A DNA stretch of 64,000 nt from Coriobacteriia bacterium (lineage in GTDB: Bacteria; Actinomycetota; Coriobacteriia; Coriobacteriales; UBA8131). The notes under the pieces were generated by a model. It was given only the letters and a program-made list of their open reading frames with translations, was not told the DNA's origin and made no database searches. Within the stretch, counting starts at the first letter, position 1, and each line of letters begins with the position of its first letter. Below are positions 1-64,000 of this stretch, in pieces. Where the stretch lies: the NCBI GenBank assembly GCA_009784945.1, contig WQXH01000005.1, positions 1 through 64,000 of the forward strand, in the 5' to 3' direction. The position numbers and the translations under genes are program-made.

Positions 1-690
1 GATGTCAGCCTACTGCTAGCGTTTTTGGCGTATCTTCTGTCAGGCCAGTTGATTATTGCTCACAGGAGTATTATCTAGCAGCAAAAAGTGTTCCATTCCC
101 CTAGTTCTCGGACGGTCTAGGGGGGGGGCAGGTATATATAAGATATGTTTGGAATTAGGGGTATGGAACTTCCCCTAACAAATTTCCCCCTATTTCTGAG
201 ATTCGACATGGTTACTACATCGCTACTGCATTGATACGATGAGGGCTTTTTGCACGTCACTACTTGCCTAAGCATATAGAAAAAGGCTGTTTCTAGAAGA
301 TGTAGTCAGTGTATATTGGCATGCATGAATCCTGCCACGAAAGACCAAACTAGAGTGCCCCTATTGAGGGGTGCTCCCAAGCTCAATGTTCTTGCTGCCT
401 ACTAGAGCACATCAATCGACTGGCTGGATTATCTTCTGCCATATGGCTATTGCTTCCATATGGGCTTTATGTGATGGGCTTGAGCTATACTATGACTTGC
501 CAAACATCTATGTAAGTAGACTTGCTATGAGTCTGCGAACGCAAATTAAGAAGGGCATCTGTCCAACTTGGTGTGCGCTTGCGTACTTCATAGATGTTTG
601 GCGACATGGGATGGATACCCTTCTTTATTGTTGCCAGCGTCTTTCAGAATCATCCTCCCTGCACACTTGAAGAAATGGAAGGATAATTGC

Positions 691-1967
691 ATGGGCAACT
701 TCTGCGGCAGATGCCAAGCACTGGTTCAAGATGGACAGCTATACTGCCCTGAATGTGGAGCAGAGATTAACTGGGGCAATGATTACCCTGCGCCCTCTCC
801 TGTAGATGCGCAGACTGGCGAGATGCCGTCACATCCACAAGCGCTATACCAGCAACAGCAATCACTACCTGTGCAAAACTATTGCAAGAACTGTCGGTCG
901 CCGGTCTATCCTGAACAGAAACGCTGCCCTGAATGCTTAGCGAAGCTCCCTTGGAAAAAGGCAACAAAGAAGAACCCAGCACGGCTTGACTACAGCGGCA
1001 CTGGCAAGTATGGCCAAGATATAACATGGTATCCGGTTTTGGTAATAATCGTAATAGTTTTGTTAGTCGTGGCAATTCAAACAGGCATCAAATCATGTTC
1101 ATCAGAACCAGCATCTTTGATGGACAACAATGGCTCAGGGGTTCAAAGTGGAGAATCAGTATTAGCAGGTGAATACTACTACACAGACGATAACTGGCAC
1201 TTCTCTGCGCAGTTCCAACCAAGCCAACAAAAGCAGCATGGTCTGATCTAGGGAGTGCGTCTATCTCTGGTAGAGGGAGCGACAGCATAATCACCTTTGT
1301 TAACTGTGACGAGTTTGAAAACCGCATTGAGGATTTTGCCGACGAAGAATGGATAACCAGTAATCTGCTAATTGGTCTTGATGAGCTTTCAACCATGACG
1401 GATTCAATTCCAAAAAAGCCAATCATTGAGTTTGGGAGCAGACAAGGTCATCCCTCTGCAACAACTATAATTTCTGCTACAGCTTCCGAGCAAGTCATAT
1501 GGTGTTATATCACTGTGGTGTTTTGGGATAACAGGATATATACACTTGCTGGGACAAGAGAGACGGAAGATGAAGCCATAACTGCGGAGGCTTCCTTTAA
1601 GTTGTTGACACCTGCCTCCCTCGATACCACGCTATCTACCGAGCCTCAGATTCCGGATGGCGCAATCAGTTGGACAGAAGCAAGGCAGCATGTAGGAGAG
1701 ACTGCCACCATTTACGGAACTGTTGTAGGCACCAATTACGCAAGCAGCAGTAACGGCCAGCCAATCTATATTGATATTGGTGCAGCCTATCCTGACACGA
1801 GCAGGGTTACCGTTGTTATCTGGGGAGAGGATAGAGGTAGCTTCTCCTTTGCGCCAGAAACAACATATCAAGGACAGACGGTTTTGGTAACCGGTGAAAT
1901 CTACCTTTGCGATGGGGTGTGCAACATCAAGGTGCAGTTTCCTTCACGGATATTGGTTGTGCCGTGA
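691..1967 (+). pseudogene. Zinc-ribbon / single-TM / OB-fold-like protein, split by a frameshift (ORFs 691-1251 and about 1212-1967)
   Basis: N-terminal half has two CxxC..CxxC zinc ribbons (FCGRCQ..YCPECG; YCKNCR..RCPECL) and a TM helix. Reading continues in the -1 frame as ..KPTKAAWSDLGSASISGRGSDSIITFVNC.. into ORF 1395-1967. Confidence 0.6.
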
Positions 1968-2078
1968 CAGCCTGACAGTTAGCTAAACCATCCTTGTGCT
2001 CGCAGAAAGTCCCAGCGCCGCTCTGACAGACTTGCACAGCCCCAGATGCCGCATGCAAGGGGAATGACCACCTACAAG

Positions 2079-2251
2079 GTAACGCTGTCGATTTAAAGAC
2101 TGTACAGGGGAGGCTAGGACATACAAAGGCAAGCACCACGCTTGATATTTACGCCTCTGTAATCCCTGCAAAAGACAAGGAAGCCGCCAGCGTAGTTGGC
2201 ACGATTTTAGCAGCACCCATGCCCGTTATGGGAGAGGTGGTTAACCTCTGA
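2079..2251 (+). pseudogene. C-terminal remnant of a tyrosine recombinase
   Basis: Translates as NAVDLKTVQGRLGHTKASTTLDIYASVIPAKDKEAASVVG, the typical integrase C-terminal LGH..TT.DIYA motif; no upstream body. Confidence 0.7.
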
Positions 2252-2350
2252 AAAACGGACGTACCTTGCATACAAAGTACGCCTGGAGTACCACCAAGGC
2301 AGTTACCGTACATATTATTCTCAAGTGTGACATATGTTACAAGGGAAAAC

Positions 2351-2395
2351 ATGGTGGGCGATAACGGATTTGAACCGCTGACCTTGTGCGTGTAA
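2351..2395. repeat. att copy 1: 45-bp duplicate of the tRNA-Val 3' end
   Basis: ATGGTGGGCGATAACGGATTTGAACCGCTGACCTTGTGCGTGTAA, identical to 5343-5387 and 16546-16590. Confidence 0.9.
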
Positions 2396-2650
2396 CGCGT
2401 GCTGGTTGGGGAGAAATTAACGTATAGGTGGGTCATAAGCGTTAAGAATGGGTACGTAATTGGTCATTGAGGTACGGGGCAGACAAGGTTTCTGCCACCA
2501 TTCCTGCCACCATCTCTGCCACCAAATTCGAAGTGAGCCAGTGTCCTGTCTTGAGGGGCAGGGCACTGGCTGGGAAACAGTCTCTGGATTCAGCAGACGT
2601 TGTCTGCTGAATCCAGCAAGCACCACCCCAAACGTCATTCCGGGCCTGAC
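2396..2650. repeat. Island A left-end repeat (about 255 bp), homologous to 5388-5645
   Basis: High identity including TTAACGTATA, three CTGCCACCA repeats, a hairpin and a REP-like palindrome. Confidence 0.85.
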
Positions 2651-2690
2651 CCGGAATCTGAGCGTCGACAAAAACGTTCGATAGCACGCT

Positions 2691-2990
2691 CACTATTAGC
2701 AAGCATAGCATCGTGCATACCACGATGCGAAAGCTTGTTCAGGGGAGACTTCCCCTGACCCCAACTGACGATCCGAAGAGGAATATGAAAAATGACAGAT
2801 AGCCCCACAACAAGGCTTTCCACATGAGACTCACTCAAAAGGAGTGCGAAGATTTTGCCATCATATTTAGCCATGAAGCCAAAGCGGCTCAATAGGAAAG
2901 GGTGCAGGGAATCCCTGACGAAGGCTCCTGCGATAACAGCTTCGCAGGAGCCTCGCGTCGTGATATGCACGATGCTATGCTTGCTAACAG
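2691..2990. mobile_element. mobC-type module remnant bounded by inverted repeats of about 28 bp
   Basis: CTATTAGCAAGCATAGCATCGTGCAT (2693-) versus the reverse complement of 2963-2990; interior encodes degenerate PHNKAFHMRLTQKE as in MobC at 6236. Confidence 0.55.
2924..2953. terminator. Strong hairpin, candidate terminator
   Basis: GGCTCCTGCGA..TTCGCAGGAGCC. Confidence 0.5.
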
Positions 2991-3032
2991 TGGACCCGGG
3001 ATTTGAACGTAGTCACTAAGTGTCAAAAATAC

Positions 3033-3129
3033 ACCATTTACGGTAAACTTTTGTTGATATATGGAATAGAACATCAAGACACTCGCTCATCCCAACTCTT
3101 GCAATAGTTTACCATTATCGGTAAACTAT
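3033..3129. promoter_or_regulatory. Putative AbiEi operator region
   Basis: Perfect 10-bp inverted repeat ATAGTTTACC-6-GGTAAACTAT (3104-3129) just before the start codon; near-identical direct repeat ACCATTTACGGTAAACT at 3033-3049. Confidence 0.6.
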
Positions 3130-3133
3130 CTAC

Positions 3134-3679
3134 ATGACCTATTATGATGACATATATGAACGAGCGGCAGATTACTACGGCCTCATCACCTCTGCAGATG
3201 CCAGGGAGATGGGGATACCAGTTGTCGAACTTGGAAAGCTTCATAAGCGCGGACGACTTGATCGTGTTGGTCATGGCGTATATCGTATTCGCCACTACAT
3301 CCCCACGCTACTTGACGGCTATGCTGATGCAGTGGCACTGGTCGGTCGTGGGGCATATCTTTACGGTGAGTCAGTATTGGCAATGCACAGCCTGGCTCCT
3401 ACCAATCCGGCAACCATCAAGATCGCGACATCAAATACTGTCCGGAAGACACTACCGCCCAATCTTGTCATCATCAAAAAAGACAGTGAAGAGCAGACTA
3501 CAAAGTATGAATGCATCCCATCGCAAACAGTATTCGAAGCAATCCGCTCATGCATGCCAACCATGATGACCGACAGACTGCTTGATGCAACAAGGGAAGC
3601 TCGCAGACAAGGGCTAATAAACGAACGTGAAGCTACTCAGCTAACAAAGGAGATAAAGAGTGGAAAGAAAGGCACCTAA
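3134..3679 (+). CDS. Type IV toxin-antitoxin AbiEi-family antitoxin
   Basis: Winged-helix N-terminus (ITSADAREMGIPVVELGKLHKRGRLDRVGHGVYRI); overlaps the AbiEii partner. Confidence 0.85.
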   Translation: MTYYDDIYERAADYYGLITSADAREMGIPVVELGKLHKRGRLDRVGHGVYRIRHYIPTLLDGYADAVALVGRGAYLYGESVLAMHSLAPTNPATIKIATSNTVRKTLPPNLVIIKKDSEEQTTKYECIPSQTVFEAIRSCMPTMMTDRLLDATREARRQGLINEREATQLTKEIKSGKKGT

Positions 3680-4490
3680 CAGCAGGCGCAACCTCGATGC
3701 AGCGATAATCCGCAAGTTCGGGCATCTGGACGATCAGTACCGAGCACGGGCGATTATAGCAAACACAGTAATAGGGCAGCTTTTGCCTGATGGTGTTGTC
3801 AAAGGTGGCAGCTCGCTCAAGCTGAGGTATGGCGACAAGGAGACAAGGTACACGACAGACCTCGATGCGGCGCGCGCCGAAGAGCTTGATGCCTATATCC
3901 GAAAACTGGATGATGCCCTACGAGAAGGATGGAACGGGTTCACCGGCAGAGTGGTTTCCAGACAACCGGCAAGACCAAAAAATGTCCCCGGTGAATACAT
4001 TATGCAGCCGTTCGATATTAAGCTGGAATACAATCATGCCTCGTGGGTGACGGTTCAGTTTGAACTTGGTCACGATGAGATTGGTGACACCGATAAGCCA
4101 GACTTCTGGATAGCGCCTGAGATAGTGACAATGTTTGAGGAGCTGGGCTTACCTGCACCTGAGCCAGTAGCCCTGATGCCGATACCGCACCAGATAGCCC
4201 AGAAGCTACACGCGGTCAGTGGGTTTAACAGCGAGAGAGCGCATGACCTCATCGATTTACAACTCATTCTAAAGAATGAAGACGTGGATTATGCCAAGAC
4301 AAAAGAAGCTTGCCAGCGTTTGTTTAATTCTCGGAGACTTCAAGAGTGGCCGCCAAAAGTGGTCAAGGTCGAGAATTGGAACGCACTCTACAGCGATCAG
4401 CTTGGCGATCTTGACGTAGCACAATCAGTCGATGAAGCCGTTGAATGGGCCAATACGCTCATCAAGCAAATAGAGAGTATCTTTGAATAG
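3660..4490 (+). CDS. AbiEii/AbiGii-family nucleotidyltransferase toxin
   Basis: KGGSSLKLRYG...RYTTDLDAA nucleotidyltransferase signature; operonic with AbiEi. Confidence 0.88.
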   Translation: MERKAPNSRRNLDAAIIRKFGHLDDQYRARAIIANTVIGQLLPDGVVKGGSSLKLRYGDKETRYTTDLDAARAEELDAYIRKLDDALREGWNGFTGRVVSRQPARPKNVPGEYIMQPFDIKLEYNHASWVTVQFELGHDEIGDTDKPDFWIAPEIVTMFEELGLPAPEPVALMPIPHQIAQKLHAVSGFNSERAHDLIDLQLILKNEDVDYAKTKEACQRLFNSRRLQEWPPKVVKVENWNALYSDQLGDLDVAQSVDEAVEWANTLIKQIESIFE

Positions 4491-4516
4491 GCAATCCGAT
4501 ATTGTGAGGACGAAAA

Positions 4517-4831
4517 ATGAAAATCATAATGGAATTGTCCGAAAGCCAATACTCGGTATTAGTTACAGCACTTGAGGACTATGCCAGAATCATGTTGGGG
4601 CAATTTTGGGTGCTGGAGATGCCATATTACGAACGAACAGAAGAAAACGGTAATAGAGAAGAATTCAAGAGCAAGCTTGAAGAATTGAAGCAGCTGGCAT
4701 TCCCAGAACTCCTCTTGCATCAGGACTATGGAATCGGTCACGAAAAAACACCAAAAAGCAGCAAAATCGCATATGAGCTATACAAGGCTTTACGCCATGA
4801 GCGCTGGAAGCTCTCAGATAGACCAGTTTAA
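4517..4831 (+). CDS. Hypothetical protein (104 aa)
   Basis: ORF following abiEii with an upstream ribosome-binding-like sequence. Confidence 0.5.
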   Translation: MKIIMELSESQYSVLVTALEDYARIMLGQFWVLEMPYYERTEENGNREEFKSKLEELKQLAFPELLLHQDYGIGHEKTPKSSKIAYELYKALRHERWKLSDRPV

Positions 4832-4951
4832 CACGGTTGATTCTACCGGCCCATTGGAGCTCAGCGGCGAACCACTTCCTAAAGTTGAGATATTAGAAGT
4901 AAACGAACTAGCGAAAAGGAGCTAATAAGCACCTATCATTTGATTGATAAC

Positions 4952-5023
4952 ATGGCAGCCGAGCTCAACGAGATTACCTCACTGAAGCCCAGCGAGGAAA
5001 GCGTTCTGAGGGCTGTTTCCTGA
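4952..5023 (+). pseudogene. 3' remnant of the island A integrase
   Basis: AAELNEITSLKPSEESVLRAVS* matches the last residues of the integrase ending at 16349; downstream DNA is also shared. Confidence 0.85.
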
Positions 5024-5257
5024 CACTTCGAATAACGGTGTAATGATGTTGACTACAATGACTGGAAATAACCTGATGCCCAGGCTGATGTCCTGTTGTT
5101 CCAAGATTCCGGATCAAGCCCGCAATGACGGGAGTAGACAAGCCCGCAATGACGATTGGGTTTTCGTTGGCGCGGCTAATGAAGCCCGCAATGACGACAA
5201 ACAACCACTTTGGCACGACGTGTCCGCTGTCAAGCGAACCGCAATCAGCCAGAGTTT

Positions 5258-5299
5258 CTGCCACCTCTCTGCCACCAGTGGTGCAAATCCCTGCCACCA
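5258..5299. promoter_or_regulatory. Right-end integrase arm-type repeats (island A)
   Basis: CTGCCACC(A/T) at 5258, 5269 and 5291. Confidence 0.5.
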
Positions 5300-5342
5300 A
5301 ACGAAAAAAGCCAGAGGCAATAAGCCTCTGACCAGCAGTTTA

Positions 5343-5387
5343 ATGGTGGGCGATAACGGATTTGAACCGCTGACCTTGTGCGTGTAA
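5343..5387. repeat. att copy 2 (tRNA-Val 3' end duplicate)
   Basis: Identical 45 bp to att copies 1 and 3. Confidence 0.92.
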
Positions 5388-5645
5388 AGCGTGCTGGATG
5401 GGGAGAAATTAACGTATAGGTAGTTCATAAGCGTTAAGAACGGGTACCTAATCGGTCATTGAGGGATGTGGCAGACAAGCTTTCTGCCACCAATCCTGCC
5501 ACCATCTCTGCCACCAATATCGATGTGAGCCGGTGCCCTGTCTTTCGAGACAAGGCACTGGCAGGAAACAGTCTCCAGATTCGGCAGACGATGTCTGCTG
5601 AATTCATCAAGTACCACCCCAATCGTCATTCCGGGCCTGGCCCGG
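5388..5645. repeat. Island B left-end repeat, homologous to 2396-2650
   Basis: Shared terminal sequence with CTGCCACCA repeats at 5484, 5496 and 5508. Confidence 0.85.
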
Positions 5646-5679
5646 AATCTTGATGCTGAAACTACAAAGGAGACTTGAA

Positions 5680-6111
5680 ATGAACAAAATCAAATATGAC
5701 AAAGACCAGCCGAAAGAAGGGCTGGAGAGCCGACCGCTGCCCGAGCACATCCATGACGATAGCAACAAACTTGACTACACCCTGGTTGATGGGCACTACT
5801 ATCTACCAGACCTGCTGTCAGAGGATGAGGAGTACAGTCCAGCCATTTGGGCAAGGAGGTATTTACACTACCTCAAGGAATACCGCCCCTCATTGCTCGC
5901 CTCGATGAGGAGCTACAACCCGAGTTTACAGTTGAGCAGGATCGACAGGGATGCCGAGGAAATGTATGAGACCCTTGTTGCTCAGATGGCCAAACGCGAA
6001 GGCTTAACCGAGGAGCTGAAGCTTGAAGACCCAATGGCATGGGTTGGCCTTGCCAACTCCATCCGCCATCGCGCCGAGGAAATCGTCAAAGCAGAGGTCA
6101 TCTACAGTTGA
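5680..6111 (+). CDS. TnpV-family transposon-encoded protein
   Basis: YTLVDGHYYLPDL..RRYLHYLKEYR..AEEMYETLVAQMAKREGLTEELK..DPMAWVGLANSIRHRAEEIVKAEVIY; RBS AAAGGAGA. Confidence 0.8.
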   Translation: MNKIKYDKDQPKEGLESRPLPEHIHDDSNKLDYTLVDGHYYLPDLLSEDEEYSPAIWARRYLHYLKEYRPSLLASMRSYNPSLQLSRIDRDAEEMYETLVAQMAKREGLTEELKLEDPMAWVGLANSIRHRAEEIVKAEVIYS

Positions 6112-6235
6112 GAAATACCCGTCCAAATAGCGCGTTCACTATTAGCAAGCATGGCATTTGTCTACATGTAGCCAAATGCCTCTTCATGGGAAGCATCCCC
6201 TGGCCCCTCAGACCTACACAATCGAAAGGCTTGAT

Positions 6236-6622
6236 ATGATAACTGACAACCCCCACAACAAGGCTTTCCACATGAGGCTCACTCAAAAGGAGTACGACAA
6301 CTTGCATGCAAATGCCAAACGAGCAGGATTGCCGTTATCCACTTATATGCGTTTCATGATGAAGGCATGTCAGCCCAAGGAACAACGCCCAGTAGACTGG
6401 TTCAAGTTCTACAGCCAGCTTTGCAGAATAGGCAATAATCTCAACCAGCTCACACATCTTGCTCACCGCACAGGCAGTGTTGACGCCGATATGCACAAGC
6501 AATTCCGTGACGACTTTGATATGTTCATCAGAGCCTTGATGGAAGACATGTATCTTCCTGAGAAGTTAGATGCAACAAGGATAGTGAAAGAGGCTAAAGC
6601 TCGGTCAAGGCAAGAGCAGTAG
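6236..6622 (+). CDS. MobC-like mobilization / relaxosome accessory protein
   Basis: HMRLTQKEYDNLHANAKRAGLPLSTYMRFMM..QLCRIGNNLNQLTHLAH, a MobC-family pattern. Confidence 0.75.
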   Translation: MITDNPHNKAFHMRLTQKEYDNLHANAKRAGLPLSTYMRFMMKACQPKEQRPVDWFKFYSQLCRIGNNLNQLTHLAHRTGSVDADMHKQFRDDFDMFIRALMEDMYLPEKLDATRIVKEAKARSRQEQ

Positions 6623-6673
6623 TCTGCATAGTTCCAACTACCGACACTCAAAGGTTGCAGGGAAACCCTGAGA

Positions 6674-6708
6674 AAAACTCCTTCAGCCTCATCAGCTGAA
6701 GGAGTTTT
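6674..6708. terminator. Hairpin terminator after mobC
   Basis: AAAACTCCTTCAGC ctcatca GCTGAAGGAGTTTT. Confidence 0.75.
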
Positions 6709-6903
6709 CTGACTCTGTGCATACAAAGTCGATGCTTACTAATAACGAACAGGTCACTTTCTGTGCTGGACTGCATCTTGCTCAAAACCTTATCCGGCAT
6801 CGTTCGCATTTTTTTACTATGATAGGTTAGAGAGCCAGACAGGAAGCTTCTGGCTATGGTACTGTTTTGTATACGGGGAGGACATGAGCTAAGGAGACTG
6901 GGT

Positions 6904-7614
6904 ATGACGAGAGATGAATTTGCACAAAGCACCAAGGAAGCGCTTGCAAAAAGAGTGGGCTATGTTTGTTCAAACCCAGCCTGTCGCCAACCAACAAGTG
7001 GCCCTTCTGAGGAAACGGACAAAGCAATATGCGTTGGACAAGCTGCACATATCACCGCTGCTTCAGAAAGAGGGCCAAGGTATGACCATTCATTGACTCC
7101 AGACGAGCGAAGGAGCCTCTCCAATGGAATCTGGTTGTGTTACACATGTGCAAAACTAATTGATAGTGATAAAAGCGCCTATACAACTGAGAAGCTTCAT
7201 GAGTGGAGGCAAGATGCAGAAACCGCAGCTAAGCTTGCTTTGGAGCAAAGACGCTCAACATACACAGGAGACTTAGGAGTTTTCGTGGAAGCGCAAAGGC
7301 TAATGCCTGAACTAATCGCTGAGATGATAATGGACACAAAAGAAGATGACACAAGCCTGATAAGAGAGTTTGTAGTAAGAATTAGCAAAAAGGTTACATA
7401 CTGCGCAGGCGGCAAGCCTCGACTTTACTATTACGAGGATGAGCATTATAACTTGTTGAACATGTTGGATTGGATGGAAGAGGGCTCACTAATAACCTGT
7501 ATATCCCGCCGGTTTGAAAACTCTCCTCCTGTATATCACTTTAATCAAGAATTTTATAATTGGCTTCGAAACGATGAGCGTCCCATTGACTCAAGCGATT
7601 CCGCACCTCTTTGA
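6904..7614 (+). CDS. HNH endonuclease domain protein
   Basis: GYVCSNPACRQ..GQAAHITAASERGPRYD..RSLSNGIWLCYTCAKLID. Confidence 0.75.
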   Translation: MTRDEFAQSTKEALAKRVGYVCSNPACRQPTSGPSEETDKAICVGQAAHITAASERGPRYDHSLTPDERRSLSNGIWLCYTCAKLIDSDKSAYTTEKLHEWRQDAETAAKLALEQRRSTYTGDLGVFVEAQRLMPELIAEMIMDTKEDDTSLIREFVVRISKKVTYCAGGKPRLYYYEDEHYNLLNMLDWMEEGSLITCISRRFENSPPVYHFNQEFYNWLRNDERPIDSSDSAPL

Positions 7615-8834
7615 GCGAAACAATGATGGATAATCGTTCAAAAGAAATTCAAACGTTGCTTCAGGAAGATAACTGTGCTGAGATGTTTGTTTCTCGGCAC
7701 CAGGATTACCCTGACTGCACAATCCTGCTATTTGACGACACAACCATCACTCGTAATCTTCATTTTGGAGAGATGTCTGCGGGCTCATACTTTTTAACTG
7801 GCTTGTCAAATTATCAACACATTAACTTACTTAACTCAGCTTCAATACAGCTGATGCAGTCCGATTGTGAATATGCTCCATGCGGACTGATGGGGAGAGC
7901 TTATTTTGATTCTAATGCTATCGGCTCATTAAGAGAGCTTGTCTTGGGAAGCTCGTCACAGGAAAGTAAGCACGAGTCGCTTATCGAGATGCTGAATAAG
8001 TTGCTTGAGATGAGATTTGACACCATGCCAGTGCTTTATATGGCAGAAGCAGCGATTAACGAAGCAGTAGCAAGTAATCCTCGCGCCATATATGATTCAT
8101 TGCTGGGATACGCAGTAGTTCATCATGCTCTTGAGGAAAATCTAACCATTGAGGTGTCTAGCTTTCAAATTGTCGATAGAAATAAAAAAAATACAGCAAT
8201 GTCACTCTATAAGAGCACACAGAGATTTCCAGAAATAATGGAATCTGGAATAGTTCGCTTCAATGCTATTCGCAACATTTTGATGAAAGCAATTGTACTT
8301 GAGCACTCAGAAGAAAAAGCCAGCGAAAAAGCAAAGAAGCTTGTCGATTTCGTTAACCATGAGCTTTGCATCAGCCTGGTATACGAGCTTACTATTTGCA
8401 TGCAATTGTTTAAACGTGCCTCAAGTGTTCAAAAGTTTTTTGGCAGAGTAGACTCAAGTGCCCCCAGAAGTCTAAGCCTTGCCCTTAAGTGTGTTAACAG
8501 CATGGCCTGGGACATGTTCCACCTACGATTGATGAGTACCTGGATGGCACAGGAGAATGCAAGTCCACAACTGCACGTTTCACTTCCATTCCTATTGAGT
8601 GCTGATGATGGTTTACGCCGATTAATTGACGCAAACCCAATTAAGAGAATTGCCTTTGACAGAGGCGAGGCATATATGCTGTACGAGTATAGACTTGAGG
8701 ACTTCTGCAATAAGGAGCTCCAGGAGAAACTCATTAGTGGCTCAGATTATAGACATCAGCAGGCGGGTAGAAAGAATCAAGAAATACTTTATGATCTTCT
8801 AGTAAAAGACCTCAGCCAAGTTCTGGCTGAGTAA
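7611..8834 (+). CDS. Hypothetical protein (407 aa), TTG start overlapping the HNH stop
   Basis: Four-base TTGA overlap with the upstream HNH gene; family not recognised. Confidence 0.7.
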   Translation: MSETMMDNRSKEIQTLLQEDNCAEMFVSRHQDYPDCTILLFDDTTITRNLHFGEMSAGSYFLTGLSNYQHINLLNSASIQLMQSDCEYAPCGLMGRAYFDSNAIGSLRELVLGSSSQESKHESLIEMLNKLLEMRFDTMPVLYMAEAAINEAVASNPRAIYDSLLGYAVVHHALEENLTIEVSSFQIVDRNKKNTAMSLYKSTQRFPEIMESGIVRFNAIRNILMKAIVLEHSEEKASEKAKKLVDFVNHELCISLVYELTICMQLFKRASSVQKFFGRVDSSAPRSLSLALKCVNSMAWDMFHLRLMSTWMAQENASPQLHVSLPFLLSADDGLRRLIDANPIKRIAFDRGEAYMLYEYRLEDFCNKELQEKLISGSDYRHQQAGRKNQEILYDLLVKDLSQVLAE

Positions 8835-9045
8835 TGCTTCAATCGAGACTATTCGCCTTCGCCCAGCTTGTTATATTTCGTTTGCAGCACAATTGGTTTA
8901 TGGCGTAAAGCTCAAACGGCTAGTTCAACAGCAGGTTACATTGACATTGCTACTGAGTGCACACACAATTCTGACGGAAGATATCATCTCACATTCTACA
9001 ACACTCAATAGCTTGATTCTCGCACTATTGCTGTATCGAGCAGTG

Positions 9046-9051
9046 TATAAT
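9046..9051 (+). promoter_or_regulatory. Candidate -10 box upstream of the methyltransferase
   Basis: TATAAT about 42 bp before the GTG start; -35 not clear. Confidence 0.35.
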
Positions 9052-9092
9052 AGGGAAAAAACAAGTACCGAATATTACCCAGAGGAGATTTA

Positions 9093-10211
9093 GTGCCACA
9101 GCAGATTCATGTAAGGCTTGATGACAAGGTTTACGAAAACCTAAGCAAACTCTCTGTGATTACAAAAAAACCAATCCAAGACTGTACACGAGAAGCAATC
9201 ATCTACTATATTTCGAGAGAAATGCCGCAGGAGAAACCAAAAAAACCTCGCTTCAGGTTTATTGACCTATTTGCTGGTATCGGTGGCATGAGGATCGCGT
9301 TCGAGTCAAATCGTGGTCAATGTGTGTTCTCGAGCGAGTGGGACAAATATTGCCAGCAAACATATTTCTCTAACTTTAATGAGCTACCGGCTGGTGATAT
9401 TACCATTATTGAAGCTTCTGCCATTCCTGATCACGACATTTTGGTTGCAGGCTTTCCCTGTCAGCCATTCTCGATAGCTGGAGTCTCCAAGAAGAACAGC
9501 CTTGGAAGAGATACCGGTTTTCTTGATAAGACGCAGGGGACATTATTCTTCGATGTTGCAAGGATTATCAAAGAAAAACGCCCCAAAGCCTTCCTGCTTG
9601 AGAATGTCAAAAACATCAGAAGCCACGACAAAGGGAACACCTGGAAGGTCATTATGGAAACGCTTGAGGGGCTTGATTACGAGGTTTTCTCAGATGTACT
9701 TGATGGTCAGAGTTATGTTCCTCAACATCGCGAACGAGTGCTTATTGCTGGCTTTGACCGTAAGCGCTACGGGAATGAAGTGACATTCGATTTCCCAAAG
9801 AAGAAACCACGTATTAAGCCGAAAGTCAGTGACATTCTAGAGGCAGAAGTCGACGATAGATACACGCTATCCGATCATTTGTGGCAATATCTGCAAGATT
9901 ATGCAGAGAAGCATCGCGCTAGAGGAAACGGCTTTGGTTATGGAATGGTTGACCTAGATGGCGTCACTCGGACACTAAGCGCGCGTTACTACAAGGACGG
10001 TTCGGAAGTGTTAATACCACAGGAGGGCATTAATCCCAGAAGGCTAACTCCCAGGGAGTGCGCCAGGCTTCAGGGCTTCGGAGATAATTACGTAATACCT
10101 GTTTCTGATACTCAAGCATACAAGCAATTCGGGAATTCGGTTGTGGTCCCCCTGATGACTGCTGTTGCTAAAAGCATGACAAAAACTCTGGAGGTTTTAG
10201 ATGGTCGTTGA
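9093..10211 (+). CDS. DNA (cytosine-5)-methyltransferase, EcoRII/Dcm-like, with RHH-like N-terminus
   Basis: FIDLFAGIGG, GFPCQPFS, LLENVKN, PQHRERVLIAGF, RRLTPRECARLQGF, QFGNSV motifs; GTG start. Confidence 0.93.
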   Translation: MPQQIHVRLDDKVYENLSKLSVITKKPIQDCTREAIIYYISREMPQEKPKKPRFRFIDLFAGIGGMRIAFESNRGQCVFSSEWDKYCQQTYFSNFNELPAGDITIIEASAIPDHDILVAGFPCQPFSIAGVSKKNSLGRDTGFLDKTQGTLFFDVARIIKEKRPKAFLLENVKNIRSHDKGNTWKVIMETLEGLDYEVFSDVLDGQSYVPQHRERVLIAGFDRKRYGNEVTFDFPKKKPRIKPKVSDILEAEVDDRYTLSDHLWQYLQDYAEKHRARGNGFGYGMVDLDGVTRTLSARYYKDGSEVLIPQEGINPRRLTPRECARLQGFGDNYVIPVSDTQAYKQFGNSVVVPLMTAVAKSMTKTLEVLDGR

Positions 10212-11400
10212 TGACGAACTCAGAGAGCAAGAGAGTATTGCGGATAAGGCCATTAAGGCTGTTAGCAACGGGAAGCTTGCATATTGTAAGTTTCTTTCAG
10301 CAAACGACACTGGAGATACAGGTGGACACCAAGCCGGTATCTACATCGCGAAGAACGCACTTAAGATTCTTTTTGAAACCCCTGGGGAACGCGGGCAGAA
10401 TAAAGACAAGTTTGTGAAAATCAAGTGGCAAGATGATTTCGAAACCGAGTCAAGATTCATATACTACGGGCAAGGAACAAGAAACGAGTACCGAATAACT
10501 CGGTTTGGAAGGGGCTTTCCGTTTCTCCAGACTGAACACACTGGAGATTTGTTTGTTTTCGTGCAACTGGATGATGAAAATTACTCAGGTTTCATATTGA
10601 GCACTGAAGACGATATTGAGGAGTTTCTTGGGTGCTTCGGTATGAGTCCTTCTGACACTGGCAGCGTTATCGAGATAGCTGACTTTGGAATAGAACAGCA
10701 ATTGGAAGCTTCCATGAGAGAGTTCATCAAAGCGCTGAGCGTTGACTTTCCTGAAACAAAGGAGATGGCTTTAACAGCGCAGCGCATAGAGAATGATGTC
10801 TTTGATCATGAGGAGAATGCTTTATATGACCCGGACAGTAAACTGGTCTCATGGATAGATACTGAATACACTTTATTCAGGATGATTGAGCAGGAACGTT
10901 ATGGCTCAACCATCTCTAGGGGGTTTTCCTCTGTTGAGGAATTTGTTGTGTTCGCCAACAGCGTTCTCAATAAGCGAAAGAGCAGGGCAGGACGATCTCT
11001 GGAACATCACCTGTCAAGGATATTTGACTATAATGCCCTCAGCTATTCTCCGCAGCCTCGCACCGAAGGCAATAAGCGTCCTGATTTCATCTTCCCAAGT
11101 GAAGCAGCCTACCATACACCTAATTATCCAATTGAGAAACTCGTTCTTCTCGCAGCCAAAACAACCTGTAAAGACAGATGGCGTCAGGTGATCAACGAGG
11201 CGGATCGTTTCAAGGGTAGGGAGAAGCACCTCTTCACACTCCAGCAGGGCATTTCTGCCCAACAGATGGACGAAATGCACGAGGAGGGAATAGTGCTCGT
11301 CGTTCCAGAAAAATACATCGGAACGTATCCAAAAGCGAAGCGTGAGCAAATCTGGACGTTAAGACGATTCGTAAGCTCCACAAAAGAGAAGACGGGGTAA
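10201..11400 (+). CDS. EcoRII-family type II restriction endonuclease
   Basis: C-terminus RAGRSLEHHLSRIF..TEGNKRPDFIFPSEAAYHTP..KLVLLAAKTTCKDRWRQVINEADRF resembles the R.EcoRII catalytic domain; overlaps the MTase gene. Confidence 0.85.
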   Translation: MVVDDELREQESIADKAIKAVSNGKLAYCKFLSANDTGDTGGHQAGIYIAKNALKILFETPGERGQNKDKFVKIKWQDDFETESRFIYYGQGTRNEYRITRFGRGFPFLQTEHTGDLFVFVQLDDENYSGFILSTEDDIEEFLGCFGMSPSDTGSVIEIADFGIEQQLEASMREFIKALSVDFPETKEMALTAQRIENDVFDHEENALYDPDSKLVSWIDTEYTLFRMIEQERYGSTISRGFSSVEEFVVFANSVLNKRKSRAGRSLEHHLSRIFDYNALSYSPQPRTEGNKRPDFIFPSEAAYHTPNYPIEKLVLLAAKTTCKDRWRQVINEADRFKGREKHLFTLQQGISAQQMDEMHEEGIVLVVPEKYIGTYPKAKREQIWTLRRFVSSTKEKTG

Positions 11401-11415
11401 GGGGGAATTCTGAAA

Positions 11416-11874
11416 GTGGTTAAGCAAACTGATAGCATGTTTGCAGCAACCGACACTTCAGCAGCTGATAGTGCCGCCATCCATAAATCCATGCAAGGCA
11501 ATAAAGGTAAAGACACCAGACCTGAGCTGATTGTGCGAAAAATGTTGCGAGAAGCTGGGTATCCTGGATATCGCCTGCATTGGAAGAAGGCTCCAGGAAA
11601 ACCAGACATCGCTTACCCAGGTAGGAAGATAGCCATTTTTGTCAATGGCTGTTACTGGCACCGTCACCCTGGCTGTAATCTCGCCTATACACCAAAGACC
11701 AACCAGTATTTCTGGATTAACAAATTCGAAGATACAGTCGAGCGCGACAAGCGTAACTATCAGCAGCTTGAGGAGGCAGGGTGGAAGATCTTTGTAATCT
11801 GGGAGTGTGAGCTGGGCACCTCCGGAGAGCATTGTGTCATAGATTCTATCATCAACAGTTTTGCTGCAGGGTAG
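11416..11874 (+). CDS. vsr: Very short patch repair endonuclease (Vsr)
   Basis: MQGNKGKDTRPELIVRKMLREAGYPGYRLH..GKPDIAYPGRKIAIFVNGCYWHRHPGC, the Vsr signature. Confidence 0.93.
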   Translation: MVKQTDSMFAATDTSAADSAAIHKSMQGNKGKDTRPELIVRKMLREAGYPGYRLHWKKAPGKPDIAYPGRKIAIFVNGCYWHRHPGCNLAYTPKTNQYFWINKFEDTVERDKRNYQQLEEAGWKIFVIWECELGTSGEHCVIDSIINSFAAG

Positions 11875-11891
11875 CAAAGTAAAGGAGAGCA

Positions 11892-13535
11892 ATGAGCAAA
11901 GAAAAAGATAAGAAGAACAAGCTTAATCTATATCTAATAAAAACTGGATTTGAAATGCCTGATCCTAGGAGCGCAACAGAGGTGGCAAGCGAGTCATTGT
12001 GCAATGAAGACAAGCGGGAGCAGAAGCAATTGGTTCGAGAAGGTGTTTTTGCGCAAGTGATTCCAGATGTTGGGATACTCTTTTCAAAGCCTGCTTCCAT
12101 CAACAAGCCTTCATGGGCAGAGAGGTTTTTCAAGGGCATGGTGGATACGAGCACCTTTCATGCTTCATCCACTAGTGCTGTGCTGTTAATAGAATTAGGT
12201 GTGGCTGATGGATTAAGTGAGCCACGCATTTTTGCGCAAACGTTTGGGTTGGGTCGATATCTACTCGAAGACAATGCGATAGAAGAAAGCTTCGGCTTAA
12301 AGACAGTGCTGAACATGATTGAAGTTGATTCTATTAGAAAGCTTGTTAAGACTAGTGTTGGCGGTAACCTAAAGACAAGTAGTGAGCAGATGCCATTGAA
12401 GGCAACAATGGGAGAGTTTGGACTGGATATTGATAGAGACTTACTGAGCAGGTTGACGGCAATCGGACCCGATGATGGATTGTTTTCTGGGACATTGTCT
12501 GGTGGAGACAGCATATCTTTGACTGCTCCAGTTGACATCTTTTCTTTTCGTGATTTTTGCGCACAGGCCTACGATGTGTATTTGTCGGACGAATACATAA
12601 AAAAGTTTCCTTGGTTTGACCATATAAAACCTGTCAAGGATAAGAGTCTTATCAAGCATTTGAATGCTGGACTGGTGCATGCAGTTAAAAGTGGTTCCAA
12701 AGATATATGGATGGCGGTTCCGGAAATAATTGATTGGGAGAAGACTTGTGGATTCAAATATCTTGGTATTCGAGAGCCAGTGGACGATATTATTCTCAAT
12801 GAGGTTTTAGGTGCAATGTGCGAGGAGCTTACTGAGTTCGAGCAATTCGAAAGTGTTAGAATTCGGATGATAAGCGCAGAGGACAGCAGCTGTCTTTCAA
12901 GTTGGCCAGCCAACAAATGTCTGTATGGAGAACTTACGTTAGACGACAAGCAGTTTTGCATAAGCAACGGCAAATGGTTTCAGATAAGTAAAGATTTTGC
13001 TGATGATATACGCCAGAGTTATGAGAGCACAACAGTGTCCGATTTTCCGTTTATCAACTATGCTGGCAACATTAAGAATGAGCAAAACTATAACAGCGCG
13101 CTGGTCGAACAAAACCCAACTGACTGTCTTTTGATGGATAGGAGAAATGTCGTGTATGGGGGAGGCCACAGTAAGGTCGAGCTATGTGATGTGCTGACAG
13201 CAGACGGCAAATTGATTCATACTAAAATCTATTCAGGTTCTTCTACGCTAAGCCACTTGTTTAATCAAGGTCTTGTTTCTGCTGGGCTATCTAAATCTGA
13301 TACAGGATTCTTGGCTAAAGCTAATGAGAAAATCGCTGAGGCTGGAGGATGTGAGAGGTTTGTCTTAAAGAATGATTCCATTAACGAAGTGGTGTTCGGG
13401 ATAGTATCCAAGGAAGACACGAATCTTCCTCAGATTCCCTTTTTCAGCAAGGTCGCATTCCATTACGTCAAGGCCCAGCTAAAGATGATTGGGCTGAAAG
13501 TCTCACTAAGAACAATTGTGAAGACTCTGGTTTAG
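11892..13535 (+). CDS. DUF6119 / TIGR04141-like sporadically distributed protein
   Basis: KLNLYLIK..; GKWFQISKDFADDI; DRRNVVYGGGHSKVELCDVLTADGKLIHTKIYSGSSTLSHLFNQGLVSA. Confidence 0.75.
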   Translation: MSKEKDKKNKLNLYLIKTGFEMPDPRSATEVASESLCNEDKREQKQLVREGVFAQVIPDVGILFSKPASINKPSWAERFFKGMVDTSTFHASSTSAVLLIELGVADGLSEPRIFAQTFGLGRYLLEDNAIEESFGLKTVLNMIEVDSIRKLVKTSVGGNLKTSSEQMPLKATMGEFGLDIDRDLLSRLTAIGPDDGLFSGTLSGGDSISLTAPVDIFSFRDFCAQAYDVYLSDEYIKKFPWFDHIKPVKDKSLIKHLNAGLVHAVKSGSKDIWMAVPEIIDWEKTCGFKYLGIREPVDDIILNEVLGAMCEELTEFEQFESVRIRMISAEDSSCLSSWPANKCLYGELTLDDKQFCISNGKWFQISKDFADDIRQSYESTTVSDFPFINYAGNIKNEQNYNSALVEQNPTDCLLMDRRNVVYGGGHSKVELCDVLTADGKLIHTKIYSGSSTLSHLFNQGLVSAGLSKSDTGFLAKANEKIAEAGGCERFVLKNDSINEVVFGIVSKEDTNLPQIPFFSKVAFHYVKAQLKMIGLKVSLRTIVKTLV

Positions 13536-13750
13536 TTATGGAACGGACTTGTTCCAGAATGCTTATCCAGAAATACTAAAAGTGCTTCTTTTGGGACTGT
13601 CCAGCGGCCGTTGATGTAGATGGCTTCGGGGATTTCTCCTGAGGTGAGCCATCTGGTGACGGTGCGGGGGGACTTACGGAGGAGTTTTGCGATGTCGGTA
13701 GGGGTGAGGTAGCTGGGCAGTGCCTCAATGGGTGTTGTCTCGGCGACCAT
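13532..13750 (-). CDS. Small HTH (MerR/Xis-like) DNA-binding protein, candidate excisionase
   Basis: YLTPTDIAKLLRKSPRTVTRWLTSGEIPEAIYINGRWTVPKEALLVFL; located near the integrase. Confidence 0.75.
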   Translation of the reverse strand: MVAETTPIEALPSYLTPTDIAKLLRKSPRTVTRWLTSGEIPEAIYINGRWTVPKEALLVFLDKHSGTSPFHN

Positions 13751-13822
13751 TGGTTTTCTTCCTTTCTCAAGGTGCGTTAAACACGAACTTAACGTATATA
13801 GCAAATAATAACGGAAAGATAG

Positions 13823-13852
13823 TTGACAATCAAGCTGTGTAGCAGATATCAT
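13823..13852 (+). promoter_or_regulatory. Promoter for the 13889 gene
   Basis: TTGACA-18 bp-TATCAT. Confidence 0.6.
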
Positions 13853-13888
13853 GTCTACATGAGAGAAAACGTAGATAAAGGACAGATA

Positions 13889-15091
13889 ATGGATTCAGGT
13901 CAGATTAACAGACCGAGTGTTTTGCCTTGGCTGGTTTGCTCAACACTGCATGCCAGTGAGGTAAGTACAGGCAATAAGACCTACCGCTTCTTTGCGGAGG
14001 ACATCAAGGAGGGCGAGCATCACGCAATTGAGTTACTGCCGCTGGAGTTCTTTAACCAAGAGCTCATGAAAGTGGATACCACCTCGGAGCTCAGCCTTCT
14101 GCGTTTTTGTGAAAAGTGGGGGCTTTTGCTCTCGCCGCTTTATGCCTCGAAGACCCATGCGCTCTCTGGGCGCAAGGCAAGCAACGACTTGGCTTATGGC
14201 TATTACTACCCTACGAGCTATCGTGACGGGATTGCTGCCCTGGAAGGGCAGCTTGCTGCCGACATAGAGGCTTTCAGGGGCTCTTGTGGCTTCGAGACTG
14301 CTGATGAGGCGGTGCAACAGCTTATAGGCTCTGAGTTTGCGCGAGAAGCGGTTGCAAAGGGCGACTATGGTGACCCATCTCACTTTGGCGCTGTCGTGTC
14401 TGTTGATGAAGTGGCGTATACCGTGCGTTTGCTTCAGATAGCATGTGGGATTCTAGCAGCGCATCAGTCAGGGCTGAGAGGCCAGGAGCTACACTACTAC
14501 TTGCTCAACGATAATGTCATCCCAAGAAAACATCCAATCGAGCTGGAGACCCGCCTTGGCTTTGACCTTTTGTTTGGGGACTACCTAGCAGCAGCTCAGC
14601 AGATTGAGCTGGCAAAGGGTAGCGGAACTGAAGTCGACAAGGAGCGCATTCGCGTCGTGGGGAACGTTTATATGGAAATGGGTGTAGAGAATGCAAGGAG
14701 CTTTATCAGACAGGCAACAATCAATCTTGCGCTGGAGAACATCTGGATGCGCGAGGACGGCGACAAGCTGGAGGGAGAGGGCTTTTGGGGTGAGCCACTG
14801 CAAGTCATGGAAGGGTCGCTCCTAGAGGCAATACTTACCAACTTTGACTATGTGATGAATGCGCCCTTTGACTGGTCGACGTGCGAGCACTGTGGACGAG
14901 TCTTCAAGTTTCAAAAGGAATATGACCCAGCCAATCGCTATCGCAAATCTATGTTTTGTCGCGATAGTTGCCGTGTGCGAAGTGCACAGATTAAGCGCAA
15001 CAATGCCGCTCATGGGCTGGGGAATCAGTCCATCGAAAAGGCTATGAATGATCTTTCTCCCGATGGCTATGAGCCAGAGGGATTGAGATAG
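13889..15091 (+). CDS. Element-associated hypothetical protein with C-terminal zinc finger
   Basis: CEHCGRVFKF...RKSMFCRDSCRVRSAQIKR; RBS before ATG 13889. Confidence 0.65.
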   Translation: MDSGQINRPSVLPWLVCSTLHASEVSTGNKTYRFFAEDIKEGEHHAIELLPLEFFNQELMKVDTTSELSLLRFCEKWGLLLSPLYASKTHALSGRKASNDLAYGYYYPTSYRDGIAALEGQLAADIEAFRGSCGFETADEAVQQLIGSEFAREAVAKGDYGDPSHFGAVVSVDEVAYTVRLLQIACGILAAHQSGLRGQELHYYLLNDNVIPRKHPIELETRLGFDLLFGDYLAAAQQIELAKGSGTEVDKERIRVVGNVYMEMGVENARSFIRQATINLALENIWMREDGDKLEGEGFWGEPLQVMEGSLLEAILTNFDYVMNAPFDWSTCEHCGRVFKFQKEYDPANRYRKSMFCRDSCRVRSAQIKRNNAAHGLGNQSIEKAMNDLSPDGYEPEGLR

Positions 15092-15122
15092 AAGTGACCA
15101 AGATGCTTTCGCTTGAGAGGAG

Positions 15123-16349
15123 GTGAATGATATGAAAGTGTATGGAAACGGTTCTGTGGTTAAGAAAGGCAAAGGCTTCCTTCTTCGGGTAGTAATTGGC
15201 TACGGTGAGGACGGAGAGCCTATTCGCAAGTCTAAGTCAGCAAAAACACAATCCAAGCGGCAAGCTGATAAATTGTTACGTGAGTGGATTCGCGAGCTTG
15301 AGGCAATGGTTACCACTGTTGAAGGAGAGAAGATGACGGTGAGCGAGCTCTTGCAGTTTCACATCGACATTCTGGATGAGACAAAGAGTGTGCGACCAAG
15401 AACGATTGATGGCTATCGCAAGCTCAAGCTCTATGCAGACAAGATGATAGGCAGCAAGCTCATCATAGAGCTAACGTTTGCAGACATTGAAGAGTTCTGT
15501 TTAGAGCTGAAGAGGACTGGCGGTGCTGACGGCAACAGCCTGAGCGCCAATACGGTTATCAAGGTTTTCACGCTCATTAAGGCAGCTCTCAAGCAAGCGG
15601 TCAAGCGACGTTGGATTCCCTACAATCCAGCAATTGATGCAAACCCCTTCAAGCTGGAGAAGCCAGAGGTGCATATCCTTAGTGAAGATGAGACTCGTCG
15701 CTTTATCGCACGGGTGCTGGAGTACCCACGCAAGGATCAGGCGGCAGCCATGCTCATCAGCGTATGCTGCGGCACGAGGCGTGGTGAGGTTTGTTCTCTC
15801 AGGTGGAGTGACATCGATCTGGATAAACAGGTCGTCTATCTGCGCAATGCGGTATCAGAGGTATCAAAGCAACAAGGTAGCGGAAAGACGCTGCACTTCG
15901 ATTCTCCCAAGAACGCCAATGGTACAAGGGATATCCCCATTCCAGACATCTGCGCTGACTATCTCCGCAAGGAGAAGGAGGAGCAACGTCAAAGGTTGGC
16001 GTACTTCAACCTCCATCAAGGTGAGGACACGCCAGTCTGTGCCAACAGCAAGGGCGGCTTCATGCGCCCATCCAACCTCTCGAAGTTCTCAAAGACCTTC
16101 CTGTTGGATAACGGCTTTGACCCAAGGCTCACGCTGCACAGTCTGCGGCATGGATTTGTGACCCACCTGCTCGACAGAGGAATGCCTGCCAATCAGATTG
16201 GTCAGATATCTGGCCAAACGCCTAAGGTGGTACTCGACACCTATGGCAACCACAGAAGTGAAGCTGTCATCCAAAAACTGGCAGCAGAGCTCAACGAGAT
16301 TACCTCACTGAAGCCCAGCGAGGAAAGCGCTCTGAGGGCTGTTTCCTGA
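15123..16349 (+). CDS. Tyrosine recombinase / integrase
   Basis: CGTRRGEVCSLRWSDID, LHSLRHGFVTHLLDRG, YGNH; adjacent to tRNA-Val att. Confidence 0.95.
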   Translation: MNDMKVYGNGSVVKKGKGFLLRVVIGYGEDGEPIRKSKSAKTQSKRQADKLLREWIRELEAMVTTVEGEKMTVSELLQFHIDILDETKSVRPRTIDGYRKLKLYADKMIGSKLIIELTFADIEEFCLELKRTGGADGNSLSANTVIKVFTLIKAALKQAVKRRWIPYNPAIDANPFKLEKPEVHILSEDETRRFIARVLEYPRKDQAAAMLISVCCGTRRGEVCSLRWSDIDLDKQVVYLRNAVSEVSKQQGSGKTLHFDSPKNANGTRDIPIPDICADYLRKEKEEQRQRLAYFNLHQGEDTPVCANSKGGFMRPSNLSKFSKTFLLDNGFDPRLTLHSLRHGFVTHLLDRGMPANQIGQISGQTPKVVLDTYGNHRSEAVIQKLAAELNEITSLKPSEESALRAVS

Positions 16350-16460
16350 CACTTCGATTACTGGTGCAATGATGATGACTACAATGACCGAAAACTACCC
16401 CAAACAACCACTTTGGCACGACGTTTCCGCTGTCAAGCGAACCGCAATCAGCCAAAGTTT

Positions 16461-16502
16461 CTGCCACCTCTCTGCCACCAAGGGTACAAATCCCTGCCAC
16501 CA
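16461..16502. promoter_or_regulatory. Right-end integrase arm-type repeats (island B)
   Basis: CTGCCACC(A/T) at 16461, 16472 and 16494 (spacing 11 and 22 bp). Confidence 0.5.
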
Positions 16503-16545
16503 AATCAAAAAAGTCAGAGCGAATAACGCTCTGACCAGCAGTTTA

Positions 16546-16590
16546 ATGGTGGGCGATAACGGATTTGAACCGCTGACCTTGTGCGTGTAA
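16546..16590. repeat. att copy 3 within the intact tRNA-Val gene
   Basis: Same 45 bp as copies 1 and 2. Confidence 0.92.
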
Positions 16591-16621
16591 AGCACCTGCG
16601 CTACCGCTGCGCCAATCGCCC
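16547..16621 (-). tRNA. tRNA-Val (anticodon UAC), CCA encoded
   Basis: GGGCGATTGGCGCAGCGGTAGCGCAGGTGCTTTACACGCACAAGGTCAGCGGTTCAAATCCGTTATCGCCCACCA; loop TTTACAC. Confidence 0.92.
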
Positions 16622-16717
16622 ACTTGTTTAGACTCTCAGTTTCAGGAACTGATGGTGGATAGTATAACGTAAGTTCGACTCCCTATGCCAGAGGTCAAAC
16701 CCGATGATGCAAAAAGC

Positions 16718-16791
16718 TGGCTGGGGCACAGGGAGTCGAACCCCGACTAACGGCACCAAAAACCGTTGTCCTACCATTAGACGATGCCCCA
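16718..16791 (-). tRNA. tRNA-Gln (anticodon UUG), CCA encoded
   Basis: TGGGGCATCGTCTAATGGTAGGACAACGGTTTTTGGTGCCGTTAGTCGGGGTTCGACTCCCTGTGCCCCAGCCA. Confidence 0.92.
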
Positions 16792-16843
16792 GCTTTAGGG
16801 AAACATAGATTTTAGGCTAAGCGGGGCAAAGCGTCTAGCAGAA

Positions 16844-17869
16844 ATGAAAAGTTTTTTCACAATCCGTTTTTTCACAATCGCAAAATGTGCGCCAAAGTTG
16901 CTTGGTCTAAGAAGGCGTATACTGATAGCTGGATTTAGTGGAAATGTGCAAGAATTGGATACATTACAAGAACAAGATCAAGGAAGCCTCTCACAAATAG
17001 AGCTCTTAATGTATGAAGAGCTCGATTCAACCAATGATGAGCTCAGGAGAATTCTCACTCTAGAAGGCACATTTAACAACACGGCAAAAATGGCTACATT
17101 AAGTGGGGGCAGCGAAAGACTAACCAGCGGCAATCCAACAGCGGTCATTGCTCTGCGCCAAACAGCAGGTCGTGGGCGCCTTGGGCGCAGCTGGGCATCT
17201 CCGGCGGGCGGACTCTACTTTTCTGTTGCGCTTGATGTATCCGATGCTTTAGAGGGCACAGCAGCTCTCAGCTTGCTCGTAGCCTTGGCTATAAGAAAGA
17301 CCCTTGCTGGATGGGTTTTAGGTGAGCCCCACAGCCAAGGGCTCCCGGCAACAAAGCATCAGACCATATCGGTCAAATGGCCCAATGACATTCTCTGCTC
17401 AAGTGGCAAATTAGTGGGAATCCTCATCGAGCTGCTTCAGCTTGCACCTGGGCAAAGGACTGCTCTCATAGGTGTTGGCATCAATCTGAACCGACCCCAT
17501 AAAGGTGCGAGCGATGCAGCAGCCTATCTCTCTGATCTAGGCCATGCTCCCCCAACGCTCGAAGCAGGTGCCAGGCAGGCGCTCAGCAGCATCTTAGGCT
17601 ACTACGGTAGATGGAAAGACGAAGGCTACTGCTTTGCCCACTTTGCCAGTGAGTATAACCAGCATCTTTTGCTGCTTGGGCAATACGCCATAGCCAGCAA
17701 TAGTCAGGGGTCGGTGCTTGCAGAGGGAACCGTTCAAGGCGTTGATAACAACGGCCAGCTGCTCCTGCTCAGCACTGAGGGAGTCATTAATAAGATCAAC
17801 ACCGGCGAGGTTACACTCAGGCAGCAAGATAACCACACCGCAAAAGAAAACGTACAACATGACAGATAG
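16844..17869 (+). CDS. birA: Biotin--[acetyl-CoA-carboxylase] ligase (start uncertain)
   Basis: ALRQTAGRGRLGRSWASPAGGLYFS, VKWPNDILCSSGKLVGILIE, ALIGVGINLNRP. Confidence 0.9.
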   Translation: MKSFFTIRFFTIAKCAPKLLGLRRRILIAGFSGNVQELDTLQEQDQGSLSQIELLMYEELDSTNDELRRILTLEGTFNNTAKMATLSGGSERLTSGNPTAVIALRQTAGRGRLGRSWASPAGGLYFSVALDVSDALEGTAALSLLVALAIRKTLAGWVLGEPHSQGLPATKHQTISVKWPNDILCSSGKLVGILIELLQLAPGQRTALIGVGINLNRPHKGASDAAAYLSDLGHAPPTLEAGARQALSSILGYYGRWKDEGYCFAHFASEYNQHLLLLGQYAIASNSQGSVLAEGTVQGVDNNGQLLLLSTEGVINKINTGEVTLRQQDNHTAKENVQHDR

Positions 17870-19265
17870 AGTTAACAGGATGGGGGCGGCAAAACCAGGA
17901 AAACTGGTTTTTGAGTTTGCTGTGCCTGCCATCATCAGTATGGTCGTTAACGGCTCCTACAACGTGTTAGCCTCAATCTTTCTTGGTCTCAAGCTGGGAG
18001 AGATGGGATTAGCAACGGTAACCATTGCCACTCCGGTGATGACCATGTCACTTGCCTTGGCAGTGCTATTGACTGCTGGTGGTAACGCCCTTGCCGCTCT
18101 TAAACTGGGAGAGGGAAAACGCGAAACTGCAGAGCGTGTAATATCGAGCACCTTTGTCCTCTGCGTAGTCTTGGCGCTGATTTTGACATCGCTGATTCTC
18201 ATCTTCCTTGACCCGATCCTTCTGCTCTCTGGGTCGACCGCAGATCTGCTGGAGCCATCTCGAATCTTTGTAGGTATCACAGCAATAGGATTTATTTTTC
18301 AGTTTCTCGGCATGAGCTTCAACAATTTTATGCGTACGGCAGGCAACCCAAACGGATCGCTCTTGACCATAGCAGTGGGGGTTAGCGCCAGTATTGTGCT
18401 GAGCTTTTTATTTGTCATGGTGTTTGACTGGGGAGTTGCAGGCTCTGCGTGGGCAACCGTCATGGGCATGTTTGTTTTGGCTGCATTGACGGTAGGCTAC
18501 TTCATCAAGTCCAAGAAGTCTCCCTTTAAGCTAAGACTCTCGCTCATGGTTCCTAAGCCTCGTCTCATGGCAAGGATTTGTGTACTGGGTTCTGCCGCGT
18601 TCTTTTTGCAGATTGCAGCGGTGGTTGTCAATTTGTTGCTCAACAATCAAATCGTTTATTACGGCTCCCTTGATCCACTCGGTGCCGAAGGAGCATTGGC
18701 CTCTGTGGGAGTCTTGAGCAGGATACTAATGTTTGCCTTTTTTCCCATTCTTGGAGTATCAGTTGGGGTGCAACCTCTACTGGGCTTTAACTACGGAGCA
18801 AGGCATTATGCGAGAGTCAAGAAAATATTTCTTATTGCCCTTGTGTGGGCGTCGGCGTTTGGCATTTTCTTTTGGCTACTGGTGCATATTGTTCCTGCGC
18901 CAATTGTTGGGGTTTTTGGAGTTGCAAATGAACTGCATGAGTTTACGATAAAAGCTCTTCAGGTCATGATGCTTCTTGTACCCTTCATAGGCATGCATAT
19001 ACTCACGGCTGGCTATTTCCAGTCTACTGGGCAGCCTTTCAAATCAATGTTTGTGTCACTGACTCGCCAAATCATCTACCTGGTTCCGTTGCTTTATTTC
19101 ATGCCTCTGGCCGTACAGCAGGGAGTCCTCGGCATTACCTCGTTGCAGTCGCTTTACTATGCTTTTCCTATAGCAGATGTGCTTTCGGTTTTTACGGCCA
19201 GCGCCATGATGCTTGTTGAATGGAGAAGGCTCACGCGCTTGCAGGCAAGCACAAGTGAGGAATAG
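17859..19265 (+). CDS. MATE-family efflux transporter
   Basis: 12-TM MATE pattern (AKPGKLVFEFAVPAIISMVVNGSYNVLASIFLG); overlaps birA end. Confidence 0.9.
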   Translation: MTDRVNRMGAAKPGKLVFEFAVPAIISMVVNGSYNVLASIFLGLKLGEMGLATVTIATPVMTMSLALAVLLTAGGNALAALKLGEGKRETAERVISSTFVLCVVLALILTSLILIFLDPILLLSGSTADLLEPSRIFVGITAIGFIFQFLGMSFNNFMRTAGNPNGSLLTIAVGVSASIVLSFLFVMVFDWGVAGSAWATVMGMFVLAALTVGYFIKSKKSPFKLRLSLMVPKPRLMARICVLGSAAFFLQIAAVVVNLLLNNQIVYYGSLDPLGAEGALASVGVLSRILMFAFFPILGVSVGVQPLLGFNYGARHYARVKKIFLIALVWASAFGIFFWLLVHIVPAPIVGVFGVANELHEFTIKALQVMMLLVPFIGMHILTAGYFQSTGQPFKSMFVSLTRQIIYLVPLLYFMPLAVQQGVLGITSLQSLYYAFPIADVLSVFTASAMMLVEWRRLTRLQASTSEE

Positions 19266-19281
19266 AGCTGCGCTCGCTCAT

Positions 19282-19944
19282 TTAGTTAAAATGATTCTGA
19301 GCTTCAATGAGCGTGTGCTCTAAGAGGTAGAGAGCGGCTTCGGCACCGCGAGAGGCATCAATACGAAACTCCTCAAGGTCGTTACCCTTTATTTGCTGCA
19401 AAACATACGCGGCGCTGACCATGCGCCCAGGAGGGCCGCCTACGCCAACCTTAATGCGGGCAAAGTCTGCCCCAACAGCTGCAATAATGTCACGAATACC
19501 GTTATGCCCACCATGCCCTCCGCCAGACTTGATACGTAGAGCTCCAGGCGGCAAGTCAATGTCATCATGAATAACGCAAAGCTCGTCAAGGCTCAGGCCA
19601 TAGTGCTTCATAAGACCTTTGACGGCGCGCCCGGAGAGGTTCATCATGGTTTGTGGTTTGGCCAATACCACCAGGGTGCTCGCGCCAGCAAGCTCAAGCT
19701 TCTTTTCGGCTACCAGACTGTCAAATCGCGAGCGCCAGTTGTTTTGAGAGAGCTCGGATGCAAGGGCGTCAACAGCCATAAAACCCGCGTTGTGTCGCGT
19801 GGCACTGTAACGCTCTCCCGTGTTACCCAGGCCAACTATCAAGCGGCAGCGTTCGTGAGAGCCAGCGCCTGCATGGGCAGCGCCGGACAAATGACTTTTA
19901 ATGTTTTTAAGAAAGCTCACAGCTCGACTATGCTCCAGCCTCAA
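19282..19944 (-). CDS. pth: Peptidyl-tRNA hydrolase
   Basis: LIVGLGNTGERYSATRHNAGFMAVD, KPQTMMNLSG, HDDIDLPPGALRIKSGGGHGGHNGIRDI. Confidence 0.96.
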   Translation of the reverse strand: MRLEHSRAVSFLKNIKSHLSGAAHAGAGSHERCRLIVGLGNTGERYSATRHNAGFMAVDALASELSQNNWRSRFDSLVAEKKLELAGASTLVVLAKPQTMMNLSGRAVKGLMKHYGLSLDELCVIHDDIDLPPGALRIKSGGGHGGHNGIRDIIAAVGADFARIKVGVGGPPGRMVSAAYVLQQIKGNDLEEFRIDASRGAEAALYLLEHTLIEAQNHFN

Positions 19945-19946
19945 TC

Positions 19947-20921
19947 CTACAAGGCAAAGTCTGGATCAAAAAGCTCACTCACCGAGGCATCGCTGAAGAC
20001 ATTGGCGATGGCTTGTGCCAGGAGAGGTGCCACACTCACTGTCTTGAACTTGCCATTGAGGATGTGCTGAGGCACGGGCACAGTGTCGCAAACTACAACT
20101 TCTTTGATATTTTCTGCACTCAGCCGTTCGTATGCGGAACCAGAAAAAAGGCCGTGAGTCGCACACACATAAATATCTCCAGCACCCTTGCGCTTGAGCG
20201 CTTGTACACCAGAGGCTATCGAGCCGCCAGTGTCGATGATGTCGTCGTTGAGGATGCAAGTTCGCCCCTCTACATCGCCGATGACATTAGAGACCTCGGC
20301 CTGGTTGTGCGCAGGCCTCGATTTATGCAGTATGGCAAGATCAGCACCCATAATGTCAGCCAATTTCTTTGCGGCTTTAGCGCGGCCAACATCAGGGGAG
20401 ACTATACACACCTGTCGCAAATTCATACTGCTAAAATGATTAGCAAATATAGGTATGGCAGTAAGATGATTTACAGGAATGTCAAAAAAGCCCTGAATCT
20501 GTCCCTGGTGCAAATCTATGGTAATGACCCTGTCAACACCAGAAACCGAGATCATGTCAGACACCAGCTTGCCGGTGATTGGTTCGCGCGCAGCACTTTT
20601 CTTGTCCTGGCGTGAATAGCCAAAGTGGGTGATGACTGCTGTGATAGAACGTGCGCTTGCGCGCTTGGCGGCATCACACATGATGAGCAGCTCCATGAGG
20701 GCATCATTAACGCTGCCACCTTCATAGTTCGAAACGGACTGAATGATGAAGAGCTCGTTTCCGCGCACACTTTGCTTATAACGGGCAAATACCTCGCCAT
20801 TGGCAAAGGTGGTTATCTTGACTCCTGATAGTTCTGCGTTGAGTTTTCCGGCAATCTTTTCGGCGAGAGGCCTATTGCTACGCCCACTAAAGAGCATAAG
20901 GCCCTTGCTTGATTCAGTCAT
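19947..20921 (-). CDS. prs: Ribose-phosphate pyrophosphokinase
   Basis: MLFSGRSNRPLAEKIA, RQDKKSAAREPITGKLVSDMIS, CILNDDIIDTGGSI. Confidence 0.96.
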   Translation of the reverse strand: MTESSKGLMLFSGRSNRPLAEKIAGKLNAELSGVKITTFANGEVFARYKQSVRGNELFIIQSVSNYEGGSVNDALMELLIMCDAAKRASARSITAVITHFGYSRQDKKSAAREPITGKLVSDMISVSGVDRVITIDLHQGQIQGFFDIPVNHLTAIPIFANHFSSMNLRQVCIVSPDVGRAKAAKKLADIMGADLAILHKSRPAHNQAEVSNVIGDVEGRTCILNDDIIDTGGSIASGVQALKRKGAGDIYVCATHGLFSGSAYERLSAENIKEVVVCDTVPVPQHILNGKFKTVSVAPLLAQAIANVFSDASVSELFDPDFAL

Positions 20922-22287
20922 GTGCTTCGTCTCTCTTTCTTTTCCAGTTTTCTCGAATTACCTGCTCGGGACGCGTGAGCGCCAGTGCGCCACTCGGAAC
21001 ATTCTTCGTTATTACGCTTCCAGCGCCGGTTACTACATCTTCTCCTATTTCAACGGGTGCCACGAGCATGGTGTCGCTGCCAACAAAGCTGCCACTGCCA
21101 ATTATCGTGACGTGTTTATCAGCCCCGTCATAGTTACAGGTTATTGACCCAGCACCAATATTGACGCCTTCTCCCAGCTCGGCATCGCCTATATACGAAA
21201 GATGGGGAACCTTAGAATCCACACCTATGTCTGAGTTTTTGATTTCTACATTCGTGCCCGCACGTGAGCCCGTACGCATGACGGTGCCAGGACGCAGGTA
21301 GGCACGAGGCCCAACGCTCACTTGGTCTTCAACGGCAACATCAATCAAGATGCTCTCGTCAATCACGCAATCTGCGCCAATCGTTGAGTTGCTAATGCGG
21401 GTCATGGGGCCAAGAATGGTACCGCAGCCGACCGTGGTAGTGCCGCTGAGCATGGTAAGAGGCAAGACCTCTACATCGCTCGAAAGCTCAACGTCTGGGC
21501 CTATCCAGACGTTGGAAGGATCAGTCATGCTCACGCCCTTGAGCAAATGCGCCGTGTTGATGCGTTGCTGAGCCTGAGCGCTTGCCTGCGACAGCTGCAG
21601 CCGGTCATTAATACCTGCCAACTCACTTGCGTCTTGCGCGCATAGTGCAACAACCCGTCCACCCTGAGCCAGCGTGAGGGCCGCAACATCGGTGAGATAG
21701 TATTCGCCCTGCTTATTGTTAGTTTGCAACTTGCCTAAAATGCCAAATAAATTAGCAGTATCAAAGCAATAGACGCCTGAGTTGACTTCATTGATTGCAA
21801 GCTCCTCTGTACTGGCATCTTTGTGCTCAACAATATTGAGAAAGTCTTGTTGATGGTTGCGAACGATGCGGCCATAGCCAGTGGGGTCATCTACACACAT
21901 GGTGAGAAGCGAGACAGCAGCATCCTGTGTTAGATGCTGGTTGACCAGTGCCTGGACGGTTTCTTTGCGCAAGAGGGGAGTGTCGCCCGAGAGCACCACC
22001 AAGGTTGATACGCCTGCTGCAACCAAGGCATCCTCGGCCATCATAAGTGCGTGACCGGTGCCGAGCTGTTGATCTTGAAAGACGACCGTGGTATCGCTTG
22101 CCAGCGGTATAGTACTTTTGCGTCCGTGTCCCAACACGGTAAATACTTCATCCGATCCCGCTGCCTTGGCAGTGTCAATGACCCAGCGAAGCAAGGGTTT
22201 GCCAAGAATCTCATGAGCAACTTTTGGTTTTTTTGAGTGCATCCGGGTTCCAGCGCCAGCCGCTAAAACCAAGGTGGAAAAGCCCAT
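20914..22287 (-). CDS. glmU: Bifunctional UDP-GlcNAc pyrophosphorylase / glucosamine-1-P acetyltransferase
   Basis: LVLAAGAGTRMHSKKPKVAHEILGKPL; C-terminal left-handed beta-helix repeats. Confidence 0.96.
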   Translation of the reverse strand: MGFSTLVLAAGAGTRMHSKKPKVAHEILGKPLLRWVIDTAKAAGSDEVFTVLGHGRKSTIPLASDTTVVFQDQQLGTGHALMMAEDALVAAGVSTLVVLSGDTPLLRKETVQALVNQHLTQDAAVSLLTMCVDDPTGYGRIVRNHQQDFLNIVEHKDASTEELAINEVNSGVYCFDTANLFGILGKLQTNNKQGEYYLTDVAALTLAQGGRVVALCAQDASELAGINDRLQLSQASAQAQQRINTAHLLKGVSMTDPSNVWIGPDVELSSDVEVLPLTMLSGTTTVGCGTILGPMTRISNSTIGADCVIDESILIDVAVEDQVSVGPRAYLRPGTVMRTGSRAGTNVEIKNSDIGVDSKVPHLSYIGDAELGEGVNIGAGSITCNYDGADKHVTIIGSGSFVGSDTMLVAPVEIGEDVVTGAGSVITKNVPSGALALTRPEQVIRENWKRKRDEAHD

Positions 22288-22530
22288 TGGCTTCCTTTCG
22301 ATAAGCAATACTCAAGCAACAATACTACTGCCCTGTGATTGTAGCACTTAATAGCAGTTATTTTGGCGTTTTCTTGTAAGTGTCTATGAGTTCTATGGTT
22401 ATAATTGCATTACAAGGGTAAAGACCTGAGCACCTCTGTTTGCATGTGTATAGCTGCTAAACCATACAAACAACAACAATGACTTCTGGTACCTGAGAAG
22501 CCAGGGTAAGAAAAGGGGAGGAGTACAGCA

Positions 22531-24594
22531 GTGAAGTTGCCGCATATCACACCGCATGATGGCGATGAACAGAATAATGATGCGCCACTGTCGCAAAACT
22601 ACAAGCCTCTCTATGGTCGCTTTGAGGAGACGGGTCGCTTTGGGAATGGTCGGTCAAAAGACGGCTTCTTTGGCAATAGCCGATCAAAAGATGGACTCTT
22701 TGGTAATAGCCGCACAGGAAGCGGTCGCTCTGGAAAGAGTTTTTTTAATAGTGACCGCATTAAGCAAGAGCCATCAGGGCATGAATCCTTTGATGATGAG
22801 CTCATAGAAGATGAGCTGGTAGAAGGTCAACCCATTGAGCAAGAGCATGCCGAAGATGAGCTCTTTGAATATGAACTGATGGGCGATGAGCTTATCGAAG
22901 ATGAGCTTTTCGAGGGTGAGCTCCTGGGAGAAGAGCCTGCAGATGATGAGATCACAGATGACGAGCCCGCAGAAGATGAGGCCATAAGGCATGAGTCCGC
23001 AGAGCTTGAGGCATTAGGAGATGAGGCCAAAAAGCTTGAGCCAATTAGATATGTGCCTAAAAAGCATGAATCAATGAACCATGCACCTAAAAAGCATATG
23101 CCTATCAGGCTTGCGCCCATAGAGCATGCGCACTACGAAAGTGAGCATTTTGAGGACGCTCACTTTGAAAATGTCGTCAATGTGCCAAGCAAAAGAACGC
23201 CTGCCTGGTGGCTCATGGTAGCACTCTGTGCCCTCCTTGCGCTGGTTGTCGTTGGATATGTAGGGCTCTCAATCTTTTTCATGAGCCACTTTACTTTTAA
23301 CTCTGCGGTCAATGGAATACCTGTTGCCTTTAAGACCGCCCCGCAGGTCAATGCCTCTCTTGAGTCAGATATTGGTAGCTACTCTTTGCGTGTAGAAGCG
23401 CGCGATGGTCAAAGCGCCACTATCACCGGAAGCCAAATAGACTTACAGTATGTCAATGATGGACGTATAGAACAGGCTCTTGCTCAGCAGCAGCCCTGGG
23501 CCTGGCCCTTTGCCCTCATCTTTGGCAATGTGGCAAACGTGTCCCAGGCAAGCGTGAGCTTTGATCAAGAGAGCATGGATGCCACCCTCGCCGGGCTACC
23601 ATTCCTAGACGAAGATCAGATGAAACCACCCCTGAGCTCTGCTTTGGCCTTTGAGGCAGGCAGCTATGTTATTACGTCAGGGAATGAAGGTACTACCCTG
23701 GATGTTGAGAAGACCATCTTGGCTATAACCGATGCTGTTAAGGCTGGAGAAACCACGCTGGATCTTGAGGAGCTGGGCTTGTACGAAAGACCCGAAACAC
23801 CCTATGATGATGCCACCCTTACTGCGGATAAAGACAGGTTTAATCAACACGTTCCCTTTAGCATTACCTACCTTATTGGCAATACCAAGGAAGTGCTCGA
23901 TGGATATACCACAATAGACTGGGCACTAACTGCAGAAGACGGCTCCACCTTTCTTAACTATGACGCTGTAGTAGCCTGGGTGGCCGAGTTGGCCAAACGC
24001 TATGACACACTTGGCAGCGAGCGCACCATCATCAATGGCTTTGAAGAAACAAAGCAAGTGGTGGACGGCACTTTTGGCTGGCAGCTCGACCAAGAGACCG
24101 AGTGCTGGGCCATCATGAATGCCTTTGAGCAAAGTTTGGGAGAAGAGCGCGAGCCCCATTGGTTCAGCAGGGGGGTTACCTTTGGAGAAAACGACTGGGG
24201 AGACACCTATCTCGAGGTAGACATTACGCGCCAGTATATGTGGTACTTCGTAGACGGCGAATGCGTCATGGAGACTGACGTTATTACCGGCAACCCTAAT
24301 ACAGGCTATGCAACACCTCAAGGTGTCTGGTACATATATAGCAAGTCCTACAACGTCATTGCACGTGGAGATATCTTGCCCGACGGCTCGTATCGCTGGG
24401 AGACCCCGCTTACGTACTGGATGCCCTTCACTCCCTCCGGCGTTGGCTTTCATGACGCCTACTGGCAACCCTCCTTTGGCGGCACCTACTATCTTGAACG
24501 CGGTTCTCACGGCTGCATCAACATGCCTCCCCACTTGGCTGAAGAGTTGATTGAGATATTAGAACCCGGTACGCCGGTAATTACTCATTTCTAA
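22531..24594 (+). CDS. L,D-transpeptidase (YkuD) with long acidic repeat N-terminus and TM helix
   Basis: C-terminus YLEVDITRQYMWYFVDGECVMETDVITGN...HDAYW...YYLERGSHGCINMPP; N-terminal degenerate DEL/EDEL repeats. Confidence 0.9.
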   Translation: MKLPHITPHDGDEQNNDAPLSQNYKPLYGRFEETGRFGNGRSKDGFFGNSRSKDGLFGNSRTGSGRSGKSFFNSDRIKQEPSGHESFDDELIEDELVEGQPIEQEHAEDELFEYELMGDELIEDELFEGELLGEEPADDEITDDEPAEDEAIRHESAELEALGDEAKKLEPIRYVPKKHESMNHAPKKHMPIRLAPIEHAHYESEHFEDAHFENVVNVPSKRTPAWWLMVALCALLALVVVGYVGLSIFFMSHFTFNSAVNGIPVAFKTAPQVNASLESDIGSYSLRVEARDGQSATITGSQIDLQYVNDGRIEQALAQQQPWAWPFALIFGNVANVSQASVSFDQESMDATLAGLPFLDEDQMKPPLSSALAFEAGSYVITSGNEGTTLDVEKTILAITDAVKAGETTLDLEELGLYERPETPYDDATLTADKDRFNQHVPFSITYLIGNTKEVLDGYTTIDWALTAEDGSTFLNYDAVVAWVAELAKRYDTLGSERTIINGFEETKQVVDGTFGWQLDQETECWAIMNAFEQSLGEEREPHWFSRGVTFGENDWGDTYLEVDITRQYMWYFVDGECVMETDVITGNPNTGYATPQGVWYIYSKSYNVIARGDILPDGSYRWETPLTYWMPFTPSGVGFHDAYWQPSFGGTYYLERGSHGCINMPPHLAEELIEILEPGTPVITHF

Positions 24595-24743
24595 CGGCTT
24601 AGTGGGGGCGGCATCTTGGCTTTCAACATAAAGCCGAACCTCAGTCATGTACGAGGGGCACACTCCTTTCGGCTCGGCTTAATGTTTCAAGCCAATCTAC
24701 TCGCCCGCACTAACCCTCTAACGGCTTAGTGGGGGCGGCATCT
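24591..24743 (-). repeat. 26-bp direct repeats (24591-24616, 24718-24743) bracketing structured element copy 1
   Basis: CTAACGGCTTAGTGGGGGCGGCATCT twice. Confidence 0.9.
24599..24713 (-). ncRNA. Dispersed structured element, copy 1 (115 nt)
   Basis: Gap-free alignment with 39643-39757 over 115 columns; compensatory stem changes. Confidence 0.65.
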
Positions 24744-24771
24744 GGATAATAAAAAAGTTTTTGTTTGTATA

Positions 24772-24785
24772 CGAACATTCGTTTG
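24772..24785 (+). promoter_or_regulatory. Putative LexA/SOS box upstream of ruvCAB
   Basis: CGAACATTCGTTTG, close to the Gram-positive LexA box CGAAC-N4-GTTCG. Confidence 0.55.
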
Positions 24786-24799
24786 GTATACTGGTGAGT

Positions 24800-25306
24800 A
24801 TGAAAACGGAGCTTCGGATACTGGGTGTTGATCCTGGGTTGGCTAACTCGGGATGGGGGGTTGTTGCGGTGCGGGGCAACAAGCTCAGGCCACTGGCTTA
24901 TGGTGCAATTTCCACAAAGGCTTCAGAAGAGCTGCCGCTGCGCTTGGCGAGCATCTATGATGAGCTGGCAGCGGTCATCCTCAAGTATGCTCCCTCGGAG
25001 CTCAGTATCGAGTCCATTTACCATAAAGGCAACCCAAAGAGCTCGCTGGCTACAGCACAGGCGCGAGGCGTAGCGCTGGTGGCAGCAGCGCGTCGCTCAT
25101 TAGTGGTTAATGAGTATGCCCCTGCGGCAATAAAGCAGGCGGTTGTGGGCACGGGGTCGGCCTCTAAACAACAGGTACAATTCATGGTTCGTAGCGTGTT
25201 AGAGCTTGACCATACGCCCGAGCCTGATCACGCAGCTGACGCTTTGGCATGTGCCATCTGCCATGCGCATATGCGCCGCTATAATGGATTGGTAGCCAAG
25301 GTGTAG
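24800..25306 (+). CDS. ruvC: Holliday junction resolvase RuvC
   Basis: ILGVDPGLANSGWGVV, SIESIYHKGNPKSSLATAQARGV, DHAADALACAICH. Confidence 0.95.
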   Translation: MKTELRILGVDPGLANSGWGVVAVRGNKLRPLAYGAISTKASEELPLRLASIYDELAAVILKYAPSELSIESIYHKGNPKSSLATAQARGVALVAAARRSLVVNEYAPAAIKQAVVGTGSASKQQVQFMVRSVLELDHTPEPDHAADALACAICHAHMRRYNGLVAKV

Positions 25307-25341
25307 CTTGCAGAACTCTGCTGCTTTCAGAAAGGAAGAAC

Positions 25342-25938
25342 ATGATAGCGTCACTCACGGGAATACTGGAACACAAGGACGGTGCAGGTGCCGTAATCAA
25401 CGTAGGCGGTGTAGGCTATCTTTGTTTGATGAGCACGAGCTCACTGCTCGGCCTTGGCTTGGTAGGAAGCGTTGTGCGCGTGGAGACCTTGCTGCTCATG
25501 AAAAATGATGCTCTTGCTCTTTACGGCTTTGCCTCTGTCGAAGAGCGCACACTGTTCGAAAGCCTTACGTCGGTTTCGGGCGTGGGTGCCAAGTTTGCCC
25601 TGGCCATTCTTTCTGCCTATGCTCCAAGTGAGCTTACCATGATTATTCAAACGAGCGACGCTACACGTTTGTGTGCCGTTTCTGGTATCGGCAAAAAGAC
25701 AGCACAGCGAATTATCCTCGAGCTGCAAGGAAGCCTGGTAGCGCTGGGCAACGGTACTGGTGTGCACACTCCAGAGGCCGGCAGTGCCGAGGCCGAGGCT
25801 ATACTGGCGCTGGAAGCCATGGGCTTTTCTGCCTCAGAGATAGCGCTTGCGCTTCATGGCGGGGATGATGAGGTAGATCAAGGTGAAGAGAGCAACATCT
25901 CAGACCTCATACGCCTGGCTCTAAAGAAGTTAGGCTAG
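25342..25938 (+). CDS. ruvA: Holliday junction helicase subunit RuvA
   Basis: MIASLTGILEHKDGAGAVINVGGVGYL; SGVGAKFALAILS; GIGKKTAQRIILEL. Confidence 0.95.
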   Translation: MIASLTGILEHKDGAGAVINVGGVGYLCLMSTSSLLGLGLVGSVVRVETLLLMKNDALALYGFASVEERTLFESLTSVSGVGAKFALAILSAYAPSELTMIIQTSDATRLCAVSGIGKKTAQRIILELQGSLVALGNGTGVHTPEAGSAEAEAILALEAMGFSASEIALALHGGDDEVDQGEESNISDLIRLALKKLG

Positions 25939-25941
25939 CAC

Positions 25942-27021
25942 ATGGCACATTGGGAAGCTGACAATGTGAGTGACGATTTTGCCAAAGGAAGCGTAGTGCG
26001 AGACCTCAGTGCCTCTGCCACAGACGACGAGAGTGGCTTGGACCGCTCGCTGCGCCCTCAATTTCTCAAGGACTATCTTGGGCAATCTCGAGTCAAGGAC
26101 AACCTCACCGTATTGATAGAGGCCACCAAGGCACGCAGCGAGTCTCTCGACCACCTTTTGTTGAGTGGACCGCCAGGACTTGGCAAGACAACCATGGCAG
26201 GTGTAGTGGCCAATGAGCTGGGAGTTTCCATCAAGATAACCAGTGGGCCGGCCATAGAGCGCGCTGGAGACCTTGCAGCCATCCTCACCAACCTGGAGCG
26301 TGGCGACGTGCTCTTTATAGACGAAATTCATAGACTCAACCGTGCGGTTGAAGAGGTGCTCTATCCGGCTATGGAAGATTTCATGCTAGACATCGTCATT
26401 GGCAAAGGCCCAGCTGCTCGCTCTATCAGACTTGACCTTGCTCCCTTTACTTTAATTGGCGCTACTACACGTACCGCCCTTTTGACTGGGCCTTTGCGCG
26501 ACCGCTTTGGCATTGCCTTTAGACTGGACTATTATCTGCCAAACGAGCTGCAGCAAATAGTTGAGCGCTCCGCCGCACTTCTGGAGGTTACTATCGACAA
26601 AGAGGGCGCTTTGGAGATAGCAACGCGCAGCCGCGGTACCCCACGATTGGCCAATCGCCTTCTCAAGCGGGTGCGCGACTATGCCGAAGTGAGAGCCGAA
26701 GGGCATATTTCGCTTGAAGTAGCTCGTGATGCGCTCATCTTCTTTGAGGTGGACAAACTTGGCCTGGACAACATGGACAACAAGATTCTTGACATTCTCA
26801 CTCTTACCTTTGGCGGAGCTCCTGTGGGGCTCAGCACACTGGCAAGCGCCCTGGGCGAGGATCCAGACAGCGTAGAAGAAGTCTACGAGCCTTATTTATT
26901 GCAACAAGGCCTCATTAAGCGCACACCCAAAGGACGGGTCGCAACCCCCCGTGCCTTTGAGCACCGAGGCCTGCGCTATAATACCGGCACAGAAGACACA
27001 CAAATTGGCATTGAGTATTAA
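25942..27021 (+). CDS. ruvB: Holliday junction helicase subunit RuvB
   Basis: [54 protein letters not shown]. Confidence 0.97.
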
Positions 27022-27033
27022 GACTAGATGCCA

Positions 27034-27173
27034 ACCACAGGTCTGCCAATAATGCAAGTAGGCCCTGCAACATTCGCTCTTCGAGCGAACGCGACAGGGC
27101 GACAAGAAGGTACATACATGACTGAGGGGCGATTTTGTTTAGAAGGTCTAGATGCCGCTCACAGGAAGCCTAC
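27034..27173 (+). ncRNA. Partial/rearranged copy 2 of the structured element
   Basis: ACATGACTGAGGGGCGATTTTGTTTAGAAGGTCTAGATGCCGCT matches the 3' half of the family; 5' half replaced by another hairpin. Confidence 0.4.
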
Positions 27174-27193
27174 AAATAAGAAAAGGAAAACTG

Positions 27194-27628
27194 ATGTTTG
27201 AGAATGACTATATTATGCGCATGATACTACAGCTTACTCGCGTTTTGCGACGTTCGCTCTTTCAAGAATACGCAACTCCCGACATGGAGATTCGCGACAT
27301 TGAGGGAAGGGTTGCCGAGGCTCTTGACCTTGATCCGCGCCTCATGTTTAAGTTGGAGCCAGAGTCTTTGGTATCGCTTTTGCAACTGGGTAATGTTGAC
27401 CCTAAGCTCGCCATATACGCAGTAAGATCTATCTACTATGAATCGGATCTCTTGGAGGAGCAAGGAGACCTGGAAAGAGCCGAGCTGCGCAGGAGGCAGG
27501 CAGATGCCATAGCCGAAGCATATGGTATAGAGGTGACTCTTGCCGATGCTTCTCCCGAGGCCATGAAGGCATTCCTCGATGACGAAGAGTCAGAAGAAGT
27601 GTTTGATTACGAGCACGAAGAGCGGTAG
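27194..27628 (+). CDS. DUF6483-like hypothetical protein
   Basis: MFENDYIMRMILQLTRVLRRSLF...; repeat-like helical C-terminus. Confidence 0.6.
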   Translation: MFENDYIMRMILQLTRVLRRSLFQEYATPDMEIRDIEGRVAEALDLDPRLMFKLEPESLVSLLQLGNVDPKLAIYAVRSIYYESDLLEEQGDLERAELRRRQADAIAEAYGIEVTLADASPEAMKAFLDDEESEEVFDYEHEER

Positions 27629-27686
27629 TTTCAAGACAAGTTACGCAGACGGCCCTCATAGCCCAGGGGTGGCTCATAGGACGGTT

Positions 27687-28538
27687 TTATGAGCATACCA
27701 TCCTGATTAGATTTCCTATTTCATTTTCGAAGTCTACGCCGTAGCGAGCCTCGGTGCCGGCGGCTACCGTGCGACGGATGGCACCTACAGTAAACTCGCA
27801 GGCGATGCCTATGGCCTCAACCAGGCTCTTGTCATTTAAGAGGGCGGCAAGTAAGGTGGAAGAGTAGATGTCGCCCGTACCATGAAAGTAGCCGCTGATG
27901 CGTTCGGTAAAGTAGTAAGAAATACTGTTGCTACTGGCATCGTAGGCTGCAGCACCTAGCTTGTCTGCTTCAAAGGAAACACCAGTTAAGACTACCTGCT
28001 TTGGTCCAAGAGCCGCGAGTTCTCGCAGCGTTTCTTCAATCCAGGCCTGGTCATAAGCCTCGCCCGGATACTCTTTTTCAAGTAAAAGGCATGCTTCGGT
28101 TATATTAGGCACGGTGAGGCTTGCCTTGGCAACCAGGCTGGTCATGCCACGCGCAAAGGCAAGATCAAAGGCAGGGTACAGCTCTCCAGCATCGGCCATG
28201 GCAGGGTCAACCAGTATTATGGGGTTACCAGCGCTAAAGTCATCAAAGATTCGAGCGATTTGCAATTGCTGCTCTTGGCTGCCCAGATAGCCGGTGTAGA
28301 GCGCGTCGGTCTCTATGCCCAGCTCTTGCCAATGAGCGCAAATGGGATCAATGTCTTCTGTTAAATCACGAAAGGTGTAGCCAGTAAAGCCTCCGGTATG
28401 GGTGGAAAGTATTGCCGTTGGCAAGATAACGGTTTCCACGCCAGTGGCAGAAATAATGGGCAGCGCTACAGTGAGCGAACATCTTCCTACGCAGCTAATG
28501 TCTTGAATGGTAATGGCTCGTTTTTGCTGTCTTGTCAC
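27687..28538 (-). CDS. Pyridoxamine/pyridoxal kinase
   Basis: ITIQDISCVGRCSLTVALPIISATGVETVILPTAILSTHTGGF; DPAMAD; SGYFHGTGDIYSSTLL. Confidence 0.85.
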   Translation of the reverse strand: MTRQQKRAITIQDISCVGRCSLTVALPIISATGVETVILPTAILSTHTGGFTGYTFRDLTEDIDPICAHWQELGIETDALYTGYLGSQEQQLQIARIFDDFSAGNPIILVDPAMADAGELYPAFDLAFARGMTSLVAKASLTVPNITEACLLLEKEYPGEAYDQAWIEETLRELAALGPKQVVLTGVSFEADKLGAAAYDASSNSISYYFTERISGYFHGTGDIYSSTLLAALLNDKSLVEAIGIACEFTVGAIRRTVAAGTEARYGVDFENEIGNLIRMVCS

Positions 28539-28744
28539 AAGTTTCTCCTCTTATCGTCAATTCGTATGCCAGGGCGCCGCAAAAATCAGCAACTGCGCAA
28601 GGCCTGTAACAAGATTGTAGCGCATTGCCCCTTGGTACAATGCGCTACAGCCATTAATCTGTTGTGTGTGGTGCCTGTGTACACTATTTTGCAGCGGTTC
28701 GCTTCATGAAAGCAAGCGCATGCGCCACAAAAGGGGAGAGTGTA

Positions 28745-30067
28745 TCAGCTGCTTGCCGATACACTCCTGATTCTCTCAGGCTTCTTTTGCTTGAGAGAAA
28801 ACAGTACCGATATCAGTGCAACCATAAACAGTATCAGGTTGCCAAGCGTCCAAACATCCATGATTGCTATGTTCTTGGTAATATCCTCAGTAAGAATAAA
28901 CAAGATGACTCCAACAATACTTGCGCATACCGCAAGCGCCAGCCATAAAGGCCTTTGCTTTTTATTGCGCACCTCCTTGCTATCATACTCTGACTCATCA
29001 TCGAGCTCTGACTGTGCAAGTTGACTCACATTACCTCTACTCGTTGATCTATCCTCCTCAAACCTGCGCTTAAAGGCTCTCAGCAGAGTTATCACTGTTA
29101 AAATCACTGCTGCCATGCAAAGCACCAGATTGCTCAGCGCCCAGTAATCTTTACCACCAAAGAAGGGAATCCTGCTGTCATTGATGTTGGTGCTTATTAA
29201 GTTGTCGCCCAGGTCTTCTGGAAACATGGGAGTTATCACCGTAGGCGAGGCATCGGTGCGCGGTTTTACCTGGGGGGTTGCTGCTACTTCAGGTGGCGCA
29301 GGTGGTGGAGCAATCACAATAGGTTGAGGAATATAAATAGGTGGCGTGGCCGGCGCTGGCAAAGGCAGAGGCCTTGGCGCAGGAGTAGGTTGTGGGCTCG
29401 GCGTAGGCGTAGGCGTAGGCGTAGGCGTGGGAGTTGGAGTTGGAGTAGGGGTAGGGGTCGGGGTAGGCGTGGGTGTAGGCGTAGGCGTAGGCGTGGGAGT
29501 TGGTGTTGGTGTTGGTGTAGGCGTGGGAGTAGGAGTAGGTTCAACGGGCTTAACCGTGCTTCCCTTGAAAGAGTGAGCAAAGGAGATACTGGCAGTTTTA
29601 TAGCCATTACTCTCATATACTACTGCTATGACTTGTAAGTCGCGAGTTACGTAGACCTCCACCGTATAGACTTCTTTATCAAAGGTGTAACCAGATGCTG
29701 AGGCAGTAATATGCCTGAGCTCATAGCGGTAGATGCCATCCTGATAAAAATAGATGGGCCCTATTTCTACTTCGCTTGCGCCAGTAATAGTAAAGGTGTA
29801 TGCACCAGCCCCACTCCCAGCGGGCAGGGGGTAAGACGCTTGCTCTGGCGTGAGTCGATAGCTAAATGTCTCGTGAGGTGGCGTGGTAGTTCCCGTTTTG
29901 GTAAAGCCCTGTTGCACGGTGAGCCTCAGCTCTCCCGGTTCAGCTGCCGCAGCAGTAGACGGAAGAAAGCCCAGCATGCATATCAATGCAACACAGAGGG
30001 CGAGAAGCTTCTTGAAGAACGGCAAGACCCTCATGGCTTTACCCTCATTTATAATCATTGTTGCCAT
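28745..30067 (-). CDS. Pilin-like surface protein (FctA/Spy0128-type domain) with long (PT)n linker and two C-terminal membrane segments
   Basis: Signal peptide, [46 protein letters not shown] repeat, [12 protein letters not shown] and [12 protein letters not shown] segments. Start may be 30034. Confidence 0.75.
29390..29545 (-). repeat. Hexanucleotide-based (PT)n coding repeat
   Basis: Tandem GGCGTA/GGAGTT/GGTGTT units. Confidence 0.9.
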
Positions 30068-31014
30068 GTGTCTTCATCTCCTTTATCGGGCATAGTAACA
30101 CTGCCCTTTTTTCGGGAATCCCTTCTGCGCTTGAGCGCAATTACCAGCCAAAGTAGCAGTGCAAGCGGCAGGCCCACCGCTACGATCTTACCCCAGAGGG
30201 GGGCCTGCTCCCAAAGGCTGGAGAAGCCATCAATACGCTGACCTTCTTCTGCAAAGGGGTCTTGCATGACCTCGCTGGTAATCCTACCCACCAATAGATC
30301 GCGCCCGTTTGTTGAGCTTTGCGAGCAAGTGGCGAGCAAGACGATCCTGTCGTTGGTTGACACTGCAATGTTTCTGGTGTGTTTTGCCATTCCAAGAAGC
30401 AGATCCAGGTAGGCCTCCTGCTCTTCAACCGCAGTAATCTTGGTTCTAAATACTGCGGTGTCGTAGGCGTTGGTGTGGAGGAAGGCAAAGAATTCTATGC
30501 CCTGTTCTTGCCCGTCAAAGTACAGCACGCCATATTGGCGGGCATCAAAATAGCTCTTCTCAGAAAACAGTCCTATCTGTCCAAACATTACTTCTTTGTC
30601 CATATGATGGGCGTGGATGATACTGCTGAAGTCCGAGAAATCCGTGCTGCTGTTGCAGTCTAGAAAGACTGCGCCAGAAAGCGAGTAGCGACCCTTTGCG
30701 TTGGTGTTGACATACTTGAGGTTGTCTTTGTTTTGCACCAGAGGGTAATCGATGTTGGTTCCATAGACCGTCAGCCATCCAAACACCTCGGGATTAATTG
30801 CTTGAAGCTCCGCAAAGGAAAGGCCATCGCTTCCTGCCGTGGGTTTATAGAGCTCATATTGCACGGGGGCAGCTGCTCGATACAGTTGGTTGGAGTCCCA
30901 CAGTGCAAAGCAGCCGATTGCAACCAAGATCAGCATGGCAAAGAGAAGCGCGATTTCCACGATTCCGTGTGCCAATTTTGCTGTCCTGATTGCTATGTTT
31001 GCTGCTATACTCAT
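30055..31014 (-). CDS. Class B sortase
   Basis: FGWLTVYGTNIDYPLVQ..YSLSGAVFLDCNSS..IIHAHHM..VLLATCSQSSTNGRDLLVGRI. Confidence 0.92.
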   Translation of the reverse strand: MSIAANIAIRTAKLAHGIVEIALLFAMLILVAIGCFALWDSNQLYRAAAPVQYELYKPTAGSDGLSFAELQAINPEVFGWLTVYGTNIDYPLVQNKDNLKYVNTNAKGRYSLSGAVFLDCNSSTDFSDFSSIIHAHHMDKEVMFGQIGLFSEKSYFDARQYGVLYFDGQEQGIEFFAFLHTNAYDTAVFRTKITAVEEQEAYLDLLLGMAKHTRNIAVSTNDRIVLLATCSQSSTNGRDLLVGRITSEVMQDPFAEEGQRIDGFSSLWEQAPLWGKIVAVGLPLALLLWLVIALKRRRDSRKKGSVTMPDKGDEDTWQQ

Positions 31015-31035
31015 GAGACCCTTTCTATCTCTTGG

Positions 31036-31081
31036 GCGGGGCTGTGGTTGTTCAACTGCCTAAAACACAGCCCTCGCCCTT
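31036..31081 (-). terminator. Intercistronic hairpin between pilin and sortase genes
   Basis: GGGCGGGGCTGTG ... CACAGCCCTCGCCC. Confidence 0.5.
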
Positions 31082-31160
31082 TACTTCAATACTTGGTGTG
31101 CAATTCTCAAACTACCGGTACTTCCTTGAAACGCCTTGCGCTTCTCTTGCATCGAATGAA

Positions 31161-32468
31161 CTAATTGTTGCTTTCGCTCTTGCTCTTGCGCGACTTAACT
31201 ACGACAAAGCCAATGATAGAGGCCAGTGCCAGGAGGATCAGGCCGTAGAAGGGGAGGTCTGCTGTATTGATGCCGGTGGGGATGATTTCTCCGCGGTCAT
31301 TGACAAAGGCTGCTCCACTGCCATGCTCGCCAACAAAGAGCAGGGTGGGGCTGATGTTTCCGTGAGGAACAGCAAGTGGCTGACCCTTGGCGCTACTGGC
31401 TTCTCCCGTGGTGGGCACCGCAGCTGCAAAGTCGTAGATTACGGTTACGCTGGGGGTATAGCCCGCAACGCCTGCTTCGCCTACAGCAAAGCCTGTGCCA
31501 ACCGGCGTGTCAACAAATACGAGATACTGGTTGTGAGCCAGGGTAAAGTTTACTGCTGCGCCAGAGTTAAAGAGAATGGCAGACCCAACGGCCGTATAGT
31601 CGCTGCCGTCTTTTTGGACGATATAGCCATAGCTGCTCTTGACATCATTGACTACCAGAGAGGGAATATTGATGGTGAGGCTAAAGTTAAACTCCATGTC
31701 GGTGCTTGAAAAATCACCGGTGACCTCTTTGCTTACGAAGAGGGTCCAGTCGTTCTCGTCCAGTGGATCAGGATTGCCGGGATCAGTTGGCTTAAGGGTC
31801 TTTTGGTAGCCGTTGGCAAAAATCAATTGACTATACTCAAAGGTGCTGTCTCCACCGCCGGGGCTTGGATCACTCTTAGACTGATCGCCCTCGTCAACTT
31901 CTTCGCCTTCGTGATCTTGTGTCATAACTGCGCCAATGTGGGTAATTTCTAGCACGCCATCAATCTCGTCAACATAGACCTTGACAGTCCAGATGGCACC
32001 TGAGTATTCAACTACCTCGATATAGTCGGAGTTGGACGGTGGGGTGTAGGTGTCTGGGGTCTCCCTGATTTCATACTCATAAACACCTGCACCGTTTGTT
32101 GCAAACATTGAGACGGTAAAGAGTGAATCAGACTCCAGGTAGTAGGTGGTAACTCCGCCTACGGTTCCTTCAAGTTCTTGTATTCCGTCAAAGCTGATGG
32201 GCACCGTGCCTATTACCGGCACCTTGCCTACGTCTGCCGTGCTGTCGTTATAGCTGATTGCGGTTACGGTAAATTCAAAATCCATTTGTGCGGGTAGTGC
32301 TGTGCCATAAGGCACCTTCAAAAGCTTGGTAATTGCGGCCTCTGAAGTTTCTGCTGCATCGGTGTTGGGCTGGGCTATGGCGGTTCCCATGAACCCAAAG
32401 GTCAACGCGACTGCAACCATACTTGCGATGAGTGTTTTGATTGACTTCTTCATTTTCTTTACCTCCAA
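31161..32468 (-). CDS. Major pilin-like protein (two FctA/Spy0128-like domains)
   Basis: Signal peptide; GAGVYEYEIRETPDTYTPPSNSDYIEVVEY; C-terminal GEIIPTGINTADLPFYGLILLALASIIGFVVVKSRKSK sorting-like signal. Confidence 0.8.
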   Translation of the reverse strand: MEVKKMKKSIKTLIASMVAVALTFGFMGTAIAQPNTDAAETSEAAITKLLKVPYGTALPAQMDFEFTVTAISYNDSTADVGKVPVIGTVPISFDGIQELEGTVGGVTTYYLESDSLFTVSMFATNGAGVYEYEIRETPDTYTPPSNSDYIEVVEYSGAIWTVKVYVDEIDGVLEITHIGAVMTQDHEGEEVDEGDQSKSDPSPGGGDSTFEYSQLIFANGYQKTLKPTDPGNPDPLDENDWTLFVSKEVTGDFSSTDMEFNFSLTINIPSLVVNDVKSSYGYIVQKDGSDYTAVGSAILFNSGAAVNFTLAHNQYLVFVDTPVGTGFAVGEAGVAGYTPSVTVIYDFAAAVPTTGEASSAKGQPLAVPHGNISPTLLFVGEHGSGAAFVNDRGEIIPTGINTADLPFYGLILLALASIIGFVVVKSRKSKSESNN

Positions 32469-32603
32469 AACTGTTTGTCAACTTTTTCTAGTTGTTGCTG
32501 GTTAGTACTGCTTGCTGGTTTTTGCTAATCGTTGGTTCTTAGCTTCTCTTAGATTCCAGTTCCTGTTTCTTGCTTACTTCTTCTTGCAATGCGGTAGGGC
32601 TCT

Positions 32604-33266
32604 CTACAGACTTCGTCTTCTCAGCAGGGTCATGACTGTCCCTTGGGTATCGTCTGTATCGACTGAGCCATAGATACGACTATCGGTTGCACCCCCCCTC
32701 GCATCTCCCAAGACAAATATCTCATTTGCTTGTAAGGTGATGGGAAAATCCGCTCCCCCTGCATATCGCTGGGTTGCCTCGTAGATCCCTTGCTCTTGTT
32801 GAAGCGCCCCATTTATGGTCAGGCCTTCTTTGAGAATGTCTACGGTGTCACCCGCTACGGCAATGACTCTTCGCACCTGCGGCTGTCCTTTAAAGGTCAG
32901 TACTATCAGGTCTCCTGCGCGGTAATCTTTGTCCCAGCGGTTAAACAAAACCAAATCTCCATCCTTTATTGCTGGATTCATGTCGGCGTCTACGTTGTAG
33001 TGCAAGCCAAACACGAAGGTAAAAAGCAGTGCTACGATTCCTACTATCGCTCCAATCTTGATGGCCATGTGCCTGAGCTCGCGCCCGAGCAAAGTCCGAG
33101 AGGAGGGCAGACAGGTGGGGGAGGGCTGTAGCGCCACGGTAGCTTGGGCAGCTTGGGTAGCTTGGGTAGCTTGGGCAGCTAGAGTAGCTTGGGTAGCTTG
33201 GGCAGCTTGGGATTTCTGAGAAGCATGGGCAACTTCATTCAGAGGTTTAGATAGTGTGGCGCTCAT
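32604..33266 (-). CDS. Signal peptidase I-like protein (SipA-like pilus chaperone candidate)
   Basis: HYNVDADMNPAIKDGDLVLFNRWDKDYRAGDLIVL..QVRRVIAVAGDTVDI..NEIFVLGDARGGATDSRIYG; S26 fold motifs. Confidence 0.8.
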   Translation of the reverse strand: MSATLSKPLNEVAHASQKSQAAQATQATLAAQATQATQAAQATVALQPSPTCLPSSRTLLGRELRHMAIKIGAIVGIVALLFTFVFGLHYNVDADMNPAIKDGDLVLFNRWDKDYRAGDLIVLTFKGQPQVRRVIAVAGDTVDILKEGLTINGALQQEQGIYEATQRYAGGADFPITLQANEIFVLGDARGGATDSRIYGSVDTDDTQGTVMTLLRRRSL

Positions 33267-36200
33267 AGTTACAACCCTCCCTTCTGTTAGCGATGCGCAG
33301 CCTTCTTGTGGCCAAAATGGTCAAGACTGTTGCGCTTATTGTCATTGGTACGAGAATGAATATCTCAAAGTCTCCAAGGGTAATGCCGGCTTCTACCACT
33401 TCTTTACGAGTGTTAGAAAAGTCAAAGATGCGGTTTGCAGTCATAGGCCTGAAGCTGCCGTCCAAACCGCCGGTGTCATGCCCCTCTTCGGTAGCAGAAG
33501 CTATGCTGTCCTTAAACGTTATGACGTAGTTCAGGTCGTTTTCTGCGACGATGCGCAGATGGCTGCCAAGCGAAAGGCCCAGTATCTCAAGAGACTGCCC
33601 GTGCTTGAGGCCAAAGGTTGCCGATCCCTGGTCGTTCAAGACGAGAACGCCACTTGCAGGTGCGGCTATATTTGAATTTGGCAGACTCGATCCGAGGATG
33701 GATAACTCGGTGCCGGCTGCAAGTGGCGCAAGGTAGTTGTTGACAAAGTACACCGTATAGATGAACTCTTTGGATGAGTTGCTATAAGGCCCGGTAACCA
33801 AATGCGAGATGGTCAGGGAGCTTTGTCCGTAATAAATCAGATTGATGTCTGTTTCTTCTGTAATATTGGCAACTTCGATACTGGAGTTGTTTTGCAGCGT
33901 TGCCCCGCTGCCGATCTTCCAGTTTTCAAAGGTGTAGTCTGCAATGGAGGGAATGCCGCCCCAGGCTGCGAGGCTAAAGCTGTGCCCTTCTTGGACATAG
34001 TGTTCTTTTGAGCTTGGGGTGCCAATCTCGGTTCCGCTGTCATCAATATAGTGAGTCGTCACTACGTGCCAGCTATCAGCAATGCCGTAGTGCACGGTGT
34101 AGTATTTGTTGGTAAGAGAGCTGTTGACCGTCTGGTCTTCGTTTTCGTATACGCCTGCGTCAAGTATTATTTGTGCAGATGATGCATCTAAGGGAGTTGC
34201 CTCAAAGGGGCCTACGGGCACAATCATGCTCCACGTGGGCGCAGCAACGCTTGCGTTACGCGTGTAGGTTATTTGGTCGAATCCTAAAGGCGGATCCTCC
34301 AGCAATGTGGTGCCATCAAAATCAAAGGGCATGCCGTAGGGTGCACCTTGTTCAAGTACGAGCTTGGTGTAGGGCTTGATTGCCGAGTTGGTTCTGATGC
34401 TCCAGTCTTGCACAAATACATTAACAGGGGTGTAGACATTGCTGATATCAATGTAGGTTACATGAACTATGTCTCTACCAGTATTGGCTCCCTTGTAGTG
34501 TATCTGTATCCAGTAGCGTCCGTTTCTGTCTATGTCCATAGTGTATTCATGCACATGCGTGCTGCTATTGGAGGAGAGATCCAGTGTCTGCCCGCTTCCA
34601 CCAATGCCCTTGTTTCCTGAGCTGGCAGCGCTATATCCTGCCCCAAAAGAAGTCTGGCTGTTTTGTGGGTCTTCTAAGCTCTCGCGATACCACCTTACGT
34701 CAACAATAGCTCTTTTGTCGCCATTTGAAGGAAGGTTATTGTGGTTGATATCCACATGCAAGGTAGCGTTTCCGTAGGCCTTGACCTGGCTATCAATGCC
34801 ACTGAGAGACCACTCGGGGCGTCCAGAGGAGAGTATGATTTCGCCGATGTTGGTTTTTGGGTCATATTGGGTAGGATCACTGGGAACGGTAACTTGCATC
34901 CTGTAGTCGAGATAGGTACCGTATTCGGCGCTGTACATGACAAAGTCGTGCGTTCCTGCTGGAAGCCATAGGTAGGCAATGCCCAGTTCATTGGAGGTAG
35001 CTCGGTAGTTATAATCGGGCGCGCCTCCGATACCCCCCTCAACAAAGACGGATATATCGGTGTTAGGTAGCAAGCCGTGCTCATTTTTAACCTCCACGCC
35101 AATCATGTAGACCAGGCGGTTGCCTAGAGCTGATCCATTTTTTGGAGAGAAGTTAACGCGAATCATGTTGAGGCTGTTGGCAGAGTACACGGAGCCACCA
35201 GAAATACTGACTGCGACGGTGCTGTCGGTGCCACCCCCAACGCCAGATGAAGTGGGAGACTCACACTCTGCCTTAATGATTCCTCCGGATATATTGATGG
35301 TTCCGGTTGAGGTTGGATTCATACCGGCACCAATGCCAGCAGCCTGGTTTGAACCTTTGGCATAGATTAAGCCGCCGCTGATATTGATTATGCCGCAACT
35401 GGAGCCGCCGCCTGCGCCTATGCCTGTGCCAGCGCTGGTGGTTCGTGCGTCTATGATGCCGCCGCTGATTTCAATGTATTGACCAGGCGAGTTAAAGCCA
35501 CCACCGATGCTGGAGCTGCTTCCGAAGGCTCGCGTGGTAATGGTGCCGCCGCTGATATAGATGTTTCCTCCGGGAGCCAAATTACCCGTGTTGCCACCGC
35601 CGCCGCCGATGCCCGAACCGCCGCCGGTGCCAACGGGAGAGCCTGAAGCTACTACGGTGCCTCCGGTGATTATCACGGTGTTATTGGGAGCATGCATACC
35701 GCCACCAATACCAGCAGCGCCTCCCGCGCCTGCACTGGCGGTTATGTGGCCACCATTGATGGTGATGTTGCCGCCGGCTCCGCCTCTGCTGCCAGAGGGA
35801 GAAGTAGGAGCACCGCCGCCGCCAATACCTGCGCCACCGCCGCTGCCGCCTGTGGCGACCACTGTGCCGCTGTGTATGGTGATGGTTCCTCCCCCACCAA
35901 CTTGACCGCCGCCAATACCTGCGCCGCCATTGCTGCCTCCGATGGCCGTTACCGCGCCTGTTGCGCCGCTGTTGATGGTGATGGTTCCACCGGATGCGCC
36001 ATGGTAGCCACCGCCTATACCTGCAGCAAAGATGCCGCCTTGGGCAGATACTTCGCCGCCGTTGATAAGGACTGTATCTCCACTGCCGTTTTGACCGCCG
36101 CCTATACCAGCGCCGTACTGTCCGCCAGTGGCTTGAACCTTACCGCCGTTAATGGTTACCTTGCCGCCAGATCCTGCGTGGCCGCTACCGCCTATACCAG

Positions 36201-37224
36201 CGCCGTACTGTCCGCCAGTGGCTGTGACCGTACCGCTGTTGATAATGATGGTGCCGCAGGCAACGTTAGCATTGGAAGCTGTGGTGCTCCCGCCAATACC
36301 AGCGCCTCTGACCCTGCCAGTGGCCTGCAAGGTGCCTGGACCGCTGATGGTAAGGGTTGAGCCGCTCTCTACGACAATGCCTGCCGCATGTTCTGGATTA
36401 ACACCATTGTCATTGGTGGTGGTAAAGCTGTTGACTTTGCCCTCCACGAGATAGAGGGTAACGTTGGAGCTTCCCAGTATCCTCAAGGTGCTAAAGCCGT
36501 TTGCTCTGTTCACACCGTGCAAGACGAGTGTGCAGGTGGCATTATTAACAATAATCGTCTTGTTGCTATTGCCTGCCAGCACCGAGTAGATGCCACCCGA
36601 TGTAGTAATAGTGGTATCGCTGCTACCATCGATGACATCGGTAGGCAAAGGCTCTGGACTCAAGGGCATGATGGGTGAGAATGCCTCTCCCCCTGGATTG
36701 CCCTCTGGACTTTCTGTTGTGCTATCAAGGGGGTCGCTTGAGGGCTCACCCGAAGGACTGTTTGAAGGACCATTGAGAGGAGGTATACCGGGCAAGCCGG
36801 TAATCAATTCCAGCTGCCCGTCCTTGAGCCCCAGTCCAGGGCCGTAGCCGTTAGCATCTTGTGTCATCTCATTTGGAGAATTTGACTCAAAGGAGCCCTC
36901 TATTGCAGGGTCTCCTGCTGGTGCAGCATCTCCCACAGCGCCCTCTCTTGGTGTCTCTCCCAAGGTGCCTTCTTCCAAGTCCTGTGTGCCAAGGAGCTCT
37001 TCTTCGTTAATGCCCTCAGGTACAGGGCTTTCCGACGGAGCGCCCTCTTCAAGTTCAAGACCCATGACAAGCAAGGTCTCCTCCTCGTTGGACTCGAGTG
37101 AGTTAGCGTAACCCGAAGCGAGCGGCACCAGGGATGCTATAAGAAGGCAGGCTATGAGAAAGCTAATGAGCTTTCCGAGACCGGAGCGATATGTTTGTTT
37201 TTTACTCACGACTATTCCTCCCAA
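33247..37224 (-). CDS. Large surface adhesin with many GAGIGGG..TITINGGTVTATGG repeats
   Basis: Signal peptide, roughly 14 Gly-rich repeats, Ig-like C-terminal region, terminal TM segment. Confidence 0.8.
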   Translation of the reverse strand: MGGIVVSKKQTYRSGLGKLISFLIACLLIASLVPLASGYANSLESNEEETLLVMGLELEEGAPSESPVPEGINEEELLGTQDLEEGTLGETPREGAVGDAAPAGDPAIEGSFESNSPNEMTQDANGYGPGLGLKDGQLELITGLPGIPPLNGPSNSPSGEPSSDPLDSTTESPEGNPGGEAFSPIMPLSPEPLPTDVIDGSSDTTITTSGGIYSVLAGNSNKTIIVNNATCTLVLHGVNRANGFSTLRILGSSNVTLYLVEGKVNSFTTTNDNGVNPEHAAGIVVESGSTLTISGPGTLQATGRVRGAGIGGSTTASNANVACGTIIINSGTVTATGGQYGAGIGGSGHAGSGGKVTINGGKVQATGGQYGAGIGGGQNGSGDTVLINGGEVSAQGGIFAAGIGGGYHGASGGTITINSGATGAVTAIGGSNGGAGIGGGQVGGGGTITIHSGTVVATGGSGGGAGIGGGGAPTSPSGSRGGAGGNITINGGHITASAGAGGAAGIGGGMHAPNNTVIITGGTVVASGSPVGTGGGSGIGGGGGNTGNLAPGGNIYISGGTITTRAFGSSSSIGGGFNSPGQYIEISGGIIDARTTSAGTGIGAGGGSSCGIINISGGLIYAKGSNQAAGIGAGMNPTSTGTINISGGIIKAECESPTSSGVGGGTDSTVAVSISGGSVYSANSLNMIRVNFSPKNGSALGNRLVYMIGVEVKNEHGLLPNTDISVFVEGGIGGAPDYNYRATSNELGIAYLWLPAGTHDFVMYSAEYGTYLDYRMQVTVPSDPTQYDPKTNIGEIILSSGRPEWSLSGIDSQVKAYGNATLHVDINHNNLPSNGDKRAIVDVRWYRESLEDPQNSQTSFGAGYSAASSGNKGIGGSGQTLDLSSNSSTHVHEYTMDIDRNGRYWIQIHYKGANTGRDIVHVTYIDISNVYTPVNVFVQDWSIRTNSAIKPYTKLVLEQGAPYGMPFDFDGTTLLEDPPLGFDQITYTRNASVAAPTWSMIVPVGPFEATPLDASSAQIILDAGVYENEDQTVNSSLTNKYYTVHYGIADSWHVVTTHYIDDSGTEIGTPSSKEHYVQEGHSFSLAAWGGIPSIADYTFENWKIGSGATLQNNSSIEVANITEETDINLIYYGQSSLTISHLVTGPYSNSSKEFIYTVYFVNNYLAPLAAGTELSILGSSLPNSNIAAPASGVLVLNDQGSATFGLKHGQSLEILGLSLGSHLRIVAENDLNYVITFKDSIASATEEGHDTGGLDGSFRPMTANRIFDFSNTRKEVVEAGITLGDFEIFILVPMTISATVLTILATRRLRIANRREGCNYERHTI

Positions 37225-37665
37225 CTTATGGGTTTGCCCTAGCTACGCTGCACTACTTTCGTTATCAAACAGAGCTGGTGTCTATTACCCCTCCGAGGTT
37301 TACCCCTTTACGGCTCTCGGATTTATGCTCCGTTCTGATGCAAAGTATCAACTGTCAAGGGGCTTTAGGGTCAATGAATGTTCAGGAAAAAACACAATTA
37401 TATTGTTAAAAATGGGTTGAAAAATGAAATTGCTATGTGGGTAGCAAATTAAATGGAATGAGTGTGAGTTTGTCTTGACAGCGCATCTACCAGCACTTCT
37501 TTGCAGACAAGCGTCACGATGCATATACGGGCAAGGAAATTACCAAAAAGAATCCAAGCCGTTTGCCCTCTTTGCCGATGAAAGCGGTGACCAAAAAAAG
37601 CCTACACAATTTTGACACCAAATTGTTACAAAAAAAGCTGAGGAACGAGGGCTTGGGCAATTACA

Positions 37666-37802
37666 ACAGTATCGTTACAAGTTACTGATCAGACCCAATT
37701 CGTCATTGCGGGCTTGACCCGCAATCTGAGACGCATTTTGGTTAGATTGCGGCTCGGAGGCCGCAATGACGGACTACAGTCTTAGTACAGTATCGTTACA
37801 AG
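37666..37802. repeat. Paired REP-like palindromes (37701-37771) bracketed by 16-bp direct repeats
   Basis: CGTCATTGCGGGCTTGACCCGCAATCT...AGATTGCGGCTCGGAGGCCGCAATGACG; ACAGTATCGTTACAAG at 37666 and 37787. Confidence 0.8.
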
Positions 37803-37824
37803 GGTGTTTTTCGAAAACCTATTC

Positions 37825-37853
37825 TTGACGTTAGGCTAGCCCTAATCTACTAT
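37825..37853 (+). promoter_or_regulatory. Sigma-70-type promoter upstream of rny
   Basis: TTGACG-17 bp-TACTAT. Confidence 0.65.
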
Positions 37854-37959
37854 ATAAACAGGCATTTTAGACCTACCGCTTATGCGTTTTGATATTACAT
37901 ACTGAGCAAGTGATGCAAAAGAAGGATTGGCTGGCTCAGCAACTGTTTTTGGTCATCAT

Positions 37960-37984
37960 GCCGGATGCTTATATCCGGCTTTTA
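37960..37984 (+). terminator. Intrinsic-terminator-like hairpin in the rny leader
   Basis: GCCGGAT gcttat ATCCGGC TTTT. Confidence 0.6.
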
Positions 37985-38037
37985 CATTGGATACTAGGCA
38001 TCTCAAATGAAACTTAATTGACGAAGAGGTGTAGATA

Positions 38038-39576
38038 ATGGAAACAATAGCAATAGTAGGAATACTGGCTGCACTGCTCGTAGGCGTTGTCATCGGGTTC
38101 TTTTTGGGGCGGTTTGTACTTAAAAGTGCAGCTAAAAATGCTGCTGAAGATGCTGCTCAAATCAAGAGTGATGCCGAAAAGCAGGCTGATATCATCAAGC
38201 GTGAGGCTAAGGCCGAAGCTAAGGATGCGGCGTATCAGCTCAAGCAGGAGGCCGAGCGCGAGGCGTCAGAGCGTCGCAAAGAAATCAAAGTATTGGAAAA
38301 CAGACTCATGCAGCGCGAGGAAAACCTGGACAAGCGTGCTCAGAGCTTAGACACACGCGAACACCAGATTTCTTCGCTGGCTGGGCAAGTCGAGAAAAAG
38401 GATCGTGATTTAAGCGCAGCCTTAGATCAGGCGCACGATGAGTTGATGCGCGTTGCCAACATGAACGAAAACCAGGCGCGCGAGTTGCTTTTAGAGAGCG
38501 TGAAAAATGATGTGACTCGCGAGGCTGCCGCTATTATTAGAGAAAGCGAGCAGCAGACGCGCAATGAGGCCGATAAAAAGTCGCGCGAGATTCTCTCCTT
38601 GGCCATTCAACGTGTGGCGGCCGACCATACAGCAGAGCATACTGTTTCTTCGGTGGCTATTCCCTCTGACGATGTCAAGGGTCGTATTATTGGAAAAGAA
38701 GGTCGCAACATTCGCACGTTTGAGCAGATAACCGGTATCAATCTCATCATTGATGACACTCCCGAAACGGTCACTGTTTCGAGCTTTGATCCGGTAAGAC
38801 GCGAGATTGGACGCATTACGCTCGAAAACCTTATTGCGGACGGGCGTATACATCCGGCTCGCATTGAGGAGATGTTCAACAAGGCTACCAAGCTGGTGGA
38901 GCGAGAGGTACAAGAGGCTGGCGAAGCTGCAGCTTTTGATACTGGCATCATGAATCTCAACCCAGAGCTCATTAAGACCTTGGGGCGCCTGCGTTACCGT
39001 ACTTCCTTTGGACAAAATGTGCTCAAGCACTCCTTGGAGGTTGCCTATTTGGCTGGCGTCATGGCTTCTGAGCTGGGTCTTGACCCCATGCCAGCAAGGC
39101 GTGCTGGTTTGCTACACGACCTGGGCAAGGCCATTGATCACGAAAACGAAGGATCGCACGCCATCATTGGTGGCGACCTCGCTCGTCGTTTTGGCGAGAA
39201 GCCCGAGATAGTACATGGTATAGAGGCGCACCACGCCGATGTTGAGCCTTCCACCGTATTGGCTGTGCTGATACAGGCTGCCGATGCCATCTCTGCTGCG
39301 CGCCCGGGCGCTCGTCGCGAAAGCGTCGAGAGCTATATCAAGCGTTTGGAACAGCTCGAAGGTATTGCCAATGCCCACGATGGAGTTGAGAAGACCTACG
39401 CCATGCAGGCAGGCAGAGAGATACGTGTGATGGTTGAGCCCTCCAAGATCAACGATGATCAGGCCAAGGTTTTGGCGCATGACATAGCCAAGCAGATCGA
39501 AAATGAAATGCAGTATCCTGGCCAGGTTAAGGTTTTGGTAATACGCGAGAGTCGCGCAGAGGATGTGGCAAAGTAA
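38038..39576 (+). CDS. rny: Ribonuclease Y
   Basis: N-terminal TM, coiled coil, KH (GRIIGKEGRNIRTFEQITGINLIIDDTPETV), HD domain (RAGLLHDLGKAIDHE). Confidence 0.96.
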   Translation: METIAIVGILAALLVGVVIGFFLGRFVLKSAAKNAAEDAAQIKSDAEKQADIIKREAKAEAKDAAYQLKQEAEREASERRKEIKVLENRLMQREENLDKRAQSLDTREHQISSLAGQVEKKDRDLSAALDQAHDELMRVANMNENQARELLLESVKNDVTREAAAIIRESEQQTRNEADKKSREILSLAIQRVAADHTAEHTVSSVAIPSDDVKGRIIGKEGRNIRTFEQITGINLIIDDTPETVTVSSFDPVRREIGRITLENLIADGRIHPARIEEMFNKATKLVEREVQEAGEAAAFDTGIMNLNPELIKTLGRLRYRTSFGQNVLKHSLEVAYLAGVMASELGLDPMPARRAGLLHDLGKAIDHENEGSHAIIGGDLARRFGEKPEIVHGIEAHHADVEPSTVLAVLIQAADAISAARPGARRESVESYIKRLEQLEGIANAHDGVEKTYAMQAGREIRVMVEPSKINDDQAKVLAHDIAKQIENEMQYPGQVKVLVIRESRAEDVAK

Positions 39577-39642
39577 TTAGTCACAGAAACCCATTGCGGT
39601 GCAAGATGAGCCATGCAGAGGCTATGCTTAGTAAGCTAAGGG

Positions 39643-39757
39643 TTTATCTGAGCGAGTAGATTGCCTTGAAAAACTGAATCGAGGCCGAAGGAGTTTATAC
39701 ACAATAAATGACTGAGGCTCGATTCTGATTTGAAAGGCAAGATGCCGTTCAGATAAA
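39643..39757 (+). ncRNA. Dispersed structured element, copy 3 (115 nt)
   Basis: TTTATCTGA...TCAGATAAA outer stem; GCCTT/AAGGC, GAATCGAG/CTCGATTC and TTTAT/ATAAA inner stems. Confidence 0.65.
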
Positions 39758-39766
39758 GACTTCAAC

Positions 39767-40861
39767 ATGTTAACGAGTAAGACAATGCCGGATGAACAAC
39801 TCATAGAATTCGTAGAACAGCTCTCGGGAGAAGTCCACTTGCGTGTGGAAGAAAGCCTCGGCAGCGGTTTTGTGCGGCTGAGAAGCGCTGAAGCCGAGCG
39901 TCGTCAAGCCAAGCATGACATACGCTCGGTCGAAGACATCGTCATTGAGATGCTACGCAATGCCCGCGATGCCGAGGCAAGACACATCTTTGTGGCCACC
40001 AGTAAAGAAGAGGAGCTGCGCACGCTCACCGTTATAGATGACGGCAAGGGTATACCCGCAGATCTTCAAAAGAAAATCTTTGAGCCGCGAGTTACCTCAA
40101 AGCTCGACAGCATGGTTATGGACACCTGGGGAGTGCACGGTAGAGGCATGGCTCTTTACTCCATTGCGTCTAACTCTTTGGCTGCTCGCGTTGCTGCTTC
40201 TGCCCCTGAGTTGGGGTCTGCGATTACCATAGAAACCAGCTCCGAGCAGCTTACGGAACGCAGCGATCAGTCTACCTTGCCGCATGTACAGCGAAATGAG
40301 CAGGGAGCACTTGAGGTTGTTAAAGGCCCACACAACATTGCTCGCACTACGGTAGAGTTTGTCTTGGCAGGCAATCAGGTAGTCAATGTATACCTCGGCT
40401 CCCCAGCACAAATAGCATCCACTTTGCTTGACTACGGACAAAAAAGCCTCAAGCGAGAAGAGCTGCTCTTTTGCAAAGACTCAAAGATGCTGCCCCTGGT
40501 ACACAGACTGGCGGCAACGGGAGACTCGGCTCAATTGCAAGAGGAGTGTGCAGAGCTTGGCCTCAAGTTGTCGGAGCGTACTGCTCATCGCATTATCGCA
40601 GGGCAAATCAAGCCACTGGCACCCCTGCTCAAAAGTGTCGCAAGCCGCACAAAGCACGAGCAGGCGCATAAAAGCTCGCATTTGCAAAAGGACAGCCGCG
40701 GCCTCCAAATATCTCAGCCAGATAACGATCGTTTTGTGCGAGCTTTAGAGAGTGCCTTTGAGGTTTTGGGCGAGCGCTACTACCTCAGCCTCGTTGATCT
40801 ACCCAAGGTTCGTGTAAAAGGCAATACAATCTCAGTTCGATTTGAAATCGAGAAGGAATGA
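39767..40861 (+). CDS. GHKL-type ATP-binding protein
   Basis: EDIVIEMLRNARDAEARHIFVAT..LTVIDDGKGIPADLQKKIFEPRVTSK..WGVHGRGMALYSI. Confidence 0.75.
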   Translation: MLTSKTMPDEQLIEFVEQLSGEVHLRVEESLGSGFVRLRSAEAERRQAKHDIRSVEDIVIEMLRNARDAEARHIFVATSKEEELRTLTVIDDGKGIPADLQKKIFEPRVTSKLDSMVMDTWGVHGRGMALYSIASNSLAARVAASAPELGSAITIETSSEQLTERSDQSTLPHVQRNEQGALEVVKGPHNIARTTVEFVLAGNQVVNVYLGSPAQIASTLLDYGQKSLKREELLFCKDSKMLPLVHRLAATGDSAQLQEECAELGLKLSERTAHRIIAGQIKPLAPLLKSVASRTKHEQAHKSSHLQKDSRGLQISQPDNDRFVRALESAFEVLGERYYLSLVDLPKVRVKGNTISVRFEIEKE

Positions 40862-40946
40862 AGTGTGATAAACTACCGTGTTATTGGTTGCTATCAAGCA
40901 ATATCGCCGGAATGCGTCCGGCTGTGAGGGTCTGAAAGGAAAAATA

Positions 40947-41417
40947 ATGGACGAAACTGGCGTTTTGGCACTAGTTGATGAGCTCTCTGATCTCATCGAG
41001 GACGGCAAAGCTTCTTTGGGCAACAGGGATAGGCGCACTATTGATGCTGGCCCTGCACTGGACATCCTCGACGAGATTCGACAGGCATTCCCTCAGGAAT
41101 TTGCTCAAGCCCGCCAAATTGTGCGCGAACAGGCAAACATCTTAGAAGACGCTGAGGTGGAAGCTAATCGGATTTTGGAGGACGCACGAAACCAGGCGCT
41201 CACTATTGCCAGCCAACAAGAAGTTGTACGCATTGCTCAACAGCAGGCAGAAAATGTCCTTGCGGATGCCCGCGACCAAGAGCGCGAAATGCGAGCAGGA
41301 GCCGAAGACTATGCCGACACCGTGTTTTCGCATATTGAAAATACCGTTGCGCAAATAAATGAGAATGTGCGTCGCTGTAGAGAGAGGCTTAACACCAAGG
41401 CCACACCTATGCGCTAG
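40947..41417 (+). CDS. Coiled-coil DivIVA/F0-b-like hypothetical protein
   Basis: Long heptad helix ILEDAEVEANRILEDARNQA. Confidence 0.55.
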   Translation: MDETGVLALVDELSDLIEDGKASLGNRDRRTIDAGPALDILDEIRQAFPQEFAQARQIVREQANILEDAEVEANRILEDARNQALTIASQQEVVRIAQQQAENVLADARDQEREMRAGAEDYADTVFSHIENTVAQINENVRRCRERLNTKATPMR

Positions 41418-41422
41418 CCGCC

Positions 41423-41968
41423 ATGCAACTTGATCCGCTCAACATTCAAGTCATACCGCGTCTTGTCAATACCGGCAGTGCGGATCAGACCCAAGGTGTT
41501 TTGCCTTTAGCCAACATAGCCGTGGGTCATCGTCAGTTTGGGGTGCTTGGGGGCATTTCATTTGACGCCAATCTCTTGAACACCAGTGAGGCCATCTTAC
41601 TCAACGGTACGGCTACTGCTTGTCTCACCACATGCTGCGATCGTTGTCTTGAGAATACCCAGCTGAGCATTACCGGTGAGCTTCAAGGCTACTATCTTTT
41701 TGAGCCTTTGGCTACTCAAGATGAAGAGTTGGAAGTGTATGAGATGGTTGACGCAAAAGGTTATATTGACATTGCTCCTTCCATTCTTGCCGCCATCGTT
41801 CATGAATTGCCTCCCGTAACGCTTTGTGCACAAGACTGCAAAGGGATTACCATCCTGAGCACAGATGACGCAAGCCATGACAACAGTGTGCAAGAAAAAG
41901 GCGAGGCAGGAAAAGTCAACCCACTGTCTCCCTTTGCTGCTCTCAAGGACTTCAAGATTGACGAATAA
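41423..41968 (+). CDS. DUF177 / YceD family protein
   Basis: CLTTCCDRCLENTQLSITGELQGYYLFEP...YIDIAPSILAAIVHELPPVTLCAQDCKGI. Confidence 0.8.
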   Translation: MQLDPLNIQVIPRLVNTGSADQTQGVLPLANIAVGHRQFGVLGGISFDANLLNTSEAILLNGTATACLTTCCDRCLENTQLSITGELQGYYLFEPLATQDEELEVYEMVDAKGYIDIAPSILAAIVHELPPVTLCAQDCKGITILSTDDASHDNSVQEKGEAGKVNPLSPFAALKDFKIDE

Positions 41969-42180
41969 TAAGTAATCTTTCATCCACCCAGGAATTCTGA
42001 TACAATAGGCGGGTTCGTCTCAAGGAGGTAAGGCCAGAGGGGCTTATCTCGACATCACACATGCTTGGTGACTAAAGGCGCTCGTGACTGTTTTTGCCAA
42101 TAGGGCTTTAAACGGTTGCGCCGGAGGGTTGATCTGGGCAGAGGGAGAGCACAAGCTCTCAGTAACGAAAAGGAGCACCT

Positions 42181-43191
42181 ATGGCAACAAAGGTAAATGT
42201 TGCGTCGCTTATCGACGCCGGGGTTCATTTTGGGCATCAAACCCGCCGCTGGAACCCCAAGATGAAGCCCTACATCTTCACTTCTCGCAAGGGCATCTAC
42301 ATCATTGATCTCAAGCAAACCCTTCTCGAAATGGACAAGGCCTATAGCTTTGTCAAGAATCTAGCCGAGAAGAAGGGCATCATCCTCTTTGTGGGCACCA
42401 AGAAGCAGGCTCAAGAGCCCATCAAATCTGCCGCTGAGCGTTGCGGCATGCCCTACGTTAACCATCGCTGGTTGGGCGGTATGCTCACCAATTTTGTAAC
42501 GATTCGCTCCAGAGTCACCTACATGGAAGAGCTGGAAGCCATGGAAGAAGATGGTCGTATGGCTGCGCTTCCCAAAAAAGAGCAGGTCTTGCTGCGCAAG
42601 AAGCTTGATAAACTGCAAGCTAGTCTCAATGGTGTGCGCCACATGGTGGCTGCCCCCCAGGCGGTGTTCATTGTTGATACCAAGCGCGAAGAGATTGCCG
42701 TAGCCGAGGCAACCAAGCTCAAAGTGCCCGTCATTGGCATACTTGATACCAATGCCGACCCAGATGAAGTAAGCTTTGGCATTCCGGGCAACGATGACGC
42801 TATTCGCTCTGTTGGTTTGATAGCCAATTGCATGGCCGATGCAGTGATTGCCGGAGGCAATGCCGAGAGTATTACCGTAGAGGAGTTGATGAGCGCCCCC
42901 GTCAGCAGTGCGCCCGCAAAAGACGCAGTAGCTGATGATGCGCTTACTGATACCAAGACTGCCACCCAAGAGCAGTCAACAGAAGATACAGAAGCAATAG
43001 ACGAGCCTGTTGAAGCTGCTGAAGTAGTTGATGAGACTTTAGAGGTTCCAGAGGCCGATGAGGCGCTAGAGGCTGCCCCTGATGCAGAAAGCTCCTTGGA
43101 AGAGGAACAAGCGGCAGCTGACACTGACGATGCTTCGTCAGAAATTGCCAAAGAGGAGGCAGAAGCTTCCGTCAAAGACGAGGATGAGTAA
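42181..43191 (+). CDS. rpsB: 30S ribosomal protein S2 with long acidic C-terminal tail
   Basis: VASLIDAGVHFGHQTRRWNPKMKPYIF; about 90-aa Glu/Asp/Ala tail. Confidence 0.97.
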   Translation: MATKVNVASLIDAGVHFGHQTRRWNPKMKPYIFTSRKGIYIIDLKQTLLEMDKAYSFVKNLAEKKGIILFVGTKKQAQEPIKSAAERCGMPYVNHRWLGGMLTNFVTIRSRVTYMEELEAMEEDGRMAALPKKEQVLLRKKLDKLQASLNGVRHMVAAPQAVFIVDTKREEIAVAEATKLKVPVIGILDTNADPDEVSFGIPGNDDAIRSVGLIANCMADAVIAGGNAESITVEELMSAPVSSAPAKDAVADDALTDTKTATQEQSTEDTEAIDEPVEAAEVVDETLEVPEADEALEAAPDAESSLEEEQAAADTDDASSEIAKEEAEASVKDEDE

Positions 43192-43248
43192 ACACCCTCT
43201 TATATCAGATTAAGTATTTGAAAGACTTTACACAGAAAGGAATCCACC

Positions 43249-44121
43249 ATGGCAGAGATAAGTGCCAAGCTGGTCAAGGAACTGCGCGAGATGACCGGCG
43301 CGGGTATGATGGAATGCAAGAAGGCTCTCATCGAGGCTGAGGGCATCTTAGAAAAGGCAGTAGATGTTTTGCGCACGCGCGGCCTTGCCGCAGCTGCAAA
43401 GAAGGCAGGGCGTGCTACCAATGAGGGTCTCATAGTGGCAAAGGTCTCCGATGACGCACAGAGCGCTGCTCTTGTGGAGATCAACTGCGAAACCGACTTT
43501 GTTTCGCGAAACGATGTTTTTGGTGCGCTGGCCAATAAGATTGCCGATGCTGTGCTCGTAGGAAAACCTGCGGATATTGAGGCGTTGAGCGCTCTTGCCA
43601 TTGACGGCGAGACGGTAGCCGACATCCTCACGGATGGCATTCACACCATTGGCGAAAACATCCAAGTGAGCCGCTTTGAGTGCCTTGAGGCCACCAGCGG
43701 CGCCTTTTCGTCGTATATTCATGGCGGTGGTCGCCTTGGCATACTGGTGCAGTTTGCCCTGAGTAAGCCGGAGACTGCCGAAGCGGACGCATTTAAAGCA
43801 GTGGCCAAGGACATTGCCATGCAGGTGGCTGCTGCCAATCCTTTGGCGGTGAGCCAAGAAAACATTGATGCTCAGATTGTCGAAAAGGAGATGAGTATCT
43901 ATAAGGCACAGGCTGCAGAGTCTGGCAAGCCAGAAAACATCCAAGAGCAGATTGCAAGCGGACGCATGAAGAAGTTCTTTGCCGAGAACACGCTCGTAGA
44001 GCAAGCCTTCATCAAAGATCCAGACCAGACGGTCAGCCAGGTGCTTGCCGCTGCCTCCAAGGAGCTTGGCGATACTATCACCGTAGTAGAGTTTAAGCGC
44101 TTTGAGCTCGGTGGCCTCTAA
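43249..44121 (+). CDS. tsf: Elongation factor Ts
   Basis: KELREMTGAGMMECKKAL; INCETDFVSRND. Confidence 0.97.
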   Translation: MAEISAKLVKELREMTGAGMMECKKALIEAEGILEKAVDVLRTRGLAAAAKKAGRATNEGLIVAKVSDDAQSAALVEINCETDFVSRNDVFGALANKIADAVLVGKPADIEALSALAIDGETVADILTDGIHTIGENIQVSRFECLEATSGAFSSYIHGGGRLGILVQFALSKPETAEADAFKAVAKDIAMQVAAANPLAVSQENIDAQIVEKEMSIYKAQAAESGKPENIQEQIASGRMKKFFAENTLVEQAFIKDPDQTVSQVLAAASKELGDTITVVEFKRFELGGL

Positions 44122-44157
44122 GCCAACAGCCAGCTCCAGCGCAATACCCTTAACTAT

Positions 44158-44197
44158 CAAATGACTCTTATGGCTCGCAAGTCATAAGAGTCATTTG
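44158..44197. terminator. Perfect 15-bp hairpin after tsf
   Basis: CAAATGACTCTTATG ... CATAAGAGTCATTTG. Confidence 0.65.
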
Positions 44198-44276
44198 CAA
44201 TGTGCCAAGTAGTACGCGAGTAACGCTGAGCCAGGTGTTGCATGGTGTCAGGGAGATATCCCTCAGCACCATCACT

Positions 44277-44600
44277 TTATAGGAATAGGCGCAGCGCAGT
44301 GATGATGTCCTCCAGAGTTGCCTCGTCAAGCCTGCCAACCACCTTCGAGTTTCGAGCGTATAAATCTATGGTGCGAACCTGCTCGGCGCATACGAAGCCC
44401 GTAACCTCACGCCCATCGGGGATTCTAAAGTGCAAGGGAAACCCATTGTTTGTTTTGGTAATAGGGCAAACGAGAGCCAGGCTTGTTCTATTATTGAAGT
44501 CGTCGTTGCTCACGATTACAGACGGACGGTTTCCTGCAGGCTCATGACCCTTGGTGGGGTTGTAGTCAAAGTATACGATGTCTCCTTGAGAATAGATCAT
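44277..44600 (-). CDS. MazF/PemK-type toxin
   Basis: GDIVYFDYNPTKGHEPAGNRPSVIVSNDDFNNRTSLALVCPIT. Confidence 0.9.
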   Translation of the reverse strand: MIYSQGDIVYFDYNPTKGHEPAGNRPSVIVSNDDFNNRTSLALVCPITKTNNGFPLHFRIPDGREVTGFVCAEQVRTIDLYARNSKVVGRLDEATLEDIITALRLFL

Positions 44601-44845
44601 CACCAAGCTTCCCTTCCAACCGGCTCGCCAGCATCCCATTCAACAGGCTGATAGTCACCAGAATAATTCGTAAACAGTTCTGATAGAGACTGTGGCTTTC
44701 TTTGGGTCTTTGACATATGAATCCCATTGTCGTAAACCTTGATTTCAAGCACATCGCCTGCTGATAGATTAAGCTCGTCGCAAATAAGCTTAGGGATTCT
44801 CACACCTTGCCCGTTGCCCCATTTAGTTAAGGTAGTTGCAGCCAT
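44600..44845 (-). CDS. MazE/AbrB-type antitoxin
   Basis: TLTKWGNGQGVRIPKLICDELNLSAGDVLEIKVYDNGI; one-base overlap with toxin. Confidence 0.88.
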   Translation of the reverse strand: MAATTLTKWGNGQGVRIPKLICDELNLSAGDVLEIKVYDNGIHMSKTQRKPQSLSELFTNYSGDYQPVEWDAGEPVGREAW

Positions 44846-45017
44846 ATACGCTCCTCTGCTCGTAGTAGATATACAAAGTATAAACATCGACTCAGGCTGT
44901 GTCAACCAAATAACGGCTAGGGCTGACCCAAGCAAGTGACCTGTGACGGCGTTGGCATTGTACAACTACAGCCCATGTTGCGCTTATCAACACTCTGAGG
45001 TATCACTGAGCGTTTGA

Positions 45018-45785
<768 letters not shown>

Positions 45786-45809
45786 GAAACAAGAGCTAAT
45801 ATATGAGAG

Positions 45810-45927
45810 GGCTTTTTTAAGTGAGTAGACTGGCTCGAAAACAGGGTTTGAGCCGACAGGAGTGTATATCTGATACATGACCGAGGCGCAACCTGTTTCA
45901 AAGACAAGCCGCCGCTTAAAGAAAGCC
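45810..45927 (+). ncRNA. Dispersed structured element, copy 4
   Basis: GAGTAGAC..CCGACAGGAG TGTAT atctg ATACA TGACCGAGG; 60 columns align gap-free with copy 3. Confidence 0.55.
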
Positions 45928-45948
45928 AGAAAAAGGAAAGGTGTTACT

Positions 45949-46512
45949 ATGTCAGCCGTTGAAGAAATCATCTCTTCGCATCAAACCTTGATGGAGAAGA
46001 CCCTCAATAATATGGCGCAGGAGTTTGCTTCTGTGCGCACCGGTCGTGCATCGGCAGCCATGCTCGAACGCATTAATGTTGATTACTATGGCACGTCTAC
46101 TCCCGTGACTCAGCTGGCTGGCGTAAAGTCACCCGAAGCCCATCTGCTGGTTATCGAGCCTTGGGACAAAAGCATTTTAAAGGATATCGAAAAAGCCATT
46201 ATGGCATCAGACCTGGGCATTACCCCATCAAGTGACGGCCAGATGATTCGCTTGCCATTTCCGCCTCCCACTGAGGAGCGACGCAAGGAGCTGGTCAAAC
46301 AGTGCAAGACCATTGCTGAGGATGCCAAGGTTGCCATACGCAATATTCGCCGCGATGCAAATAGCAAGCTGGAGAGACTCGTCAAGGATGAATCGCTGCC
46401 AAAAGATGACAAACATCGCGCCGAAGAAAAGATACAAAAGCTCACCGATGTGCATGTTGAGAAAGTAGACGTAGCGCTGGGGAATAAAGAAGCCGAAGTC
46501 ATGGAGGTCTGA
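45949..46512 (+). CDS. frr: Ribosome recycling factor
   Basis: MEKTLNNMAQEFASVRTGRASAAMLERINVDYYGTSTPVTQLA. Confidence 0.97.
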   Translation: MSAVEEIISSHQTLMEKTLNNMAQEFASVRTGRASAAMLERINVDYYGTSTPVTQLAGVKSPEAHLLVIEPWDKSILKDIEKAIMASDLGITPSSDGQMIRLPFPPPTEERRKELVKQCKTIAEDAKVAIRNIRRDANSKLERLVKDESLPKDDKHRAEEKIQKLTDVHVEKVDVALGNKEAEVMEV

Positions 46513-46542
46513 GTTACATGCTTGGCCTAATGGTACACTGAC

Positions 46543-47346
46543 GTGTCGCGCCCGCGAAAGTCACTAGAGCACATTTTTGTGAATCCTCCAGATGATGTGG
46601 ATTACACACTACTGGATGCAGAGCGCATACCAGCGCATATAGCTGTCATCATGGACGGCAATGGGCGTTGGGCAGTCTTGCATGGCAAGCCACGAGCCTT
46701 GGGTCATAAGGCAGGCATAAAAGGGGTGCGCGAGCTTATCCGCACTTCTTCTGACATAGGCGTGGATTACCTTACCATCTACTCCTTTTCTACCGAAAAC
46801 TGGAGCAGGCCGCGCGCAGAGGTAGCAGGCTTGATGGAGCTCTTTGCTGCAACCATGGCGGCCGAGCTGGATGGCATGCATGAAGAAGGGGTGCGTATCA
46901 AGGTAATTGGCAGCATGTCTGAGTTGCCGCGGCGCACGCGCGAGACCTTTGAGCGAGGTATAGAGCAAACCAGACACAACACCGGTATGACGCTCGTCAT
47001 TGCCGTCAACTATGGTTCGAGACTCGAGATTATCCAGGCTGCGCAAGCTCTGGCCCTCAAGGCTTTGCAGGGGGCATTATCCGCAGAGGATATCAAAGAG
47101 CTCGATGAATGCGGCTTTGCTGAGTATTTGCAAACCAGTGATATTCCCGACCCTGATCTTTTGATACGCACCAGCGGCGAGTATCGCCTCTCAAACTTTT
47201 TGTTATATCAAACGGCCTACAGTGAGCTTTACATCACCTCGGTGCTCTGGCCCGACTTTGACCGCTTTGAGCTTTGCCGAGCGCTTCTTGAGTTTCAGAG
47301 TCGCAGCAGGCGTTTTGGAAATGTAGGCGGCGATGATGAGCAATAA
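46543..47346 (+). CDS. uppS: Isoprenyl transferase (undecaprenyl diphosphate synthase)
   Basis: HIAVIMDGNGRWAVLHGKPRALGHKAG; SGEYRLSNFLLYQTAYSELY; GTG start. Confidence 0.95.
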   Translation: MSRPRKSLEHIFVNPPDDVDYTLLDAERIPAHIAVIMDGNGRWAVLHGKPRALGHKAGIKGVRELIRTSSDIGVDYLTIYSFSTENWSRPRAEVAGLMELFAATMAAELDGMHEEGVRIKVIGSMSELPRRTRETFERGIEQTRHNTGMTLVIAVNYGSRLEIIQAAQALALKALQGALSAEDIKELDECGFAEYLQTSDIPDPDLLIRTSGEYRLSNFLLYQTAYSELYITSVLWPDFDRFELCRALLEFQSRSRRFGNVGGDDEQ

Positions 47347-47381
47347 GGATGCACAGAGAGCATCGTGTGTGAGGTGCTACG

Positions 47382-48206
47382 ATGGCTAAACGCGTGGTTA
47401 CCGGTGCCCTGATTGCAGTAATCACGGCGGTACTGATCTTAGGAAGCTCGCTTTCTACCGCCCTCTTCTTAGCGGCGCTCTCGGGCATTTGTGCCTGGGA
47501 GTTTTATGCCATGCTGCGCTCCGACGCCAAGCTTCCTAATGAACTCATTGGAACAGCGGCATCTGCCCTTTATCCCATCAGCTTTTATTTTTGGGGCTTT
47601 GCTGGTCTACTCTCGCTTACGACGCTTTTTGCTCTGGTGCTGCTCATTTGGTATGTCTTTTACACCAAGGCTCGCATTACCGACGTAGCCATTACTCTCT
47701 TTGGCGCTCTTTATACGGGTCTCATGCTCACCAGTCTTATTCTAATTCGTCAGATACCTCCCGTGCTGGAGGACTTTTTCTTGCCAGGCATCTGGGGAGG
47801 CGTTTTAGTTGCCATAATCGTCTTTAGCACCTTTGCCAATGATGCGGCTGCATTTTTTGTGGGAAGCAAGATCGGCAAGCATAAAATGGCCCCACGCATC
47901 TCTCCAGCCAAAAGCTGGGAGGGGTTCTTTGCAGGCATGATTGCCTCGGTGGCCCTCTGGTGCTTGATACCCCTCATACCGGGCATGGATATTGGTTGGG
48001 GCTGGATTATCGTTGGCGGCATCTTATGCGGCTGGATAGGTATTTTGGGCGACTTGGTTGAGTCGCGCATCAAGCGCTCAACAGGACACAAAGACTCCAG
48101 CAAGCTCCTGCCCGGACACGGCGGGTTTTTAGACAGATGCGACTCGCTTCTTTTGGTGGGAGCGGCAGCCTCTATCATTTTACGTTTTGCTGGCGCAATT
48201 GGCTAA
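47382..48206 (+). CDS. cdsA: Phosphatidate cytidylyltransferase
   Basis: FANDAAAFFVGSKIGKHKMAPRISPAKSWEGFFAG; GDLVESRIKRSTGHKDSSKLLPGHGGFLDRCDSLL. Confidence 0.95.
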   Translation: MAKRVVTGALIAVITAVLILGSSLSTALFLAALSGICAWEFYAMLRSDAKLPNELIGTAASALYPISFYFWGFAGLLSLTTLFALVLLIWYVFYTKARITDVAITLFGALYTGLMLTSLILIRQIPPVLEDFFLPGIWGGVLVAIIVFSTFANDAAAFFVGSKIGKHKMAPRISPAKSWEGFFAGMIASVALWCLIPLIPGMDIGWGWIIVGGILCGWIGILGDLVESRIKRSTGHKDSSKLLPGHGGFLDRCDSLLLVGAAASIILRFAGAIG

Positions 48207-48265
48207 GACCTAACATTTTTTTGTCTACCAGGCACGATGTCATTAAAAGGCCCTCAGAGAGAAGC

Positions 48266-49405
48266 ATGAAGAAGCAAAAAGAGCATCAAGAAAAAAAGAG
48301 AGTTGTCATACTTGGTTCCACCGGCTCCATTGGCAGGCAGGCGGTAGAGATCTGTGCACATTATCAAGACCGTTTAGAGGTCGTTGGTCTTTCTGCTCAC
48401 TCTAACGCAGAGCTGCTGGCCTCTCAGGCTGCCTTTCTTAATGTTAAAAACACCGCTTTAACCACCAAAGATGGTCCTCAAGCTCTCGTTGAGCTTGCTC
48501 TTTCTCACGAGCCAGACATTGTCTTAAACGCCTTGGTAGGCGCTGCCGGCGTGCAGGTAAGCTATGAAGTCATTAAGACTCAGACAACTCTTGCTCTGGC
48601 AAACAAGGAGTCGCTTGTTGTGGCGGGAGAGCTTATCATGCCTTATGTAGAGTCCAACCAGCTGCTTCCTGTTGACTCCGAACATGCCGCACTGTTTCAG
48701 TGTCTTGTTGGAGAGGACGTTAAGGAGGTTGCCAATCTGTGGATAACTGCCAGCGGTGGCCCCTTTAGGGCTCGCAAGCGCCAAGACCTTACCAAGGTAA
48801 CGCAAGCGCAGGCGCTTGCTCATCCTAACTGGAGCATGGGAGCCAAAATCTCCATTGACTCTGCCACCCTCATGAACAAGGGTCTGGAGATAATCGAAGC
48901 ACATCATATATTTGCTATACCATATAGCAATATTAAGGTGGTACAGCACCCTCAGAGTTGTATTCACTCCCTCGTTGAGTTTGTTGACGGCAGCTTTATG
49001 GCGCACCTGGGGGTTACGGATATGCGTATTCCTATTCAGTACGCGCTCAGCTACCCCAAAAGATGGCCGGCTGCCTTTAGTCCTGCCTCACTTGACCTCT
49101 GTGAACTGGGCAGCTTGGACTTTCATGCCCCCGACTCAGAAACCTTTGGCTGCCTACGCCTGGCAAGAGAGGCAGGTGAGGCAGGCGGCACCCTGCCCTG
49201 CGTGCTCAACGCTGCCAATGAAGTGGCCGTGGACGCCTTCCTAGACGGGCGCATAGGCTTTTTGGACATAGAGCGTATCGTAGAGAGCTGCCTCACAAGC
49301 CACAGTCGTCAAGATGCCAGCTCGCTCGAACTGATTTTGGAAGCTGATGCTGAGACCCGCCTAAAGGCCGATGAGCTCTGTGCCAAACTCAAAAAGGGTG
49401 GTTAG
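48266..49405 (+). CDS. dxr: 1-deoxy-D-xylulose 5-phosphate reductoisomerase
   Basis: VVILGSTGSIGRQAVEI; LANKESLVVAGEL; PVDSEHAALFQCL; MNKGLEIIEAH. Confidence 0.96.
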   Translation: MKKQKEHQEKKRVVILGSTGSIGRQAVEICAHYQDRLEVVGLSAHSNAELLASQAAFLNVKNTALTTKDGPQALVELALSHEPDIVLNALVGAAGVQVSYEVIKTQTTLALANKESLVVAGELIMPYVESNQLLPVDSEHAALFQCLVGEDVKEVANLWITASGGPFRARKRQDLTKVTQAQALAHPNWSMGAKISIDSATLMNKGLEIIEAHHIFAIPYSNIKVVQHPQSCIHSLVEFVDGSFMAHLGVTDMRIPIQYALSYPKRWPAAFSPASLDLCELGSLDFHAPDSETFGCLRLAREAGEAGGTLPCVLNAANEVAVDAFLDGRIGFLDIERIVESCLTSHSRQDASSLELILEADAETRLKADELCAKLKKGG

Positions 49406-49412
49406 CCACCTG

Positions 49413-50132
49413 CTATAGCAGGAGTTCTCCTTCTATAAAGGCCTGAGTGCGCGGGTCTTGAGGCTGCGTGAGCAGCTGCTCGGAACTGCCGTGCTCGATG
49501 ATATTGCCCTCATGCATGAAGAGTACATAGTTGCACAGGCGACGTATTTGAGGGAGATTGTGACTGATAATGACCGAGGTCATCTTATGCTTTGTGCGCT
49601 CATAGTCCAAGGTTTTTTCGATAAAGGCAACTGAGGTGTTGTCGATATTTGAAGTGGGCTCGTCAAGTAACAGCAGTTGAGGCTTAAGCGCAATTGCGCG
49701 CGCGAGCGCCACCTTTTGGGTTTCTCCTCCCGAAAGCAGCCATGCCTTGCTCTTTGCCAGAGGGGTGAGATCAAAGGCATCCAAGAGATTGTTGACCCGA
49801 CGCCCCACCACCTCTCGCTCCATGCCTCGTATGCGCAAAGGATAGGCGATATTCTTTTCGACCGTAGTCCGGATCATATAAGGTGTTTGAAAGAGCATGG
49901 TAACTGCCTGCGTAGGAAGACTGGAAGAAAAACTGCCATCCCCAAGCTCATAGAGCACCTCGCCACTTTGAGGAAGGTCGAGCCCGGCAATTATATTCAT
50001 CAAGGTAGTTTTGCCGGCACCGTTAGGACCGATGATGCCGGTAATAACACCACTGGGAATCTCGCAGCTCTGTACGTCTAACACCACCCTGCTCCCGTAA
50101 GACTTCCTCAGGTTTCGTAATTGCAGTTTCAT
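49413..50132 (-). CDS. tupC: Tungstate-type ABC transporter ATP-binding protein
   Basis: Walker A GPNGAGKTTLM, LSGGETQKVALARA; operon with permease and TupA-like SBP. Confidence 0.8.
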   Translation of the reverse strand: MKLQLRNLRKSYGSRVVLDVQSCEIPSGVITGIIGPNGAGKTTLMNIIAGLDLPQSGEVLYELGDGSFSSSLPTQAVTMLFQTPYMIRTTVEKNIAYPLRIRGMEREVVGRRVNNLLDAFDLTPLAKSKAWLLSGGETQKVALARAIALKPQLLLLDEPTSNIDNTSVAFIEKTLDYERTKHKMTSVIISHNLPQIRRLCNYVLFMHEGNIIEHGSSEQLLTQPQDPRTQAFIEGELLL

Positions 50133-50827
50133 GAGCTCTCACTTTGCTGTTGAAACTGGTAGAGGATGGTGTTAACGATGAGGGCAATCAGTAATAAGAT
50201 GATGCCTACTGCAATGGCTTGAGAGTAGTCTCCCATAGAGCGCAGCTCTGCAATATAGGTGGTCATCACTCGGGTTTTATCGGTGATGTTGCCGCCCACT
50301 ATCAAAACCGCTCCCACTTCAGAAATGGCACGCCCAAAAGCCGAGACAAGAGCAATCACCAGGCCGCCCCTCACCTCTTGCAGCATCAACAGCAAGTTGG
50401 TAAAGCCATTGCCTCCCAGTGTCTTGCCGAGCCTTTCCACATCCTTGGCCTTGTCTTTTACGATGTTGTAGGTAAGACCAATGACAATGGGAGTTACCAG
50501 CATCGTTTGAGCGATGATCATAGCTGTGGGTGTGTAGTTAAGCTGAAAGGTGCCTAAGGGGCCTTGGCGCATGAGGATGAGGAAGACAAAGAGCCCCAAG
50601 ATTACGGGGGGCAAGCTCATGAGTGTATAAATGATGCGCAGCAAAATGCGCTTTCCAGCAAAGTCATGCGTGCCTATAAGTATGCCAAGGGGAATCCCTA
50701 TAAGCACCGCAAAAAGCACCGAGGTGCCAGAAACTCTGAGCGACAACCCCACGACCTCAAAAATCGCGGGGTCGCCGCTAAAAATCAGGCCAATAGCCTG
50801 GACTATGCCTTCAAAAATGTAGTCCAC
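50129..50827 (-). CDS. tupB: Tungstate-type ABC transporter permease
   Basis: LRVSGTSVLFAVLIGIPLGILIGTHDFAGKR; AFGRAISEVGAVLIVGGNI. Confidence 0.8.
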   Translation of the reverse strand: MDYIFEGIVQAIGLIFSGDPAIFEVVGLSLRVSGTSVLFAVLIGIPLGILIGTHDFAGKRILLRIIYTLMSLPPVILGLFVFLILMRQGPLGTFQLNYTPTAMIIAQTMLVTPIVIGLTYNIVKDKAKDVERLGKTLGGNGFTNLLLMLQEVRGGLVIALVSAFGRAISEVGAVLIVGGNITDKTRVMTTYIAELRSMGDYSQAIAVGIILLLIALIVNTILYQFQQQSESS

Positions 50828-50833
50828 AAAGCA

Positions 50834-51751
50834 CTAGGCAGCAGTAGCGAGGGCTTGATCGGCATTGGGAGTAAAGAGCGCCTCTCCAAACAGTGTGATG
50901 CCATACTCAGCAATTAAAGCCTGACCCTCTGGGGAGGTAATCCACTGCTGAAAGACAACGGCACCGTCGTGGTTTATAGAAGAATTCTTGTTTGGATTAA
51001 CGCAAATAACACCATACTGGTTAAAGAGGATGCCAGTGGGATCCTTCTCGCACACTATCTTCAGCTCGGTGCTTGCTGCGTTTGACAACCAGGTGGCGCG
51101 ATCTGCCAGGGTATAGCCAAGCATCTCGTTGGCCATGGCTATAACCGCTCCCATGCCGTCTCCGGCTTTGACGTACCAGCTGCCATCAGGCTCGATGCCT
51201 GCTTTTTCCCAGATGGAGTTTTCCTTGCTATGGGTGCCGGAGTTATCATTTCGAGAGATAAAGACTGCTTCTTGTTGCGCAATTGCAGTAAATGAGGCTA
51301 CGGCATCGTTGCCAGTGCTTGAGGCAATGCCAGCAGGGTCTGCAACAGGGCCAATGATGATAAAGTCGTTATACATGACATCAAGACGACCGGTGTCATC
51401 GGCATGACCCTCTTCAACGAAGCTCTTCTCGGCTCCCGGGGAGTGCACCAACAAGACATCGGCCTCTCCGGACTCGCCAAGGGCGATGGCCTCTCCAGAG
51501 CCCACAGAGATGACCTCAACAGAGATGCCGGTCTGTGCCTCAAAAACGGGAATAATGGCCTCAAGCAAACCGCTGTCTTTGGTAGAAGTGGTTGTAGCAA
51601 GCCTCAGGCTGCCTGCATCCTGGGTGCCATCTCCTTGTTCAGCAGTAGTGCCACCGCAGGCGAGCAGGGCAAAAAGCATCACGAGGGATACTGAGGTCAC
51701 AAGAGCCAGCTTAACAAAACGTGGGGGGCTACCAATAACATCTTTCTTCAT
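50834..51751 (-). CDS. tupA: Tungstate-type substrate-binding lipoprotein
   Basis: LRLATTTSTKDSGLLEAIIPVFEAQTGI; FISRNDNSGTHSKE; lipobox LLACGG. Confidence 0.83.
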   Translation of the reverse strand: MKKDVIGSPPRFVKLALVTSVSLVMLFALLACGGTTAEQGDGTQDAGSLRLATTTSTKDSGLLEAIIPVFEAQTGISVEVISVGSGEAIALGESGEADVLLVHSPGAEKSFVEEGHADDTGRLDVMYNDFIIIGPVADPAGIASSTGNDAVASFTAIAQQEAVFISRNDNSGTHSKENSIWEKAGIEPDGSWYVKAGDGMGAVIAMANEMLGYTLADRATWLSNAASTELKIVCEKDPTGILFNQYGVICVNPNKNSSINHDGAVVFQQWITSPEGQALIAEYGITLFGEALFTPNADQALATAA

Positions 51752-51814
51752 TTCTTCCTCCTTCTGATAATTGCAATGAGTACTGTTGCATATTACACTA
51801 TCTGTCTGCCTTTG

Positions 51815-52477
51815 CTACAGTAAGCTTCTCAGAAAACCAAGCGATTTAAGCTTCAGATCCAGATGGTCTTGTGCCCACTGGGTACAAAACTCTGCAAGTC
51901 TGCATAGTATAGGCAGGTATTCTTTGCTGCTGTGGACAAGCAAGTCTGCAAAGCGTGCACTTAGCAGGATATCTATCCACTTTGTCAAGAATTCCTCTGA
52001 GTACGCAAGCTCAAGGGTGTCAGGTCGTACTCCCAGAGCGGCAAAGATTTTAAGGGTACAAGCCAGCGAGATCATTGCTGGAGCGGTGCCCTCTGCCTTA
52101 CCTATGCACTCCAGGGCAGCCAGAGCCATAGCATAGAGCAGCGGCTCGGCATTGTGATGCGTGGTAGCCTTTTCGATCAGCTCCACCACCACGGCGCAAG
52201 CGGCGCTTTGTTCCAGGCTCGCTCTACAAGCGGAGTGTGATACAACTATGCGAGCATCGGTTACTATGTCAAGCGAGCGTCCCGTAGAGAGTTGCACCTC
52301 AACCACTGTATAGAGCTCCAGGCGTGCAGCCATAAAGGAGCCTGGTTTGCGCGCCCCCTTGGCTACTGCGCGCCTCTGTAGACCCTCTTCGTCTAAAAAG
52401 GTAATGATGAGGTCGGTCTCGCCGAGTTTGGTTTTTTTAAGCACCAGGGCTGTTGCTTTGTAGCTAGGCACAGACAT
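51815..52477 (-). CDS. recO: DNA repair protein RecO
   Basis: YKATALVLKKTKLGETDLIITFLDEEGLQRRAVAKGARKPGS. Confidence 0.88.
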   Translation of the reverse strand: MSVPSYKATALVLKKTKLGETDLIITFLDEEGLQRRAVAKGARKPGSFMAARLELYTVVEVQLSTGRSLDIVTDARIVVSHSACRASLEQSAACAVVVELIEKATTHHNAEPLLYAMALAALECIGKAEGTAPAMISLACTLKIFAALGVRPDTLELAYSEEFLTKWIDILLSARFADLLVHSSKEYLPILCRLAEFCTQWAQDHLDLKLKSLGFLRSLL

Positions 52478-52544
52478 CCTTACATGAATGACAACAAGTA
52501 CAGTGCATAGTATATCGACAAAGCAGAGATGAAACAGGCCAGCA

Positions 52545-52625
52545 AGTCCCAGCAAGTCCCAATCCGTTAGCAACCCCAACCCGCCAGCAACCCCAATCCG
52601 CCAGCAACCCCAATCCGCCAGTAGC
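52545..52625. repeat. 17-bp minisatellite upstream of recO
   Basis: CCGCCAGCAACCCCAAT-type units in tandem. Confidence 0.85.
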
Positions 52626-52714
52626 AAACGAATCAACGTATAATGCCACGCAAAAGCGGCACTGTGCTGGAAGAAACCAGCCCAGTGCCGCCTTCTTGTA
52701 GTTAAGAGACTTGC

Positions 52715-54064
52715 TTACTGCTCAGTGCTGCCTGATTCGTCAGAAGCTTCGTCAGAAGCTGCTGCCTCCAGAGCATCAAGTTTTGCATTCTTGCGCTTGA
52801 CATAGACATAGAGAACGCAAGAAGAGAGGGCGGCTAATGCGGCCGAAGCCATGAGTATAAAGAATATTTCATGAAACGCTCCTGCTGCAACGACACCCGA
52901 GGCATCGGCTTGAGCGTCCATGATGGCACCAAACCAGATGCTCGAGAAGGTGTCGGGCAAAAAGCCAATGACCGAGAGTATTCCTGTTGCGGCGCCAAAA
53001 TAGTGAAGGGGCACCCTGCCCTCTGTCAACTGTGCCGAAATGATGCCAAAGGAGCCATTTGCCACAAAGCCAAGGAAGACTATGAGCGTGGCGGCTACAA
53101 CAACAGTGGCTGCCGTCGTTGGCAAAAAGGTGAGCGCAAGCAGGCAGATGATAAAGACGATGCTGCCAGAAGCTATAACCAGTGACGGTTTGAACTTGTT
53201 GGCTATCAAGCCAAAGATTGGGCCCGAAAGCAAGGTGATGCCGTAGTTTCTTATATTGGCAATAATGGTGGTTACCACCAGCGAGGCACCCAGCACTCCC
53301 GTGAGGTAGGGCGTTGTATAGGTAACGCCGGTATAGAAGAAGTAAACAAAGAAGAGTGAGATGGCTGCCAGCCACACCACGGGATTACGAAAAGCGATGG
53401 TGAACTCTGAGAGGTCGAAGCGTGAGGAGGTCTTGATCTCGCCCTTAAACTTGGGAATAAAGAGCCAGGACAAAACACCCAAGGTAAAGAGCACTACGCC
53501 CAAAAAGCCCAGATAAATGGTTACTCCAAGGTTAAGGTTTTCTCCAACAGCAGCTACGATGCCGGTTGAGATAAAGCCAATGGCAAGGCCGGCAACACCA
53601 TAGATACCATACGAAAGTCCTATGCGCTTTGGATACTCGTCTTCTTTTGAAACGAGACGCACCAGCTTGTAGCGCACGCCCCACCAGATAAGAATGGTGG
53701 TAATGCCCATAAGAATAAAGATAGCAAAGAGCACCTCAATGCTCGGTAGAGCAGCGTATACAAAGGTAAGAATAGCCGTGGTGATAAAACCAGCTGTCGA
53801 CAGAGTGCGCATACGTATCTTGTCTGCCAAAATTCCAGAGGGTAGATAACAAATCAGCGCTGCCAAGGCATAGGCACCAAACACCGCACCCAGCTCGGTG
53901 TTGGTAACATTGAGAGCCAGGAGCAAGGGATCGTAGAATACAGCTTTGAGATAGGCGGGTGCGTAGATAATCGAAGAACCAATGCTCGCAAGAATCAGAA
54001 GAAACCACCTACGCCCAGTTCCTAAATCATCATAGCTTTTTTCTACCTGAGATGTTGAATTCAT
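52715..54064 (-). CDS. MFS transporter
   Basis: 12-TM protein, GAVFGAYALAALICYLPSGILADKIRMR. Confidence 0.85.
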   Translation of the reverse strand: MNSTSQVEKSYDDLGTGRRWFLLILASIGSSIIYAPAYLKAVFYDPLLLALNVTNTELGAVFGAYALAALICYLPSGILADKIRMRTLSTAGFITTAILTFVYAALPSIEVLFAIFILMGITTILIWWGVRYKLVRLVSKEDEYPKRIGLSYGIYGVAGLAIGFISTGIVAAVGENLNLGVTIYLGFLGVVLFTLGVLSWLFIPKFKGEIKTSSRFDLSEFTIAFRNPVVWLAAISLFFVYFFYTGVTYTTPYLTGVLGASLVVTTIIANIRNYGITLLSGPIFGLIANKFKPSLVIASGSIVFIICLLALTFLPTTAATVVVAATLIVFLGFVANGSFGIISAQLTEGRVPLHYFGAATGILSVIGFLPDTFSSIWFGAIMDAQADASGVVAAGAFHEIFFILMASAALAALSSCVLYVYVKRKNAKLDALEAAASDEASDESGSTEQ

Positions 54065-54318
54065 TATTTCTCCTCACTTGTTGAAATCACGACCGATGCG
54101 GCGCACCAATCTGTAGCTATTTGACTTTTCCTATAGTGAAGATGCAAAGAAACCCTTACATCGCTAATAAAGCGTGAATACCCAAATCATTACTAATTAG
54201 TGATTCACTAAATACGGATTGGAGACTTGAAAAGAGCAATACGAAGGGATAAAAAGAAGCAATCACACGTCAAAATGGGAATGTCAAAACCACGTGCCCT
54301 CGGGGCTACAGGCTGGGG

Positions 54319-55749
54319 CTACAGATGTCCTCGCTGTAGATTTACGTAGTTAAGCAACTCACTCTTTTTGTTGATGTTCATTTTTTCGTAGATGTGACGA
54401 ATGTGAGTATTGACAGTATAGGGAGATATATAGAGCTTTTCTGCAATGGCGTTGGAGGTATACCCCTGAGCCATGAGGTGGAGGATTTCGCCTTCGCGCG
54501 CAGAGAGGGAGAACTCTTGAGCCACATCGATGCAAATGGTCACCAGCGTAGACTCGGAGGGTGGAGCAGAGGTAAGTGCAGCAATACTGTACTCCTGCCG
54601 CACGAGAGCAACCAGTAACGCCAGTAAAAGAAGTACGAACGCAAGAGACGTAGGCACGGTAAGGAGCAAGGCAAGCTCAAGGTGATGCTCGTAGAGTACA
54701 GCCAACATATTGCCAAGAACAAAACCAAGCCTTACGCTTCCTGCACTCATACCAAAGGCCAGAGCTGGCGCTATAAAGCCCTTATTAGTGAGCAGGCCAA
54801 AATATGCGGTCAACAAGAGTTCAAGAATTGATGCCACACCTACTGCGATAAGAAAGGCGGCGTAGTCATAGCGTTGATCAGCCAAAAACAGGGCAAAGGC
54901 CACAATGAGCAAGGCCACGAGTGCAGGAAACAGCCGGTAGATTGCCGACCTATTACACATGAATACTGCAGAAAGCGCGAGCACCAGCATCGCCAGCGCA
55001 CCAGCTACCACGCCCCAGGTAAAGCTTTTTTCCTTAAAGGGCAAAAGCTCCCAGGGGATAATTGCGAGTAAATAGTAGCAGGCAATGCTGATGCCCAGTG
55101 TCATGATGCATACCTTGATGACGGTACGCAAAACATCATATTGTTTTTTAGCGGGCAACAAGAGAGGAAATGACGGCTTAGAAACTTTTTTCCTGGGAAG
55201 AAGCAAAGTTACTCCAATGATGAGCGGGAGGATGGATACAAAAATCGGATTAAGAGGGGAGGGCAAATACGTGACCAGAAGAAGGGAGGCAAGAAGGGTA
55301 AGTCCAAAGAAGAGGGCAACTCTGCTGATATCAAAGCTTTCGTGATGCTTGATATGGTATTCGCCGCAGTAGATCCATAGAACACCAAAGCACACACCAA
55401 GGACTAACGAGACAGAGCCAGCAGTGAACATATTGTCAAAGGCAGACGAAAACAGAGCGAGATAGAGTGTGCCTGAAGACAAGACAAGGGGGCAGACGAT
55501 TCCTATTGCTCGATGACTGGTAAGGTAACGCTTGTTCCTGAGCGCCAGTGGGGCAAGCAGCATGGTCAAAGAAGAGCTGCCAAGATTGATGAGCCAGGCA
55601 AAGGTTATAGCGTCATCCAGAAGTGGAGTGTGTACAAAAATCTCTGGTGCAAACCAAAAACAGTAGTGCCATACCAGCATTAAGATGAGACCAAAGAATC
55701 TAAACATCAAAGCTCCCCAGTTACATAAACTTGTTAGTGCTGATTGCAT
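54319..55749 (-). CDS. Membrane-integral LuxR-family regulator
   Basis: Multi-TM N-terminus and C-terminal HTH FSLSAREGEILHLMAQGYTSNAIAEKLYISPYTVNTHIRHIYEKMNINKKSEL. Confidence 0.9.
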   Translation of the reverse strand: MQSALTSLCNWGALMFRFFGLILMLVWHYCFWFAPEIFVHTPLLDDAITFAWLINLGSSSLTMLLAPLALRNKRYLTSHRAIGIVCPLVLSSGTLYLALFSSAFDNMFTAGSVSLVLGVCFGVLWIYCGEYHIKHHESFDISRVALFFGLTLLASLLLVTYLPSPLNPIFVSILPLIIGVTLLLPRKKVSKPSFPLLLPAKKQYDVLRTVIKVCIMTLGISIACYYLLAIIPWELLPFKEKSFTWGVVAGALAMLVLALSAVFMCNRSAIYRLFPALVALLIVAFALFLADQRYDYAAFLIAVGVASILELLLTAYFGLLTNKGFIAPALAFGMSAGSVRLGFVLGNMLAVLYEHHLELALLLTVPTSLAFVLLLLALLVALVRQEYSIAALTSAPPSESTLVTICIDVAQEFSLSAREGEILHLMAQGYTSNAIAEKLYISPYTVNTHIRHIYEKMNINKKSELLNYVNLQRGHL

Positions 55750-56161
55750 CGTGCTTTACAGGTAAACTCTGAGCATAGTCCTCGCACCTTGCTACGTTGC
55801 TGCGCTGACTTCTTTCATTGTAGCAGCAGTATAGATGCCCACAGATAGAAAATATCACTAAAAACTAACTATTCATTTTTGGTAGTGAAATTAGCAACGA
55901 TTTGATGATGCTTTTTGTTTTAATACATCCCATTGTAGACACAGCAATGTACCAAGCTTATTTGGCTGCCTATGGCGTCAGTGCTACTGCGCTGGTGGGT
56001 GCTGTAATCTCAGCAGCTGGACTGGTGGTATCAACTATATGTGCACTCGGAGCAAAACCGATATCTGTATTCGGAGCAAAACCGTGTTTGGTAGAAACCA
56101 GCTCCCTGGAGTTTTTGGACAAATAAAGTGCAAGGCGCACTAATGGAAGAAAGGAAAGCCC

Positions 56162-57823
56162 ATGCTATTGCACGACAATGACGCCCACGCATCCGCTCTC
56201 CCCCTGCCCGAACTCATGGGAACAAGGGAGGCTTTCAAGGCTCGGGTTAAGCCTCTGGTTTCAGATCAAGTGTTTGCGGACACCTGTAAGGCGCTGGAAG
56301 ACGAAGAGCTCGAAGAGCTGCATAAGTTGTTGGTGGACTGGAAGCAGAGCAAGATAAAAAATGAATCCTGGCTCAAGCAGGTTTGGGACGATAATTATCT
56401 TTGCTATAGAGGCAGCCTGCCACTGGGTCTTAACTTTTCTTATGAGCTCTACGAAAAGTATGAGTTGGCAACCCTCATTCACGGCATTGCCGCAGTAATC
56501 CAAAAGCTCAGATTAGAAACCCTGGCTCCTGAGCCAATCAAAGATGGATACTTTAGCATGGATCCCTACAGCCGCCTCTTTTATACGAGGATTCCCAGCC
56601 TGATAAGGGATATGCTGATACCGTGTGATCTTACCCAGTCAAAGATTGCCGTTGTCTACAAGGGAAGCTGGTCAATTCTGAGCCTCACCGATGCTGCTGG
56701 CAAGTTGGCCTCGCCAGAAGCCATAAAAAACGCCCTGCTGAGTATTCAGTCTGGAGAGTTGCAGTCCACAGAACTGGGAGCCATCACGGTTGCAGATCGA
56801 GACACTGCCTTCCAGCTGCGTACAGCATTGCAAGAAAAGTCCCTCAATCGTTTTTCTTTGGAAAGCTTAGAAAGGTCGCTCTTTACCGTGTGCTTGGATA
56901 ATACGAGAGCATATAAGGATTTGCTGTTGGGGGATGCCAGGAATCGTTGGTTTGATAAGTCGCTTCAAATAATCAGCAATGAGAGCTTTATAGGGGCAAG
57001 CTTTGAGCACGCAAGTTGCGACGGCAGAGTGTGGTCTTATTTTCTTGCCCAAGTTGATGCCTACCTGTCCAGTGCTGACTTGGGTAGTGACACCCCAGAG
57101 CTTGCAACTGAGCTTTTGAGGTGGAGCATCAATCCTGAGCTCAGGGCACTATTGCAAAAAGAATGTGAAATCTATCAAGGATGTGCGCATGACATCAGCC
57201 TTTCTTCAAGGAGCATTTCTGTTCTTACCAAAAATGATATCAAGGGCATGGCATGTAGCCCCGATGCCTTTGCCCAGTTTACGTTTCTAGCTGCTTATCG
57301 CTCCTTTACCGGACGTGTTGTCTCTGCCTATGGAGCCATATCAACGGGCTGCTTTTTTGAAGGAAGAACCGAGAGCTACCGTTCTGCCTCGGCAGACATG
57401 GTGGCCGCTCTTGATAGTTTTGAAAGCAGGAGTCCAAACTTTCCAGAAAAGCTGATTCAAGCGTCAGCCACGCATAGTAAAAACATCAAGGATGCCCTGA
57501 GCCTGGGTGGGCCAGAGCGGCACCTCACAGGGCTCATGACCATGGCTGCGCTGCAGGACAGCGCACTGCCCGGGCTGTTTGAAGACACAGGATACCTTAC
57601 GCTTAAGCACGACATAATCTCAACCAGCAGCACTACCAACGCGCTCATCAAGCACTTTGCCTTTTGCCCGGTGGTAGCTGATGGCTTGGGAATCGGCTAT
57701 GGCCTGACTCATGAAGCCTTTGAGTTAGTCGTAAGCGCTACCAAGGGCTCTTGCATAGACCCCGTACTCTTCATTGATGCTGTCGAAAACATATGCTCAA
57801 CCGTCAAGAACTGGAACCGGTGA
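56162..57823 (+). CDS. Carnitine/choline O-acyltransferase family protein
   Basis: ASFEHASCDGRVWSYFL (catalytic His motif), CFFEGRTESYRSAS, HDIISTSSTTNALIKHFAFCPVVADGLGIGYGLT. Confidence 0.82.
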   Translation: MLLHDNDAHASALPLPELMGTREAFKARVKPLVSDQVFADTCKALEDEELEELHKLLVDWKQSKIKNESWLKQVWDDNYLCYRGSLPLGLNFSYELYEKYELATLIHGIAAVIQKLRLETLAPEPIKDGYFSMDPYSRLFYTRIPSLIRDMLIPCDLTQSKIAVVYKGSWSILSLTDAAGKLASPEAIKNALLSIQSGELQSTELGAITVADRDTAFQLRTALQEKSLNRFSLESLERSLFTVCLDNTRAYKDLLLGDARNRWFDKSLQIISNESFIGASFEHASCDGRVWSYFLAQVDAYLSSADLGSDTPELATELLRWSINPELRALLQKECEIYQGCAHDISLSSRSISVLTKNDIKGMACSPDAFAQFTFLAAYRSFTGRVVSAYGAISTGCFFEGRTESYRSASADMVAALDSFESRSPNFPEKLIQASATHSKNIKDALSLGGPERHLTGLMTMAALQDSALPGLFEDTGYLTLKHDIISTSSTTNALIKHFAFCPVVADGLGIGYGLTHEAFELVVSATKGSCIDPVLFIDAVENICSTVKNWNR

Positions 57824-57884
57824 CATGCGGGTATAGCCAGACGGGGCTGTGACAGGAGGGCGTGAGACAGAGGGGGACGGGGTT

Positions 57885-57939
57885 GGACAAAAGGGGACGC
57901 TGCCTTTTGTCTCCTCCCAGGCAGCGTACCCTTTTGTCC
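57885..57939. terminator. Long inverted repeat between convergent genes
   Basis: GGACAAAAGGGGACGCTGCC ... GGCAGCGTACCCTTTTGTCC, 19/20 paired. Confidence 0.65.
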
Positions 57940-57957
57940 AGCCTTTTCGTAACACTG

Positions 57958-57990
57958 CTGCCCCTCGCAGGCCAGGCCAGCGAGGGGCAG
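57958..57990. terminator. Second hairpin between convergent genes
   Basis: CTGCCCCTCGC ... GCGAGGGGCAG. Confidence 0.6.
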
Positions 57991-57998
57991 TGCACAAG

Positions 57999-59534
57999 CT
58001 AAAGCGCCTTGATTATGTCTTCAACCCTGTCTTTGCAATCGCCAAAGAGCATGGCGGAGTTCTCCTTAAAGAAGAGCGGGTTTTGAACGCCGGCGTAGCC
58101 GGTTGCCATGGAGCGCTTAAAGATGATGACTTCTCCAGCCTTCCACACTTCTACGACCGGCATGCCGGCAATGGGGGAGTGGGGGTCGTCAAGGGCATCA
58201 GGGTTAACCGTATCGTTGGCGCCAATGACGAGTACAACATCGGTGTGAGGCATGTCGTCGTTGATTTCGTCCATCTCGAGCACGATGTCATAGGGCACCT
58301 TGGCCTCGGCAAGAAGCACGTTCATATGACCAGGCAGGCGGCCGGCTACGGGGTGGATGGCAAAACGTACGTTAATGCCACGCGCTCTCAGTTTTGAGGT
58401 GAGGCCTGCCACTGCGCTTTGTGCCTGGGCTACCGCCATGCCATAGCCCGGAGTGATGATGACACTTGAGGCGTTCTTGAGCAGTTCTGCAGCCTCGGCC
58501 GCCTGTACCTCGCGGTGCTCACCATAGTCTTTAGCTTCGCCAACGATGTCTCCGTCTGAGCCAAAGCCTCCGGCTATAACCGAGATGAAGTTTCTGTTCA
58601 TGGCCTTGCACATGATGTAGGAGAGGTAGGCACCGGATGAGCCCACCAGCGCACCGGTGATGATGAGCAGGTCATTATTGAGCGTAAAGCCCACGGCCGC
58701 CGCTGCCCATCCTGAGTAGGAGTTGAGCATGGAAACCACCACGGGCATGTCGCCGCCGCCAATGGCTCCCACGAGGTGGATTCCCAAGAGCAGCGACAAA
58801 ATGGTAGCCGCCGAAATCATGATGAGACCGGGCGTACCTTCGGGCATGAGGATAAAGAGCACCGTGAGGACGATAAAGACAAGCAGGACACCCAGGTTAA
58901 GGGCGTTGTGCGCCGGCAGCATCATTGGAGCACTTTTGATGCGCGCAGAAAGCTTGAGGAAGGCAACGATGGAGCCGGTAAAGGTGACGCCTCCAATAAA
59001 GATACCAACGAAGAGCTCTCCGGAGTGCAGCGGATCAAAATGTCCCGAGTCTGCAGCGGATAAATAGGCTACCCAGCCCACAAAGACTGCGGCAATACCT
59101 ACAAAGGAGTGGAAGAGCGCGATAAGCTCGGGCATACCCGTCATCTCTACGCGCATGGCGCGCATTACACCAATGATGGCTCCAATGCCCATGGCCACCA
59201 CAATGACGATAATCGCCCAGCTGGCTGCCGCAGGTTCAACCAGATGTAAAGACACCTCTCCTGCCGCATTTTGAGTGGAGTCTGAGATTCCCAAAACCGT
59301 ACCGAGGATGATGAAGACGAGGGCAATGGCCATGCCCAGCATACCAAGGATGTTTCCGCGCCTGGAGGACTCATGCTTGGAGAGTCCGGCCAGCGCCAAT
59401 ATGAATAAGAAGCCAGCGATGATATACGAGCCATGTACCAAAGAAAGGGGAAGCTCCAAGCCCGTTGTCTCCGCAAGGGGAAGGATGGGGATGGCTGCTG
59501 CTGCAATCAGGTTATGAGTCAACATGGCGCTCAC
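57999..59534 (-). CDS. pntB: NAD(P) transhydrogenase subunit beta
   Basis: [55 protein letters not shown]. Confidence 0.95.
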
Positions 59535-61105
59535 CCCTTCCTAAACATCTTGAGCATGCGTTGAGTAACGGTAAAGCCACCAAAGACGTTAATCGAGGCA
59601 AGTAAGATGCCGAGGATGGAGAGTATGAGCATGGCCAGATTGGCACCAGCTAATACAGGAGCATCCTGATTAATGAGCACCAGACCCAGGAGGCATCCCA
59701 CCAAGATAATGCCTGAGATGGCATTGGTGACACTCATGAGCGGCGTATGCAAGGCGTGCGAGACGTTGCCAATAACGTAAAAGCCAATGACCACCGAGAG
59801 CATGAGCACCATGAAGTGCCCAATAAGCCCTGAGGGCGAGATGGTAAAGAGTGCAAGCAAGGCCAAGGCACAGGTAGCCAAGACAGCGTAGGTGATGCGC
59901 CTGTCCATGGGTTTTTTATCAGGTGTGGGCGCGGGAGCCGGGGGTGTTATCTCAGGCTGTTTGGGGGCAGCAGAAACTGCTACTTCTGGTGGAGGCCACA
60001 TGATGGCTCCATCTTGGGCCACCAGCATGCCGCGTTGTACCACGTCTTCCAGATTGAGTATGAGCTCGCCGTCTTTTTGGGGAGTAAGCAGCTTCATGAG
60101 GTTGACGATGTTTTGACTAAAGAGCTGCGATGCCTGCGTGGGCAGTCTGCCAGGCAAATCGGTGTAGCCGATGATTTTGACACCGTTTGCTGTGGTAACT
60201 ATCTCATCGGGACGAGAGCCTTCAACATTGCCTCCTGCTCCTGCGGCCATGTCTACGATAACGCTGCCAGGTTTCATGGAGGCAACCATCTCGGAAGTCA
60301 AAAGGCGAGGAGCTGGGCGTCCGGGAATGAGGGCAGTGGTCACGATAATGTCCACCTCGCGCGCTTGCTCGGCATACATGCGAGCCGCAGCAGCAGCATA
60401 GTTGGCCGTAGCCTCTTTGGCGTAGCCATCGGTGGACTGTTGGCTTTCTGCCTCTACTACTACAAACTCTGCGCCCATCGACTCTACTTCTTCTGCTACT
60501 TCTGCACGTATATCGGTGGCACGTACGATGGCACCCAGGGAGTTAGCCGTACCAATGGCAGCAAGACCAGCAACACCAGCGCCTGAGACAAAGACCTTGG
60601 CAGGGGGTACCTTGCCAGCAGCGGTAACCTGCCCGGTAAAAAAGGAGCCAAATACGTTAGCTGCCTCAATAACGGCACGGTAGCCGCCGATGTTTGCCAT
60701 GGATGAGATGACATCAAGAGACTGCGCACGCGATATACGTGGAACAGAGTCCATGGCAAGCACCTTGAGCTGCGCAGCCGCCAGTCTCTCCAAAAGCTCA
60801 GGGTTTCGCGGAGCGCCTATCAGGGCAATAAGGTAGGCTCCCGCCTTCATAGCGCCTATCTCGCGCTCTGTTGGTTCGTTAATCTTTGCAATAATGTCCG
60901 AAGCCCAGACCTCCCCAGAGCTCGCAATGCGCGCTCCAGCCTCAGTGTATTCCTCATCGAGAAACGCAGCCTTAGTACCTGCTCCAGCCTCAACCACGAC
61001 CTCATAGCCTAGCTTTATCAGCTGTGCTACCGACTTGGGTGTACCGGCAACGCGTGTCTCTCGAGCCTCGGATTCCATCGGAATCCCTATAATCATTAAT
61101 ACCAC
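59531..61105 (-). CDS. pntA: NAD(P) transhydrogenase subunit alpha (fused)
   Basis: [48 protein letters not shown]-terminal TM domain. Confidence 0.94.
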
Positions 61106-61160
61106 ATCCTTTCACCTTAAGAACGCAAAGTTCACTTATTACATTATAGTCGGGAGAGCC

Positions 61161-62051
61161 ATGTACAAAGACGAAATAAATCAAGACAGCCAATGGAGTC
61201 AGCAAGACTCAAAAACCAGTGAGCTCTTTGCTCAGCTGGTGGCAGTGGTAGCCATGCTCAGAAGCGAGAACGGCTGCCCTTGGGATAGAGAGCAGACCCA
61301 CGAAAGTATCACCAAGAATATGATTGAGGAGGCATACGAGGCGGTTGAGGCCATTGAGATGAAAAGCCCTGGCCTGCTTAAGGAAGAGCTGGGTGATGTG
61401 CTTTTGCAGGTGGTGCTGCACGCTCAGATTGCCCTTGAGGCCAAAGAATTTACGCTTGATGAGGTTATTGAGGGCATCTGCAAGAAGCTCATCAGTCGCC
61501 ACCCGCATGTCTTTGGCAATGACGCATCCTTTGCCGCTGCGGGCTTTACTCCAGAAGAGATCATTCTGATCGAAGAAGCCACCAGCGCAGAGTCCACCCT
61601 CAAGGTATGGGATAAAATGAAGTCCATCGAAAAGCAGCGCAGGGCAGATGCTCTGGGTATTCCTGTGCAAAGCGAGTCGTTGCTGGCGAGTGTTCCCAAG
61701 AGCGAGCCGGCGCTCATGCAGGCACAGGACATCTCCTGCAAGGCCGTTGCTGTTGGCTTTGAGTGGGAGGATCTTACAGGGCTTACCGATAAACTCGCCG
61801 AGGAGTTTGAGGAATTTGCCCAGGCAGAGGCCGGAAGCCTTGAGGCCGAAGAAGAGTTTGGCGACATACTCTTTACGCTGGTTAACATTGCTCGCTGGAG
61901 CAATATCGATGCCGAAGCAGCACTGCGCCGCTCCTGCGACAAGTTTCGCCACCGCTGGGCGGCCATGGAAGGCCGAGCTGAGCAGGAAGGCTTTGATTTA
62001 AGAGAGCTCGACTACCAAGGCTGGGATGATTTGTGGAATGAGGTTAAGTAA
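61161..62051 (+). CDS. mazG: Nucleoside triphosphate pyrophosphohydrolase MazG
   Basis: RSENGCPWDREQTHESITKNMIEEAYEAVEAIE; RHPHVFGND. Confidence 0.93.
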   Translation: MYKDEINQDSQWSQQDSKTSELFAQLVAVVAMLRSENGCPWDREQTHESITKNMIEEAYEAVEAIEMKSPGLLKEELGDVLLQVVLHAQIALEAKEFTLDEVIEGICKKLISRHPHVFGNDASFAAAGFTPEEIILIEEATSAESTLKVWDKMKSIEKQRRADALGIPVQSESLLASVPKSEPALMQAQDISCKAVAVGFEWEDLTGLTDKLAEEFEEFAQAEAGSLEAEEEFGDILFTLVNIARWSNIDAEAALRRSCDKFRHRWAAMEGRAEQEGFDLRELDYQGWDDLWNEVK

Positions 62052-62709
62052 CAGGTTCCAGTGCTCGCATGAGCGCACTGAGCTTTTCTGGGTCTTTGTG
62101 GCCAGGGTGGTGCTCAACGCCAGTCATGAGGTCAATCATCTCGGCCTCAGTTTCTTGGATGAGCTCCACAGCGTTTTGAGGGGTGATTCCTCCGGCCAGG
62201 ATTACCGGACAGCTCACTGCTTGCTTGAGCAGCCTAAAAGCTGACACATCAACACTTCCTCCACGGGTGGCGTTTTCTGGCGTCCGGGGATCAAAGAGCA
62301 GGGCAAACACACCAATATCGCAAAAATCCAAAGCGGTTTGCTCAAGCTCTGCAGTGTTGGGAAACAAGGTCTTGATGACCTTGATGCCCTTTGCACCAAG
62401 GTCATCAACAAGAGCTTTGGTATCGCTCGGAGACTGGCTATCATGCAGCTGAATGTAGCTTGGCTGAGCCTGCTTGCCCAGCGCATTAACAAGCTCCAGC
62501 ACCCTTGCTGGCTTTCCGCCGGTTACCATGCAGGTTTTGGCTTTACCCCCAAAAGCAGAAATGAGCTCCTTTGCTTTTGTATGGTTGAGATTCCAGGGCA
62601 CGGGTCTGGGGTACTCAACCACAAAGCCCAGCACATCAACACCAGCGCGTAAGCACAAATGGGCATCATCAAGGTTCATCAGCCCGCATATTTTGACTAT
62701 TGGCCGCAT
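62044..62709 (-). CDS. trpF: Phosphoribosylanthranilate isomerase
   Basis: VKICGLMNLDDAHLCLRAGVDVLGFV; VILAGGITPQNAVELI. Confidence 0.92.
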   Translation of the reverse strand: MRPIVKICGLMNLDDAHLCLRAGVDVLGFVVEYPRPVPWNLNHTKAKELISAFGGKAKTCMVTGGKPARVLELVNALGKQAQPSYIQLHDSQSPSDTKALVDDLGAKGIKVIKTLFPNTAELEQTALDFCDIGVFALLFDPRTPENATRGGSVDVSAFRLLKQAVSCPVILAGGITPQNAVELIQETEAEMIDLMTGVEHHPGHKDPEKLSALMRALEPVT

Positions 62710-63449
62710 GAACTGCCACCTCTCTCTATTACAAGACCATCAAAGAGGGTCTGCATGTTTGGCGCACGCCAGAGCGCCGTTCCTACGAGCACCGCATGAG
62801 CACCGGCCAATGCAGCTATTCTTGCATCAGCCGGTGTATGAATGCCGCTCTCGCTTATGACAACAGCCCCCTTGGGCGCATGAGGGGCAAGCTCAGCAGT
62901 TCTTGTGGGCCCGCCCTCATCCTTTTCTAAGCTCGCAATGTTTTTGTTATTGATTCCTATAAGGCGCGCTCCCAGATCTTTGGCAAGCTTCATCTCATCA
63001 AGTGCGCAAACCTCTACGAGTGGCTCCAACCCAAGCTCAAGCGCTAAGGCATAGAGAGTTTGCAAACGGTGCTCATCCAGCATCGCACAGATGAGCAACA
63101 CCGCCTGTGCGCCCAGAGATTTCGTCTCCTCAAGCTGCTCGCTCGTTGTAATGAAATCCTTACGCAATACGGGCACCGGCACCGCATGCACAATGTCTGC
63201 AAGCAAACTTGTGCTGCCGCCAAAGTGCACGCCTTCTGTTACCACCGACAAAATGGGAGCGCCGTACGAAACCAGCTGCCTTGCCACCTCTACAGGATTG
63301 CGTCCACTCAAAAGATTGCCCTCTTTGGGCGAGATGCACTTGATATCAGGTATAACCGCAATAAGACCCTCAGCGTTTTTAGCTGCTATTGCTGCTAAAA
63401 GCGCACTTCGTCTCTGAGGAGCGCCACGCTTCTGCGCTGCCACAGTCAT
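62697..63449 (-). CDS. trpC: Indole-3-glycerol phosphate synthase
   Basis: IPDIKCISPKEGNL; VLRKDFI; LIGINNKNIASLE; VVISESGIHTPAD. Confidence 0.92.
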   Translation of the reverse strand: MTVAAQKRGAPQRRSALLAAIAAKNAEGLIAVIPDIKCISPKEGNLLSGRNPVEVARQLVSYGAPILSVVTEGVHFGGSTSLLADIVHAVPVPVLRKDFITTSEQLEETKSLGAQAVLLICAMLDEHRLQTLYALALELGLEPLVEVCALDEMKLAKDLGARLIGINNKNIASLEKDEGGPTRTAELAPHAPKGAVVISESGIHTPADARIAALAGAHAVLVGTALWRAPNMQTLFDGLVIERGGSSCGQ

Positions 63450-64000
63450 GCCGTATCCCCAAATGAGTTAGACATTTCTATGAGTTCGGCAAGCTTTCTT
63501 GATGCCTCGCCGCTGTCGATGAGCTCATTTGCCAAGCCAATGCCAGCTTCTATGGTTTTGGCTTTGCTGCCTACCACCAAGGCAGCAGCAGAGTTCAAGA
63601 CAATGACATTGCGCCTTGGGCCGCTTATGTCTCCTAAAAAGACACCATTGATTGTTTGGGCATTGACATCGGGAGAGCCGGTTTTAATGTCTTCAAGCGA
63701 GCAACGCTCCAGGCCAAAGTCCTCTGGGGCAATATCAAAGGTGTTCACCTCTCCGTCTTTTAGGTGATTGATGCGCGTTGGCCCCAGTAAAGATATCTCA
63801 TCCAAGCCATCTAATCCGTGAACAAACATGGCATTGGTGTAGCCTAACTCCTTTGCCACATAGGTAACAACATCGAGCAGTTCCAGCTTGTACACGCCCA
63901 GCAAATGCCTGGAAGCAAAGGCAGGATTAATCAAAGGCCCAATGATGGAATAGAAGATGGTTTTAATGCCCAGGTCTTGCTCGGGCGGAAGTACCTTGAG
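63446..64000 (-). CDS. trpD: Anthranilate phosphoribosyltransferase, truncated by window edge
   Basis: IGPLINPAFASRHLLGVYKLELLDVVTYVAKELGYTNAMFVHGLDGLDEIS; open frame continues to 64000. Confidence 0.9.
   Translation of the reverse strand, partial: LKVLPPEQDLGIKTIFYSIIGPLINPAFASRHLLGVYKLELLDVVTYVAKELGYTNAMFVHGLDGLDEISLLGPTRINHLKDGEVNTFDIAPEDFGLERCSLEDIKTGSPDVNAQTINGVFLGDISGPRRNVIVLNSAAALVVGSKAKTIEAGIGLANELIDSGEASRKLAELIEMSNSFGDTA

Follow-up and report, generated by a model that had tools for sequence, protein, structure and literature searches.

Among the described defence systems, those closest to the HNH protein of our locus are the CBASS Cap5/SAVED-HNH effectors (PDB 7rwm; PMC8568899), which share with it an N-terminal HNH domain of the AHI...N...LC..x.KLID layout, and the PADLOC candidate PDC-M68, whose component PDC-M68A is its best PADLOC match (1.8e-28, aa 1-116). 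The locus lies in the window, i.e. the whole analysed stretch of 64,000 nucleotides from a Coriobacteriia bacterium, and comprises the following features:

6904-7614 (stop included), plus strand: gene of the HNH protein, 236 aa (ORF, strong Shine-Dalgarno sequence and PADLOC matches)
6891-6896, plus strand: Shine-Dalgarno sequence AAGGAG of the HNH gene (duplex -9.1 kcal/mol)
6904-7248, plus strand: HNH nuclease domain with zinc site, aa 1-115 (H49, N74; C22, C27, C79, C82)
7249-7611, plus strand: private C-terminal region of the HNH protein, aa 116-236 (homologue comparison)
7611-8834, plus strand: gene of the 407-aa protein (TTG 7611, alternative ATG 7623; ORF, no library family above cut-off)

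In contrast to Cap5, the window HNH protein lacks a SAVED domain, and all SAVED-HNH models match its aa 1-119 only (the CBASS HNH effector models of PADLOC at 1e-9 to 1e-15); the SAVED protein 7rwm itself is matched at 0.002. No CD-NTase was found among the neighbouring proteins scanned (NikA/MobC, the EcoRII restriction-modification proteins, Vsr, a TIGR04141 protein and, further off, AbiE). The pair was therefore not assigned to CBASS: the HNH domain is present, but it is accompanied by neither SAVED nor CD-NTase. As for PDC-M68, the match covers only the N-terminal 115 of the 253 model positions and no second component was recognised among the neighbours, so this assignment was rejected as well. 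Septu, which combines the PtuA ATPase with the HNH protein PtuB, was ruled out, as the Walker A motif (GxxxxGK[ST]) is absent from both proteins and a partner ATPase is thus missing. The best match among PDB sequences is the HNH endonuclease 9om4 (435 aa; 8e-11, aa 9-116), which, according to this sequence search, shows no relation to the window protein in its remaining 320 residues.

The HNH gene, its junction and its genomic setting

The HNH protein starts at ATG 6904 and not at the beginning of the longer ORF (6856), since the former is preceded by the strong Shine-Dalgarno sequence and the homologues begin at the same place. Its N-terminal half is, judging from the sequence, the nuclease domain of the CBASS Cap5/SAVED-HNH effectors without SAVED. 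Catalytic and zinc residues were assigned by pattern: H49 and N74 are retained and C22/C27/C79/C82 form a likely zinc site, while the last histidine of the H-N-H pattern is replaced by Ala83 according to the alignment, which makes nuclease activity of the protein probable, not certain. The C-terminal region (aa 116-236) is not SAVED and was found only in homologues from Sphingopyxis, the sole plasmid match to it (E 2e-3), and Skermanella.

According to the initial annotation, the stop codon of the HNH gene overlaps the TTG start of the second gene. The tetranucleotide TTGA is indeed found at 7611-7614 and both ORFs have the coordinates ascribed to them; however, ATGATG (7623/7626) is an equally good start, ATG 7623 gives a protein of 403 aa, and the relatives of the 407-aa protein align from this ATG onwards. 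The literal overlap is thus not certain, and the two genes either overlap or lie 9 nt apart, depending on the start. A strong Shine-Dalgarno sequence precedes the first gene only, whereas it is weak (-1.4 to -2.4) at all three start candidates of the second one, so that translation of the latter probably depends on the upstream gene. Translational coupling of the two genes is likely.

The surroundings of the pair are organised as follows:

5343-5390, plus strand: left att-like direct repeat, 48-nt core of a longer repeat (repeat comparison)
6158-6622: NikA/MobC
9093-11874: EcoRII-type methylase, restriction endonuclease and Vsr
15123-16349, plus strand: tyrosine integrase of the element (Pfam Phage_integrase, 2.6e-15)
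16546-16593, plus strand: right att-like repeat in the 3' part of tRNA-Val (repeat comparison)
16547-16621, minus strand: tRNA-Val

Imperfect long direct repeats (4953-5390 and 16279-16593, 91-94% identical) end in the 48-nt core, which corresponds to the 3' part of tRNA-Val and has a third copy at 2351-2398. The three copies (2351, 5343, 16546) suggest two tandem elements integrated at tRNA-Val. The first of them (about 2.35-5.4 kb) carries an AbiEi/AbiEii pair; the second (about 5.3-16.6 kb) carries TnpV (ORF 5650-6111, not a mobilisation gene), NikA/MobC, the HNH-407 pair, the EcoRII-type methylase and endonuclease with Vsr, a TIGR04141/DUF6119 protein and the integrase. The pair is thus mobile cargo adjoining restriction-modification genes. 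The location between the mobilisation genes and the restriction-modification block, as originally described, was confirmed, and the idea of defence cargo is supported: both genes look like phage-defence cargo of a mobile element. The G+C content of the pair is 0.42-0.45, whereas the downstream part of the window has about 0.51. In the region 9093-13535 the EcoRII-type methylase, the EcoRII-like endonuclease and Vsr are followed in the same orientation by the TIGR04141/DUF6119 protein of unknown function, a recurrent neighbour of restriction-modification genes.

Distribution and neighbours of the 407-aa protein family

No family had been recognised for the 407-aa protein, and this still holds: it has no match above the cut-off in Pfam and NCBIfam (sub-threshold ones only) and none in PADLOC or PHROGs, i.e. 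the family is without an entry in the four libraries searched. The single-sequence search of the genome and viral collections retrieved no close homologue. Tblastn and profile searches revealed relatives in Pantoea, Enterobacter, Legionella, Klebsiella, Bacillus and Streptococcus phage records, and further ones in Streptococcus, Legionellales, Roseateles, Erwinia, Testudinibacter and viral contigs. Counted by the last 150 aa, with fragments included, 36 distinct members of the family were found, the window copy and 35 further relatives (Streptococcus, Legionella, Enterobacterales, Bacillus, Roseateles, prophages, plasmids). By profile, and with the seeds included, it occurs in 11 of 248 genomes of the family Streptococcaceae, 6 of 296 of the order of Erwinia, 4 of 142 of the order of Legionella and 2 of 300 of the order of Roseateles. 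Considering this sporadic distribution and the lack of the family in 400 other genomes of the window's class (0/400), the gene is regarded as horizontally acquired here. Members that are 68-87% identical show dN/dS of 0.11-0.27, i.e. purifying selection. It is a sporadic, mobile and mostly solo protein family.

The initial annotation had proposed a candidate new two-gene defence system, to be given up if the pair were not conserved elsewhere, and the pair was absent from the other genomes examined. With the HNH-type profile and flanks of about 1.5 to 6 kb, the window copy (1 of the 36 distinct members) was the only 407-family gene found to have the HNH gene as a neighbour, and none of the other 35 did; rare HNH-407 pairs may nevertheless occur in viral contigs. 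Conversely, the HNH relatives in Sphingopyxis, Skermanella, Salmonella, E. coli plasmids and P2-EC46 are all without a 407-aa partner, the full-length homologues of Sphingopyxis and Skermanella included. A genuine two-gene system that is rare in databases, with the 407-aa protein sensing infection or regulating the HNH nuclease and both proteins required, is therefore rather unlikely. Two observations speak for it: the genes overlap or are spaced by 9 nt and only the first has a strong Shine-Dalgarno sequence, and the streptococcal copies of the family also follow a tightly linked upstream gene (HEPN-like), so that the family can live in operons.

The neighbours of the family vary and many copies stand alone. 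Avs3a is located downstream of the gene in Klebsiella variicola, PD-Lambda-1 near the Enterobacter copy, and AbiE-like genes adjoin the Legionella copy. Some copies occupy prophage cargo positions; one (L083:4959-6230) is flanked by phage structural genes, as is typical of morons. In streptococci, a protein of 326-412 aa that bears a HEPN-like RxxxxH motif is encoded about 24 nt or less upstream. This RHMI(G/S)H HEPN-like protein and the 407 family (loci L005, L013-L016, L018, L041-L044) make up a candidate two-gene unit, better conserved than the window pair; in L005 it is preceded by an Mrr-type restriction protein. At two other loci (L054 and L081) an uncharacterised HExxH protein (about 440-480 aa) is encoded directly upstream. 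Upstream of Enterobacter/viral-contig copies, next to a DprA-like gene, a different HNH-like protein of 212 aa is encoded (L023:3720-4358; a truncated ORF in L003). It was rejected as an equivalent of the window partner, being of another type, undetected by the window HNH profile and about 260 nt or more away.

Conserved residues and predicted fold of the 407-aa protein

With numbering from ATG 7623, the following conserved residues were identified in the 20-member alignment, all of them present in the window copy:

7908-7910, plus strand: D96 of the DSN motif, invariant
8046-8048, plus strand: E142, invariant
8385-8387, plus strand: E255, invariant, in the helical insert
8511-8513, plus strand: D297 of the AWD motif, invariant
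8604-8606, plus strand: D328 of the (T/S)xD motif, near-invariant (E in one member)

In these 20 diverse members, which are 13-20% identical to the window protein, D96, E142, E255, D297 and R302 are, besides Met1, the five invariant residues; W296 is, like D328, near-invariant. Four conserved acids thus follow one another in the order D-E-D-D (D96, E142, D297, D328). The loose resemblance to a PIN-like D-x-N core that had been noticed earlier is supported by the anatomy of the protein: the motif GRAYFDSNAIGSLRELV is real, its aspartate (D96) is invariant and sits where a PIN-like catalytic Asp would be. No significant profile or fold match accompanies it. PIN was sought by Pfam, PDB profile search, hhalign and Foldseek, and nothing significant was obtained in any of the four. 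Foldseek gave no significant match in PDB for either the window model or that of a Legionella relative and none among viral structures for the former (best E 0.17), and hhalign against eight VapC-like PIN proteins yielded E of 0.07-0.19, not significant. Run on the full alignment, hhalign did pair D96 and E142 with the D and E of PIN; with E of 0.19, this was not taken as proof. A few weak viral matches of the first (window) model, to XRN, FEN or vhs proteins (PIN/FEN-like, E>1), were not counted. 'PIN-like' is thus a reading of the anatomy of the protein.

This anatomy was derived from models. That of the window protein is weak (pLDDT 62), and the family was represented by an AF2 model of the Legionella relative (17% identity) built with 12 diverse sequences (pLDDT 83, pTM 0.82). 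In the latter, strand 96-102 is followed by D103 and strand 137-140 by a helix with E147; the helices 158-284 contain E265, the next helix holds D302 and R307, and strand 323-330 is followed by (T)xD332, a helix and strand 344-350. Of the acids, D103 thus marks the end of strand 1, E147 belongs to the helix that follows strand 2, D302 is placed halfway along the helix preceding the next core strand, and D332 comes directly behind this strand. Such an order of secondary structure elements would be that of a PIN core interrupted by a large helical insert. On the model, the 407-aa protein would share with the PIN-like nucleases (VapC, Pfam PIN clan) the D-x-N behind strand 1, the E of the helix following strand 2, the D of the helix that leads to the next core strand and the (T/S)xD behind the latter; in contrast to them, the 407-aa protein has a helical insert of about 130 residues, a 95-residue N-terminal extension and the extra invariant E255 and R302. 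The classic PIN set is not known to include this Glu and Arg.

These two extra residues, together with the lack of profile or fold matches to PIN, would agree with another function of the family, as a different Mg2+-binding alpha/beta enzyme or an element-maintenance protein without nuclease activity. We consider this unlikely, as the order and placement of the four acids on the model match PIN and defence-type neighbours recur. Quite improbable is a toxin with its immunity protein, one gene restraining the other (e.g., the 407-aa protein neutralising the HNH nuclease): gene order and coupling do resemble toxin-antitoxin pairs, but the 407-aa relatives are mostly without any HNH, the HNH relatives are without the 407-aa gene, and the conserved acids suggest catalysis and not pure binding.

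Possible role of the two genes

On balance, we are inclined to regard the pair as two defence-type cargo genes in one transcription unit of a mobilisable integrative element and not as a conserved system, with the 407-aa protein as a putative PIN-like abortive-infection RNase. Its gene would most likely be PIN-like RNase-type defence cargo that was coupled to the HNH effector by chance or recently. The tight overlap and the second gene without a Shine-Dalgarno sequence of its own suggest co-expression, which chance juxtaposition would not need, and this counts against the cargo explanation.

The sequences, the family and its conservation, the failure of the pair to be conserved and its mobile setting have been shown; nuclease chemistry, target, trigger and anti-phage function are what we infer for the two cargo proteins. 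The HNH protein would cut DNA by means of its Cap5-type HNH domain, with the small C-terminal region restraining or triggering it. In the 407-aa protein, a PIN-like nuclease site dependent on Mg2+ is probably made up of D96, E142, D297 and D328, and the long helical insert with E255 may serve as a regulator or sensor; the protein would most likely act as an infection-triggered abortive-infection RNase.

More tentatively, the 407-aa proteins may constitute a widespread and mobile family of defence proteins that is as yet undescribed; they would be PIN-like nucleases with a long helical sensor insert, mostly solo but able to take swappable upstream partners (HNH here, the RxxxxH HEPN-like protein in streptococci, HExxH at two loci). 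The HNH two-gene system was a false lead, and it is replaced by a testable one at the level of the family, with precise candidate catalytic residues. Members of this family occur on prophages, plasmids and islands in hosts ranging from Streptococcus to Legionella, and defence genes are repeatedly found next to them.
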